Origin: Ignavibacteriota bacterium
GTDB taxonomy: Bacteria; Bacteroidota; Ignavibacteria; UBA10030
DNA: 43,261 nucleotides
Assembly (NCBI GenBank): GCA_003162695.1
Contig: PMML01000078.1
Location: 1 to 43,261 of the forward strand
Direction of reading: 5' to 3'
Positions within the stretch are counted from its first letter, which is position 1, and every line of letters starts with the position of its first letter. The notes beneath the pieces were generated by a model, which was not told the DNA's origin, made no database searches, and was given only the letters and a program-made list of their open reading frames with translations. The position numbers were made by a program, and so were the translations under genes. Shown here piece after piece: positions 1-43,261 of this stretch.

Positions 1-120
1 GGCTTCTTCTATATTTTCCTGAGTACGATGAACAACCTGCCATCGGCGGCGTTCTTCTCTGTTTTTAACATGCCCTTTTACTTCCTGCTTGAAAGTGCAC
101 AGGAAAAAGCGTATCTATAA
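1..120 (+). CDS. C-terminal fragment of a membrane protein (5' end outside window)
   Basis: Frame 1 is open from the first base and closes at a TAA at 118-120, giving the last 39 residues of a protein that starts upstream. The fragment is hydrophobic and aromatic (FFYIFLST, AAFFSVF, PFYFLL) and ends in a short polar tail (ESAQEKAYL), as expected for a last membrane segment. No family can be named from so little sequence. The next gene starts 90 bases further on. Confidence 0.5.
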   Translation, partial: GFFYIFLSTMNNLPSAAFFSVFNMPFYFLLESAQEKAYL

Positions 121-210
121 AGCATTAAACGGCATTGTATTGCATACAGACAGAGTTTCCCAATAGACGCCAGAAGTCAGGCTTCGGAACGGATCGGAAA
201 GGAATTATCA

Positions 211-1131
211 ATGCAAATTCATGTTTCTCTTCTTGCAGTAATATTCATCCTTTGTTCGGCCGTTTCAGCGGCGCAGCCATCCACACACGATGTCGTCTTT
301 CTCAAAAACGGCGATATCATCAGGGGGAACATTATCGAGATCATGCCGGAAAAGTCGATTAAAATTGAAACGGCAGACGGCAGCATTTTTGTTTATCAAA
401 TGTCGGAAATCGACAAGATCAATAAAGAATCCGCACAAGCGGATGAACCGGGAAAAGGGGCATCGTTCAGTCTCTTCGGTGGTCCCGCAGCGGGAACAGG
501 AAACTTTGAAGCTGAAGGAGGAACGACCTTTCCTGCATGGATTAATAACATACTTAATTCCGGCCCTTTGCAAAACCCCGGTTTTCCTGGAACCGGATGT
601 GCACGGGAAGGTGTCGCAGCTGGTCTGCAATTTTGTACAGGCGGAGCGGTCGGCTGGGTCATCAATGCCGTATACGCACGAAACAATCTTTCACACAATC
701 CCGACTGGAGATCTCCGACTTCACAGTCAAGCTACACGACGGTCAGTCTGGAAACCGATAAATGGACGTCACTTCTTGTCTTAACCGGAATAACAATTGG
801 AACAAATAACTCTTCGCCCGTTAATTTCTTTGTTGCACCCCTTGTCGGCGCAATATATGCAACGAGCCCGAACATCACGGCAACGATCTCGGAATCCGGA
901 ACGACAAATATAATTAAACTGGAGTCCGCTCCAAGTACAGCTCTGGTGTACGGCGGAGAATTGGAATTTACGTTTTGGAGACATCTGGTTCTGGGAGTTC
1001 GATATATATATAGTGAGCCGAAATACGATATCCCGTATACGACAAGCATGGGAACTTCTTCTCAGAGCGGAAGGATTTCCCATACGCAGAGCACATCGCT
1101 CATTTTGCCGTATATCGGATTTTCGTTTTAA
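211..1131 (+). CDS. Secreted protein with predicted outer-membrane barrel domain
   Basis: A 306-residue protein of unknown function. Residues 1-21 form a signal peptide (hydrophobic core LLAVIFILCSAVSA, then AAQ). Residues 27-70 (VVFLKNGDIIRGNIIE, a charged turn, then MSEIDKI) resemble a small beta domain often seen at the N-terminus of secreted FCB-group proteins. The remainder is rich in Gly, Ser, Thr and aromatic residues in alternating strand-like runs and ends in PYIGFSF, a terminal Phe as in outer-membrane beta barrels. The ATG at 211 follows AAAGGAA. Barrel and location are inferred; I do not recognise a named family. Confidence 0.75.
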   Translation: MQIHVSLLAVIFILCSAVSAAQPSTHDVVFLKNGDIIRGNIIEIMPEKSIKIETADGSIFVYQMSEIDKINKESAQADEPGKGASFSLFGGPAAGTGNFEAEGGTTFPAWINNILNSGPLQNPGFPGTGCAREGVAAGLQFCTGGAVGWVINAVYARNNLSHNPDWRSPTSQSSYTTVSLETDKWTSLLVLTGITIGTNNSSPVNFFVAPLVGAIYATSPNITATISESGTTNIIKLESAPSTALVYGGELEFTFWRHLVLGVRYIYSEPKYDIPYTTSMGTSSQSGRISHTQSTSLILPYIGFSF

Positions 1132-1322
1132 ACTACGCGGACATTCCAAAACACGACCGCTGCAATCAGAGAACGGGCGGCGCAGCAGCAGGATTTTTTA
1201 CGCAAAACCGCGAGGGGTAAAAGTGCACCCACCCGGCAGCAAAAGCAGCTAAAAGCATAAAAGATGAGTTCGCACCCTCTTTCCTTGCATTTATTCGGGA
1301 ATTGTCCCAAATTTCATTCATT

Positions 1323-3140
1323 ATGATAGAACGCAGTTTATTCATTCTCTTTTTTCTTTTCTTTCCCGCACGCTTGTTCGCACAGTATGCCGATACCGTT
1401 CGCGTGCCGGCCCGGGATGCATTATTTTTAAACGTGCAAATGCCGGCGCAGGATACAACGCAATGGTACGGCCCTAAGCTGCGTTTTGCCGCATGCACAT
1501 GCCCCGATGCAAAAGCATTCGTTAACGGAAAGCAGCTTAAAGTGTACGCGAGCGGAGCATTTGCCGGACTGCAAAATTATTCATTCGGAACGAATATTTT
1601 GCGTCTGACAGTTCGATCCGCAAACGGTGATTCTCTCTGGCATGAATTTGTCATCAACCGTCCGGAACCGATGAAGGATTCGCCGCATGATACACTGGTC
1701 ATCGATAGTGCCCTCATGCAGCCTTCCGAGGACTTCTGGCTCATGGCGGGAGATATGCTCGAAGTGCGGTTCAAAGGAAGTCCCGGATGGGAAGCGTGGT
1801 TTGAAATTCCGGACGTTCAATCCGATATTCCAATGCATGAATTGTCCGTAAAGGAAGCGGACGGATTTACCGGAGTGTATTGCGGGCGCTATTTGATAAC
1901 GCCGCAGGACGAAGTTCACGACGCGCGGATTATTTTTCATTTGAAAAAAAGTTTCTGGCACAAAGAGCGTGCATATTCAAAAGGAAAAATTTCCATCCTG
2001 CCGAAAGAACTTCCCCGTGTCGCAGAGCTCACGGGAAAGAGACCGTTTATCAATGCAAGTCTCGGTACGGACAGGCTTGGCGGTGAGAAACTCGGATTTC
2101 TCCAGCCGGGCATACGGCTCATCATTACGGGAAAGCGCGGTTCGCAATATCGCGTTCAGTTGACGCAGACACTGCAGGGATGGCTTCCGGAGGAATTTGC
2201 AAAACTTCTTCCGTCCGGCACCCCGCAGCCGCACTCCGCCGCCGGCACTGTTACCGTTACCGGGCATTCCGATTTTGATCTTGTGACTCTGAATCTTGGC
2301 GAAAAACTTCCTTATACCAGCGAGCAATTGACGGATCCGAACATTCTTACTGTGGATATATACGGATCCGCTTCCAACACGAACTGGATCGGAAATAATC
2401 TTTCTGCAAAAGGAATTAAAAACGTCACATGCAGGCAGATCGCCTCCGATCATTACCGCCTGCTTATTGGGCTCACGCACCCGCATTGGGGGTACGACAT
2501 CGATTATGCCGGGACAACTATGCGAATCAAAATTCGGAGACCGCCCGTTCTTGTCTCGCGCGATTCCGTGTTTGCCGGACTGAGGATTGCGGTCGATGCC
2601 GGTCATGGCGGAGACAGTCATGGTGCGATCGGCGCTACCGGGTCGCTAGAAAAAGATATTACGATTGCCGTCGTACGCCGGCTGGAACAGCTCCTGCGTT
2701 CGAAAGGAGCCTCAATTGTACTAACGCGCACAGGGACCGAAGGGCCGGCGATGGGAGATCGGATTGACAGGATCGTCAACTCCAGAGCCGACCTTCTGAT
2801 AGCCGTGCATTGCAATTCGTGCGGGGATGCATCCGACCCGATTGCAATCCGCGGTACAAGCGCCTATTATAAGTATATCGGATTCAAACCGCTTGCTGAT
2901 GCGGTTTATGCAAAGATGCTCGAATTGCCGCTGCCGCAGTTCGGCGAGGTCGGGAATTTCAATTTTATGTTGAACTCGCTTACGCAGCTGCCGAACGTTC
3001 TTATCGAGACCGCATTTCTCTCCAATCCGGAAGAAGAAATGCTTCTTATGGACGATACATTCCGCGGGCATATTGCGGAACACATCGCTGCCGGAGTCGA
3101 GGAATATCTCCGGAATAATGCGGTTATAAAAGAACGTTGA
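1323..3140 (+). CDS. N-acetylmuramoyl-L-alanine amidase, Amidase_3 type, secreted
   Basis: Cell-wall hydrolase that cuts the bond between N-acetylmuramic acid and the stem peptide. I take the ATG at 1323 (605 aa), because it opens directly into a signal peptide (RSLFILFFLFFPARLFAQ); a TTG at 1302 would add seven residues. The catalytic domain is C-terminal, about residues 415-600: zinc ligands are His428 in DAGHGG, Glu443 in GSLEKD and His496 in AVHCNS, and catalytic Glu562 lies in LIETAFLSNPEE. Upstream come an Ig-like segment (about 55-105), an SH3-like segment (about 235-300, GKRGSQYRVQL) and an AMIN-like segment (about 310-405), probably for wall binding. Role in cell separation is inferred from the family. 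Confidence 0.93.
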   Translation: MIERSLFILFFLFFPARLFAQYADTVRVPARDALFLNVQMPAQDTTQWYGPKLRFAACTCPDAKAFVNGKQLKVYASGAFAGLQNYSFGTNILRLTVRSANGDSLWHEFVINRPEPMKDSPHDTLVIDSALMQPSEDFWLMAGDMLEVRFKGSPGWEAWFEIPDVQSDIPMHELSVKEADGFTGVYCGRYLITPQDEVHDARIIFHLKKSFWHKERAYSKGKISILPKELPRVAELTGKRPFINASLGTDRLGGEKLGFLQPGIRLIITGKRGSQYRVQLTQTLQGWLPEEFAKLLPSGTPQPHSAAGTVTVTGHSDFDLVTLNLGEKLPYTSEQLTDPNILTVDIYGSASNTNWIGNNLSAKGIKNVTCRQIASDHYRLLIGLTHPHWGYDIDYAGTTMRIKIRRPPVLVSRDSVFAGLRIAVDAGHGGDSHGAIGATGSLEKDITIAVVRRLEQLLRSKGASIVLTRTGTEGPAMGDRIDRIVNSRADLLIAVHCNSCGDASDPIAIRGTSAYYKYIGFKPLADAVYAKMLELPLPQFGEVGNFNFMLNSLTQLPNVLIETAFLSNPEEEMLLMDDTFRGHIAEHIAAGVEEYLRNNAVIKER

Positions 3141-3310
3141 GAGGTTCAACGTGCCTGCCGCACAATGCGGGCAGGCTGCCGTGCTGATGTTCTTTAGTTG
3201 TCAGTTACTCTGTTTGTCTGTTTACGGTTTATTGGCCGCCGGTCTATTCCCAATTTGAATTACGTTATCGCGTAACAGCATTTTCAGGACTCCGGCTAGT
3301 TCACAGTTTA
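3141..3310 (-). repeat. Composite dispersed repeat, copy A
   Basis: Read on the minus strand, this copy holds the conserved block (3299-3250, CTAGCCGGAG to CGTAATTCAAATTG) with a TTACG/CGTAA hairpin at 3260-3275. It continues with loose 7-mers (taaaccg, taaacag), three 7/8-mer units (3210-3189), and a GC-rich hairpin at 3153-3176 (GCCTGCC-GCA, loop CAA, TGC-bulged G-GGCAGGC). The 20-mer CAATGCGGGCAGGCTGCCGT at 3163-3182 recurs exactly at 18515-18534. The element starts directly after the amidase stop codon. The hairpin could also end transcription of that gene, though no T-run follows it. Confidence 0.75.
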
Positions 3311-3364
3311 AGATTCACCGTGTCAATTCAACGCCTCCTGCAGCGAGTATGGCTCGATATTTCT

Positions 3365-3760
3365 ATGCTTTCATTTCTAAAAATTTTTAACCATTCCATA
3401 TATTGCGCCGGTTGGCAAAAGAGAATATCCGTTCGCATTTTATTATCGGTATTTCTTTTACCGGCCATTTGGGATACTTGTGCTTCGCAGGTTCCATCGA
3501 GCGATTCTATCCGGGTTCATTTGGATACGATCGAGGTTGTGCGGCAAAGACCCGACACGTACTCCGCTTCCGGGATTCTTTCGTCACATGACATTCAAAC
3601 GTCTCCCGGTTCTCTGGGACCTGTTTTCGGGACAAAGAACGTTTCCTACTATTCCTGCGCATTTTCCGAACAAAGTGAAAACTATACGCAAAAGACACCA
3701 GTGTACAACACGCTTCCTTTCCTGCCGAATCTCGGAATTCAATACACGTACCGGTGGTAA
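3365..3760 (+). CDS. Short secreted protein, possibly a collapsed TonB-dependent receptor remnant
   Basis: Start is uncertain: a GTG at 3320 gives 146 aa, but the ATG at 3365 (131 aa) leads into a more normal signal peptide (KRISVRILLSVFLLPAIWDTCASQ split around a hydrophobic core). After it, residues such as HLDTIEVVRQRPDTYSAS recall the start of a TonB-dependent receptor plug, and the end, PFLPNLGIQYTYRW, resembles the last strand and terminal aromatic residue of a receptor barrel. The whole barrel between them would be missing. This likeness is weak; it may be an unrelated small envelope protein. It sits downstream of repeat copy A and upstream of a perfect palindrome. Confidence 0.45.
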   Translation: MLSFLKIFNHSIYCAGWQKRISVRILLSVFLLPAIWDTCASQVPSSDSIRVHLDTIEVVRQRPDTYSASGILSSHDIQTSPGSLGPVFGTKNVSYYSCAFSEQSENYTQKTPVYNTLPFLPNLGIQYTYRW

Positions 3761-3780
3761 GAACGAATGTTCATTCGTTC
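3761..3780. other. Perfect 20-bp palindrome after the 3760 stop codon
   Basis: GAACGAATGTTCATTCGTTC has 9-bp arms and a 2-base centre. It begins one base after the preceding stop codon. No T-run follows, so it is a poor intrinsic terminator; an operator or a decayed repeat hairpin are other options. The following 180 bases up to argH contain no gene; a few tokens there (caaagaact-like on the minus strand) resemble the dispersed repeat in decayed form. Confidence 0.6.
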
Positions 3781-3962
3781 GTAGTTCTTTGTGCGCGGTT
3801 CCTGCCTTCCTCGAACAGCTGCATTCAATGGCCTGCAACATACGGCTGCGCCGGTGTTCGTTCGTTTGCAGGTTCCTGAGTTCATTGGTAACTGTTTTTT
3901 CCGTACATTGAAATATAGGAATCAAAGAAAATATCAAACATTTTTATACGGGGATTCATCGT

Positions 3963-5354
3963 ATGCCTCATCAAACTCTCTGGAGCGGACGCTTTAAAGA
4001 ACCGCTGGCGGAAATTGCATTGAATTTTTCCTCTTCCATTGATCTCGATAAACTTCTTTATGCGGAAGATATCGGCGGAAGCATTGCGCACGTGGAAATG
4101 CTCGGCGCATGTAAAATCCTTACATCCTCGGAAATGCGCCGGCTTCGAACAGCTCTTAAAAACATTCAAAAAGAAATTGAAACGGGAAAATTTCAGCTGA
4201 CCGGAGAATTTGAAGATGTCCATTCAGCTATCGAACAGCGCCTGACGCAGAAAGTCGGCCCCCTTGGGGGCAAGCTTCACACCGCCCGGAGCCGCAACGA
4301 TCAGATCGCTCTCGATGAACGGCTCTTTCTCCGCAGCTCTATCAGGGAAATCAGCAAACTGATTGTCAATCTGCAGCGTGTTCTTCTCTACAAGGCGGAA
4401 AAATATTTCGGTGTTCTCATGCCGGGATATACACATACGCAGCGGGCGCAGCCGGTATTGCTTTCCCATCATCTGCTGGCGTACATCTTCATGCTCGAAC
4501 GCGATTTTGAACGCCTGCAGGACTGCCGCAAACGTTTGAATAAATCTCCTCTCGGCGCTGCGGCGTTTGCCGGTACTTCTTTCCCGATCGACCGGCAGAT
4601 GGTTGCCGATAAACTGCAATTCGACGGTATCGTTGAAAACAGCATCGATGCAGTGAGCGACCGCGACTTCATTATCGAATTCATTTCCGCCTGCAGCCTG
4701 ACCATGATGCACCTGAGCCGCTTTGCGGAGGAACTCGTTCTCTGGACGACAAAAGAATTTTCTTTCGCACAAATCAGCGATGCTTATACAACGGGCAGCA
4801 GCATCATGCCGCAGAAAAAAAATCCGGACATGGCGGAACTGGTCCGCGGAAAAACCGGACGGCTGTACGGATCGCTGTTCAATATTTTAACGACCATGAA
4901 AGCTCTTCCGCTCGCTTACAACCGGGATATGCAGGAAGATAAACAGCCTATGTTCGAAGCCGTCCAGACGACGCGGCAATGTCTTTTCATTTTCGCGCAT
5001 GTTCTGGTTCATACGGCATTTGCAAAAGAACACCTGAATGAAGAGCTGCGGACCGATTTTCTGACTGCGACCGATATGGCGGATTACCTTGTAACAAGGG
5101 GAATCCCGTTCCGTGAAGCGCATGAGATAACGGGAAAGATCGTGCAGTATTGCATCGAACATAAAATGTATTTCGGCAATCTTGATCTTGAGACGCTCAA
5201 ACAGTTTTCATCGAAATTTGAAGGCGGTATTTTTGAAGTGATTCTTCCGCAGAAAAGCGTGGAACACAAACAATCGGCGGGAAGCACGAATCCGCATGAG
5301 GTCAGGAAACAGATAGTGTTCTGGACGAAAACACTCGGCAAACGACGTGTGTAA
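3963..5354 (+). CDS. argH: Argininosuccinate lyase
   Basis: Last enzyme of arginine synthesis: splits argininosuccinate into arginine and fumarate in the cytoplasm. The 463-residue length is normal for the fumarase/aspartase superfamily. Visible motifs are HTARSRNDQ at 106-114, the catalytic-site THTQRAQP around His158, and the superfamily signature GSSIMPQKKNPD at 278-289 with its mobile catalytic Ser. The ATG at 3963 is preceded by GGGGAT. No other arginine gene is nearby, so it appears to be a single-gene unit ending in the strong terminator just downstream. Confidence 0.97.
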   Translation: MPHQTLWSGRFKEPLAEIALNFSSSIDLDKLLYAEDIGGSIAHVEMLGACKILTSSEMRRLRTALKNIQKEIETGKFQLTGEFEDVHSAIEQRLTQKVGPLGGKLHTARSRNDQIALDERLFLRSSIREISKLIVNLQRVLLYKAEKYFGVLMPGYTHTQRAQPVLLSHHLLAYIFMLERDFERLQDCRKRLNKSPLGAAAFAGTSFPIDRQMVADKLQFDGIVENSIDAVSDRDFIIEFISACSLTMMHLSRFAEELVLWTTKEFSFAQISDAYTTGSSIMPQKKNPDMAELVRGKTGRLYGSLFNILTTMKALPLAYNRDMQEDKQPMFEAVQTTRQCLFIFAHVLVHTAFAKEHLNEELRTDFLTATDMADYLVTRGIPFREAHEITGKIVQYCIEHKMYFGNLDLETLKQFSSKFEGGIFEVILPQKSVEHKQSAGSTNPHEVRKQIVFWTKTLGKRRV

Positions 5355-5357
5355 AAC

Positions 5358-5393
5358 AAAAAGCCGTTTTCAGATTTTTGAAGACGGCTTTTT
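5358..5393 (+). terminator. Intrinsic terminator after argH
   Basis: Stem AAAAAGCCGT / ACGGCTTTTT at 5358-5367 and 5384-5393, with a further TTCA/TGAA pairing inside, followed by a TTTTT run. The A-tract and T-tract on both sides make it potentially bidirectional, so it may also serve the converging DUF4139 gene. The 200 bases between here and that gene's stop codon hold no convincing gene. Confidence 0.92.
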
Positions 5394-5591
5394 CAATTTT
5401 CACTAAAATATAGCAGCAGTTTTTTAAAGAAACTTCCTCAAACGCCGTTGTCACGCCGTTCGATGTCGCCGTCCAATTTTTGAACGTGACTTCTTTCACC
5501 GGCTGTAAGCAGAATCAGGATTCTTCCTTTCCATGTCAATACGGTCCGTGTTTTTCTCGTCAAAGAAATGCGTGAATATGTTCTGCCCTTT

Positions 5592-7073
5592 TTACCAAGT
5601 GTACCTGACCGTATAGGTAATGGTTTTTTCTTCATCCGGCGACAGCGTAACAGGGAATTGGAGCGTTGACTGGTCGACTTTTGTCCACGCCGTGCTGCTT
5701 TGTACAATATCCCATGTACTCCATCGCCATGGATGTTCATAGACGAGGAGTTCGACCGGTTCCGTTTTATGATTGCGCACTTTGATCTGAATCGTTTCTT
5801 CTTCGATATGACCCGTCACAACGGCTTGAAGTGCTTTTTGTACGCGTTCGCCGACAACATCGAATGAATCACCGAGGTAGATACGTATTTCCTCATCTTT
5901 CGGCGTGTGATCGATCTCATCTTCGCCGATGAATTGTTCCTTGCCGTCGCTGTCTTTTTTATACACGCGGATTTTTCCTTTCGGCAGAGGCATGCCGAGT
6001 CCGGATTCTTCGCTGTTTATGAATTTTACAAAAACACCTACTTTTGGATTCGACTGCTGTCCGAATGCCGTCTTTTCACGATATGACGGCTGATTGCGCC
6101 ACATGCGCCATTGATTTGCGATCCCGTCATACACAAGAACTTTTTTTGCGGAAACGTGCGGCGCAGTGACAAGCTCGATCTGCTTTGTTTCGTTGTTGAC
6201 AATATCCGTCCGCCGCTGCAGAGTGTACAATTTGTATTCGAACAATTCTTTTTGTTGAAATTGCTGATCCTCCTGTGCGAGCATTGCATTGAATGCCTGT
6301 TTCTGCCGGGGAGCGGCATTGGATTCCCGGGAAATATTGACATCGCCGGCGACGAGTTTTAATCCTGCATTTTCGAATGTCGTCCCGGAATGATTGACCA
6401 CCGTCACCCATCCGTTGAGATCGACTGCATCGTCGTGTTCTCCCAGTAATGCAACATAATCGCAATGCCATGCAATCTGGCCTGCAAGATAGCTGATTCC
6501 GATTTTTTGCGTTCCCGATTTCTCGCTTTTCATCAGCCACCGAAGTTGAGGTTTCAAAATTAATCCTTCGGGCAAAGCCGGCAGGACGAGCTTTCCATCC
6601 GGGTTTACTTCGATCTTTCCATTGATCTCTGCAATCATGTTTCCCGCGGCAGCGTACGATCCGTTTTCCGGCAGCGCCTGCCAGCCGGTCGACAATAGTT
6701 TTCCTTTGACGCTGTATTCTTTTTTCTCGTCGGGCGCAATTCGGATGAACTCCACTTGCTTGCCGATATATTTTTCCAAAAGCTTTGCCTGATGGATAAG
6801 GTCGTACTGGTAGCTCTGTTCCAGAACCTTGATGCCCGAACGGTCCGGCAGACTCGAAAGCTGGAGTGACGTCGCGTCGATCGTTGCGGGAATATCCGGA
6901 AGAACGACTTCGTTCATGCCCTGAGATAAATCGACATTGCGTACTTCATGTATCAATGCAAGATTTTGATTATAAATAGTCAGATCGACGGTGAGCCGAT
7001 CTCCTGCCGGCTGCTGTGCCGCTGCTGTTCCTGCAGCGAGAAGGAAGAAGACGATACGATGTATACGATGCAT
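5592..7073 (-). CDS. DUF4139 domain-containing secreted protein
   Basis: A 493-residue protein of unknown biochemical role. The start is the ATG at 7073: it has a good ribosome site (GAGGT, 5 bases upstream) and opens into a signal peptide (IVFFLLAAGTAAAQQ). The frame stays open for 200 more codons upstream, but that part is a shadow of the PAP2 gene. The N-terminal half (LTIYNQNLALIHEVRNV, then VVLPDIPATIDATSL) and the C-terminal beta-rich half (EKTITYTVRYTW at the end) match DUF4139 proteins, thought to sit on the periplasmic or outer side. It is last in a minus-strand row after the PAP2-like and CPBP genes. Confidence 0.85.
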   Translation of the reverse strand: MHRIHRIVFFLLAAGTAAAQQPAGDRLTVDLTIYNQNLALIHEVRNVDLSQGMNEVVLPDIPATIDATSLQLSSLPDRSGIKVLEQSYQYDLIHQAKLLEKYIGKQVEFIRIAPDEKKEYSVKGKLLSTGWQALPENGSYAAAGNMIAEINGKIEVNPDGKLVLPALPEGLILKPQLRWLMKSEKSGTQKIGISYLAGQIAWHCDYVALLGEHDDAVDLNGWVTVVNHSGTTFENAGLKLVAGDVNISRESNAAPRQKQAFNAMLAQEDQQFQQKELFEYKLYTLQRRTDIVNNETKQIELVTAPHVSAKKVLVYDGIANQWRMWRNQPSYREKTAFGQQSNPKVGVFVKFINSEESGLGMPLPKGKIRVYKKDSDGKEQFIGEDEIDHTPKDEEIRIYLGDSFDVVGERVQKALQAVVTGHIEEETIQIKVRNHKTEPVELLVYEHPWRWSTWDIVQSSTAWTKVDQSTLQFPVTLSPDEEKTITYTVRYTW

Positions 7074-7117
7074 AATGACCTCGCTCAATAAATGATCACA
7101 AAAATAGCAAACTCGAT

Positions 7118-8044
7118 CTACGAACGCAATGAGGAACGCTTTTTTACAAGCGCATCCCAGCACTTGATGAGCAGCGGCGCAGCGGCAAGCGCGAGAAAAG
7201 CGGTCAAAATGCCTGCAACAGCATCCGTTATATAATGATAACGGCAGTAGAACGTGGAACAGTAGAGCGTTAAAACAACCGGCGACAGAATCCAGAATAA
7301 TGTCCGGTGATACCGGTACGCCATAGCCCACATGATAGTTGCCGCAGCTGTGTGCGGACTCGGAATCGATCCGCCGGCAAAATGAAGATGTGCGCGAATC
7401 AATTCGCCGAGGCAGGTAAAGAAATAGCCATCCAGCGGTACTGTAAAGGAATTCCGTACTGAATGATACATCGGACTTGCCACCGGGAAAAGGATAAATC
7501 CGATATCGCAAAGGATATTCGTCAGTCCAAGCGTGAAGAAATAATCTTCCATCGCACGCTCTCCATGCCGCATATAAATGATGCCGCACAGAACAGGGTA
7601 GAGCGGGATATACACGACATAGGAAAACATCATCCATTCGGTCAGCGGGGCTGAATATATTCGCTGCAGCCACACGTTCACCTGCACACCGAACAGCATG
7701 TGCTCGAATGCCAGGATATCGTCATCGAACCAGCGGTCGTGAAAAATCATTTGCAGTTTATCGACGGCACCGAAGAGATAGGCATAAGCCAGCATGACCG
7801 GCATCATGCGAAGAAAAAATTTCCAGAATTCTCCGGAAGTACGGTCGCTCAAACGGTTCAATACAATGTAAACGATACCGACAGTGATGTTTTTAAGAAC
7901 CAGGATCCACCACGATTCCACCCGCTTGAAGAACAGGACGGAAAGGAGAGAAAAGAAAAACAATGATCCGAGAATAAGGGCGTCCGCAGCCCGCAGCGAA
8001 ACCGCGCCGATACGAAGCCGTTGAGTTGTCATAGGGGAGAACAT
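7118..8044 (-). CDS. PAP2-superfamily membrane protein (AUR1/Ipt1-like)
   Basis: An integral membrane protein of 308 residues with about seven hydrophobic segments. Near the C-terminus are the phosphatase/transferase motifs GGSIPSPHTAAA (the SxPSxH type, about residue 228) and FYCRYHYITDAVAG (R-x-x-x-H-x-x-x-D type, about 266), so the active-site His and Asp are kept. Family members remove or transfer lipid phosphate groups; the substrate here is unknown. The ATG at 8044 touches the stop codon of the CPBP gene upstream with no gap and has no visible ribosome site, so translation is probably coupled. ATG at 8032 is an alternative. Confidence 0.85.
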   Translation of the reverse strand: MFSPMTTQRLRIGAVSLRAADALILGSLFFFSLLSVLFFKRVESWWILVLKNITVGIVYIVLNRLSDRTSGEFWKFFLRMMPVMLAYAYLFGAVDKLQMIFHDRWFDDDILAFEHMLFGVQVNVWLQRIYSAPLTEWMMFSYVVYIPLYPVLCGIIYMRHGERAMEDYFFTLGLTNILCDIGFILFPVASPMYHSVRNSFTVPLDGYFFTCLGELIRAHLHFAGGSIPSPHTAAATIMWAMAYRYHRTLFWILSPVVLTLYCSTFYCRYHYITDAVAGILTAFLALAAAPLLIKCWDALVKKRSSLRS

Positions 8045-8785
8045 CTAATGAAACAGGATAAAATAATCGAGGGTAATGCCGAGGATCCAATGTGTCAGGA
8101 TCGCGGGATAGAGAGAGCGCGAGCGAAAAACGAGAATCCCCCAAAAAAAAGCTCCGAGAATGGCGCTGTAAATTTCAACATCCGGTTTTCCGATATGAAC
8201 GATACAGGAGAGCGCCATCTGAACAAGGATTGCGCCCCAATCGCCGAATCGGGAACGGAGCCCGAATTGCATGAAGCCGCGGAAAAAAACTTCCCAGCCG
8301 ATATAAAACAGCAGATACCCTGCTGCATGAAATGCAAAACTCGAAGCCGATTCTCCTGCGCCTTTAAACAGCGGATATTCCGCTATAAATTGCGGATCCT
8401 TTGAGGAAAAATACGAGAGCGCAGCCATGATCAATCCTGCTGCGGCAACTGCAGGAATCCAGAATTTCCAATCCCCGATTTGCAGCCCGTAATCCGAGAG
8501 GTTCTCTTTGAAAACCTTTTTCACGACGATAATCGAAACGATCCCCATGAGGAAAAACGCGGAGAGATACGTATACCATTCTGCCGTCATGGAGATGTTG
8601 CTGAAGAGTAGAAAGCCGGAAGTGAGATGCCGGAAATAGAATGCCTGTGAGCCGTAATATTTCCACGTTGTCAGAAGCAGCGCTGCAAGGAGCAGTATAA
8701 CGGTCGGTTTTTTATCTTCGCGTGAGTACAAACGCAAAAGCGAATTCCACGTGGTATATTGATTCATCCGGTGTTCCGAGTTCAT
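8045..8785 (-). CDS. CPBP-family intramembrane metalloprotease
   Basis: A 246-residue, multi-span membrane protein of the CPBP (CAAX protease and bacteriocin-processing/Abi) family. Motif 1 is WEVFFRGFMQ (about residues 164-173); the first Glu of the usual EExxxR pair is replaced by Trp, leaving one Glu and the Arg. Motif 2 His is in SCIVHIGKP and motif 3 His in THWILGITLDY. Substrate unknown. It forms a tight unit with the PAP2-like gene, with directly abutting stop and start codons. The start may instead be the second ATG at 8767. A second, more canonical CPBP gene lies at 39677-40612. Confidence 0.85.
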   Translation of the reverse strand: MNSEHRMNQYTTWNSLLRLYSREDKKPTVILLLAALLLTTWKYYGSQAFYFRHLTSGFLLFSNISMTAEWYTYLSAFFLMGIVSIIVVKKVFKENLSDYGLQIGDWKFWIPAVAAAGLIMAALSYFSSKDPQFIAEYPLFKGAGESASSFAFHAAGYLLFYIGWEVFFRGFMQFGLRSRFGDWGAILVQMALSCIVHIGKPDVEIYSAILGAFFWGILVFRSRSLYPAILTHWILGITLDYFILFH

Positions 8786-8838
8786 GTAACTTTCTGGAGC
8801 TATTATCTCGACTGCGGCCTTCCTGCCGGTTTCGTTGT

Positions 8839-9258
8839 CTAACTTGATTTTTTCAAACCTGCTTTTGTTGTCATGCTGTCTAATACCCCGATGAGCAGGC
8901 TGGAAAAATTATCAATCGTAATTTTCGATTTTATGATAATAGCGATATTTTCCTCTTCTTTGCATTTTTCCGTCATCTCATCGAACGGATACGCAGTAAC
9001 GATCACGGCCGGTGTTAGTATGTTCTGTTCCCTTATCCATTTGATGATCTCCAGGGCATTATTCCCGGGAAGAAGATAATCAAGCATGAACACATCGAAT
9101 TGTTCTGAAGCGATTTTTATTTTAGCGTATTCGGCATTAATGCAAAGAGTGCATAACGCACCCGCTTTTTTGAGAACCGACTGCAGAAAGATTCTATAGA
9201 CGTAATCATCTTCTACGACAAGAATTTTCTTGCCTTGAAGTGTTGATTGGGCGGGCAT
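8839..9258 (-). CDS. Single-domain response regulator (CheY-like receiver)
   Basis: A 139-residue stand-alone receiver domain with no output domain. Acidic pair in ILVVEDDY (about 17-19), phospho-acceptor Asp in FMLDYLLPG, switch Thr in VIVTAYP and the conserved Lys in IIIKSKI are all present, so it should be phosphorylated normally. The start is ATG 9258, which has an excellent AAGGAG site; the longer open frame to 9360 lacks one. No histidine kinase is nearby, so its partner and output are unknown. It is divergent from rsgA and 53 bp upstream of the CPBP gene. Confidence 0.92.
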   Translation of the reverse strand: MPAQSTLQGKKILVVEDDYVYRIFLQSVLKKAGALCTLCINAEYAKIKIASEQFDVFMLDYLLPGNNALEIIKWIREQNILTPAVIVTAYPFDEMTEKCKEEENIAIIIKSKITIDNFSSLLIGVLDSMTTKAGLKKSS

Positions 9259-9381
9259 AACTCTCTCCTTATTGCCTTCAATATACGTTATACTACGCAA
9301 AACCTTTCTGAAAAACAACCGCTGGAAAAGGCCGCTGCCAGCCTTTGTTGCGTTTAACACTCTACTCTCCTATCTTTCTTT

Positions 9382-10437
9382 ATGTCGACTTTGGAAGAAC
9401 TCGGATGTACTCCGGAAATTCTGCAGCACGCAGAGAAACATATTAAAAAAGGATTCTCACTCGCCCGCGTTGTGGAAGAGCACCGGCAGCGTTACAGCAT
9501 TCAGAATGAACGGTTCGAAATGACCGCCCGCATCGCCGGCCGCATGATGTATCGTGCCAAAAGCCGGAACGATTATCCTGCCGTTGGAGATTGGGTCCTT
9601 GCATCCGGATATGAAAATCGGGAGCAAGCAGTCATTCAGTATATTCTTCCCCGCACAACTCTTCTCGAGCGAAAAGCACCGGGTAAGCGGACGGAAAATC
9701 AAATCATAGCGACAAACATCGATGAAGTTTTTATCGTTCTTCCTCTCGATCAAACGTTCAATCCTGGTAAACTCGAGCGCGCACTCGTTCTTGTCCGGGA
9801 AAGCGGGGCATTGCCTGTGGTTGCGTTGAGCAAAATAGATCTCTGTCCCCCGGAAAAGCTCCCCTCCATTCTTACGGAAGCGCAGACCGCCTGCGGCCGG
9901 ATTCCCCTGATCGCATATTGTGCATTTGATGCCGGCTCACTTCGCGATCTTTGCTTGCTTATCCGGCCAAAAAAAACATATTGCCTCATCGGTCCTTCCG
10001 GGTCCGGAAAATCGACATTGATCAACATTCTCATCGGCAGCGAAATTCTTCCGACCGGCGAGGTTCGCTCCTTCGATGCAAAGGGGCGTCACACGACCTC
10101 GGCCCGGCAGCTTCTTGTCCGAGCCGCCGGAGGAATTTTTATCGATACTCCGGGAATAAGGGAAATCGGTCTCTGGGAGACGGGTTCCGGTCTTCAGGAA
10201 ACCTTCGACGATATCGATCAGCTTGCACAGGAGTGCCGTTTCCGCGACTGCACACATAATCACGAACCGCTGTGCGCCGTTCGGCGTGCCGTCGAAGAGG
10301 GATCGCTTTCCCCCGGCCGGCATGAACATTATCTTCATTTGCAAAAAGAACTGCATCGTCTCGATTCTAAAATCGTTCAGGGAAGAGGGAAAAAGACTTC
10401 CCAAAAGGACAGGAAATCGGCGGGGCGACGATCATAA
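9382..10437 (+). CDS. rsgA: Ribosome small subunit biogenesis GTPase RsgA
   Basis: Circularly permuted GTPase that checks late 30S assembly. The 351-residue protein has an OB-fold N-domain (about 40-105), then GTPase motifs in permuted order: G4 as LSKID (about 150; Ser where NKxD has Asn), G1 GPSGSGKST (about 208), G3 DTPG (about 257). A zinc site follows: CRFRDCTHNHEPLC (about 286-299). The basic C-terminal tail (GRGKKTSQKDRKSAGRRS) fits rRNA contact. The N-terminal extension of about 35 residues is typical of one RsgA subgroup. No ribosome site precedes ATG 9382, so it may be leaderless. Confidence 0.95.
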   Translation: MSTLEELGCTPEILQHAEKHIKKGFSLARVVEEHRQRYSIQNERFEMTARIAGRMMYRAKSRNDYPAVGDWVLASGYENREQAVIQYILPRTTLLERKAPGKRTENQIIATNIDEVFIVLPLDQTFNPGKLERALVLVRESGALPVVALSKIDLCPPEKLPSILTEAQTACGRIPLIAYCAFDAGSLRDLCLLIRPKKTYCLIGPSGSGKSTLINILIGSEILPTGEVRSFDAKGRHTTSARQLLVRAAGGIFIDTPGIREIGLWETGSGLQETFDDIDQLAQECRFRDCTHNHEPLCAVRRAVEEGSLSPGRHEHYLHLQKELHRLDSKIVQGRGKKTSQKDRKSAGRRS

Positions 10438-10441
10438 TTCC

Positions 10442-10469
10442 TTGACTTTACCGACATTTCTGGTACTTT
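10442..10469 (+). promoter_or_regulatory. Possible promoter upstream of the helicase-like gene
   Basis: TTGACT at 10442-10447 and TACTTT at 10464-10469 with 16 bp between. It lies just after the rsgA stop and would start a transcript near 10476, just before the ATG at 10490. The TACTTTG element is also near the Bacteroidota -7 consensus TAnnTTTG but one base short. Sequence match only. Confidence 0.4.
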
Positions 10470-10489
10470 GAAATACGATTCATTTCAGA

Positions 10490-10629
10490 ATGACAGATCT
10501 TTTTGTTGGTATTTGTGCACGAGAAAAAGCACACTTGCGCCGCTCCATTAAAATGGTCTTTATTGCGGCCAAGCCGGGTATGCGTTCGACTCTGCACGTA
10601 GAGATGATTATTTTTCGGAATACGATACG
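10490..10629 (+). other. Possible frameshifted N-terminal extension of the helicase-like gene
   Basis: An ATG at 10490 opens a frame (MTDLFVGICAREKAHLRRSI). At the AAAA run 10550-10553 a one-base backward shift would lead into the frame of the 10630 gene, which is open from 10552 with protein-like content (YCGQAGYAFDSARRDDYFSE). So one lost A could have separated a 46-residue N-terminus from the main gene. The open stretch is short enough to occur by chance. The run is not a classic slippery heptamer, so a sequencing or real deletion is likelier than programmed shifting. Confidence 0.3.
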
Positions 10630-13488
10630 ATGGAGTCGACTTTTGCGGTACTGGCTGAGGCTTTGCACGGTGAAATCGATCAGCTGAATTCCTTGCAGCG
10701 AAACGTTGTTCTGTGTGAAGGGGAGTGTCGAGGAACCTTTGCAGGCTGGACCTATTATCGGTTTGAAGCGCCGGAAGAAATTTTTTTCCGGCCGGTAGAA
10801 CACGCCGTCTTTACCTTCGGTCAAAAACATTCCTTCCAAATTCCAGGGACTATTATAGAAACGGACAATCAATTCGTCACGGTGGCATTGCCGCAAGACT
10901 TCGGTCCGGTCATTCCCGAAATTCGATGTTTGCTGCAATATGAAAACGAAATCCGTCCGATTCTGAACATTCTCTCCGGGCCTGACTGCAAAACCCCCCT
11001 GACATCGTTTCTCTTAAATCCGAATTCATCCGAAAATATGCATTTTGTCGGGTTCGAACAGCCGCACTTTCCGGAAAACACGCCTCCGCATCAATGCGAT
11101 GCGGTAAGGAAAATTTTCGATAACAGAGTGACTATGCTCTGGGGACCGATTTCCTCCGGGAAGACGCATATCGTTGCCCTTGCTGCCGCCAATTACCTTT
11201 TAATGGGAAAAAGCGTTCTTATAGCAGCCCCGGCGAACGATTATATCGATGCTGCATTTTTAAAAACCATATCGCATGGAATATCGCTGGGCCTGCCGAT
11301 GGAAAAAATCGCCTGCCGTTTCGGTCTTCCCTCGGCCGGATTTTTTAAGGAAGTAATGCCGTATTCTTTTTCGCATCAACGAGAGCAGCTGAAAAACGAA
11401 AAAAGGAATATCTTTCAAGAGAGGACGACTCTCCTTCGGACATATTGGAATGTGCGGAAGCAGGAAGCATTGCATGAGGATTTTTATTTGAAGATCCAAT
11501 CCCTTCGAGCTCTTCTGGGTGATGCACGCCGGCAGGCCGAACAAATCGGCGAAGAAATAACGCAGTGGACAGCCGTCATCGGCAGTAAAGGAAATGCATC
11601 TTTTCTTGAGCGCGTCAAATCGGGATTTTCGAACGAAGAGCTGCTCGAGGCACAGCAGAAACTCGCTTCCTGCCAGCAGCGCTTGAAACAAATCCGTTCG
11701 TTCGAACAAACTGTAACGAACGATATTACGGCGGCCGAGCTGGAAGCTCCTATTTCCGCAGAAGAATGGAAGCATTACCGGGAGGCACACAAACGCATCG
11801 ATGAACTCGGCGGTGTCGAGACAGTTACACAAAGTGTCGAACAATTTATTGCCGTCGACGAAAAGGCTCTCCTGGAATCCAAACAGTTGACTGCTGCCAG
11901 CACTGCCGCTCTCTTTACGGATACAGCCCTCCGCGGCCGCCGGTATGATATGATCGTCTTAGAAGAAGCACAGCGTGTTGATATGCCGACGCTTGTTGCG
12001 CTCGCTTCGCTTGCAAAAGAAAAGTTCATTGCTGCCGGCGACCCGTTCCAGGTAGAATCCGACTCGATTACAAACACGAAAGCCGCACAGCGGTGGCTGC
12101 AAACGGATGTTTTTCTTCATGCCGCCAATACAAAAGAACTCCACCGGCTGTTCGATTGGTCGAAAGAAAACCAGCAATGGTCCATCCAGCTCCAAACCCA
12201 TTATGCATCGGCGCCTAAAATATCGGAATTTATGGCTTCTGTTTTATATGACAATACGATCGGCGTTATTCCTCCGGCAAATCCGAAAGGGAAAATTTAT
12301 TTTATCGACACTTCCGGTCTCGGGTCTGCATGCAAACAGTATGCAGGCAAGAAAAGAATATCGCCGTATAATGAACAGCAGACAAAAATCGTTTTGGATT
12401 GTATCATTCATGCGCTTCTGGATGAACATCGATCGGCGGATGAAATCGGCGTCATCGTGCCTTTTGTCGGTCCCACGCTCTATACCAAACTGAAGGCGCG
12501 GATTTTTGGAATGCGCAACATTGAAATCGGCACACCGCAGAGTTTTTGCGACCGCCGAAAACCGGCCATAATTTTCGATACAACGATGGCCGGTGTCGAC
12601 TATACCATGCGCTCTCTCGATGATAAAAAAGTCGGCGAACATAAAATTATCAAGCTTCTAAATACAATACTTTCCTGTGCATCCGAAGATCTTTATATTA
12701 TCGCCGACATGACGCATTTTAGGACCGTGTATAAAGATCGTCTCATCACGCGTCTCTTGATCCTTCTGCAGGCATCTGCAGATGCGCTGCAGCCGTCGTT
12801 TGCAAGCGTAAAGAAAAAATACGACGCACTCGGAATAGAGCAGTATGCCGAACTATTTTCGAACGGGAAAAGGAATATCCATACTCCTCCGCCGGAAAAA
12901 AGCGCTCCCATCGAAGAAGATCATGAGTTGGCGATTCATATGAAAATGATGTCGGCTAAAAAAAGCGGAGGGCAATCGCATCCGCATACCGGAACCGTTG
13001 AAAAGGATACCTACAACGCTGTCTGTCGTTCGCTCGGGTACAGATTTGACATCAACCTCCTTTCGCAATTTATCGGTGGTTCCACGCTCATGAAGAGTTC
13101 ATTTTCCTCTCTCATGGCTGCCCGGCGGCTGCCTTTCTATGCGTGTGAAAATGAAAAAACTTTCCGCAGCGCTCTCGAACAATGGAACCTGCTGCTCTAT
13201 ACATTGACGGGCAATGCAAATCCGGAATCTTCTTTTTTTTCAGAAAAGACACCCGAAGCACGGATCCGATTCGATATCCATCAGATCCATACATTTTTTT
13301 CATCGGACATTGAAATGATTCTGCAGGATGGAAAACAAAAAAGAGCATCCGAAATTTCCCGTATTTTTCAGGAAATGATCGGGAAGAACCAGCCCGGTAC
13401 ACCCGGCGAGTGGTCTGCCGCCTATATCTGTCTGCTTTCGCGCATCGAGACGTATCTTGCATGGATTTCAGAGCAGATTCGCCGCTGA
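10630..13488 (+). CDS. Degenerate superfamily-1 (UPF1/DNA2-like) helicase-like protein
   Basis: A 952-residue protein of unknown role. Helicase motifs in order: Q-motif-like Gln155, Walker A GPISSGKT at 172-179, a coiled insert of roughly 240-400 (long Glu/Lys/Gln helices), TAAST at 421-425, Walker B as IVLEEAQ at 442-448, motif III GDPFQ at 470-474, motif IV LQTHYASAP at about 521, motif V IGTPQSF around 633, and motif VI LLNTILSCAS at 676-685. Compared with UPF1-like enzymes, the arginines of motif IV (QYRMHP) and motif VI (ALTRA) are Ala526 and Cys683, so ATP hydrolysis may be lost or altered. Residues 700-952 match nothing I know. Start ATG 10630 has no ribosome site. Confidence 0.75.
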   Translation: MESTFAVLAEALHGEIDQLNSLQRNVVLCEGECRGTFAGWTYYRFEAPEEIFFRPVEHAVFTFGQKHSFQIPGTIIETDNQFVTVALPQDFGPVIPEIRCLLQYENEIRPILNILSGPDCKTPLTSFLLNPNSSENMHFVGFEQPHFPENTPPHQCDAVRKIFDNRVTMLWGPISSGKTHIVALAAANYLLMGKSVLIAAPANDYIDAAFLKTISHGISLGLPMEKIACRFGLPSAGFFKEVMPYSFSHQREQLKNEKRNIFQERTTLLRTYWNVRKQEALHEDFYLKIQSLRALLGDARRQAEQIGEEITQWTAVIGSKGNASFLERVKSGFSNEELLEAQQKLASCQQRLKQIRSFEQTVTNDITAAELEAPISAEEWKHYREAHKRIDELGGVETVTQSVEQFIAVDEKALLESKQLTAASTAALFTDTALRGRRYDMIVLEEAQRVDMPTLVALASLAKEKFIAAGDPFQVESDSITNTKAAQRWLQTDVFLHAANTKELHRLFDWSKENQQWSIQLQTHYASAPKISEFMASVLYDNTIGVIPPANPKGKIYFIDTSGLGSACKQYAGKKRISPYNEQQTKIVLDCIIHALLDEHRSADEIGVIVPFVGPTLYTKLKARIFGMRNIEIGTPQSFCDRRKPAIIFDTTMAGVDYTMRSLDDKKVGEHKIIKLLNTILSCASEDLYIIADMTHFRTVYKDRLITRLLILLQASADALQPSFASVKKKYDALGIEQYAELFSNGKRNIHTPPPEKSAPIEEDHELAIHMKMMSAKKSGGQSHPHTGTVEKDTYNAVCRSLGYRFDINLLSQFIGGSTLMKSSFSSLMAARRLPFYACENEKTFRSALEQWNLLLYTLTGNANPESSFFSEKTPEARIRFDIHQIHTFFSSDIEMILQDGKQKRASEISRIFQEMIGKNQPGTPGEWSAAYICLLSRIETYLAWISEQIRR

Positions 13489-13586
13489 GGAGTTTTTTCC
13501 TCCGGATTAAAGCAGCCTCGCTTCGTTCTGCTTGAACGACGACCAATCAACGATTATATTCAAGAGTCCAACGAAAGGTATGCTGA

Positions 13587-14900
13587 GTGTCTCTCTGGCA
13601 AATATTGGGCGATAGTCTTGTTGTCGTCTTTTTTGTTTTCCTGAACGGCTTTTTTGTGGCAACCGAATATGCCATCGTAAAAGTACGTTTCACGCAAATT
13701 GAACCGCTGGTAAAACGCGGGAACCGCCGGGCCAAAATCGCTGAAGAGATTCTTTCCCACATGAGCATGTACCTCTCGGCTACACAGCTTGGCGTTACGA
13801 TGACAAGTCTTGCGCTCGGCTGGATCGGCGAACCGCTGGCAGCAAAAATGCTGAGTCCTCTCTTTTATATAATCGGCATGACGCAGATTTCGATGATAAA
13901 GGCTGTATCCTTCGGCATCGCCTTCTCTCTGATTACTGCAGTACATATTATAGTCGGCGAGCAGGCGCCGAAATTCCTCGCTATCCAGAAAGCGGCGCCG
14001 ATTATCCTGACTGTTTCCTATCCTTTCCGGCTGTACTATCTTATCTTCCGTCCGATCATTCTTCTTCTCAATACGGCATCCAACGCTCTTTTGCGCGCTG
14101 TGGGATTGCGCACGACGCTTCATAAAGAAGTGGAACATTCGGAAGAGGAACTTCGGCTTATTCTTGCACAGGACAGGAACGCTTCGACTCTTTCCCGGAT
14201 GATCGTACTGCGTGCAATGGATTTCCGCCAAAAACTTGCGCGGCACGCCATGGTTCCGCGTACCGGCATCGTCGCTTTATCTGCTGAAGCTTCGTGGCAG
14301 GAAAATCTGAAGATTATCCGTGCCAATAAATATTCCCGTTTTCCGGTTTTCAAAGGAGGCATCGATAATATTGTCGGCATCGTCTATACGAAGGATATCT
14401 TTAAACAGGACCTCCATCACCAGACCGGTTTTTCTCTGCAATCCGTCTTGCATGATGCTGTATTTCTTCCGGAGACAGCGTTATTGGAACATGTGCTCTC
14501 GACGATCCTTCAAAAGAAAGTTCATATGATTATTCTTGCCGACGAGTACGGAGGAACGGCCGGACTTATTACTCTGGAAAATGTACTGGAAGAACTTGTC
14601 GGCAATATTCAGGACGAGTACGACCGCGAAGCGCCGGATCTGACAAAAATAAGCGAAAATGAATACTTGATCGACGGCTCGATAACGACAAACGATATCG
14701 AACGGATGTTCGATGTGGAACTCTCGCCGTTCGATATCCGCACAATCGGAGGATTTGCCATCGAACAGCTCGGCCATTTTCCTGTAAAAGGAGAACGTTT
14801 TCGGGCAGGCAATCTGGAAATTATAGTAGAGAAGGTCGTTGAAAATACGGTGTCTTCGGTCCGCGTCAAGCGTCTTCCGCCTCCTTCCGATCAGACATGA
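13587..14900 (+). CDS. CNNM/HlyC/CorC-family membrane protein (DUF21 + CBS pair + CorC_HlyC)
   Basis: A 437-residue inner-membrane protein of the family often labelled hemolysin, related to CNNM/CorC magnesium or cobalt efflux proteins. Domains in order: DUF21 membrane part with about four segments (residues 5-175, starting LVVVFFVFLNGFFVATEYAIV), paired CBS domains (about 210-345, with FPVFKGGIDNIVGIVYTKDI and GGTAGLITLENVLEELVG), and the CorC_HlyC domain (about 360-430, IRTIGGFAIEQLGHFP). GTG at 13587 is the start; AAAGG lies 8 bases upstream, and an ATG at 13580 is out of frame. Its end overlaps the DUF72 gene by four bases. Confidence 0.92.
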   Translation: MSLWQILGDSLVVVFFVFLNGFFVATEYAIVKVRFTQIEPLVKRGNRRAKIAEEILSHMSMYLSATQLGVTMTSLALGWIGEPLAAKMLSPLFYIIGMTQISMIKAVSFGIAFSLITAVHIIVGEQAPKFLAIQKAAPIILTVSYPFRLYYLIFRPIILLLNTASNALLRAVGLRTTLHKEVEHSEEELRLILAQDRNASTLSRMIVLRAMDFRQKLARHAMVPRTGIVALSAEASWQENLKIIRANKYSRFPVFKGGIDNIVGIVYTKDIFKQDLHHQTGFSLQSVLHDAVFLPETALLEHVLSTILQKKVHMIILADEYGGTAGLITLENVLEELVGNIQDEYDREAPDLTKISENEYLIDGSITTNDIERMFDVELSPFDIRTIGGFAIEQLGHFPVKGERFRAGNLEIIVEKVVENTVSSVRVKRLPPPSDQT

Positions 14901-15805
14901 GCAGAGACGAAGAATCCGCACCTGTTTCCGGTCCGGCCGGTGAAATTTTCATCGGGATGGGGGGCTGGGAGATTCCGTCGTTCGGTAATGTCTTTTACCC
15001 GCCGAATGCCGGCCGCGGGTTCCGTAAACTCGAATACTACGCGCAATTTTTCGACCTTGTTGAAGTCAATGCGACCTTTTACACGGTCGCGCTTTCTCCC
15101 GTGCAGGCACAGCGATGGATCGAAGATGTGCAGGCCAATGAACGTTTTCTCTTCACGGTCAAACTGTTCCGCGGATTTACGCATACTTTCGATGCTGCCG
15201 CAAAGGATGCGCTTAAGACTCAATATCTACTTGAATCTCTTGCCGGTGCAAAAAAATTAGGATGCCTGGTTGCGCAATTTCCGGTTTCCTATGCAAGAAC
15301 CAAAGAACATCAGGATTATTTCCTAAAACTTCAGAATGCGTTCGGGGAATTCGGATTATTCATCGAACTGCGGCACCGTTCGTGGGACAACAAGGATTTT
15401 TACGATTTTTGCACGGTGAAAAAACTGCATCTTGTTTCCGTTGATCTTCCAGCTCTTCCCGAATTTATGCCGTTCCAGCCCTCTGTTCGGCAAACAGAAC
15501 GATATTTCCGTATGATGGGAAGAAATGCACAGGGATGGAAATCCGGCGGAAAAAGCGGCCGGTACGATTACGATTATTCAAAAGAAGAATTGGAAAATTT
15601 GTACGATCACATTCTCAGAGAAGAACATCATACGCAGCGGACGTATGTAGTTTTTCATAACGATACGAAGATAAATTCCCTGGTCAATGGTTTGGACTTG
15701 AAACGCCTTTTAAAACCCGGCCGGCGTTTTCCCGCTCCGGAAAACTTACTGTTAAAATTTCCCCAGCTGCGGGAATTTTGCACAGCAGTGAACTGCAAAC
15801 TGTAA
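14897..15805 (+). CDS. DUF72 family protein
   Basis: A 302-residue predicted TIM-barrel protein of the DUF72 (YecE-like) family, molecular function unknown. Family features: IFIGMGGWEIPSF near the start, LEYYAQFFDLVEVNATFY, FIELRHRSW, and the C-terminal TYVVFHNDTKINSLVNGLDLKRLL. The ATG at 14897 overlaps the upstream stop (ATGA), so it is co-translated with the CNNM-like gene. The last codons (CTAVNCKL) and the stop lie inside the 7-mer part of repeat copy B, which means the dispersed element supplies the protein's C-terminus. Confidence 0.9.
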   Translation: MSRDEESAPVSGPAGEIFIGMGGWEIPSFGNVFYPPNAGRGFRKLEYYAQFFDLVEVNATFYTVALSPVQAQRWIEDVQANERFLFTVKLFRGFTHTFDAAAKDALKTQYLLESLAGAKKLGCLVAQFPVSYARTKEHQDYFLKLQNAFGEFGLFIELRHRSWDNKDFYDFCTVKKLHLVSVDLPALPEFMPFQPSVRQTERYFRMMGRNAQGWKSGGKSGRYDYDYSKEELENLYDHILREEHHTQRTYVVFHNDTKINSLVNGLDLKRLLKPGRRFPAPENLLLKFPQLREFCTAVNCKL

Positions 15806-15908
15806 ACGGTGAACAAAAACCACTAAACAGTAAAACTAAAGAACTGAATAACCGAATAACCAATCAACGTTGAACCTCAACACTTTGAACCTCAGCACGT
15901 CGAACCGA
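15785..15908 (+). repeat. Composite dispersed repeat, copy B
   Basis: Fills the gap between converging DUF72 and priA, down to the priA stop codon at 15909. Order on the plus strand: 7-mers at 15785-15840 (cagtgaa, ctgcaaa, ctgtaaa, cggtgaa, then cactaaa, cagtaaa), 8-mers at 15841-15868 (gaactgaa, taaccgaa, taaccaat), 15-mers at 15869-15883 (gttgaacctcaacac), 15884-15898 (tttgaacctcagcac) and a partial unit to 15906. The conserved hairpin block is missing in this copy. Confidence 0.8.
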
Positions 15909-18440
15909 TTACATCATTCCCTGCGGATCGACATCGATAATCATTTTTACTTTTTTCAAAAAAAGCGGAGAATCTTCATATTGTTTTTTAGCATTGCGCA
16001 GCATGGTGCGAAGAGCGATGCCGGAGGGATCCTTTGATTTAAGATTTTTGATTACGATGTGTTTGCGGTAAAGATTTTTAATTTTCGAAATTGCCGCGTC
16101 TGCCGGTCCGAGCACAAGAGAGTGTCCGCTGCCCGCGAGCCGGGAGAGAATGTCTTTAAATCTTTGCGCATGACGCTGAACTTCGTTTTCCTGTTCTCCG
16201 TTAAATTCGATCAGAACAATCCGTGAAAAGGGAGGATAATTCAGGTCGCGCCTGTATTCCAGTTCTTCGTTGTAAAATCCGAGAAAATCGTGCGTGGCGA
16301 CATGTTTGAGACTGTAATGATTCGTTTGGAGAGTCTGTATGACCACCTCACCGGCGAGCGTGCTCCTGCCTGCTCGTCCTGCTACCTGTGTGAGAAGTTG
16401 AAATGTATGTTCCGAAGCGCGGAAATCGGGGAGCAGCATCTGCGTATCTGCGGAAACAACACCTACCAGCGTAACGCGCGGAAAGTCCAGCCCTTTGGCC
16501 ACCATTTGTGTTCCCAGGAGAATATCAGCCGCGCCGCTTCCGAATTGTTCGAGGATTCGATGATGCGCCCCTTTATGCGTGGTCGTGTCCCTGTCCATAC
16601 GCAGAATTATTGCCGCCGGAAACCCGGCTTTCAACTCTTCTTCTATCTGCTGCGTGCCGAAAGCATGCATGCGCAATTCCGTGCTGCCGCACTTCGAACA
16701 AACAGCCGCCGGTTTTTTTGTATATCCGCAGTAATGACATCGCAAATGCTTTTTTGTCGCGTGATAGGTCAGGGATACCTCGCAACTGCCGCATTTTTCC
16801 ACGAACCCGCAGTCGTAACACTCGATGATATGCGAAAACCCCCGCCTGTTTTGCATCAAAATAATTCCTTCCTTTTTCTTCAGCCGGATCCCGATCTGAT
16901 CGTGCAGGAGTTTTGAAATAGATCTATCCGGCAGCTTCTTTGGAAAAGGCTTGCCGCTTTTTTTGATTTCCTCTTTGAGGTCTTCGTATGCCTGCCTGCG
17001 GTCCTGCGCGATATCGACGATCCTGACTTCCGGAAGCTGTGCCGTGTCGACACGATGAGGGAGTTCGATAAGCGTATATTTTTTTTGCTGTGCGTTAGAA
17101 TAACTCTCGATGGACGGGGTTGCGGAGCCGAGAACAACGACAGCATTAGCCTGCAGCGCGCGAACAATGGCGACATCACGTGCGTTGTAACGCGGCACTG
17201 CATCGAATTGTTTATAGGAACTTTCATGTTCTTCGTCGACGACAATGAGTCCGATATTTTTTAAAGGCGCGAAGATCGCCGAGCGCGGGCCGATGACAAT
17301 CTTAACCCGGTCTTTCTGTGCAAGCCTCCATGTGTCGTAGCGCTCGCCGGATGACATTTGACTGTGCATGACGGCGACATCGGCGCCGAAATGCGACTTA
17401 AACCGGCGGACAGTCTGCGGGGTCAGGGAAATTTCCGGTACCAGAACGATGGCGGTTTTCCCGAGTGCGAGAACATTCCGGATCGCTTCGATGTAAACCT
17501 GTGTTTTGCCGCTGCCGGTAATGCCGTGCAGGAGAAACGCTTTGTAAGAGGCGGCATCGACCGCTTTTCTAATTTCCGTAAGTGCACACTGCTGGTCGGG
17601 ATTCAATGTAATATCTTCCGGCGGACCGAATATGTCGTATTCGGAGGAACGGACAACTTCACGTTCACTGAAGACAGCAAACCCTTTTTTTACAAGCGTT
17701 TTGAGCGTCGAAAGAGACAGGGAATTTTTTTTCAAAAAATCGGCGGCTGCAAGTTCTTTCGCACCGACTGCGCTCTCAGCCCGGAGGAGTAAGAGTAAAT
17801 TGCGCTGTCGTTCGTTCAAGGTTTCCTGCAGGGCAGCTTCTGCACCTTCGGCAGTGCATCGTACCGTGCGTTCGGTTTTAGTTTTGGCTTTCGGTGTATC
17901 GATGCTTTCTTCTAAAGATATCCATCCGTGCTGCTGCATGCCCGTGAGAATGCCGACGATCGATTTGACACGGGAACGTTTCTGCAGTACGGACAAGGAA
18001 ATATGCGGCGTGTCTTTGAGCACCTGAAGGATGGCATGCTGTGACCGGGCCGAGCGTTTGGTTTTTTCCAAAAGTGTTTCGATGGAAGAAGCAAGAAGTT
18101 GAACCGATCTTTTGCTCTCCTGCGAAAGTCCCTGCGGGGTTGCAGCGCGGAGAACTTCTCCCCACGGTGCCATATAATATTCCGCTATCCATTCCGTGAG
18201 AGAGAGCATTTCCGCCGAAAACGCCGGCTCGTCGTCAAGAATGTCTTGAATCGGCTTGAGTCCCTTGACTAAGGTGGTTTCCGGAAGTCCTACGATAACA
18301 CCGGTGAGTGTCTTTTTTCCGAACGGAACTATTGCCCGCCTGCCGGGCTGTGCAAGAGAAGAAAGCTCGGGTGGAACAAGATACGTAAACGTTTTATCTA
18401 ACGGAACCGGCAGAGCAATATTTGCTAAAAGACCGTTCAA
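15909..18440 (-). CDS. priA: Primosomal protein N' (replication restart helicase PriA)
   Basis: 3'-to-5' helicase that reloads the replisome at stalled forks. It has 843 residues, somewhat longer than E. coli PriA (732). The N-terminal 3'BD is seen in ALPVPLDKTFTYLVPP. Walker A is GITGSGKTQVY (about 310), Walker B VVDEEHESSYKQ, and the zinc region holds CYDCGFVEKCGSC then CHYCG and CSKCG, eight cysteines as expected. Motif VI region is QVAGRAGR. The start is TTG at 18440; no ATG gives this N-terminus. That TTG lies inside a CAGCACATTGAAC token of repeat copy C, so the element seems to provide the start codon. Confidence 0.95.
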   Translation of the reverse strand: MNGLLANIALPVPLDKTFTYLVPPELSSLAQPGRRAIVPFGKKTLTGVIVGLPETTLVKGLKPIQDILDDEPAFSAEMLSLTEWIAEYYMAPWGEVLRAATPQGLSQESKRSVQLLASSIETLLEKTKRSARSQHAILQVLKDTPHISLSVLQKRSRVKSIVGILTGMQQHGWISLEESIDTPKAKTKTERTVRCTAEGAEAALQETLNERQRNLLLLLRAESAVGAKELAAADFLKKNSLSLSTLKTLVKKGFAVFSEREVVRSSEYDIFGPPEDITLNPDQQCALTEIRKAVDAASYKAFLLHGITGSGKTQVYIEAIRNVLALGKTAIVLVPEISLTPQTVRRFKSHFGADVAVMHSQMSSGERYDTWRLAQKDRVKIVIGPRSAIFAPLKNIGLIVVDEEHESSYKQFDAVPRYNARDVAIVRALQANAVVVLGSATPSIESYSNAQQKKYTLIELPHRVDTAQLPEVRIVDIAQDRRQAYEDLKEEIKKSGKPFPKKLPDRSISKLLHDQIGIRLKKKEGIILMQNRRGFSHIIECYDCGFVEKCGSCEVSLTYHATKKHLRCHYCGYTKKPAAVCSKCGSTELRMHAFGTQQIEEELKAGFPAAIILRMDRDTTTHKGAHHRILEQFGSGAADILLGTQMVAKGLDFPRVTLVGVVSADTQMLLPDFRASEHTFQLLTQVAGRAGRSTLAGEVVIQTLQTNHYSLKHVATHDFLGFYNEELEYRRDLNYPPFSRIVLIEFNGEQENEVQRHAQRFKDILSRLAGSGHSLVLGPADAAISKIKNLYRKHIVIKNLKSKDPSGIALRTMLRNAKKQYEDSPLFLKKVKMIIDVDPQGMM

Positions 18441-18700
18441 TGTGCTGATGTGTCCGCCTGAATGACTGCCAACCCGCTGCGCATTTTGGCGGGCGTCAGC
18501 AGTCGGCGTCGCCGCAATGCGGGCAGGCTGCCGTTCAGAATTAGTTCTTTGGTTTGCCGGTTACTTTGTTTTTCTGTTCGCTGTTTTCTGTTTACAGCTC
18601 GCTCTTTGCCATTAACCATTTACTATTTGCAGTTTATCCGCCTACTCCTAATTTGAATTACGCTGCCGCGTAATGACATTCTAAGGCCTCCGGCTACAAT
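18441..18700 (-). repeat. Composite dispersed repeat, copy C
   Basis: Fills the entire interval from the larC stop to the priA start. On the minus strand: conserved block 18697-18648 with the hairpin ATTACGC-GGCA-GCGTAAT (18657-18674), 7-mers (aactgca, aatagta-type), 8-mers at 18567-18544 (aaagtaac, cggcaaac, caaagaac), the GC-rich module with the 20-mer shared with copy A, and an extra hairpin built on GACTG/CAGTC and CCCGC/GCGGG (about 18465-18505). The 15-mer CCGCCTGAATGACTG at 18454-18468 recurs at 43089-43103. A promoter for priA, if present, must lie in this element or inside larC. Confidence 0.85.
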
Positions 18701-19870
18701 TTACTGCTGTTGGATTTCCCGTTCCAGTTTTGCATACACTTCGCGTAAAGGAAGTTTATGCTGCTGGGCGATCCGTTTACATTCTTCGAATTCAACGTGC
18801 AGGTGTTCTTTTCCTTCATGGAGGACTGCTTTCACATTGACGCTTCCGAATGAAGTGTCGATGTTGCGCATTTGACGCGGCAGTTTTTTCCGCCCGACGG
18901 GCTGGAGACGCACCCCGAGAGTCGTCGTTTCGCTAAAAAGAACGGCAAGAAGAGTGTCGATTCGAGCGCGCTCCACAAGGGTCGAAAGGATCATACCGGC
19001 ACGCCCTTTTTTCATAAGGATCGGAATCAAATAGGCATCAAGCGCGCCTGCGGACAGAAGCTGCTCGATCACATACGGATACAATTCCGGATTCATATTG
19101 TCGATATTGGTTTCGATACTGACAAGGTCTTCTGTCGAATATTCCGGAGCAAGCTCGCCGATGAGCAGGCGTAACAGGTTCGGCACTTCGGAAATTTCGC
19201 GCCCGCCGGCACCATAGCCGATCCGCTCCACTGTCATATTTTCCGAGGCAAGCATTCCATCAGACAAAGTCCGGATGATTGCAGCGCCTGTCGGTGTCGC
19301 AAGTTCGTACGGAATGCCGGTGAGCACAGTCGGGTAGCCTTTTAATATCTCCATCGTAGCGGGAGTCGGTATGGGCAGTTTCCCGTGCTGCGAATTGACA
19401 AATCCGCCGCTGCCTGTTTTTACGGGGGAAGAATAAATACGCTGAATACCGAGTTTTTCGATGCAGATGGCGGCGCCGACGATATCGATAAGCGAGTCGA
19501 TGGCGCCGACTTCATGAAAATGAACTTTTTCGATATCCGTATTGTGAACCGTTGCCTCCGCCGCGGCAACCGTGCGGAAAATTTTCTTCGCACGTTCTTT
19601 GACGGCGCCGTTCAGTGTCCCGCGGTCGATCAGTTCCTCGATGTCTTTTAAATGCCGGTGGTAATGGGGCTGTTCGGAAATTACAACATCGACTTTAACG
19701 GCGACGATGCCGTTGCGTTCGATATGGCGCGCTTGCAATTCGAAGCCGGACAACTGCAGTCCGCTCAGTTCTTGAATGAGATCATTGACGGCGATGCCGG
19801 CGCTGACGAATGCGCCGAGCGTCATATCGCCGCTGACGCCGCCGATTGTATCGAAATATGCAGTTTTCAT
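18701..19870 (-). CDS. larC: LarC-type nickel insertion protein (NPN cofactor nickel chelatase)
   Basis: LarC inserts nickel into pyridinium-3,5-bisthiocarboxylic acid mononucleotide to make the nickel-pincer cofactor of lactate racemase and related enzymes. The 389 residues run in one frame; in Lactobacillus plantarum larC is split and joined by frameshifting, so no such step is needed here. Recognisable parts: AYFDTIGGVSGDMTLGA at the N-terminus, KVHFHEVGAIDSLIDIVGAA, LPIPTPATMEIL, TPTGAAI, and NIDNMNPELYPYV. HYHRH near residue 72 is a short His cluster fit for metal binding. No larA, larB or larE is in the window, so the client enzyme is elsewhere. No ribosome site is visible at ATG 19870. 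Confidence 0.9.
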   Translation of the reverse strand: MKTAYFDTIGGVSGDMTLGAFVSAGIAVNDLIQELSGLQLSGFELQARHIERNGIVAVKVDVVISEQPHYHRHLKDIEELIDRGTLNGAVKERAKKIFRTVAAAEATVHNTDIEKVHFHEVGAIDSLIDIVGAAICIEKLGIQRIYSSPVKTGSGGFVNSQHGKLPIPTPATMEILKGYPTVLTGIPYELATPTGAAIIRTLSDGMLASENMTVERIGYGAGGREISEVPNLLRLLIGELAPEYSTEDLVSIETNIDNMNPELYPYVIEQLLSAGALDAYLIPILMKKGRAGMILSTLVERARIDTLLAVLFSETTTLGVRLQPVGRKKLPRQMRNIDTSFGSVNVKAVLHEGKEHLHVEFEECKRIAQQHKLPLREVYAKLEREIQQQ

Positions 19871-19936
19871 TTTTTATGTCCGGAAATATAAAATGATGCG
19901 GCGATGCACGAATGCATCGATTGTGCAAAAGACAAA

Positions 19937-21211
19937 TTACAGAACGCGTTCGAGATGTGCAAGAAATCGTTCGGTGGCGCCGATATTTTCTTTAACCAGG
20001 GTCAGTGCGATTGTTCCGGCGTCGATACGATCTTCGTTTTGATCGAAAAAGCGGTGCAGGAGGGCAAGGCAATTCGTCTCATCCACAACAAATCCGCCGC
20101 CGCGCCTGACAAGCTCGATTGCTTCCTGTGAATTCATATAGCGGGGACCGTAGAGAATCGGGATACCGTACACAGCCGGCTCCAGAACATTATGGATTCC
20201 CTGGCGGAAACTTCCGCCGACATAGGCGGCCTGCGCGTAGCGGTAGAGAGGCATGAGAATGCCGACACTGTCGACAAGAATGACCTGCTCGCCGTTATAA
20301 GCGTTCATTTCTGAAAATCGAATCGGCTTTTGGCCGTTCTCCAGCTGCCGTTCGATTTGCTCAAGGGCATCGACGGTCGGTTCATGCGGTACAATGACAG
20401 CGAGAAAATTTTTATCTTCCAGCAGCATTTTTTTTATCGCCGGAAGCAGCACCTCTTCGTCTTCCGGCCACGTGCTTCCGGCGACCAGGACTTTCTTCCC
20501 GGCAAGAATATGATCGGAAATCAGCTTTTTCTGGCGTGCTTCGGCGCTCCGCTCCCATACCTGATCGTACCGCGTTTCACCGATCGCTTCGATATGCGGT
20601 TTAGAAAGATCGAACCGGCGGAATGTCGCGGCATCGCTTTCGGAAACACACAGGATGGAAGTAAACTGATCGTATAAGTAATGATGGAAATTCTTTATTA
20701 ACGGCAGGAAGCGGGAAGAGGTGCTCCGCATGGTCGCGTTTGCGATAAATGTCGGAATATTTCTCGCGTGCAGTTCCCACAAATGGTTCGGCCAGATATC
20801 GTAGCGTACCATTACCGCAGCGGTAGGTTGAACGAGATCGAGAAACCGTTTTGCATTGCTGCGGCTGTCGAAAGGGATATAGGAAATAATATCGGCAAGC
20901 TTGTAATTTTTTGAGTGATCGTATCCTGAAGGAGAAAAGAATGTGACAATAATATGGAGGTCGGTATATTTCCTTCGAAGCGCGGCGATGATCGGCTTTG
21001 CCTGTTCAAATTCTCCCATCGAAGAGGAATGAAACCAGATGCGCCGTTTATGAGTAAGTTTTTGAACGTTCCGTTCGAGCTGCTCGAAAAGATGTTTCCG
21101 GCCTTGAATGCCGCGCCGGACCTTCGGATTGACTATCCCGGCTATTGCTGCTCCAAGCCGGAAAACTCCGATGAAAAAGCCGTTATAAAAAAAATACCAA
21201 AATGCCTGCAT
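19937..21211 (-). CDS. waaA: 3-deoxy-D-manno-octulosonic acid (Kdo) transferase
   Basis: Inner-membrane glycosyltransferase (GT30) that adds Kdo to lipid A precursor, an essential LPS step; its presence shows a Gram-negative envelope. The 424 residues begin with one membrane anchor (FWYFFYNGFFIGVFRLGAAIA), then the catalytic region IWFHSSSMGEFEQAKPII with the conserved Glu, VRYDIWPNHLWEL, and the C-terminal Rossmann half with LVAGSTWPEDEEVLLPA, VPHEPT and YVGGSFRQGIHNVLEPAVYGIPILYGP. It lies 66 bp downstream of nothing but the larC start, so larC follows it in the same direction. Confidence 0.96.
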   Translation of the reverse strand: MQAFWYFFYNGFFIGVFRLGAAIAGIVNPKVRRGIQGRKHLFEQLERNVQKLTHKRRIWFHSSSMGEFEQAKPIIAALRRKYTDLHIIVTFFSPSGYDHSKNYKLADIISYIPFDSRSNAKRFLDLVQPTAAVMVRYDIWPNHLWELHARNIPTFIANATMRSTSSRFLPLIKNFHHYLYDQFTSILCVSESDAATFRRFDLSKPHIEAIGETRYDQVWERSAEARQKKLISDHILAGKKVLVAGSTWPEDEEVLLPAIKKMLLEDKNFLAVIVPHEPTVDALEQIERQLENGQKPIRFSEMNAYNGEQVILVDSVGILMPLYRYAQAAYVGGSFRQGIHNVLEPAVYGIPILYGPRYMNSQEAIELVRRGGGFVVDETNCLALLHRFFDQNEDRIDAGTIALTLVKENIGATERFLAHLERVL

Positions 21212-21312
21212 ATACTCGAAAGATTAATGAGAAATAGGTTCGCGCGCCAGTGCTTTCCGCATCAAACTGGAAACCTATTGTAGAAAAACTTTGATGGAAT
21301 TGCAAGATCAAC

Positions 21313-21380
21313 AAATGGGAAACTGTGAACTTTAAAAACAAATTAACGGATGGACCAAACAACCGATTACCAATTAACTT
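21313..21380 (+). repeat. Composite dispersed repeat, copy D
   Basis: Short copy made of a 7-mer-like start (aaactgtgaac) and 8-mers aaattaac, ggatggac, caaacaac, a 7-base unit cgattac, and caattaac at 21340-21378. The stop codon of the HEAGH gene (21374-21376, minus strand) lies inside the last unit. The other 100 bases up to waaA hold nothing I can identify. Confidence 0.7.
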
Positions 21381-21925
21381 TTAAAATTTTCAGCGATTAT
21401 TTTGCGTATGTCTTTGAAAACAAACCAGAGACCGATACCAAGACCGGCCGTGCAAAGAAGTATGCCGGAAATGTTGACGAATGAGGCGACTGTCTCCGCA
21501 TCTTCCATCATGTCGAGCCTTTGAAAAATCCAATGCCAGTCGTGCAGCAGGTGACGGGAAATCAAGCGAAGCTGCTGGTATGGCGCATCGCCGATGTAAA
21601 TGGAAACGTTGACGGTGCTTTGTCCCATCCAGTACAGCGTAAAAGGAAGCGTACGCAAATTATTTTTTCCGAATACTATAACAGCCGCAGCGGGAATGAT
21701 AATTTGAAACAACGATCCTCCCATAAAATAAAGCAGTTCGCCGAATATGCGAAAGACCAGATGGCCGGCTTCATGTATAAAAAGGTCGATCGTATCGATA
21801 GTCCAAACAACGAACGGCATATGAGCACGTCCCGGAAATGTCTGATAGTCCGTTGCAAGATAATATGTGAAATGAGCAAGTACTGCAATCAGGCAGGCAT
21901 AGAGAATAAGTTTGAAAGTACGCAT
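21374..21925 (-). CDS. Membrane protein with HEAGH metalloprotease-like motif
   Basis: A 183-residue protein with about four membrane segments. The start is ATG 21925 (MRTFKLILYACLIAVLAHF), rather than the longer frame to 21976, whose extra codons are repeat copy E. Residues about 51-56 read FIHEAGH, a zinc-binding HExxH motif at the edge of a membrane segment, followed by GGSLFQIIIPAAAVIVFG. This arrangement recalls site-2-protease-like (M50) enzymes, but the protein is short and I see no clear third-ligand LDG-type motif. Conserved unnamed membrane family; proteolysis is only inferred. Confidence 0.75.
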   Translation of the reverse strand: MRTFKLILYACLIAVLAHFTYYLATDYQTFPGRAHMPFVVWTIDTIDLFIHEAGHLVFRIFGELLYFMGGSLFQIIIPAAAVIVFGKNNLRTLPFTLYWMGQSTVNVSIYIGDAPYQQLRLISRHLLHDWHWIFQRLDMMEDAETVASFVNISGILLCTAGLGIGLWFVFKDIRKIIAENFKS

Positions 21926-21928
21926 AAT

Positions 21929-22030
21929 GGACAGTGAATTGTAAACAGTAAATTTTAAATGGAAACTAAGCACCAAGCACTAAGAACTTCGAACCGCAGT
22001 ACGTTGAACAGCAGCACCGCAGCACGTTAC
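21929..22030 (+). repeat. Composite dispersed repeat, copy E
   Basis: Fills most of the gap between the rqcH stop and the HEAGH start, but points against those genes. Plus-strand order: 7-mers (cagtgaattgtaaacagtaaa region 21932-21952), a linker with caccaagcactaagaac, 15-mers ttcgaaccgcagtac (21988-22002) and gttgaacagcagcac (22003-22017), then cgcagcac and gttac. Confidence 0.8.
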
Positions 22031-22036
22031 ATGTTT

Positions 22037-23704
22037 TTACACCGGCAGCTTCGGTTCCGCAAATATCGTTTTCTCCCGTTCGACCGTTACGGTTCCGGAA
22101 GGAGCGCCTTTCGGCTTGCGCACATATTTCCCCTCGCACATTGTTACCGGAACGAGTTTGGAATTTTTCATCTTGCTGTAATATGCGGCGATTCCTGCGG
22201 CTTGTTCGATGGCCTGTTTGGAAACCTCTCCTTTTCCCGTTCCGGCTTTCAGCGTTACGTGCGATCCGCCGACGCCGCGCGCGTGGAACCACAAATCGTT
22301 CTTTGCCGTGTGGCGGGTCGTCAGTAAATCGTTGTTGTCGCTGCTTTTCCCCGCCCAGACCTGAAATCCGCCTGTGACCGTAAAGACCCGAAAGGGAACC
22401 GGTTCTTGTTTTTTGGTATGCCCCTGCCTGTCGATGCGTATGCCGAGTTCCGCAAAGAGCGGCGCATGTTCGTGAAGGATGGCGTGCACATCCTCTGTTG
22501 TTAAAGCTTGCTCTAAGGATTCAAGAAGAGGGAGAATGCGCCGGTGCTGCTGCTGCAGTGCCTCCCGCCGCATCGATTGCTCTTCAATAGTGCTTCGGAT
22601 TTTGTGAGCCTTTTGAAAAAACCGCTCGGCATTTTTTGCCGGCGTTAAATGAACATCCAGCGGAATTTCGATGACATCGCCGGAACCGGTCAGCACGTCT
22701 TCTACAAGAGCTTCAGCTTCTCCCTTTTGAATATGGTATAAATGTGCCGTCAAAAGTTTGCCAAACCGTTCGTACCGATCTGCGTCTTCAGCCGGAAAAG
22801 CTTCGCCGGATATTTTTTTCAGGGTGCGTTCTATCCGGTCCAGTTCCTTGTTCAAAGCTCGAAGGACGAGTTCTTTCTCCTGAACATTCTGTTCGCTTTT
22901 TTGAGAAATCGATAAAAAGATATGAACAGCTTCGGACACGGAAGAAAAAATCTGCGTGCGTAAATCTCCGAATTGCCGAAGCGGAATCAGTGCCATTCGA
23001 ACCGGGATCTGCCCGTCAAAATATATTCTCGGGGATGGTGCAGCGATGAGTTCTTCATGCAGCGTTTGAGCGGTATGAAAAATCCGTTCCATCTCATTCC
23101 GGGTGAACGTCTCCGGCAGCGCTGTTTCGGCAAGGCCGGAGCGCAGAAGAATTTCCCGGTTGAGCAGCGCCCCGAACTGCGGGAATATTTTTTTCATGAA
23201 TTGCGGCAGTGTCAGGTCTTTATACTGATCCGGTGTATGGGCAGGGGAATCGAGGTCGAAAGAAATGTGCCGCGCTGCCGGCAGCGTATAAACGGTTGTG
23301 ATGATTTCATTCTTGCGGAGAAAAGCATCGACGATAACGCTCTTTGGCGAGACCAGCAGGACGTTTCCTTTCACTCCGAACATTTGAGCAATGATGCGGC
23401 TGCCGTCTTCCAACTCCAGAAAAATCTGACGATCACTTTCGTCGATCGCAACGCTGCGGATCGTCGAGCCGCATGCCGACCGGAATAGGTCGACGGAATT
23501 TTTTTTCGCTCGTGCATAACTGTTTTGAAGGTAAAAAGCATTGTGAGATCCTTCGCAGTTGATGATGAGTACGCCGGGAAAATCACAAAATGTTACGACA
23601 AGCTCTCCACGGTCCTGTGTAAAGAGCGACTCCAGGATTTTTCCGGAAACGGCATTTTGTATTTCAAGCGCGAGCGCGCGCAATGTATAATAGTGGGCAA
23701 TCAT
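22037..23704 (-). CDS. rqcH: NFACT-family ribosome quality control protein (RqcH/Fbp-like)
   Basis: NFACT proteins bind stalled 50S-peptidyl-tRNA complexes; bacterial RqcH adds C-terminal alanine tails that mark the stuck peptide for decay. With start ATG 23704 the protein has 555 residues, as usual. NFACT-N is seen in ALALEIQNAVSGKILESLFTQ and the DR motif in DESDRQIFLEL; a coiled middle (about 260-400) holds EKELVLRALNKELDRIERTLKK; NFACT-R lies at about 435-530 with VWAGKSSDNNDLLTTRHTAKNDLWFHARGVGGSHV. The end is basic (KGAPSGTVTVEREKT). It is divergent from yicC. No ribosome site is visible. Confidence 0.92.
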   Translation of the reverse strand: MIAHYYTLRALALEIQNAVSGKILESLFTQDRGELVVTFCDFPGVLIINCEGSHNAFYLQNSYARAKKNSVDLFRSACGSTIRSVAIDESDRQIFLELEDGSRIIAQMFGVKGNVLLVSPKSVIVDAFLRKNEIITTVYTLPAARHISFDLDSPAHTPDQYKDLTLPQFMKKIFPQFGALLNREILLRSGLAETALPETFTRNEMERIFHTAQTLHEELIAAPSPRIYFDGQIPVRMALIPLRQFGDLRTQIFSSVSEAVHIFLSISQKSEQNVQEKELVLRALNKELDRIERTLKKISGEAFPAEDADRYERFGKLLTAHLYHIQKGEAEALVEDVLTGSGDVIEIPLDVHLTPAKNAERFFQKAHKIRSTIEEQSMRREALQQQHRRILPLLESLEQALTTEDVHAILHEHAPLFAELGIRIDRQGHTKKQEPVPFRVFTVTGGFQVWAGKSSDNNDLLTTRHTAKNDLWFHARGVGGSHVTLKAGTGKGEVSKQAIEQAAGIAAYYSKMKNSKLVPVTMCEGKYVRKPKGAPSGTVTVEREKTIFAEPKLPV

Positions 23705-23871
23705 AATGGTTATCAACACCAGGTACAAAAATCCTCAAAATTGCTTGAAATAGCAATTTTATTGTGGATAACTCGTGAACAGATATGTGAAAAGTTTGTG
23801 AAAAACAATATCTTGCCGAACCCTCTATTTTTCCGTACCTTTCTTAGTCAAAACAGATTGAAAGGAATATC
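23705..23871. promoter_or_regulatory. Divergent rqcH/yicC promoter region with hairpin and DnaA-box-like sites
   Basis: AT-rich 167-bp gap between divergent genes. It has a 9-bp-arm inverted repeat (AAAATTGCT at 23737-23745, AGCAATTTT at 23752-23760, 6-base loop). TGTGGATAA at 23763-23771 is an exact reverse complement of the DnaA box TTATCCACA, and TTATCAACA at 23710-23718 differs from it by one base. No confident -10/-35 pair could be fixed. Binding by DnaA is inference. Confidence 0.4.
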
Positions 23872-24753
23872 GTGGTTTGCAGTATGACCGGCTTCGGACG
23901 CGCCGAGGTCAGCAAAAACGGCGTTACTGCCGGGGTTGAAGTTCGCAGCGTCAACAGCCGCTATCTCGATCTTACGTCAAGATTACCCAGGCAGCATACG
24001 CAGCGTGAACGCGAACTGAAAGACCTGATTCGCGGATTTCTGAGCCGGGGATCGATAAATATAACGGTTAAGCTGGAACGGGAATCGAACGGCAAGTCTG
24101 CCTTGAGGGTCAATACAGATGCCGCTCGATCGTATTATAAACTTCTGAACGATTTGCGCAAGAGCGTTCATTTGACTGAAAAAGTGAAATTAGAGCACCT
24201 GCTGAGTTTTTCAGAAATTCTCGAGCCGGTTGACGAAGAAGAGACCGGTGAGCAGGAATGGGACGTCATACAGGAGGCGGTAAAGTCGGCATTTGAGAAC
24301 TTGAATGTTATGCGCAAACAGGAAGGGCGCGAACTTGCCGCCGATCTGTCCAAACGTATACTATGGATGAGCGGTATGGTCGATCAGGTGGAAAAACTTT
24401 CAAAAGAACGGATTCCGGAAGAACGGAAAGAATTGCAGAACCGCATCACAGAGCTTGTGCAGGATAAATTTGTCATCGATCAGAACCGGCTCGAACTGGA
24501 AATCGCTCTCATAGCGGATAAACTCGATGTCACCGAAGAATGCGTGCGGTTCCGGAGTCATAACAAGTTTTTTCTCGAAGCCATGGACAAAGGGGAAGCA
24601 GTAGGGCGGAAATTAAATTTTCTGGTGCAAGAAATGAACCGCGAAGCAAATACCATCGGATCTAAAACGTGCGATGCAGCCATCGCCCATCTCGTGGTTG
24701 ATGTGAAGGAAGAACTGGAAAAAGTTCGCGAACAATTGCAGAATATCGAATAA
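23872..24753 (+). CDS. yicC: YicC/YloC family endoribonuclease
   Basis: A 293-residue stress-related RNase of the YicC family. The family N-terminus is clear (SMTGFGRAEVSKNG, then VEVRSVNSRYLDL), as is the C-terminus (DRGEAVGRKLNFL-type: DKGEAVGRKLNFLVQEMNRE, ANTIGSK). The start is GTG 23872, with AAAGGA six bases upstream and an internal ATG four codons later (23884). It is first in an operon with gmk, rpoZ, coaBC and a uracil-DNA glycosylase, an order widely conserved for the first four genes. Confidence 0.95.
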   Translation: MVCSMTGFGRAEVSKNGVTAGVEVRSVNSRYLDLTSRLPRQHTQRERELKDLIRGFLSRGSINITVKLERESNGKSALRVNTDAARSYYKLLNDLRKSVHLTEKVKLEHLLSFSEILEPVDEEETGEQEWDVIQEAVKSAFENLNVMRKQEGRELAADLSKRILWMSGMVDQVEKLSKERIPEERKELQNRITELVQDKFVIDQNRLELEIALIADKLDVTEECVRFRSHNKFFLEAMDKGEAVGRKLNFLVQEMNREANTIGSKTCDAAIAHLVVDVKEELEKVREQLQNIE

Positions 24754-24815
24754 GAACGTCCGGTTCTTTGGTATTCCGCGGGAGGAATTCAAAGAACATC
24801 AGGTGTATGGTTTTC

Positions 24816-25388
24816 ATGGCAAAAATAAAACTCATTCTGCTTTCTGCACCGAGCGGCAGCGGTAAAACGACCATTGCGAGAGAGATTTTGAGCCGTCATC
24901 CGGATATGCTGTTTTCCGTTTCCGCTACTACACGGCCTATTCGCATCGGCGAGACGGAGGGAAAAGATCATTTTTTCATGACGAAAGAAGACTTTCTGCG
25001 CCGTCGTGAAGCAGGGGGACTGGTCGAATGGGAAAAAATTTACGGCAATTATTATGGCACCCTCAAAAGCGAAATCGACCGTGCGCTCTCTCTCGGACAA
25101 ACAATGCTGTTCGATATCGATGTCAAAGGTGCGTTGTCGATTCATCGGCAATTTTCCGGCGACACGGCGATGATCTTTATCAAGCCGCCGAATTTTGAGG
25201 TACTAAAAAATCGCCTCGAAGAACGCAGGACGGAAAATCCGGAAGCGCTCAAGCAGAGACTCGATCGTGTGCAGATGGAACTGGAACAAGGAAACGCGTT
25301 TGATTATCAGGTCGTCAATGAAGATTTGCAGAAGGCGATCGAGGAAATCGATTCCATAATCATTCGCTGTACAACTGAGAGAAAATAA
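24816..25388 (+). CDS. gmk: Guanylate kinase
   Basis: Phosphorylates GMP to GDP in the cytoplasm. With ATG 24816 the protein has 190 residues (E. coli 207). P-loop SAPSGSGKTTI at about 10-20, GMP-binding SATTRPIRIGETEGKDHFF, and FDIDVKGALSIHRQF, then the lid Arg residues in LEERRTENPEALKQRL. An ATG at 24807 is possible but lies too close to the AGGTG site at 24801-24805; a frame open to 24768 has no support. The gene follows yicC by about 60 bases and precedes rpoZ. Confidence 0.95.
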   Translation: MAKIKLILLSAPSGSGKTTIAREILSRHPDMLFSVSATTRPIRIGETEGKDHFFMTKEDFLRRREAGGLVEWEKIYGNYYGTLKSEIDRALSLGQTMLFDIDVKGALSIHRQFSGDTAMIFIKPPNFEVLKNRLEERRTENPEALKQRLDRVQMELEQGNAFDYQVVNEDLQKAIEEIDSIIIRCTTERK

Positions 25389-25420
25389 AGAGTAACGTTC
25401 ATTATCAAAGGAGCATCACA

Positions 25421-25783
25421 GTGGCAGTAAAACCTGTTGCAATTAAGGAATTCACGGAATGTGCAGCCAATGTCTACGAGGCAGTTATTGTTGCATCGAA
25501 GCGTGCACGCCAGATTCACGACGACGTGAAAATCGAATTGGCGCAGCGGCTGGAAACCATTAAAGCGCTGACCGCGGCGCCGGAAACGGAAGACGATCTT
25601 GAAACGACCGTCGCAAACCCGGATCAGCTTAAAATCAGTTTGGAATTCGAAAAACGTCCGAAAGCGACCGAACTCGCATTAGATGAGTTAAGGGAAGGGA
25701 AAATCGCCTATCGCTATAAAGAGCCGATCGATTTTCTGACCAAAGAAGCAAAAGAAACCAAAGAAACTCCAGCAGAAGAATAA
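25421..25783 (+). CDS. rpoZ: RNA polymerase omega subunit
   Basis: Small subunit that helps beta-prime folding and RNA polymerase assembly. It has 120 residues; the core NVYEAVIVASKRARQIHD at about 18-35 and the acidic C-terminal tail fit the Bacteroidota/Chlorobi form. KPKATELALDELREGKI-like segment (RPKATELALDELREGKIAYRY, about 79-99) is also typical, though it is a short match. The start is GTG 25421 with AAAGGAG 7 bases upstream. It is followed by coaBC after 2 bases, so the two are co-translated. Confidence 0.9.
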   Translation: MAVKPVAIKEFTECAANVYEAVIVASKRARQIHDDVKIELAQRLETIKALTAAPETEDDLETTVANPDQLKISLEFEKRPKATELALDELREGKIAYRYKEPIDFLTKEAKETKETPAEE

Positions 25784-25785
25784 CC

Positions 25786-27003
25786 ATGCCGCGCCTCGAC
25801 GGCAAACATATTCTTGTCGGCGTTACGGGTGGAATTGCGGCATATAAAGCCGCATACCTCGTGCGGGAGTTTATGAAAGCGGGAGCCGATGTCAAAGTCA
25901 TGATGACCGAAGCAGCGGCGCGTTTTGTCGCTCCTCTCACGTTTTCTGCGCTTTCCAGAAACCCGGTTTTTACGGATTTGTGGACCGTCAACCAATCTTC
26001 GGAATCCGATATCAGCACGCAGCATATCGATCTTGCCAACTGGGCTGATGTTCTGGTTATCGCACCGGCATCGGCAAACACCATTGCAAAGCTCACACAC
26101 GGGCTGTCCGATAATACGGTAACGGTCGTTGCGCTTGCGTCGGCGCGTCCGGTCGTCCTGGCGCCGGCGATGGATGCGGAGATGTACCTGAACTCGATTA
26201 CGCAAAAAAATCTTGCCGTTTTAAAGGAACGCGGATATTTCGTTCTTCCCGCTCCCTCGGGCGAACTTGCGAGCGGCTTGCGGGGTCCCGGCCGGCTGCC
26301 TGAGGTTGAAGCGATTGTCCAGGCCGTTGCCGCAATTCTGGATCATGCGCACCGGGATTTTCAGAAGAAAAAAATCCTTGTAACTGCCGGACCCACCTAC
26401 GAAGCGATTGACCCGGTGAGGTTCATCGGCAACCGGTCCTCCGGGAAAATGGGATTCGCAATCGCCCATGCAGCAGCACAGCGCGGTGCCGAAGTGATTC
26501 TTATTGCCGGACCCGTGCACCTGGAAACGCCGCGCAATGTCAAGCGGATCGACGTCGAATCTGCGGACGATATGCTGCAGGCGGTTAGAGCGAATGCGAA
26601 AAAATCCGACGTTATCGTTATGGCGGCAGCGGTAGCGGATTTTACTCCCGTCAGGAAAGAAAAAAACAAAATTAAAAAAGAAGGCGGCGGAGCTCCGCTG
26701 GATCTGAGACTGCTGCCTACGAAAGACATTTTGAAAATGCTCGATACGAAGAAGCGGAAGGCGGTCGTTGTCGGGTTTGCGCTCGAGACTGCAAATGAAA
26801 TCGAGAATGCTAAAAAGAAACTCAAGTCCAAAAATCTCGACCTGATCGTTTTGAATGTATACAATCAAAAAAACCGAGTTTTCGGATCCGATGTCAATAC
26901 GGTTACACTCATCGACCGTACAGGGGGGAATAAAACATTCGAGAAACTTTCCAAATTTGACGCCGCGCACCGCATTCTCGACACGGTAAAAACATTCTTA
27001 TAA
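25786..27003 (+). CDS. coaBC: Bifunctional phosphopantothenoylcysteine decarboxylase / phosphopantothenate-cysteine ligase
   Basis: Two steps of coenzyme A synthesis in one 405-residue protein. CoaC (about 1-185) binds FMN: GVTGGIAAYKAAYLVRE, catalytic His in STQHIDLANWADV, and PASANTIAKLTHGLSDN. CoaB (about 190-405) shows LVTAGPTYEAIDPVRFIGNRSSGKMG, VMAAAVADFTP and the Lys-rich KNKIKKEG loop. In the CoaC substrate-clamp loop, where E. coli has the catalytic Cys158 (ACG), this protein has Ser: GELASGLRGPGR. I recall similar LASG loops in Bacteroidota, so it may be lineage-typical rather than a defect. Operon member between rpoZ and udg. Confidence 0.95.
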   Translation: MPRLDGKHILVGVTGGIAAYKAAYLVREFMKAGADVKVMMTEAAARFVAPLTFSALSRNPVFTDLWTVNQSSESDISTQHIDLANWADVLVIAPASANTIAKLTHGLSDNTVTVVALASARPVVLAPAMDAEMYLNSITQKNLAVLKERGYFVLPAPSGELASGLRGPGRLPEVEAIVQAVAAILDHAHRDFQKKKILVTAGPTYEAIDPVRFIGNRSSGKMGFAIAHAAAQRGAEVILIAGPVHLETPRNVKRIDVESADDMLQAVRANAKKSDVIVMAAAVADFTPVRKEKNKIKKEGGGAPLDLRLLPTKDILKMLDTKKRKAVVVGFALETANEIENAKKKLKSKNLDLIVLNVYNQKNRVFGSDVNTVTLIDRTGGNKTFEKLSKFDAAHRILDTVKTFL

Positions 27004-27028
27004 TTTCACGTCACGTACGGAATATGTT

Positions 27029-27850
27029 ATGCCGAATAAAGATGAGCTCCGGATACTGATTGCCGATACGGAAAAGTTTTTCAAACAGCAGCAGGAATTA
27101 TACGGCGATACGATATTTATAAAACAGCCGGAGGCGCCGTTGCATCCGGTCAATTTCAATACGGAAAATATGAAAAAAAAACAAACTAATCCTCCGGCAG
27201 AAACGGATATTTTTGGAAATGCACCGGAAAAATATATTGCTGCACAACCGAAAGGCCTGTCCGCATTGCCGGATGAAGCCTGGGCATCTGCATCGGATCT
27301 TCCGTCTCTCAACGGAATGATCAACACTTGCATGAAATGTTCGCTCGGGAAGACACGGAAAAAATTCGTTTTCGGCGTCGGCAATCCGAAAGCGGATGTC
27401 GTTGTTGTCGGTGAAGCGCCGGGAGCGGATGAGGACGAAAAGGGAGAACCCTTCGTCGGGCGCGCCGGTCAGCTCCTGACCAAGATACTGGAGGCGGTTC
27501 AGTTCAAGCGTGAAGAAGTTTTTATCTGTAATATTCTCAAATGCCGTCCGCCGAATAACCGCGACCCACAGCCGGAGGAAATAGAATGCTGCGAACCGTA
27601 TTTGTGGAAACAGCTGGAAATTATAAAACCGAAAATGATTCTCTGTGCAGGACGTATCGCAGGGCAGTCGCTTCTGAAAACCAAGGATTCTCTCGGAGAT
27701 TTGAGGGGAAAAATGCACGATTACCGCGGCATTTCGCTGATGGTCACCTACCATCCGGCGGCCTTGCTCAGGAATCCGAATTGGAAAAGGCCATGCTGGG
27801 AGGACGTACAACAGTTCCGGAAATTGTACGAACAAATGAAAAAGCAGTAA
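27029..27850 (+). CDS. Family 4 (4Fe-4S) uracil-DNA glycosylase
   Basis: Removes uracil from DNA to start base excision repair. Of 273 residues, the first 95 or so are a polar, Pro/Lys-rich region of unknown role; the catalytic domain follows. Iron-sulfur Cys ligands: CMKCSLGKTR at about 102-111 and CNILKCRPPNNRDPQPEE plus CCEPYL further on. Active-site motif GEAPGADEDEKGEPFVGRAGQLL and the second motif HPAALLRNP are present, as in thermophile-type family 4 enzymes. ATG 27029 lies 25 bases after coaBC. Repeat copy F starts directly after the stop. Confidence 0.95.
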   Translation: MPNKDELRILIADTEKFFKQQQELYGDTIFIKQPEAPLHPVNFNTENMKKKQTNPPAETDIFGNAPEKYIAAQPKGLSALPDEAWASASDLPSLNGMINTCMKCSLGKTRKKFVFGVGNPKADVVVVGEAPGADEDEKGEPFVGRAGQLLTKILEAVQFKREEVFICNILKCRPPNNRDPQPEEIECCEPYLWKQLEIIKPKMILCAGRIAGQSLLKTKDSLGDLRGKMHDYRGISLMVTYHPAALLRNPNWKRPCWEDVQQFRKLYEQMKKQ

Positions 27851-28042
27851 ATGGTAGCCGGAGGCCTTAGAATGTCATTGCGCGGGAGCGTAATTCAAAT
27901 TAGGAGTAGGCGGATAAACTGCAAACAGTAAATAGAAGTAAATAGCAAAAAAACAAAGTAACCGATAGACCAACTAACTGAACAACTGAATAACCGAACA
28001 ACGGCAGCACGTTGAACCGCAACACGTCAGCACTTTAAAAGA
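27851..28042 (+). repeat. Composite dispersed repeat, copy F (most complete)
   Basis: Fills the whole interval between the udg stop and the next start codon. In order: conserved block 27854-27907 with the hairpin ATTGCGC-GGGA-GCGTAAT (27877-27894), 7-mers (taaactg, caaacag, taaatag), six successive 8-mers at 27955-28002 (aaagtaac, cgatagac, caactaac, tgaacaac, tgaataac, cgaacaac), then ggcagcac, the 15-mer gttgaaccgcaacac (28011-28025) and gtcagcac. The first 80 bases are almost identical to the reverse complement of copy C. Confidence 0.9.
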
Positions 28043-29206
28043 ATGGACAAACAGCAAAAGCGATTTATTTCCAATTTACGCAAAGCATGGCGGGATGAGA
28101 TGGTAAGCGCCAAAAACTATCGCTCGCTTGCGGAACAGGAAAAAAATCCGGAACGCAAAGCGATTCTCGATCGAATGGCGCAAGCGGAAGACCGTCATGC
28201 AGACCGGTGGCTGAAGCGTCTGCAGGAGCTTGGAGAAAAAACGAATACTTTCGTCGAATCCCCGGCAGAAATGCTGCGGCGTCATGTGCTGATGAAAAGT
28301 TCTCCGGAAACTGCGGCACAAATGCTGGAGACAGGGGAAGCAGAAGCGGATAAGCTGTACGAAACGATGATAGCGGCGGCAGAGAACGACTCCGACCGTC
28401 AGGCTTTGCTGGAAGCACAGCGCGAAGAAAATGCTCACAGCATGATGCTGCAGGAAATGTCCCGTCCGCGCGTGAGCATGCATCCGCAGAGCAGATTAGA
28501 CCGGATTCTCGGCCGCGAGCACTGGCATGTGACTGCAGGCGGATGGATCGGTCAGGCGATTTACGGGGTCAACGACGGCCTCGGCGCTGCATTCGGCGTC
28601 GTAAGCGGCGTGGCGGGAGCGACGTCGGCGAACGGGCAGTTTATTTTATTGAGCGGGCTTGCCGCAGCAATCGCATCCGCGCTTTCGATGGGAAGCGGCG
28701 CGTACCTTGCTTCAAAATCCGAACGTGAAGTCTATCAGGCGGAACTGGACCGGGAGCGGCAGGAACTCGAGGAAAAACCGGAAGAAGAAATGGAAGAGCT
28801 GGAACTATTTTATCAGCTCAAAGGATTCTCACCGGATGAAGCGAAAAAAATGGTGCGCAAGCTTGCCGAACAGCCTGATCAACTGCTCAAAACACTTGCG
28901 CACGAGGAACTCGGATTGTCGGAACAAACATTTCCGAATCCCATGCGTTCGGCGGTCAGCGCAACCATCAGCACGGCTATCGGCGCTCTTGTGCCGGTGC
29001 TTCCTTTCTTTTTCTGGACCGGACTGAAGGGATTGGTTATTTCGTTGATCGTCAGCACACTTGCCCATTTTACAGTCGGCGCGTCGAAAGTGCTTGTGAC
29101 CGGGCGCTCGTGGATCAAGAGCGGACTGGAAATGACCGCCGTCGGATTGGGCGAGGCAATGATTACATATGCAATAGGTCTGCTTCTTGCACCTGCGTTA
29201 GGATAA
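28043..29206 (+). CDS. Ferritin-like / VIT1 fusion membrane protein (MbfA-type)
   Basis: A 387-residue fusion. The N-terminal part (about 1-145) is a rubrerythrin-like four-helix domain with di-iron ligands in DEMVSAKNYRSLAEQE, AEDRHADRW and EENAH. The C-terminal part (about 155-387) is a CCC1/VIT1 transporter with five membrane segments (GVNDGLGAAFGVVSGVAG, LLSGLAAAIASALSMGSGAYLASKSE, then three near the end). MbfA proteins of alpha-proteobacteria with this layout export iron and protect from iron and peroxide stress; the same role is inferred here. No Fur-like box is evident; the upstream gap is repeat F. dnaB starts 7 bases downstream. Confidence 0.9.
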   Translation: MDKQQKRFISNLRKAWRDEMVSAKNYRSLAEQEKNPERKAILDRMAQAEDRHADRWLKRLQELGEKTNTFVESPAEMLRRHVLMKSSPETAAQMLETGEAEADKLYETMIAAAENDSDRQALLEAQREENAHSMMLQEMSRPRVSMHPQSRLDRILGREHWHVTAGGWIGQAIYGVNDGLGAAFGVVSGVAGATSANGQFILLSGLAAAIASALSMGSGAYLASKSEREVYQAELDRERQELEEKPEEEMEELELFYQLKGFSPDEAKKMVRKLAEQPDQLLKTLAHEELGLSEQTFPNPMRSAVSATISTAIGALVPVLPFFFWTGLKGLVISLIVSTLAHFTVGASKVLVTGRSWIKSGLEMTAVGLGEAMITYAIGLLLAPALG

Positions 29207-29213
29207 ATAAAAT

Positions 29214-30641
29214 ATGCCTGAACAGAAAAAAACAATGGACTTTAATTTATCGCATTCCCTGTCCGTCGAGGGGCGCGTGCCGCCGCAGGCGATGGACGTG
29301 GAAGCGGCAGTGCTCTCCGCCATGCTTCTGGAAAAAGAAGCGATCGCAAAGGCGGTGGAAGTGCTCGACGACAGCGCGTTTTACAAACCGGCGCATCAAA
29401 GCATTTACCGCGCGATGCTCGCACTCTTTGAAAAAAGCGAGCCGGTCGATCTGATTACGCTGACCGAAGAGCTGCGCAGGCGCGGAGAACTGGAAAAGAT
29501 AGGCGGGGAATATTTTCTTGCCGAATTGACTTCACGCGTGACCAGCGCCGCAAATATCGAATACCATGCGCATATCGTCCTGGAAAAAGCGCTCATGCGG
29601 CAGCTCATCGTTGCTTCTTCCGGCGTCATCAACAAGGCATATAGCGAAGCCGAAGATGCCCTCGGGCTGCTCGACGAAGCCGAACAGAGCATTTTCGATA
29701 TTTCCGAACAGCGGATGAAAAAAAGTTTCGTCTCGATGAACGTTGCCGTTCATAAGACGATGGATATGCTGCAAAGCATTCACGGCAAACACAGCGGCGT
29801 GACCGGCGTCCCTTCCGGTTTTGCCGACCTCGACAACCTGACAGGCGGGTTCCAGGCTTCCGATTTAATTATCATCGCCGGGCGGCCTTCCCAGGGAAAA
29901 ACCGCGCTCGTGCTTTCTCTGGCGCGGAACGCCTCTATTATACACGATATTCCGATCGGTATGTTCAGTCTGGAAATGTCCGCGCAGCAGCTCGTGATGC
30001 GCCTGATGTGCGCGGAGGCGCGCGTCGATGCGCATAAGGTTCGTACAGGCCGCCTGCCTGAAGATGAATGGAAAAAACTCAGTACAAGTGTGGGACGTCT
30101 CTACAAGGCTAAATTTTTTATTGACGATACGCCGGCCCTTGGTATTCTGGAACTCCGGGCAAAAGCGCGCCGCTTAAAAGCTGAGCACGATGTCGGTCTG
30201 GTTATTGTCGATTATCTGCAATTGATGCAGGGGCCGCGTTCCCAAAGCCGTGAACAGGAAATCTCCGCTATCTCCCGTTCGCTTAAGGCGCTTGCGAAAG
30301 AACTGAATATTCCCGTGATTGCGCTTTCCCAGCTGAACCGTTCAGTGGAAGCGCGGACGGATAAAAGACCGGCTCTTGCCGATTTGCGGGAGTCGGGAGC
30401 AATCGAACAGGATGCGGACGTCGTTATTTTTGTCCATCGCCCCGAAATGTACGGCATCGATGAGCAGCAGGGCGAAGGAACGGAAGGACTGGCGGAAATT
30501 ATTATCGGCAAACAGCGGAACGGTCCTGTCGATACAATCAAGCTGCAGTTCGTCAAACAGTATGCCCGGTTTGAAAATCGTCTCGGGTTCAGGCCGGATT
30601 CCCTGATGCCTGCTGAACCGGCGGATGAAACGCCTTTTTGA
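29214..30641 (+). CDS. dnaB: Replicative DNA helicase DnaB
   Basis: Hexameric 5'-to-3' helicase of the replication fork. It has 475 residues. N-domain about 15-120 begins VPPQAMDVEAAVLSAMLLEKEA. The RecA-like motor (about 190-460) shows FADLDNLTGGFQASDLIIIAGRPSQGKTALVL (Walker A GRPSQGKT), MFSLEMSAQQL, Walker B VGLVIVDYLQLM, PVIALSQLNRSVEARTDKRP and DLRESGAIEQDADVV. All key residues look intact, and no intein is present. It sits 7 bases behind the iron protein gene, so both are probably on one transcript, an unusual partner for dnaB. Confidence 0.97.
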   Translation: MPEQKKTMDFNLSHSLSVEGRVPPQAMDVEAAVLSAMLLEKEAIAKAVEVLDDSAFYKPAHQSIYRAMLALFEKSEPVDLITLTEELRRRGELEKIGGEYFLAELTSRVTSAANIEYHAHIVLEKALMRQLIVASSGVINKAYSEAEDALGLLDEAEQSIFDISEQRMKKSFVSMNVAVHKTMDMLQSIHGKHSGVTGVPSGFADLDNLTGGFQASDLIIIAGRPSQGKTALVLSLARNASIIHDIPIGMFSLEMSAQQLVMRLMCAEARVDAHKVRTGRLPEDEWKKLSTSVGRLYKAKFFIDDTPALGILELRAKARRLKAEHDVGLVIVDYLQLMQGPRSQSREQEISAISRSLKALAKELNIPVIALSQLNRSVEARTDKRPALADLRESGAIEQDADVVIFVHRPEMYGIDEQQGEGTEGLAEIIIGKQRNGPVDTIKLQFVKQYARFENRLGFRPDSLMPAEPADETPF

Positions 30642-30801
30642 CGACAGTAAATAGTAAATGGCAAATGGTAAATGGTTTTTTCTGTTTATTTGTAATCGTT
30701 CAACGTGCATCAGTGCTGCTGTTCGAAGTTCTTCATGCGTAGTTCTTAGTTGTCCATTTACTATTCACTATTTACTATTCACCGTTTACAGTTCACAGTT
30801 T
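30642..30801 (-). repeat. Composite dispersed repeat, copy G (inverted 7-mer arrays)
   Basis: Fills the gap between the dnaB stop and the next start codon. Seven successive 7-mers run 30754-30802 (ccattta, ctattca, ctattta, ctattca, ccgttta, cagttca, cagttta); the last base is the A of the ATG at 30802. On the minus strand they lead into a linker with ttcgaacagcagcac and gttgaacg units. A second set of 7-mers in the opposite sense lies at 30645-30675. The two sets match at 25 of 31 positions as an inverted repeat and could form a long imperfect hairpin. Confidence 0.85.
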
Positions 30802-31650
30802 ATGAATTACTTCCTTTCCATATTCTCCTTTTTTGTAATCCTCACAGGAACTGCGCCGGCGCAGACGTCCGATACGAACGAAATTATTTGCATATCGAAA
30901 TTTCATTGGGCTGCTGCGAATCATCTGCAGACGAAACCGATCGGCAATGTGATTGCAGAGGTTGGGGAATCGTTTATCGGAACCGATTATGCTGCTCATA
31001 CGCTGGAGTCTGCGGGCGGGGAAAAACTGATCGTCGATTTGCAGACATTGGATTGCGTGACATTCTATGAAAATTCACTCGTTCTGGCGCGTTGTATAAA
31101 AAAAGGAACGGCGACGTACGGCGATTATAAAAAAGAACTGCAGCACGTACGGTACCGGGACGGAATAATCGACGGATATCCGAGCCGCCTGCACTATACC
31201 TCCGATTATTTTTACGACAACGTGAAGAAGGGAATCCTTAAAGACATTACATTTGAACTTGGTGGAGTGCCGTTCAAAAAGAGAATCGATTTTATGTCCG
31301 CGCATCCGGATTCATATCCAGCCTTAAAGAATGATCCGGAATTTGCAGATCGAATAAAAAAGATCGAGGATTCAATTAACTCCAGGCAGATTTTCTACAT
31401 CCCCAAATCGCTCGTCAAGGCAATCGCTTCGAAAATCCGGAGCGGCGATATTCTCGGCATTACGACGAGTCTTGATGGAATGGATTGCTCCCATACAGGG
31501 ATTGCACTATGGAAAGACGGGGAACTCCGCCTTCTGCATGCCCCTGTGCCCGGAGCGAAGGTGCAGATCACTTCGATGCCGCTCTGGGAAAATCTGGCAA
31601 AAAATCATAAACAGACCGGAATTATCGTTATGAGAGCTGTAGAACCATGA
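30802..31650 (+). CDS. DUF1460 (N-acetylmuramoyl-L-alanine amidase-like), secreted
   Basis: With ATG 30802 the protein has 282 residues and a signal peptide (LSIFSFFVILTGTAPAQ). DUF1460 proteins adopt an NlpC/P60-like papain fold and cut cell-wall peptides or amide bonds. The catalytic Cys is in LQTLDCVTFYEN (about residue 92) and the His in GMDCSHTGIALW (about 237), with FIGTDYAAHTLE before the Cys. The open frame continues to 30658 upstream, but those codons lie in repeat G and give no signal peptide. The substrate is presumed to be peptidoglycan or its fragments in the periplasm. Confidence 0.9.
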   Translation: MNYFLSIFSFFVILTGTAPAQTSDTNEIICISKFHWAAANHLQTKPIGNVIAEVGESFIGTDYAAHTLESAGGEKLIVDLQTLDCVTFYENSLVLARCIKKGTATYGDYKKELQHVRYRDGIIDGYPSRLHYTSDYFYDNVKKGILKDITFELGGVPFKKRIDFMSAHPDSYPALKNDPEFADRIKKIEDSINSRQIFYIPKSLVKAIASKIRSGDILGITTSLDGMDCSHTGIALWKDGELRLLHAPVPGAKVQITSMPLWENLAKNHKQTGIIVMRAVEP

Positions 31651-31779
31651 TTTAACAGAATATAGAATGCAGAAGACAGATTTCAGAATGTGAATTATAG
31701 AATAAAATCAAATAACCGACGAACCAAAGAACCAATAAACAGAAGCACCGCAGAACATTGAACTGCAGCACGCTTATAC
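31651..31779 (+). repeat. Composite dispersed repeat, copy H
   Basis: Fills the interval between DUF1460 and the macrodomain gene. It opens with a variant array (cagaatatagaatgcagaag, then cagaatgtgaattatagaat), not seen in other copies, then 8-mers aaataacc, gacgaacc, aaagaacc, aataaac at 31710-31740, and the 15-mer attgaactgcagcac at 31757-31771, ending nine bases before the next ATG. Confidence 0.8.
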
Positions 31780-32295
31780 ATGAACCCGAAAATAAAGATA
31801 GTGCTCGGTGACATTACAAATCAGCATGTTGATGCGATTGTCAATGCTGCGAACAATTCACTGCTCGGCGGAGGCGGGGTCGACGGTGCGATTCATCGCG
31901 CTGCGGGACCAAAACTGCTTGAGGAATGCCGGACGCTCGGTGGATGCGCAACAGGCGAAGCAAAAATAACGGATGGATACAATCTTCCTGCGCGGTATGT
32001 GATTCATACGGTCGGGCCAATCTGGCATGGCGGCTCCCGGCATGAAGACGAATTGCTGGCAAGCTGTTACCGGCGCTGTTTTGAGATTGCCGCTGAACAG
32101 AAACTTATATCCATCGCATTTCCCTCGATCAGTACCGGTGTCTACGGATTTCCGGTTGAACGCGCTTCCCGCATCGCGCTCAAAGAAATATTTCATGCTC
32201 TGCAAAATAATTCACTGATCGAACAAATTGTTGTCGTTTGCTTCGATCAGCGAACGCTGGATGTTTACACCGGGGCGGAAAAGGAAATGAGATAA
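31780..32295 (+). CDS. Macrodomain protein, O-acetyl-ADP-ribose deacetylase type
   Basis: A 171-residue single macrodomain of the MacroD/YmdB class, which binds ADP-ribose and removes acetyl or ADP-ribosyl groups. Motifs: [34 protein letters not shown] at the N-terminus (adenosine and catalytic loops; Asn-Asn and the GGGGVDG loop are intact), [27 protein letters not shown], and [10 protein letters not shown] near residue 115. No partner ADP-ribosyltransferase is in the window, so a housekeeping role is more likely than a toxin-antitoxin one. Confidence 0.95.
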
Positions 32296-32349
32296 TGCCG
32301 TATGTAACTATTTGTCGAAAAATATAGTTATACTCTAAGAAGAAAACGA

Positions 32350-33342
32350 ATGAAGAAAAACTCAAATATATTTTTCATCTGCATAGCGGTCGTTCTTATG
32401 ACAACCGGGTCTTTTGCACAAAAGCAGGCAATTGCTCCGCGGGACTCCGTTAAGGCGTTCTTCGGCGGAAATAAAATTTTCGTGAATTACGGAAAACCGT
32501 CGATGGAAGGCCGAAAAATATTCGGTGAATTTGTCCCGTATTATAAAGTATGGCGGACCGGCAATGGAGCGGCAACCACATTGACGACTGATGCCGATAT
32601 CGAAATCGACGGAGCTGTGGTACCGCGCGGAATATATTCCCTTTATACGTTTCCTGCAAAAGACAGGTGGAAGCTCATTATCAATAAACAGACCGGACAG
32701 TGGGGAACCGTTTATAATCCGCAATTCGATCTTGCACGTGTCGACCTTGATGTTAAATACCTGAAGTCTTCCGTCGAGGCACTGACTTTCAAAATAGAAA
32801 AGAAATCTGAAGGCGGCGGTATTTTCCGTATCGAATGGGAACAAACCGAACTTTCTGCTGCATTTCAAATAAGCAAAGACGGATTGCTGCCGAGTCCCCG
32901 GGATTCCGTATCCGTAAATCTCGACGGCAAAATCGTCAGCATCGATTACAGCCGTCCTTCGATGCGCGGAAGGAAAATCATGGGAGGAGTCGTTCCGTAC
33001 GGAAAGGTCTGGCGCACAGGCGCAAATGCCGCGACCGGATTGGCAACGGCAGGCGACATCCGTATCGGAAAAATGATTTTGCCCAAGGGTACATATACGC
33101 TCTTTACGATTCCGTCGGCAAAAGAATGGAAGCTTCTCATCAATCGGCAGACTGGACAATGGGGTACCGTGCACAACGCCCGGCTCGACATGCTTGCTCT
33201 GCCGATGAAAATAAAAAAACTTGCTCAGGCTGTGGAAAAATTTACAATTATTATTGAAAAAACCGGGCCTCGAAAAGGACTTCTTCGGCTGTCGTGGGAA
33301 AAGACCGAAGCGTCGATTGATTTTTCATTGCGCGCCGAATAG
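32350..33342 (+). CDS. Secreted protein with two tandem DUF2911 domains
   Basis: A 330-residue protein: signal peptide 1-23 (FFICIAVVLMTTGSFAQ) and two homologous DUF2911 copies at about 28-175 and 180-325. Each copy has the same landmarks: PRDSV, V/SIDYxxPSMxGRKI, VPYxKVWRTGxxAAT, xLPKGTYTLFTIP-like, W K-L-INxQTGQWGTV and FxIxxxK. Single-domain DUF2911 proteins are common in Bacteroidota; the tandem form implies internal duplication. Function unknown. A small inverted repeat (TAACTAT/ATAGTTA, 32305-32330) precedes the ATG. Confidence 0.88.
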   Translation: MKKNSNIFFICIAVVLMTTGSFAQKQAIAPRDSVKAFFGGNKIFVNYGKPSMEGRKIFGEFVPYYKVWRTGNGAATTLTTDADIEIDGAVVPRGIYSLYTFPAKDRWKLIINKQTGQWGTVYNPQFDLARVDLDVKYLKSSVEALTFKIEKKSEGGGIFRIEWEQTELSAAFQISKDGLLPSPRDSVSVNLDGKIVSIDYSRPSMRGRKIMGGVVPYGKVWRTGANAATGLATAGDIRIGKMILPKGTYTLFTIPSAKEWKLLINRQTGQWGTVHNARLDMLALPMKIKKLAQAVEKFTIIIEKTGPRKGLLRLSWEKTEASIDFSLRAE

Positions 33343-33368
33343 CGGCGCCGAAGATGGGAGAAAAACGT

Positions 33369-33593
33369 ATGCCGGCAAAAATTACGATTAAAACAAACGG
33401 AAGTATCCGCGTTGAAGGCGATTTTGAATTGTATGATGTTGAAGGAAGGAAGTTCGATCTCAGCGGCCGGGAAAAAATTTCGCTCTGCCGCTGTAACCAG
33501 AGTCAGGACAAACCTTTCTGCGACGGTACGCATAAAACCTGCGGTTTTCAGTCCGAGATCATCGCTCGCGTTCTTCCGGCTAAAGAAAAATAA
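33369..33593 (+). CDS. CDGSH iron-sulfur domain protein
   Basis: A 74-residue protein with one CDGSH-type 2Fe-2S site. The ligands are in LCRCNQSQDKPFCDGTH: three Cys and one His in the C-x-C-x(n)-C-x3-H order (residues about 40-55). These small proteins carry redox-active, labile clusters. I prefer ATG 33369 (MPAKITIKTNG), which has GGGAGA nine bases upstream, over ATG 33354, which has none. Confidence 0.9.
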   Translation: MPAKITIKTNGSIRVEGDFELYDVEGRKFDLSGREKISLCRCNQSQDKPFCDGTHKTCGFQSEIIARVLPAKEK

Positions 33594-33626
33594 TGTTCAA
33601 ATATCTAAAAAAGTTGTTCGCGCCGC

Positions 33627-33654
33627 TTGACAATCTCTCAGGAAAAGTTATATT
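33627..33654 (+). promoter_or_regulatory. Strong sigma70-like promoter of the metY-cysK leader
   Basis: TTGACA at 33627-33632 and TATATT at 33649-33654 with 16 bp spacing. A transcript would start near 33661, giving a leader of about 540 bases before metY. This leader contains the poly-Cys ORF, the riboswitch-like RNA and the terminator listed next. Confidence 0.75.
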
Positions 33655-33691
33655 AAAAGAGAGCAGTACCTAAGATAAAAAATTGAAAACG

Positions 33692-33835
33692 ATGAAGAAT
33701 ACATTATCCTTGATGCAGACATCAAAGCCGTTCGCCGGAATGGCGGAGAGTTGTTGCTGTCGCTGTTGTTGTTGTCGGACGCACGTTCGCGCAACGATGT
33801 CGGATAATGGTTGTTCATCGGCCTCCTTATTGTAA
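33692..33835 (+). CDS. Poly-cysteine leader peptide upstream of metY-cysK
   Basis: A 47-codon ORF from ATG 33692 to TAA 33833. Codons 21-28 (33752-33775) spell CCCRCCCC, within SCCCRCCCCR; an eighth Cys is at codon 41. Cys is rare in proteins, so such a run directly upstream of a cysteine/methionine synthesis operon fits a leader peptide whose translation slows when Cys-tRNA is scarce. Poly-Cys upstream ORFs of this kind have been reported as cysteine-responsive attenuators in mycobacteria. The start lies about 30 bases into the predicted transcript; no ribosome site is obvious. The TGT/TGC run could also be a chance simple repeat. Its stop codon abuts the next RNA element. Confidence 0.65.
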   Translation: MKNTLSLMQTSKPFAGMAESCCCRCCCCRTHVRATMSDNGCSSASLL

Positions 33836-33970
33836 TATTTTCTCAAAACAAGCTTTTTTACAGGTCGACGGAGCAAAGCCCGATGCGGCCATAACCAGCC
33901 CTTTCTCCAATGGTGCTGATCATTATCCTCAATCGCCGTGCGATTGAGGGAATAACGAGATGAGGAAAAT
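33836..33970 (+). promoter_or_regulatory. Riboswitch-like RNA, SAM-I clan candidate
   Basis: A multi-helix RNA closed by P1: ATTTTCTCA (33837-33845) pairs with TGAGGAAAAT (33961-33970) with one bulge. P2-like arm: GGTC...CGG, then CCCG...GGCC (33863-33890). P3: ACCA/TGGT at 33894-33897 and 33911-33914, continuing as TGGTGCTGAT, which resembles the conserved GGUGCuAAu of SAM-I. P4: a perfect 9-bp hairpin CCTCAATCG/CGATTGAGG at 33927-33949. The order, the GCCCGATG and AACCA...TGGTGC strings and the metY-cysK context suggest a SAM sensor. The canonical kink-turn (GAUGA) and GGCAACC are not matched exactly, so it would be a variant. GAGG of the P1 3' strand can pair with CCTC of the terminator's left arm, the usual off-switch layout. 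Confidence 0.5.
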
Positions 33971-33973
33971 TGA

Positions 33974-34015
33974 AAACCTCTTCCGGAAAATTCCCGGAAG
34001 AGGTTTTTCGTTTTT
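33974..34015 (+). terminator. Intrinsic terminator (attenuator) in the metY-cysK leader
   Basis: A 13-bp perfect stem: AAACCTCTTCCGG at 33974-33986 and CCGGAAGAGGTTT at 33994-34006, 7-base loop, followed by TTTCGTTTTT. It stands 190 bases before the metY start, after a promoter and a leader, so it can only make sense as a regulated terminator for metY-cysK or as the end of a short RNA. The remaining 188 bases to metY hold no other feature. Confidence 0.9.
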
Positions 34016-34065
34016 ATTCACTTCTGCTTCATAGAAGGACATGAACAAGACAAAAAAGAACATGA

Positions 34066-35517
<1,452 letters not shown>

Positions 35518-35584
35518 TATCGACACCTTGCGAAGGTGGTATCAAAAATTAGCAGAAAACAAAAAATTCATAAAGGAGAATACC

Positions 35585-36502
35585 ATGGCATTAGCAAAAA
35601 ATATTCTGGAAACCATCGGCCGTACGCCGCATGTGCGCGTGAACCGGCTTTTTGGAGACAAGGAAGTATGGATAAAACTCGAACGATCGAATCCGGGCGG
35701 AAGCATTAAAGATCGTATTGCGCTGGCAATGATAGAAGATGCGGAGCGGCGCGGAATTCTGAACAAAGATTCCGTCATCATCGAACCTACATCGGGCAAT
35801 ACAGGAATAGGTCTGGCTTTTGTTGCGGCAGTAAAAGGATATAGAATCATCATCGTTTTACCGGAATCGTTTTCAATAGAGCGGCGGCGCTTGATCAAAG
35901 CATACGGAGCGGAGCTTGAACTGACCCCCCGCGAAAAAGGAATGAAAGGCGCAATCGAACGTGCGACAGAATTGGCGGCTTTAACACCGAATTCCTGGAT
36001 CCCGCAGCAATTTGAAAATTCAGCCAATATCGAGATACACAAAAAAACGACGGCAAAAGAAATTCTTGAAGATTTCCCGCAGGGTATTGATTTCATCATT
36101 ACTGGCGTCGGTACCGGCGGGCATATTACAGCCGTAGCAGAAGAGCTGAAAAAGGTATGGAAGAATCTTAAAGTGTTTGCTGTGGAGCCTGCGCTCTCGC
36201 CTGTTATCAGCGGGGGAAAACCCGGGCCGCATCCGATTCAGGGTATCGGTGCAGGTTTTATACCGAAAAACCTTCATGTCGAAGCGATCGACGGTGTGAT
36301 TCAGGTTACAAAAGAAGAAGCGTATGAGTACGCGCTGCGTACGGCGCGGGAAGAAGGAATTCTTGTCGGAGTCTCATCCGGCGCAGCTTTAGCGGCAGTT
36401 GCCAAGAAACTTCCCGATCTTCGTCCGGGCGGCAGAATTCTAACATTTAATTACGATACCGGCGAACGGTATCTCTCCGTAGACGGACTTTTCCCGGCAT
36501 AA
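35585..36502 (+). CDS. cysK: Cysteine synthase (O-acetylserine sulfhydrylase)
   Basis: PLP enzyme that makes cysteine from O-acetylserine and sulfide. ATG 35585 has AAAGGAG seven bases upstream; it gives 305 residues. PLP Lys is in [14 protein letters not shown] (about 41), substrate loop [32 protein letters not shown], and [11 protein letters not shown] near the end. The tail [13 protein letters not shown] is typical of CysK. It follows metY by 67 bases, so cysteine and homocysteine synthesis from sulfide are made together under one leader. Confidence 0.96.
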
Positions 36503-36520
36503 GAAAAGTTCGTCCATCAT

Positions 36521-36560
36521 CCGGAGCCGGCGGTTTTTCCATCATACTGCCGGTCTCCGG
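36521..36560 (+). terminator. Hairpin after cysK, probable terminator
   Basis: Stem CCGGAG-c-CGGC (36521-36531) with GCCG-gt-CTCCGG (36549-36560), 10 pairs with one small internal loop, followed by AATGTTTTATCTT. The T-run is interrupted, so ending may be partial; DUF4395 starts 32 bases further on. Confidence 0.6.
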
Positions 36561-36591
36561 AATGTTTTATCTTACATGAAAGGGAACATCT

Positions 36592-37062
36592 ATGAGCGCA
36601 TCGTCGAATTCGGTCGATCTGAATGCATTAAAATTCAACCAGCTTTCAATTATAGCGCTGACACTTCTCGGTTATATTTTGGATGTCCGGCTGCTGCCTG
36701 GATTCGTTGCTGCATTGATGGTTCTCGGCGGCCTTTTTCCGCAGGCGGCTCTCTTTAAAATACTCTACCGGCGAGCGGCCGTTCCGTTAAACATTTTGAA
36801 GCCGGAAATTTCCGAAGAATCGTCCGCGCCGCATAACTTTGCGCAGCTTTTAGGGGGAGTTGTTCTGACGGCCGGGACCGCTTTATTGTTTTTTGGTTCG
36901 GCGGCAGCCGGCTGGACGCTTGCATGGATCGTTATTCTGCTGGCAGCGGTGAATGTCGGTTTCGGTTTTTGCGCGGGCTGCTTTGTGTACTTTCAGCTTG
37001 CCCGGTTGAATGTCCCCGGATTTCGTTCGGCTCAATCCGGCCAGGTGGGAATATCATCATGA
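36592..37062 (+). CDS. DUF4395 membrane protein
   Basis: A 156-residue protein with about four membrane segments (residues about 18-50 and 85-140). The end of the last segments has GFGFCAGCFVYFQLARL, a CxxC at a membrane edge that is usual for DUF4395. Function unknown; these genes often stand beside thioredoxin-like or sulfur-transfer genes. GGGAA lies 7 bases upstream of ATG 36592. It overlaps the next gene by four bases (ATGA), so the two proteins probably act together in thiol chemistry. Confidence 0.85.
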   Translation: MSASSNSVDLNALKFNQLSIIALTLLGYILDVRLLPGFVAALMVLGGLFPQAALFKILYRRAAVPLNILKPEISEESSAPHNFAQLLGGVVLTAGTALLFFGSAAAGWTLAWIVILLAAVNVGFGFCAGCFVYFQLARLNVPGFRSAQSGQVGISS

Positions 37063-37466
37063 TCGAAAGACTTGTTCTATCGTTCTTTTTAATAGCTGCA
37101 TTGTCGGCAGCGGCGAAAATCATCCTTTCCTTTTTAGCATGGCGAATGCGCAGAACATTCCTTGTTCACAGGACTTCCGTCCATCATTCCCAGCCGGTCC
37201 TTCTTTATTTTTGGTCGGACCGGTGCTCTCAATGCAAAACGCAGGAACGGGAAATATCCGCCGCACAAAATATTCTTCGTCAATTCGGAAAACAGTTTGA
37301 TATCCGGAAAATCAATGCGCTCGAAGATCGAAAAACTGCGGAATTATACCGCGTTATGACCGTACCGACCGTCATTTTACTGGACGAGGACGAACAGCCG
37401 GTTGCCGTCCATCCCGGATTCACCCGGGCAAAGACGATCTCGGAACAATATCTGCGAAGTGCCTGA
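37059..37466 (+). CDS. Membrane-anchored thioredoxin-like protein
   Basis: A 135-residue protein: N-terminal membrane anchor (LVLSFFLIAALSAAAKIILSFLAW), then a thioredoxin fold with the active site WSDRCSQCKTQE (CSQC in place of CGPC) and the cis-Pro in VMTVPTVILLDED. The anchor suggests the thioredoxin part lies at the membrane surface, possibly periplasmic. ATG 37059 overlaps the DUF4395 stop. Its partner is probably DUF4395, and the dsbD gene downstream could supply electrons; this is inferred from position. Confidence 0.88.
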   Translation: MIERLVLSFFLIAALSAAAKIILSFLAWRMRRTFLVHRTSVHHSQPVLLYFWSDRCSQCKTQEREISAAQNILRQFGKQFDIRKINALEDRKTAELYRVMTVPTVILLDEDEQPVAVHPGFTRAKTISEQYLRSA

Positions 37467-37626
37467 CGATCCTGGAAAAGAGTAAGCTGTTTTTCCGAAG
37501 GCATCCGGAACCTCTGAAACAATCGGAATCATAATAATTTTCATAATCCTCCATCCAATACCGTTATCATGCGAAAAATAGTGCAGCCGTAAAGCGGGAC
37601 ATTTACTTAATTTACGGTATAGAGAC

Positions 37627-37655
37627 TTGTTCATCATAAAGAGATATGGTATTTT
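37627..37655 (+). promoter_or_regulatory. Probable promoter of dsbD
   Basis: TTGTTC at 37627-37632, 17 bp, TATTTT at 37650-37655, about 30 bases before the dsbD ATG. The rest of the 219-bp gap behind the thioredoxin-like gene shows nothing else. Confidence 0.45.
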
Positions 37656-37685
37656 GAAGAGTTGAGTTTATAAAATGACGGAGTC

Positions 37686-39542
37686 ATGATGAATAAAGTT
37701 TTTCGGTCAGCCGTGTTATTCTGGATTATTTTCGGATCCGGTATATTCGTACATGCCCAGTCCAGTCTGGTTTCATTAAGCCTGAATAAGCAAAAGTGGA
37801 CGGTCAATGCTGGAGCGAATTTTACAGTCGCTCTCCATGTAAAAATCGAACACGGATGGCATATCAACTCGAACAAACCGAACGATGAATTTCTTATTCC
37901 GGCAGTACTGGCTTCCGGCAATACTTCGTTTCCTGTGGCGGGCATCCGTTTCCCTGTACCGAAAGAAAAAAAACTCGGCATCTCCGAAAAACCGGTTTCC
38001 GTTTTTGAAGACGAGATCAATATGCAGGCCACGATTGCCGTAAAAAAAACGACGACCGGCGGCACGTATTCCATTCCGCTTCGATTTAGTTATCAGGGGT
38101 GCAACGACCGGATGTGTGCGGCCCCGGCGAGCGAAACAATCGAACTTACCCTGGAGGTCAAATCCGGTGCAGACACATCGGCTGAAACTCCTGAAGACTT
38201 TGCGCAAAAGAAAACGGGGGATATAAAGAACGCCGCTTCGATATCGACGCCGTCAAAGATGATGCAAGAGCCGAAAATTTTGCAATCTCAACAATCGCAG
38301 CCTCTTCCCGTTGAAAAACATGCGGAACAAATTTCAAAGAACGACGCATCGATCGCTTCTACATTGGAAAGAAGCGGATTGATACTGAGTCTGATCTTTG
38401 TCTTTATCGGCGGACTTGCGTTGAACCTGACGCCGTGCGTGTATCCGCTTATTCCGATCACCGTCGGCTATTTCGGCGGACAGGCGGAAGGAAAAACAAG
38501 CCGTTTGTTCCTTCTCGGAATATTATATGTTCTCGGCATGGCGCTGACCTATTCAATCATTGGTGTCGTTACTGCCCTCAGCGGGGCGGTGTTCGGCGCG
38601 CTGCTGCAGCAGCCGGCTGTTCTCATCGGCATCGCTCTGCTGTTCGTTGTGCTGGCATTGAGTCAGTTCGGTGTGTATGAATTTAAGCTTCCGGACTCGT
38701 GGGCTGCTAAAGCCGGCGGGGCAAAGAGCGGCGTCTTCGGCGCTTTTTTTATGGGACTGACCATGGGAATTGTCGCGGCGCCGTGCATCGGTCCCTTTGT
38801 GCTCGGGCTGGTAACGTATGTTGCGGCAAAGGGGGATCCGCTCTACGGATTTTTAATGTTTTTCGTTCTTGCTGTCGGACTTGGATTTCCTTATTTGATC
38901 CTTGCGCTTTTTTCCGGAAAGATCAAGAACCTTCCACGTGCAGGGGACTGGATGGTCGGTGTAAAACATATTTTCGGATTTTTACTGACGGGCATGGCCA
39001 TCTATTTTATCGGTCCGCTCCTTCCGGCGGCGGCTGTGCATTATGCGCTTCCGTCCTTTGGCATTCTGGCTGCGTTTATCCTGCTGTTCTTCGATTCGAC
39101 TGCCGCGGGGGTCAAAGGTTTTAGAATATTTAAAATAGCATTCTCCGTGATGGTAATCGTCGTTTCTGTCTATGCATTGATTCCGCAAAAAACTGTTTCG
39201 CCGGTGTGGCGAAGTTTCAACGAAGAGGCGTATGAAGCGTCGATCAGGAATAACGAACGTATGGTTGTAGATTTCTATGCGGATTGGTGCATACCGTGCA
39301 AGGAACTCGATGCGCAGACTTTTTCAGATCCGCTGGTCCGGCAGGAACTGATGCGTTTTTCAAGCTACAAGGTAGACATGACGCAGTCGGCCTCGCCGTC
39401 GACGGAACGACTGCGCACCAGGTTTAAAATTAGAGGCATGCCGACCGTTCTAGTTATAAATGCGCGCGGAGAAGAAGCAGAACGCCTCACCGGCTTCGCG
39501 GGGCCGGAACGGTTTCTGGAAATATTAAAGAAAGCAGAGTAG
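37686..39542 (+). CDS. dsbD: Thiol:disulfide interchange protein DsbD
   Basis: Transfers electrons from cytoplasmic thioredoxin to periplasmic thiol proteins. Its 618 residues have all three modules: signal peptide (1-24); N-terminal domain (about 25-165) with the pair in YQGCNDRMCAAP; an eight-segment membrane domain (about 225-500) with the redox Cys in LNLTPCVYPLIP and VAAPCIGPFVLG; and a C-terminal thioredoxin domain (about 510-618) with YADWCIPCKELD and cis-Pro in GMPTVLVI. The Ser/Lys/Gln-rich linker at about 165-225 is less conserved. GGAG lies close upstream of ATG 37686. Confidence 0.96.
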   Translation: MMNKVFRSAVLFWIIFGSGIFVHAQSSLVSLSLNKQKWTVNAGANFTVALHVKIEHGWHINSNKPNDEFLIPAVLASGNTSFPVAGIRFPVPKEKKLGISEKPVSVFEDEINMQATIAVKKTTTGGTYSIPLRFSYQGCNDRMCAAPASETIELTLEVKSGADTSAETPEDFAQKKTGDIKNAASISTPSKMMQEPKILQSQQSQPLPVEKHAEQISKNDASIASTLERSGLILSLIFVFIGGLALNLTPCVYPLIPITVGYFGGQAEGKTSRLFLLGILYVLGMALTYSIIGVVTALSGAVFGALLQQPAVLIGIALLFVVLALSQFGVYEFKLPDSWAAKAGGAKSGVFGAFFMGLTMGIVAAPCIGPFVLGLVTYVAAKGDPLYGFLMFFVLAVGLGFPYLILALFSGKIKNLPRAGDWMVGVKHIFGFLLTGMAIYFIGPLLPAAAVHYALPSFGILAAFILLFFDSTAAGVKGFRIFKIAFSVMVIVVSVYALIPQKTVSPVWRSFNEEAYEASIRNNERMVVDFYADWCIPCKELDAQTFSDPLVRQELMRFSSYKVDMTQSASPSTERLRTRFKIRGMPTVLVINARGEEAERLTGFAGPERFLEILKKAE

Positions 39543-39580
39543 TTTGCGGATAATCAGATTCGCATCGTTCGATCCGTAGA

Positions 39581-39599
39581 GTCCGACTCGTAGTCGGAC
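39581..39599. repeat. Perfect minihairpin GTCCGACTCGTAGTCGGAC
   Basis: 8-bp arms with a 3-base loop, 38 bases after the dsbD stop, between converging genes. The inner part CGACT-CGn-AGTCG recurs at 41845-41857. A TTTTTT run follows 18 bases later, too distant for a standard terminator. No gene lies in 39543-39676. Confidence 0.6.
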
Positions 39600-39676
39600 A
39601 ATTACAAAGCGTTTTTTCACACTCGCCCGTTTATTTCTCCATCCCGATAAAGCACCGGCTTAATCTTGTCATTTTG

Positions 39677-40612
39677 TCATTCTTCATTCTCTTTTGTGTA
39701 AAAATAATACACTGTTAGCAAAATTCCGGCAATACACATTGCGGCAATCACACCGGCCGCTGTCGGCTTGTATGTGAAGACTTCCAATGCCGGACGGTCA
39801 TCTGGCGTCTTGTATAACGCAAGCACGGCAAACAGGTTGTTCACAAAATGCGCCGCCATACCGGGGAAAATGCTTCGACTCCGGTAGAAAAAAAATCCGA
39901 ACAGCACGCCAAGGATAACAAGCGAAAGCAGGTTGATGGGCCGCATGTGATATAATCCGAAGATCACGCCGGTGATAAAGATGCTTTTCATGCCGAGCGT
40001 TCGTTCCAGTGTCCGCTGCACATATCCGCGAAAAAGTATTTCCTCGCAAATTGCCGGTGTAAGGCAGACTACAACGAGAAGCCATATTAATTCTTCGCTG
40101 CTGTACGAAGTGAACAATTGTTCGTTGATGCGCGATAAAAAGTCCGGAATTTTCAGGCGTTCTATAAAAAAATCGCCGATGTAATCGTTGAAAGGCAGAA
40201 CGCAAATCGTAACCGAAGAGGCGAGTATTATCTCGGGAACGGAAAAACGATTGAGCCGCAGATATGAAGCCACATTCGTAGAATGCCAGTGTTTTACGAT
40301 CCACAACGTGGGCAGAAGCATGCAGAGGAATTGAGAAACAAAAACGGCGATGCGCATCGGTCCTTTCATCGCCATTGTCATCCGGGTTAATTGTTCGATG
40401 AAAGTTTTTCCGTGCAGAGATATATGATGCCCGGCGGTATCGATAAGAAAAAATATTACGCCGATAATTGCCTGAGCGTGAAAATACACAACACCGACTA
40501 TCAGAAATCCGAGGAATGCAGCAGCCGCAGAACTTCGTCCGGCCCGCTCCCACGATCCGTCAAGCGCGAGCGGTTCCCGCGGGTTTTGTGTCTCCGCCGG
40601 ATTCACGGTCAC
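39677..40612 (-). CDS. CPBP-family intramembrane metalloprotease
   Basis: A 311-residue membrane protein with about eight hydrophobic segments. Unlike the copy at 8045-8785, motif 1 is canonical: TPAICEEILFRGYVQRTLE (about residues 200-215). Motif 2 is FGLYHMRPINLL and motif 3 GMAAHFVNNLFA. Substrate unknown. ATG 40612 overlaps the stop of the upstream membrane-protein gene by four bases, so they are translated together. Confidence 0.9.
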   Translation of the reverse strand: MTVNPAETQNPREPLALDGSWERAGRSSAAAAFLGFLIVGVVYFHAQAIIGVIFFLIDTAGHHISLHGKTFIEQLTRMTMAMKGPMRIAVFVSQFLCMLLPTLWIVKHWHSTNVASYLRLNRFSVPEIILASSVTICVLPFNDYIGDFFIERLKIPDFLSRINEQLFTSYSSEELIWLLVVVCLTPAICEEILFRGYVQRTLERTLGMKSIFITGVIFGLYHMRPINLLSLVILGVLFGFFFYRSRSIFPGMAAHFVNNLFAVLALYKTPDDRPALEVFTYKPTAAGVIAAMCIAGILLTVYYFYTKENEE

Positions 40613-41607
40613 ATTCGGTCAAAATCAATCGACGACGGATCTTGCAAGGCCGGGGTCGAATAAGATTGAGCCGGAGCCTGGCTTCTGGCGCGCAGGTCAA
40701 AATACATGACCACAGTATACACCGGAGCAATCAGCAGTGTAAGCAGTGCACTTACACCGGTGCCGATACTGATACCCGGGCCGAATGAAGCTTCAAGGTT
40801 TTTCATTGTCACCGGATCGATTTTGCCGCCGGTTTTTCCCAGAATCGTAAAATATTCTCTGTAGGCATCCCACATGCTGCCGAATGTGATCGGCAGTGAT
40901 ACAATCGTGATGACCAACTGCATGATCAGCGAGAATAAAAACAGGATACCGAAGGTTCTCCACCAATATCCTGTTACCAGATCCCAGCTTCCTCTTAACG
41001 ATTCGACAGCGGTCATATCGTCCACTGCGACGGCAGTCAATGAAAAATACCATTTCAAAAAAACATTTAACATCAGCGGCACAAGACCGATACAACAGAT
41101 CAAAACAAACAGCACCATGAGCAATTTTGAAACGACTGCAAGCATAACTGCGGCGATAATTACGATTATAGCAGCGCCGGCAACAATAGCAATTTTAAGC
41201 AAGGCCTGGCCGATTCCATGCAGCCATCTGCCGCTGAATGTTTCATCGATTGCGTCCGTAACAGAAATGGAATAGGACATCAATTCTTCGCTTACGACAA
41301 CACTAATGGCAATTTCAGCGAGCAGCGATCCAAGCATCAGTAAGAGTGATGCAGCGCCAAAGAACGATAATGTTTCCAGCATCGAAATAAAAACGTCAAA
41401 GATGCTTTCTCCATGTGCATTTTTAATTGTTTCCTGCAAATCTGCGATGGAAGAAGAGAAGTCATCGGCTGCAATCGCCATCAGGATGAGCGGAAGTCCG
41501 AGGAACAATAATGCAATGATGAGATTGCGGAAAAATGTTTTACCGATGAGAGTAAATGTTTTTTCAAAAATATCGCTCAATTCCATCGGAACGATCTGCT
41601 TGCTCAT
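40609..41607 (-). CDS. Polytopic membrane protein of unknown function
   Basis: A 332-residue protein with about six membrane segments. The pattern AVAVDDMTAVESLRGSWDLVTGYWWRTFGILFLF and the final VYTVVMYFDLRARSQ is common in a group of membrane proteins related to the GDPD membrane domain and DUF975-like families; no catalytic residues are apparent. It may serve as a scaffold or transporter, but nothing in the sequence settles this. ATG 41607 has a good GAGGAGA site. It heads a two-gene unit with the CPBP protease. Confidence 0.7.
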   Translation of the reverse strand: MSKQIVPMELSDIFEKTFTLIGKTFFRNLIIALLFLGLPLILMAIAADDFSSSIADLQETIKNAHGESIFDVFISMLETLSFFGAASLLLMLGSLLAEIAISVVVSEELMSYSISVTDAIDETFSGRWLHGIGQALLKIAIVAGAAIIVIIAAVMLAVVSKLLMVLFVLICCIGLVPLMLNVFLKWYFSLTAVAVDDMTAVESLRGSWDLVTGYWWRTFGILFLFSLIMQLVITIVSLPITFGSMWDAYREYFTILGKTGGKIDPVTMKNLEASFGPGISIGTGVSALLTLLIAPVYTVVMYFDLRARSQAPAQSYSTPALQDPSSIDFDRM

Positions 41608-41764
41608 TTAAATTCTCCTCTCTGCAATACAGCGATGAAACATACCGTGACAATGCCATGCCGCATTCTTTGTCCGTCGGCATCGGTTTTTAAGTAAACG
41701 AATTCATCCGTATAGATAATGAGGAAGAATATACGAGATGCTTCATAAAAAAGAAAGGAGTTTT

Positions 41765-41860
41765 GTCACTGCATGGTGATTTAAATTTCCCTTGTGGAGT
41801 CCTCCATAGGAGTTTGCATAGGCATCACTATGTGACCTGCGGAACGACTCGCAGTCGGAC
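41765..41860. repeat. Array of short hairpins in the 41608-41994 intergenic region
   Basis: Four small stem-loops in 96 bases: TCAC-tgcatg-GTGA, CTCC-ata-GGAG, TCAC-tat-GTGA and CGACT-cgc-AGTCG (41845-41857). Three have 3-base loops. The last resembles the longer hairpin at 39581-39599, so a dispersed element is likely. The rest of this 387-bp gap between divergent genes has the SOS promoter near its right end and nothing else I can identify. Confidence 0.5.
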
Positions 41861-41918
41861 AGATCTTTTGCATGGGTATTTTGATCGCTAAATTTTACGC
41901 AACGGAGTAAAAAATCGC

Positions 41919-41956
41919 TTGACAGCAATCCTCAATTACTGTATATTATTACAGTA
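41919..41956 (+). promoter_or_regulatory. SOS-controlled promoter of DUF3795-lexA with a LexA box
   Basis: TTGACA at 41919-41924, 17 bp, TATATT at 41942-41947: near-consensus sigma70 promoter. Over the -10 lies TACTGTATATTATTACAGTA (41937-41956), which keeps CTGT-N8-ACAG and the whole outer frame of the E. coli SOS box. LexA bound there would block RNA polymerase, so the operon should be self-repressed and induced by DNA damage. Confidence 0.92.
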
Positions 41957-41960
41957 TTCA

Positions 41961-41984
41961 TAATTACAGTATAAATTTATACAG
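41961..41984 (+). promoter_or_regulatory. Second dyad downstream of the SOS box
   Basis: GTATAAATTTATAC at 41969-41982 is a perfect 14-bp palindrome, set in ATTACAGTAT...ATACAG, whose left part repeats the ATTACAGTAT of the SOS box 15 bases upstream. It may be a second, weaker LexA site or an mRNA hairpin just before the ribosome site AGGAGG (41985-41990). Confidence 0.5.
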
Positions 41985-41994
41985 AGGAGGAAAA

Positions 41995-42291
41995 ATGGAA
42001 TCGCTTATTTCAGCTTGCGGCTTGGATTGCTCCGTATGCCCATGGTACCCGAATACATGCAGCGGATGTTTTTCCGTCAAAGGATCGACCTTCTGGGCCA
42101 AAGAAGCATTGCCGGGCAAAACCTGCGCGTTATTCAACTGCGCGGTTAACGAGAGAGGCTATAAAAACTGCGGCGGGTGTGCAGAATTACCGTGCAAGAA
42201 ATTCGTCGAATTGAAGGATCCCAATACATCTCAGGAAGAGCATCTGGCATCGATTCATGTAAGAGCAGCACGTCTGAAAGGAATACAATGA
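41995..42291 (+). CDS. DUF3795 cysteine-rich protein, SOS operon
   Basis: A 98-residue protein of the DUF3795 family, function unknown. It has ten Cys, mostly in pairs: CGLDCSVCPWYPNTCSGC at the N-terminus and CALFNC, CGGCAELPC later, which suggests one or two metal sites (zinc or iron-sulfur). ATG 41995 has a perfect AGGAGG. It overlaps lexA by four bases and is the first gene behind the LexA box, so it must be co-expressed with lexA and damage-inducible. Confidence 0.88.
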   Translation: MESLISACGLDCSVCPWYPNTCSGCFSVKGSTFWAKEALPGKTCALFNCAVNERGYKNCGGCAELPCKKFVELKDPNTSQEEHLASIHVRAARLKGIQ

Positions 42292-42959
42292 AAACGGCAC
42301 AACAGACAAATCAGAAGAACGCAGTACTGACAAAAATACAGCAGAACGTTTTGAATGTCATCCGCGAATTTATGGAAAACAATTCGTATCCCCCGACTTT
42401 ATCTGAACTCGGACAGGCGCTGCATATTAACATCAATGCAGTCCGGGATCATCTGCATGCACTTGAGCGCAAACAAGTTCTTCGATGCATTCCCAATATT
42501 TCGCGCGGCATCGAACTTCTCCATGCAAAACCGGAAGGGATCCCGATCTATGGTTTTGTTCCGGCCGGTCATCCGTTTATGTCGCAGGAGAATATCGTCG
42601 ATACGTTTGAAATACGCAGATACATCTCTGCTTCGAATAATGTGTTCGGCCTGTATGTTCGGGGTGACAGCATGAAGGATGCCCAGATTGCCACAGGCGA
42701 TCTTCTTTTTGTAGATCCGGATGTTGAGGCGAGAGACGGCAGGATGGTTGTTGCGCTGGTGGAAGGAGAACCGACCGTGAAATGGCTTCAAAAGGAAGGT
42801 TCGACAATCTCACTTGTACCTGCAAACAAAAAGTACAAACCTATCGTCGTGGATAAAAACGATGAGAATTTCAAGATTGTAGGAGTCGTCGTAGGTATGA
42901 TTCGCGCGATGGACAAACTGCGAATCGACAAAATGGTGAATCTTAAAAAGGCGTCATGA
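42288..42959 (+). CDS. lexA: LexA repressor
   Basis: SOS repressor, 223 residues from ATG 42288 (ATGA overlap with DUF3795; the frame open to 42177 is a shadow). The winged-helix DNA-binding domain is at about 14-75 (QQNVLNVIREFMENNSYPPTLSELGQAL). The self-cleavage bond is Ala93-Gly94 in VPAGHP; the catalytic dyad is Ser128 in GDSMKDA and Lys165 in EPTVKWL, so RecA-stimulated cleavage should work. It is probably the protein that binds the box at 41937-41956. A second ORF overlaps its stop codon. Confidence 0.95.
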   Translation: MKTAQQTNQKNAVLTKIQQNVLNVIREFMENNSYPPTLSELGQALHININAVRDHLHALERKQVLRCIPNISRGIELLHAKPEGIPIYGFVPAGHPFMSQENIVDTFEIRRYISASNNVFGLYVRGDSMKDAQIATGDLLFVDPDVEARDGRMVVALVEGEPTVKWLQKEGSTISLVPANKKYKPIVVDKNDENFKIVGVVVGMIRAMDKLRIDKMVNLKKAS

Positions 42960-43021
42960 TATCGGTAGAGCTTTATATTGTTGAAGAAGAATGGTTGGGA
43001 GGGAAAAGGCAGGGGGGATAG
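42956..43021 (+). CDS. Short ORF overlapping the lexA stop codon
   Basis: An ATGA overlap opens a 21-codon frame (MISVELYIVEEEWLGG and five more residues) ending at TAG 43019. The overlap style matches the coupling of the two genes before it, so this could be a damaged start of a former third SOS gene, or chance. No family can be recognised. Confidence 0.25.
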   Translation: MISVELYIVEEEWLGGKRQGG

Positions 43022-43261
43022 TTTTTACGGAGTCTCATGATCTTCCCTGCAGCCGCGGGCGGTGACCGCGGAGAATTTCTGACGTCACCCGCCTGAATGA
43101 CTGAGTCATCAGTCGGGCAGGGCACCGTCGGCTGCAAAAACAACGGTACATCAAAATACACTAAGTTACAATAAACCACTTGCATTTAATTTGAAAATAA
43201 TATAAGCTACCAGCAGTAAGGGAAATACAAGCGAAGCTCACGGAAGGTGGGCATCAGATTC
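43022..43261. other. Non-coding region with large inverted-repeat structure
   Basis: No gene is visible to the window end. 43049-43135 can fold into one structure: outer GCAGCCG/CGGCTGC (43049-43055 with 43129-43135), GGCGGTGA/TCACCCGCC (43058-43065 with 43085-43093, one bulge), and ATGAC-TGA-GTCAT (43097-43109). CCGCCTGAATGACTG at 43089-43103 also occurs in repeat copy C. An AT-rich stretch follows (43140-43205). Confidence 0.55.

Follow-up and report, generated by a model that had tools for sequence, protein, structure and literature searches.

In the genome of an Ignavibacteriota bacterium, a short open reading frame (ORF) with a run of cysteine codons precedes the genes metY and cysK. This raises the question whether the ORF encodes a leader peptide by which cysteine is sensed, and how the position of a ribosome on it could be passed on to the genes downstream. 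The window analysed is a stretch of 43,261 nucleotides (assembly GCA_003162695.1, contig PMML01000078.1). Amino acid operons of the trp and his type are controlled by ribosome-mediated attenuators. The leader studied here is likely a cysteine-responsive, ribosome-mediated transcription attenuator of metY-cysK. All evidence for this is sequence-based, without expression or translation data, and the confidence in each single pairing is lower than that in cysteine attenuation overall. The leader and its operon comprise the following parts.

33627-33654, + strand: sigma-70-type promoter of the leader (TTGACA, 16 nt, TATATT), with 11 of 12 consensus positions matched
33692-33835, + strand: poly-Cys leader ORF with ATG start, 47 codons and TAA stop; counterparts in genomes G007, G024, G030 and G026
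33752-33775, + strand: regulatory Cys codons CCCRCCCC, with Cys at codons 21-23 and 25-28 and Arg at codon 24
33780-33820, + strand: ORF 3' element, conserved as RNA rather than protein and predicted to pair with the P4 region under a Cys-codon stall
33972-34008, + strand: intrinsic terminator of 15 pairs, conserved in all five leaders
34204-35517, + strand: metY, O-acetylhomoserine/O-acetylserine sulfhydrylase, first gene of the operon (TIGR01326, 688 bits versus a cut-off of 495; PF01053)
35585-36502, + strand: cysK, cysteine synthase A (TIGR01139, 399 bits versus a cut-off of 351)
36592-37062, + strand: gene for a DUF4395 (PF14340) membrane protein, following cysK in the probable operon and assigned by a profile match

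The peptide encoded at 33692-33835 is MKNTLSLMQTSKPFAGMAESCCCRCCCCRTHVRATMSDNGCSSASLL, with an in-frame TTG at 33683 as an alternative start. The -10 box ends at 33654, 37 nt separate it from the ATG, and the terminator is located 136 nt past the ORF stop and about 195 nt ahead of metY. Three criteria for an attenuator are fulfilled by this arrangement: a short ORF with a run of regulatory codons lies between promoter and terminator and is kept in five genomes, the operon makes the amino acid of these codons (cysK and metY), and the intrinsic terminator is opposed in predicted folds by a mutually exclusive antiterminator, GATGAGG:CCTCTTC. The original prediction of a 47-codon ORF with CCCRCCCC at codons 21-28 upstream of metY-cysK was thus confirmed by the sequence and by profile models, as were its TTGACA-16-TATATT promoter and its strong terminator; its main claim, a cysteine-sensing leader peptide, is supported as likely by the kept Cys run and a predicted stall-dependent fold. 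Like the trp and his attenuators, the leader combines a promoter directly upstream, a short ORF with codons for the product amino acid, and exclusive terminator and antiterminator structures; unlike them, it would sense cysteine, and an additional P4/P1 layer derived from a SAM-I riboswitch lies between ORF and terminator. Downstream of cysK, genes for the DUF4395 protein, a thioredoxin-like protein and a DsbD-like protein (36592-39542) form a group of thiol-related genes that may share the attenuator, and a DUF4395 counterpart is also present 3' of cysK in G007 and G030.

To find counterparts of the leader, metY genes were searched for across the family, and 98 genomes of the order were screened by pattern matching. 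The same leader was identified ahead of a metY gene in G007, G024, G026 and G030, all belonging to one other genus, so that five leaders from two genera are available. In the alignment of related leaders, which had been proposed as a check of the original prediction, the Cys run (CCCCCCSC, CCRCCCSC, CCCRCCCRC and CCCCCC in the four relatives) and the reading frame were kept, and the N-terminal codons had diverged. The peptides are MINSN...RCCRCCCSCLSQLHATMLDNGNSSACSL, MKNSN...GCCCCCCSCLLQLHATTLDNGNSSACSL, MMKNT...DCCCCCCSQLRATTLDLGNSST and MNINY...GCCCRCCCRCFLQLHATILDNGNSSACSQ. For the 3' part of the ORF, 24 non-synonymous versus 3 synonymous codon differences were counted over all pairwise comparisons, and this part is therefore held as RNA. 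TTGACA and TATAcT-like elements are found at the equivalent place in the four related leaders. The order metY-cysK is retained in G007, G024 and G030; the contig of G026 ends within a metY-like gene which is 56% identical to metY of the window. In this last genome (L131/L157) the same poly-Cys leader thus precedes a more distant metY-like gene and the P2-P3 part is absent from it; a movement of the leader between metY paralogues is one possibility. No Shine-Dalgarno sequence was found close to the ATG of the window (33692), which is a weak point of the case, and translation of the ORF is inferred; in G030, AAGGAG is located 5 nt ahead of an in-frame upstream ATG. The leader peptide gave no protein family match in a profile search.

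The CCCRCCCC codon pattern occurs only once in the whole 3.38-Mb genome. Genome-wide poly-Cys pattern matches in the relatives were mostly TGY repeats read as other codons on coding strands and were rejected, G030 providing the sole true counterpart there. For a wider comparison, 57 metY leaders outside cyanobacteria were collected, mostly from Bacteroidota, with four other records also left out. A short ORF with a poly-Cys run precedes metY in 18 of these 57, versus 0.1 expected from dinucleotide shuffles; none was found on the antisense strand, nor in any of 19 cyanobacterial metY leaders. Because the same leader is present in four other genomes of the family and poly-Cys ORFs are this frequent in metY leaders, the leader ORF is real and not a product of chance. 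Nearly all of the 18 ORFs directly follow a SAM-I aptamer recognised by Rfam, the ATG mostly being located 7-14 nt past the aptamer end. Exceptions are L061 and L072, in which the ORF is farther from the aptamer, and L046, which has no SAM-I match.

A relation to SAM-I riboswitches was also identified in the leader of the window itself, in the segment between ORF and terminator. This segment and the elements of the proposed switch are located as follows.

33849-33968, + strand: decayed SAM-I (S-box) aptamer region with P2-like, degenerate P3-like, P4-like and 3' P1-like segments
33824-33831, + strand: predicted 5' arm of a P1-like anti-antiterminator, TCCTTATT, pairing with GATGAGGA at 33959-33966
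33837-33845: predicted alternative 5' arm of the P1-like anti-antiterminator
33927-33949, + strand: P4-like hairpin CCTCAATCGC-CGT-GCGATTGAGG, the stem of which is found in all five leaders
33959-33965, + strand: GATGAGG switch strand, identical in all five leaders, with two alternative pairings: in P1, which lets the terminator form, or with the 5' arm of the terminator (antiterminator)
33977-33983, + strand: terminator 5' arm CCTCTTC, antiterminator partner of GATGAGG

Rfam does not recognise the segment. A scan of the window revealed no family at the gathering level, and matches at low threshold covered only the terminator, its antisense and the stretch after it; for RF00162, no match was obtained at E<=5 in the window or at E<=0.5 in the leaders of the relatives. 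With a covariance model built from 12 SAM-I aptamers of the family itself (R1), the segment after the ORF was matched in G007 (E=7e-5), G030 (E=1.1e-4) and G024 (E=0.0014), and only weakly in the window (E=0.78). In a plain alignment to the 12 aptamers, 33849-33968 scored better than 500 of 500 shuffles and was the top-ranked among 1429 window segments. Of 58 invariant SAM-I columns, 40 are kept in the window, GGTGCT included, and one is deleted; a P2-like stem is also retained, and changes affect the invariant positions TAGCAACC and J1/2. In the relatives, 27-30 of the 58 columns are kept and 13-20 are deleted, mainly in P3, which is missing from G007, G024 and G030 and degenerate in the window; from G026 the whole P2-P3 part is missing. 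A four-way junction of P1-P4 with intact P3, as defines SAM-I, is thus not fulfilled, and the criterion of common ancestry with SAM-I leaders is fulfilled, with a weak covariance score for the window itself. The region between ORF and terminator is a decayed SAM-I riboswitch; its ancestry, unlike its present function, is shown. With RF00162 it shares the layout of P1, P4 and terminator, the GGTGCT and GATGAG-type segments and metY as target; it differs by the lost or degenerate P3, the missing Rfam match and the position of the ORF 5' of the aptamer remnant.

Rfam SAM-I riboswitches precede the second metY copy in G000, G007, G024, G030 and G026 and the other metY genes of the family. As read from the sequences, the second metY operon also contains a MetA-like gene, with an aspartokinase-type gene between in G007 and G026. 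In the genome of the window, this second copy (G000:C16; L142, L152) lies behind an intact SAM-I riboswitch and is followed by a MetA-like gene. A second operon of this kind might represent a natural split of methionine and cysteine control.

The proposed mechanism, in which the direction of the response is inferred, is as follows. With ample Cys-tRNA, the ribosome would run through to the stop codon, and the ORF 3' element would re-pair locally, the Cys codons included. The P4 hairpin and the P1-like stem would then form, GATGAGG would be sequestered, and the terminator would end transcription. With scarce Cys-tRNA, the ribosome would stall on the Cys codons and leave the ORF 3' element free to capture the P4 region as P4 is transcribed. 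P1 would thereby be blocked, the antiterminator of GATGAGG and CCTCTTC would form, and metY-cysK would be transcribed. P1, P4, the switch strand and the terminator would be inherited from a SAM-I riboswitch in which P3 has been lost or is disappearing, and control would accordingly have passed from SAM to the ribosome.

The complementarities on which this mechanism rests are present in the leaders. The five-leader alignment contains 14 conserved stems of at least 6 pairs, versus 0.3 in column permutations; covariation rests on five sequences only, several other alignment stems covary as much, and single counts are not decisive. Part of the Cys-codon run can pair with the ORF 3' element in a 9-column stem across the five leaders, with one exception. 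In a ribosome-position scan, a ribosome was modelled on each codon, with the RNA ending just past P4, and the pairs between ORF element and P4 were counted. For the window, 11-19 pairs were obtained on codons 25-28, versus at most 5.4 elsewhere; for G030, up to 25 on the Cys run versus about 11 away from it; and for G026, up to 25 versus about 9, with 15-17 pairs also on the two codons just before the run. The helix is thus strongest with the A-site on Cys codons in these three leaders. Shuffled ORF 3' parts were as strong as the real one in 0 of 150 cases for the window, 6 of 150 for G030 and 5 of 150 for G026. The same test was unsupportive in G007 (15 of 150) and G024 (95 of 150); no helix displacing P4 was predicted for G024, and a weak one for G007. 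In both, the antiterminator is favoured by a stalled ribosome relative to one near the stop, although Cys codons are not the only positions with this effect.

The predicted stalled structure carries the antiterminator and is the minimum-energy state in G030 and G026. For the window with a stalled ribosome, the state with helix and antiterminator is nearly isoenergetic (-58.9 versus -59.5, a difference of 0.6 kcal/mol), with an estimated barrier of 24.9 kcal/mol. Once the P1 strand of the window is complete, P1 is at least as stable as its competitor at equilibrium, and the model therefore needs co-transcriptional trapping. When the entire leader through to the 5' arm of the terminator was folded at equilibrium, no switch appeared by itself in the window or in G026; trapping was invoked because the switch appears in these two once folding stops just after P4. 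The folding kinetics are thus inferred. A further point against the model is that a ribosome sitting at the stop codon would itself block P1.

Among the alternatives, the leader could still be a SAM riboswitch, a divergent SAM-I variant in which the poly-Cys ORF plays no part or merely a small modifying one. In favour of this are the 40 of 58 invariant columns kept in the window, GGTGCT included, the P2-like stem, and metY as a usual SAM-I target. Against it stand the absence of an RF00162 match at the thresholds given above, the intact SAM-I before the other metY copy, and the loss of P3, which helps to form the SAM pocket, in three relatives and of P2-P3 in G026, with the poly-Cys ORF kept in all five. 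In the absence of SAM-binding data, this explanation is considered unlikely. A second possibility is a leader with two inputs, in which one terminator answers both to a ribosome translating the poly-Cys ORF and to an aptamer that still binds SAM, though more weakly. A degenerate P3-like region remains in the window and is absent in the relatives, and combined signals are plausible since in many other Bacteroidota metY is preceded by both an intact SAM-I aptamer and a poly-Cys ORF. However, the altered TAGCAACC and J1/2 positions speak against SAM binding in the window, and the leaders of genus g8 without P3 cannot work in this way; again without SAM-binding data, two inputs appear improbable. 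Thirdly, the ORF might act by translation coupling or Rho-dependent termination and not by the intrinsic terminator, as terminators are absent from the Cys-run leaders of Actinobacteria, for which Rho has been proposed (PMC1262725), and mycobacterial poly-Cys leaders are cited as translation attenuators (PMC13236596). This is not likely here, given the strong terminator, the competing switch strand, the conserved complementarity of ORF and P4, and a metY start about 370 nt past the ORF stop with its own ribosome-binding site GAAAGG. A functional small Cys-rich protein, metal-binding or a precursor peptide, would agree with the encoded Cys-rich peptide and its conserved frame and is very unlikely, as the N-terminus is not conserved, the C-terminal part is conserved as RNA rather than protein, no family match exists, and the ORF always lies in a metY leader ahead of a terminator.

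For the preferred reading, a cysteine attenuator built on a SAM-I remnant, precedents exist for single parts. The original prediction had named mycobacteria as the source of known poly-Cys ORFs, which is incomplete: Cys-run leaders were also predicted in Actinobacteria other than mycobacteria (PMC1262725), and for cysS of Rhodobacterales an upstream uORF with tandem Cys codons and an intrinsic terminator has been described (uORFC-8-2 motif, PMC8632094). Overlooked by it were the SAM-I remnant between ORF and terminator and the recurrent Cys-rich ORF with SAM-I in other Bacteroidota metY leaders. Mycobacterial poly-Cys leader ORFs are reported by Canestrari et al. 2020, in a title calling them leaderless (cited in PMC13236596 and PMC9094748). 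The present ORF does not match the leaderless type, with the -10 box ending at 33654 and the ORF starting at 33692; the transcription start is inferred and has not been mapped. In Actinobacteria, too, cysteine genes are preceded by a short ORF containing a run of Cys codons, but that run is near the stop and no conserved terminator follows, whereas here the run lies about 20 codons ahead of the stop and the leader has an intrinsic terminator. The uORFC-8-2 motif is similar in its Cys codons, in a stem containing them and in a U run consistent with an intrinsic terminator; it differs in having two Cys codons, cysteinyl-tRNA synthetase as target, no described SAM-I ancestry and a restriction to alphaproteobacteria, whereas the leader of the window precedes metY-cysK in another phylum. 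Leader ORFs joined with a metabolite- or ion-sensing leader are represented by mgtA, where a proline-codon ORF lies within a leader responding to Mg2+ (PMC3641672); with proline, Mg2+ and an unrelated RNA, it is a precedent mainly for the tandem of SAM-I and poly-Cys ORF in Bacteroidota. A SAM-II leader with two start codons is a further case of riboswitch plus ORF (PMC9373788), and attenuation leaders have been noted generally in flavobacteria (PMC9723704). No description of poly-Cys ORFs joined with SAM riboswitches was found in the literature searched, most subscription papers being outside its scope.

At the sequence level, the leader may be an example of the conversion of a metabolite riboswitch to an attenuator under ribosome control; the same genome also holds the intact paralogue for reference. 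Attenuation by cysteine codons would be extended to Bacteroidota, by an RNA mechanism that can be tested. In a bolder reading, metY was duplicated, and the SAM-I riboswitch of one copy lost the ligand-binding P3 and kept its expression platform, which an upstream poly-Cys ORF took over; in parallel, a poly-Cys ORF was acquired by other Bacteroidota immediately 3' of an intact SAM-I aptamer, and with its start codon 7-14 nt past P1, translation of the cysteine sensor would be gated by SAM, an AND gate for low SAM and low cysteine. Taken jointly, these steps could as well be wrong as right. The ORF is located 5' of the remnant in the group of the window and 3' of the aptamer in the other Bacteroidota, which makes separate origins of the two designs probable. 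Neither gene callers nor Rfam scans report such ORFs as parts of regulatory elements. A metY leader with two signals, SAM and cysteine, is predicted for genera including the cultured Pontibacter, Pedobacter and Mucilaginibacter.

Leaders of metY with a Cys-rich short ORF just after SAM-I are L015, L028, L030, L033, L036, L037, L047, L050, L052, L065, L069, L075, L079, L080 and L081, and also L271 and L278. These ORFs end in runs such as CMCCCC or CCCCACCC before the stop, followed by metY, and might be read as a double leader for SAM plus cysteine, an inference from their arrangement. The leader peptide of G181, a genome of the same phylum as the window, is almost identical to that of Pedobacter rhizosphaerae L079, from which Bacteroidota was inferred as the phylum of the window. 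A general role of poly-Cys ORFs as companions of SAM-I was rejected: among 110 SAM-I sites across the phylum, they were found in 2 of 51 metY leaders and 1 of 48 others. In that sample, few sites carry the tandem, which is almost limited to metY and occurs in some lineages only. The count of TGYTGYTGYTGY in eight Bacteroidota genomes was uninformative. In L296, a 15-codon ORF, MRRAGMGCCCCCWLA, is located 69-114 nt past a SAM-I aptamer, the first long ORF is not metY, and the arrangement may be due to chance. Related leader peptides end in SCCCCMCA in L047, SCFFCMCA in L032 and SCFSYMCA in L287, and it is possible that in some lineages the Cys run is decaying by single-base changes.
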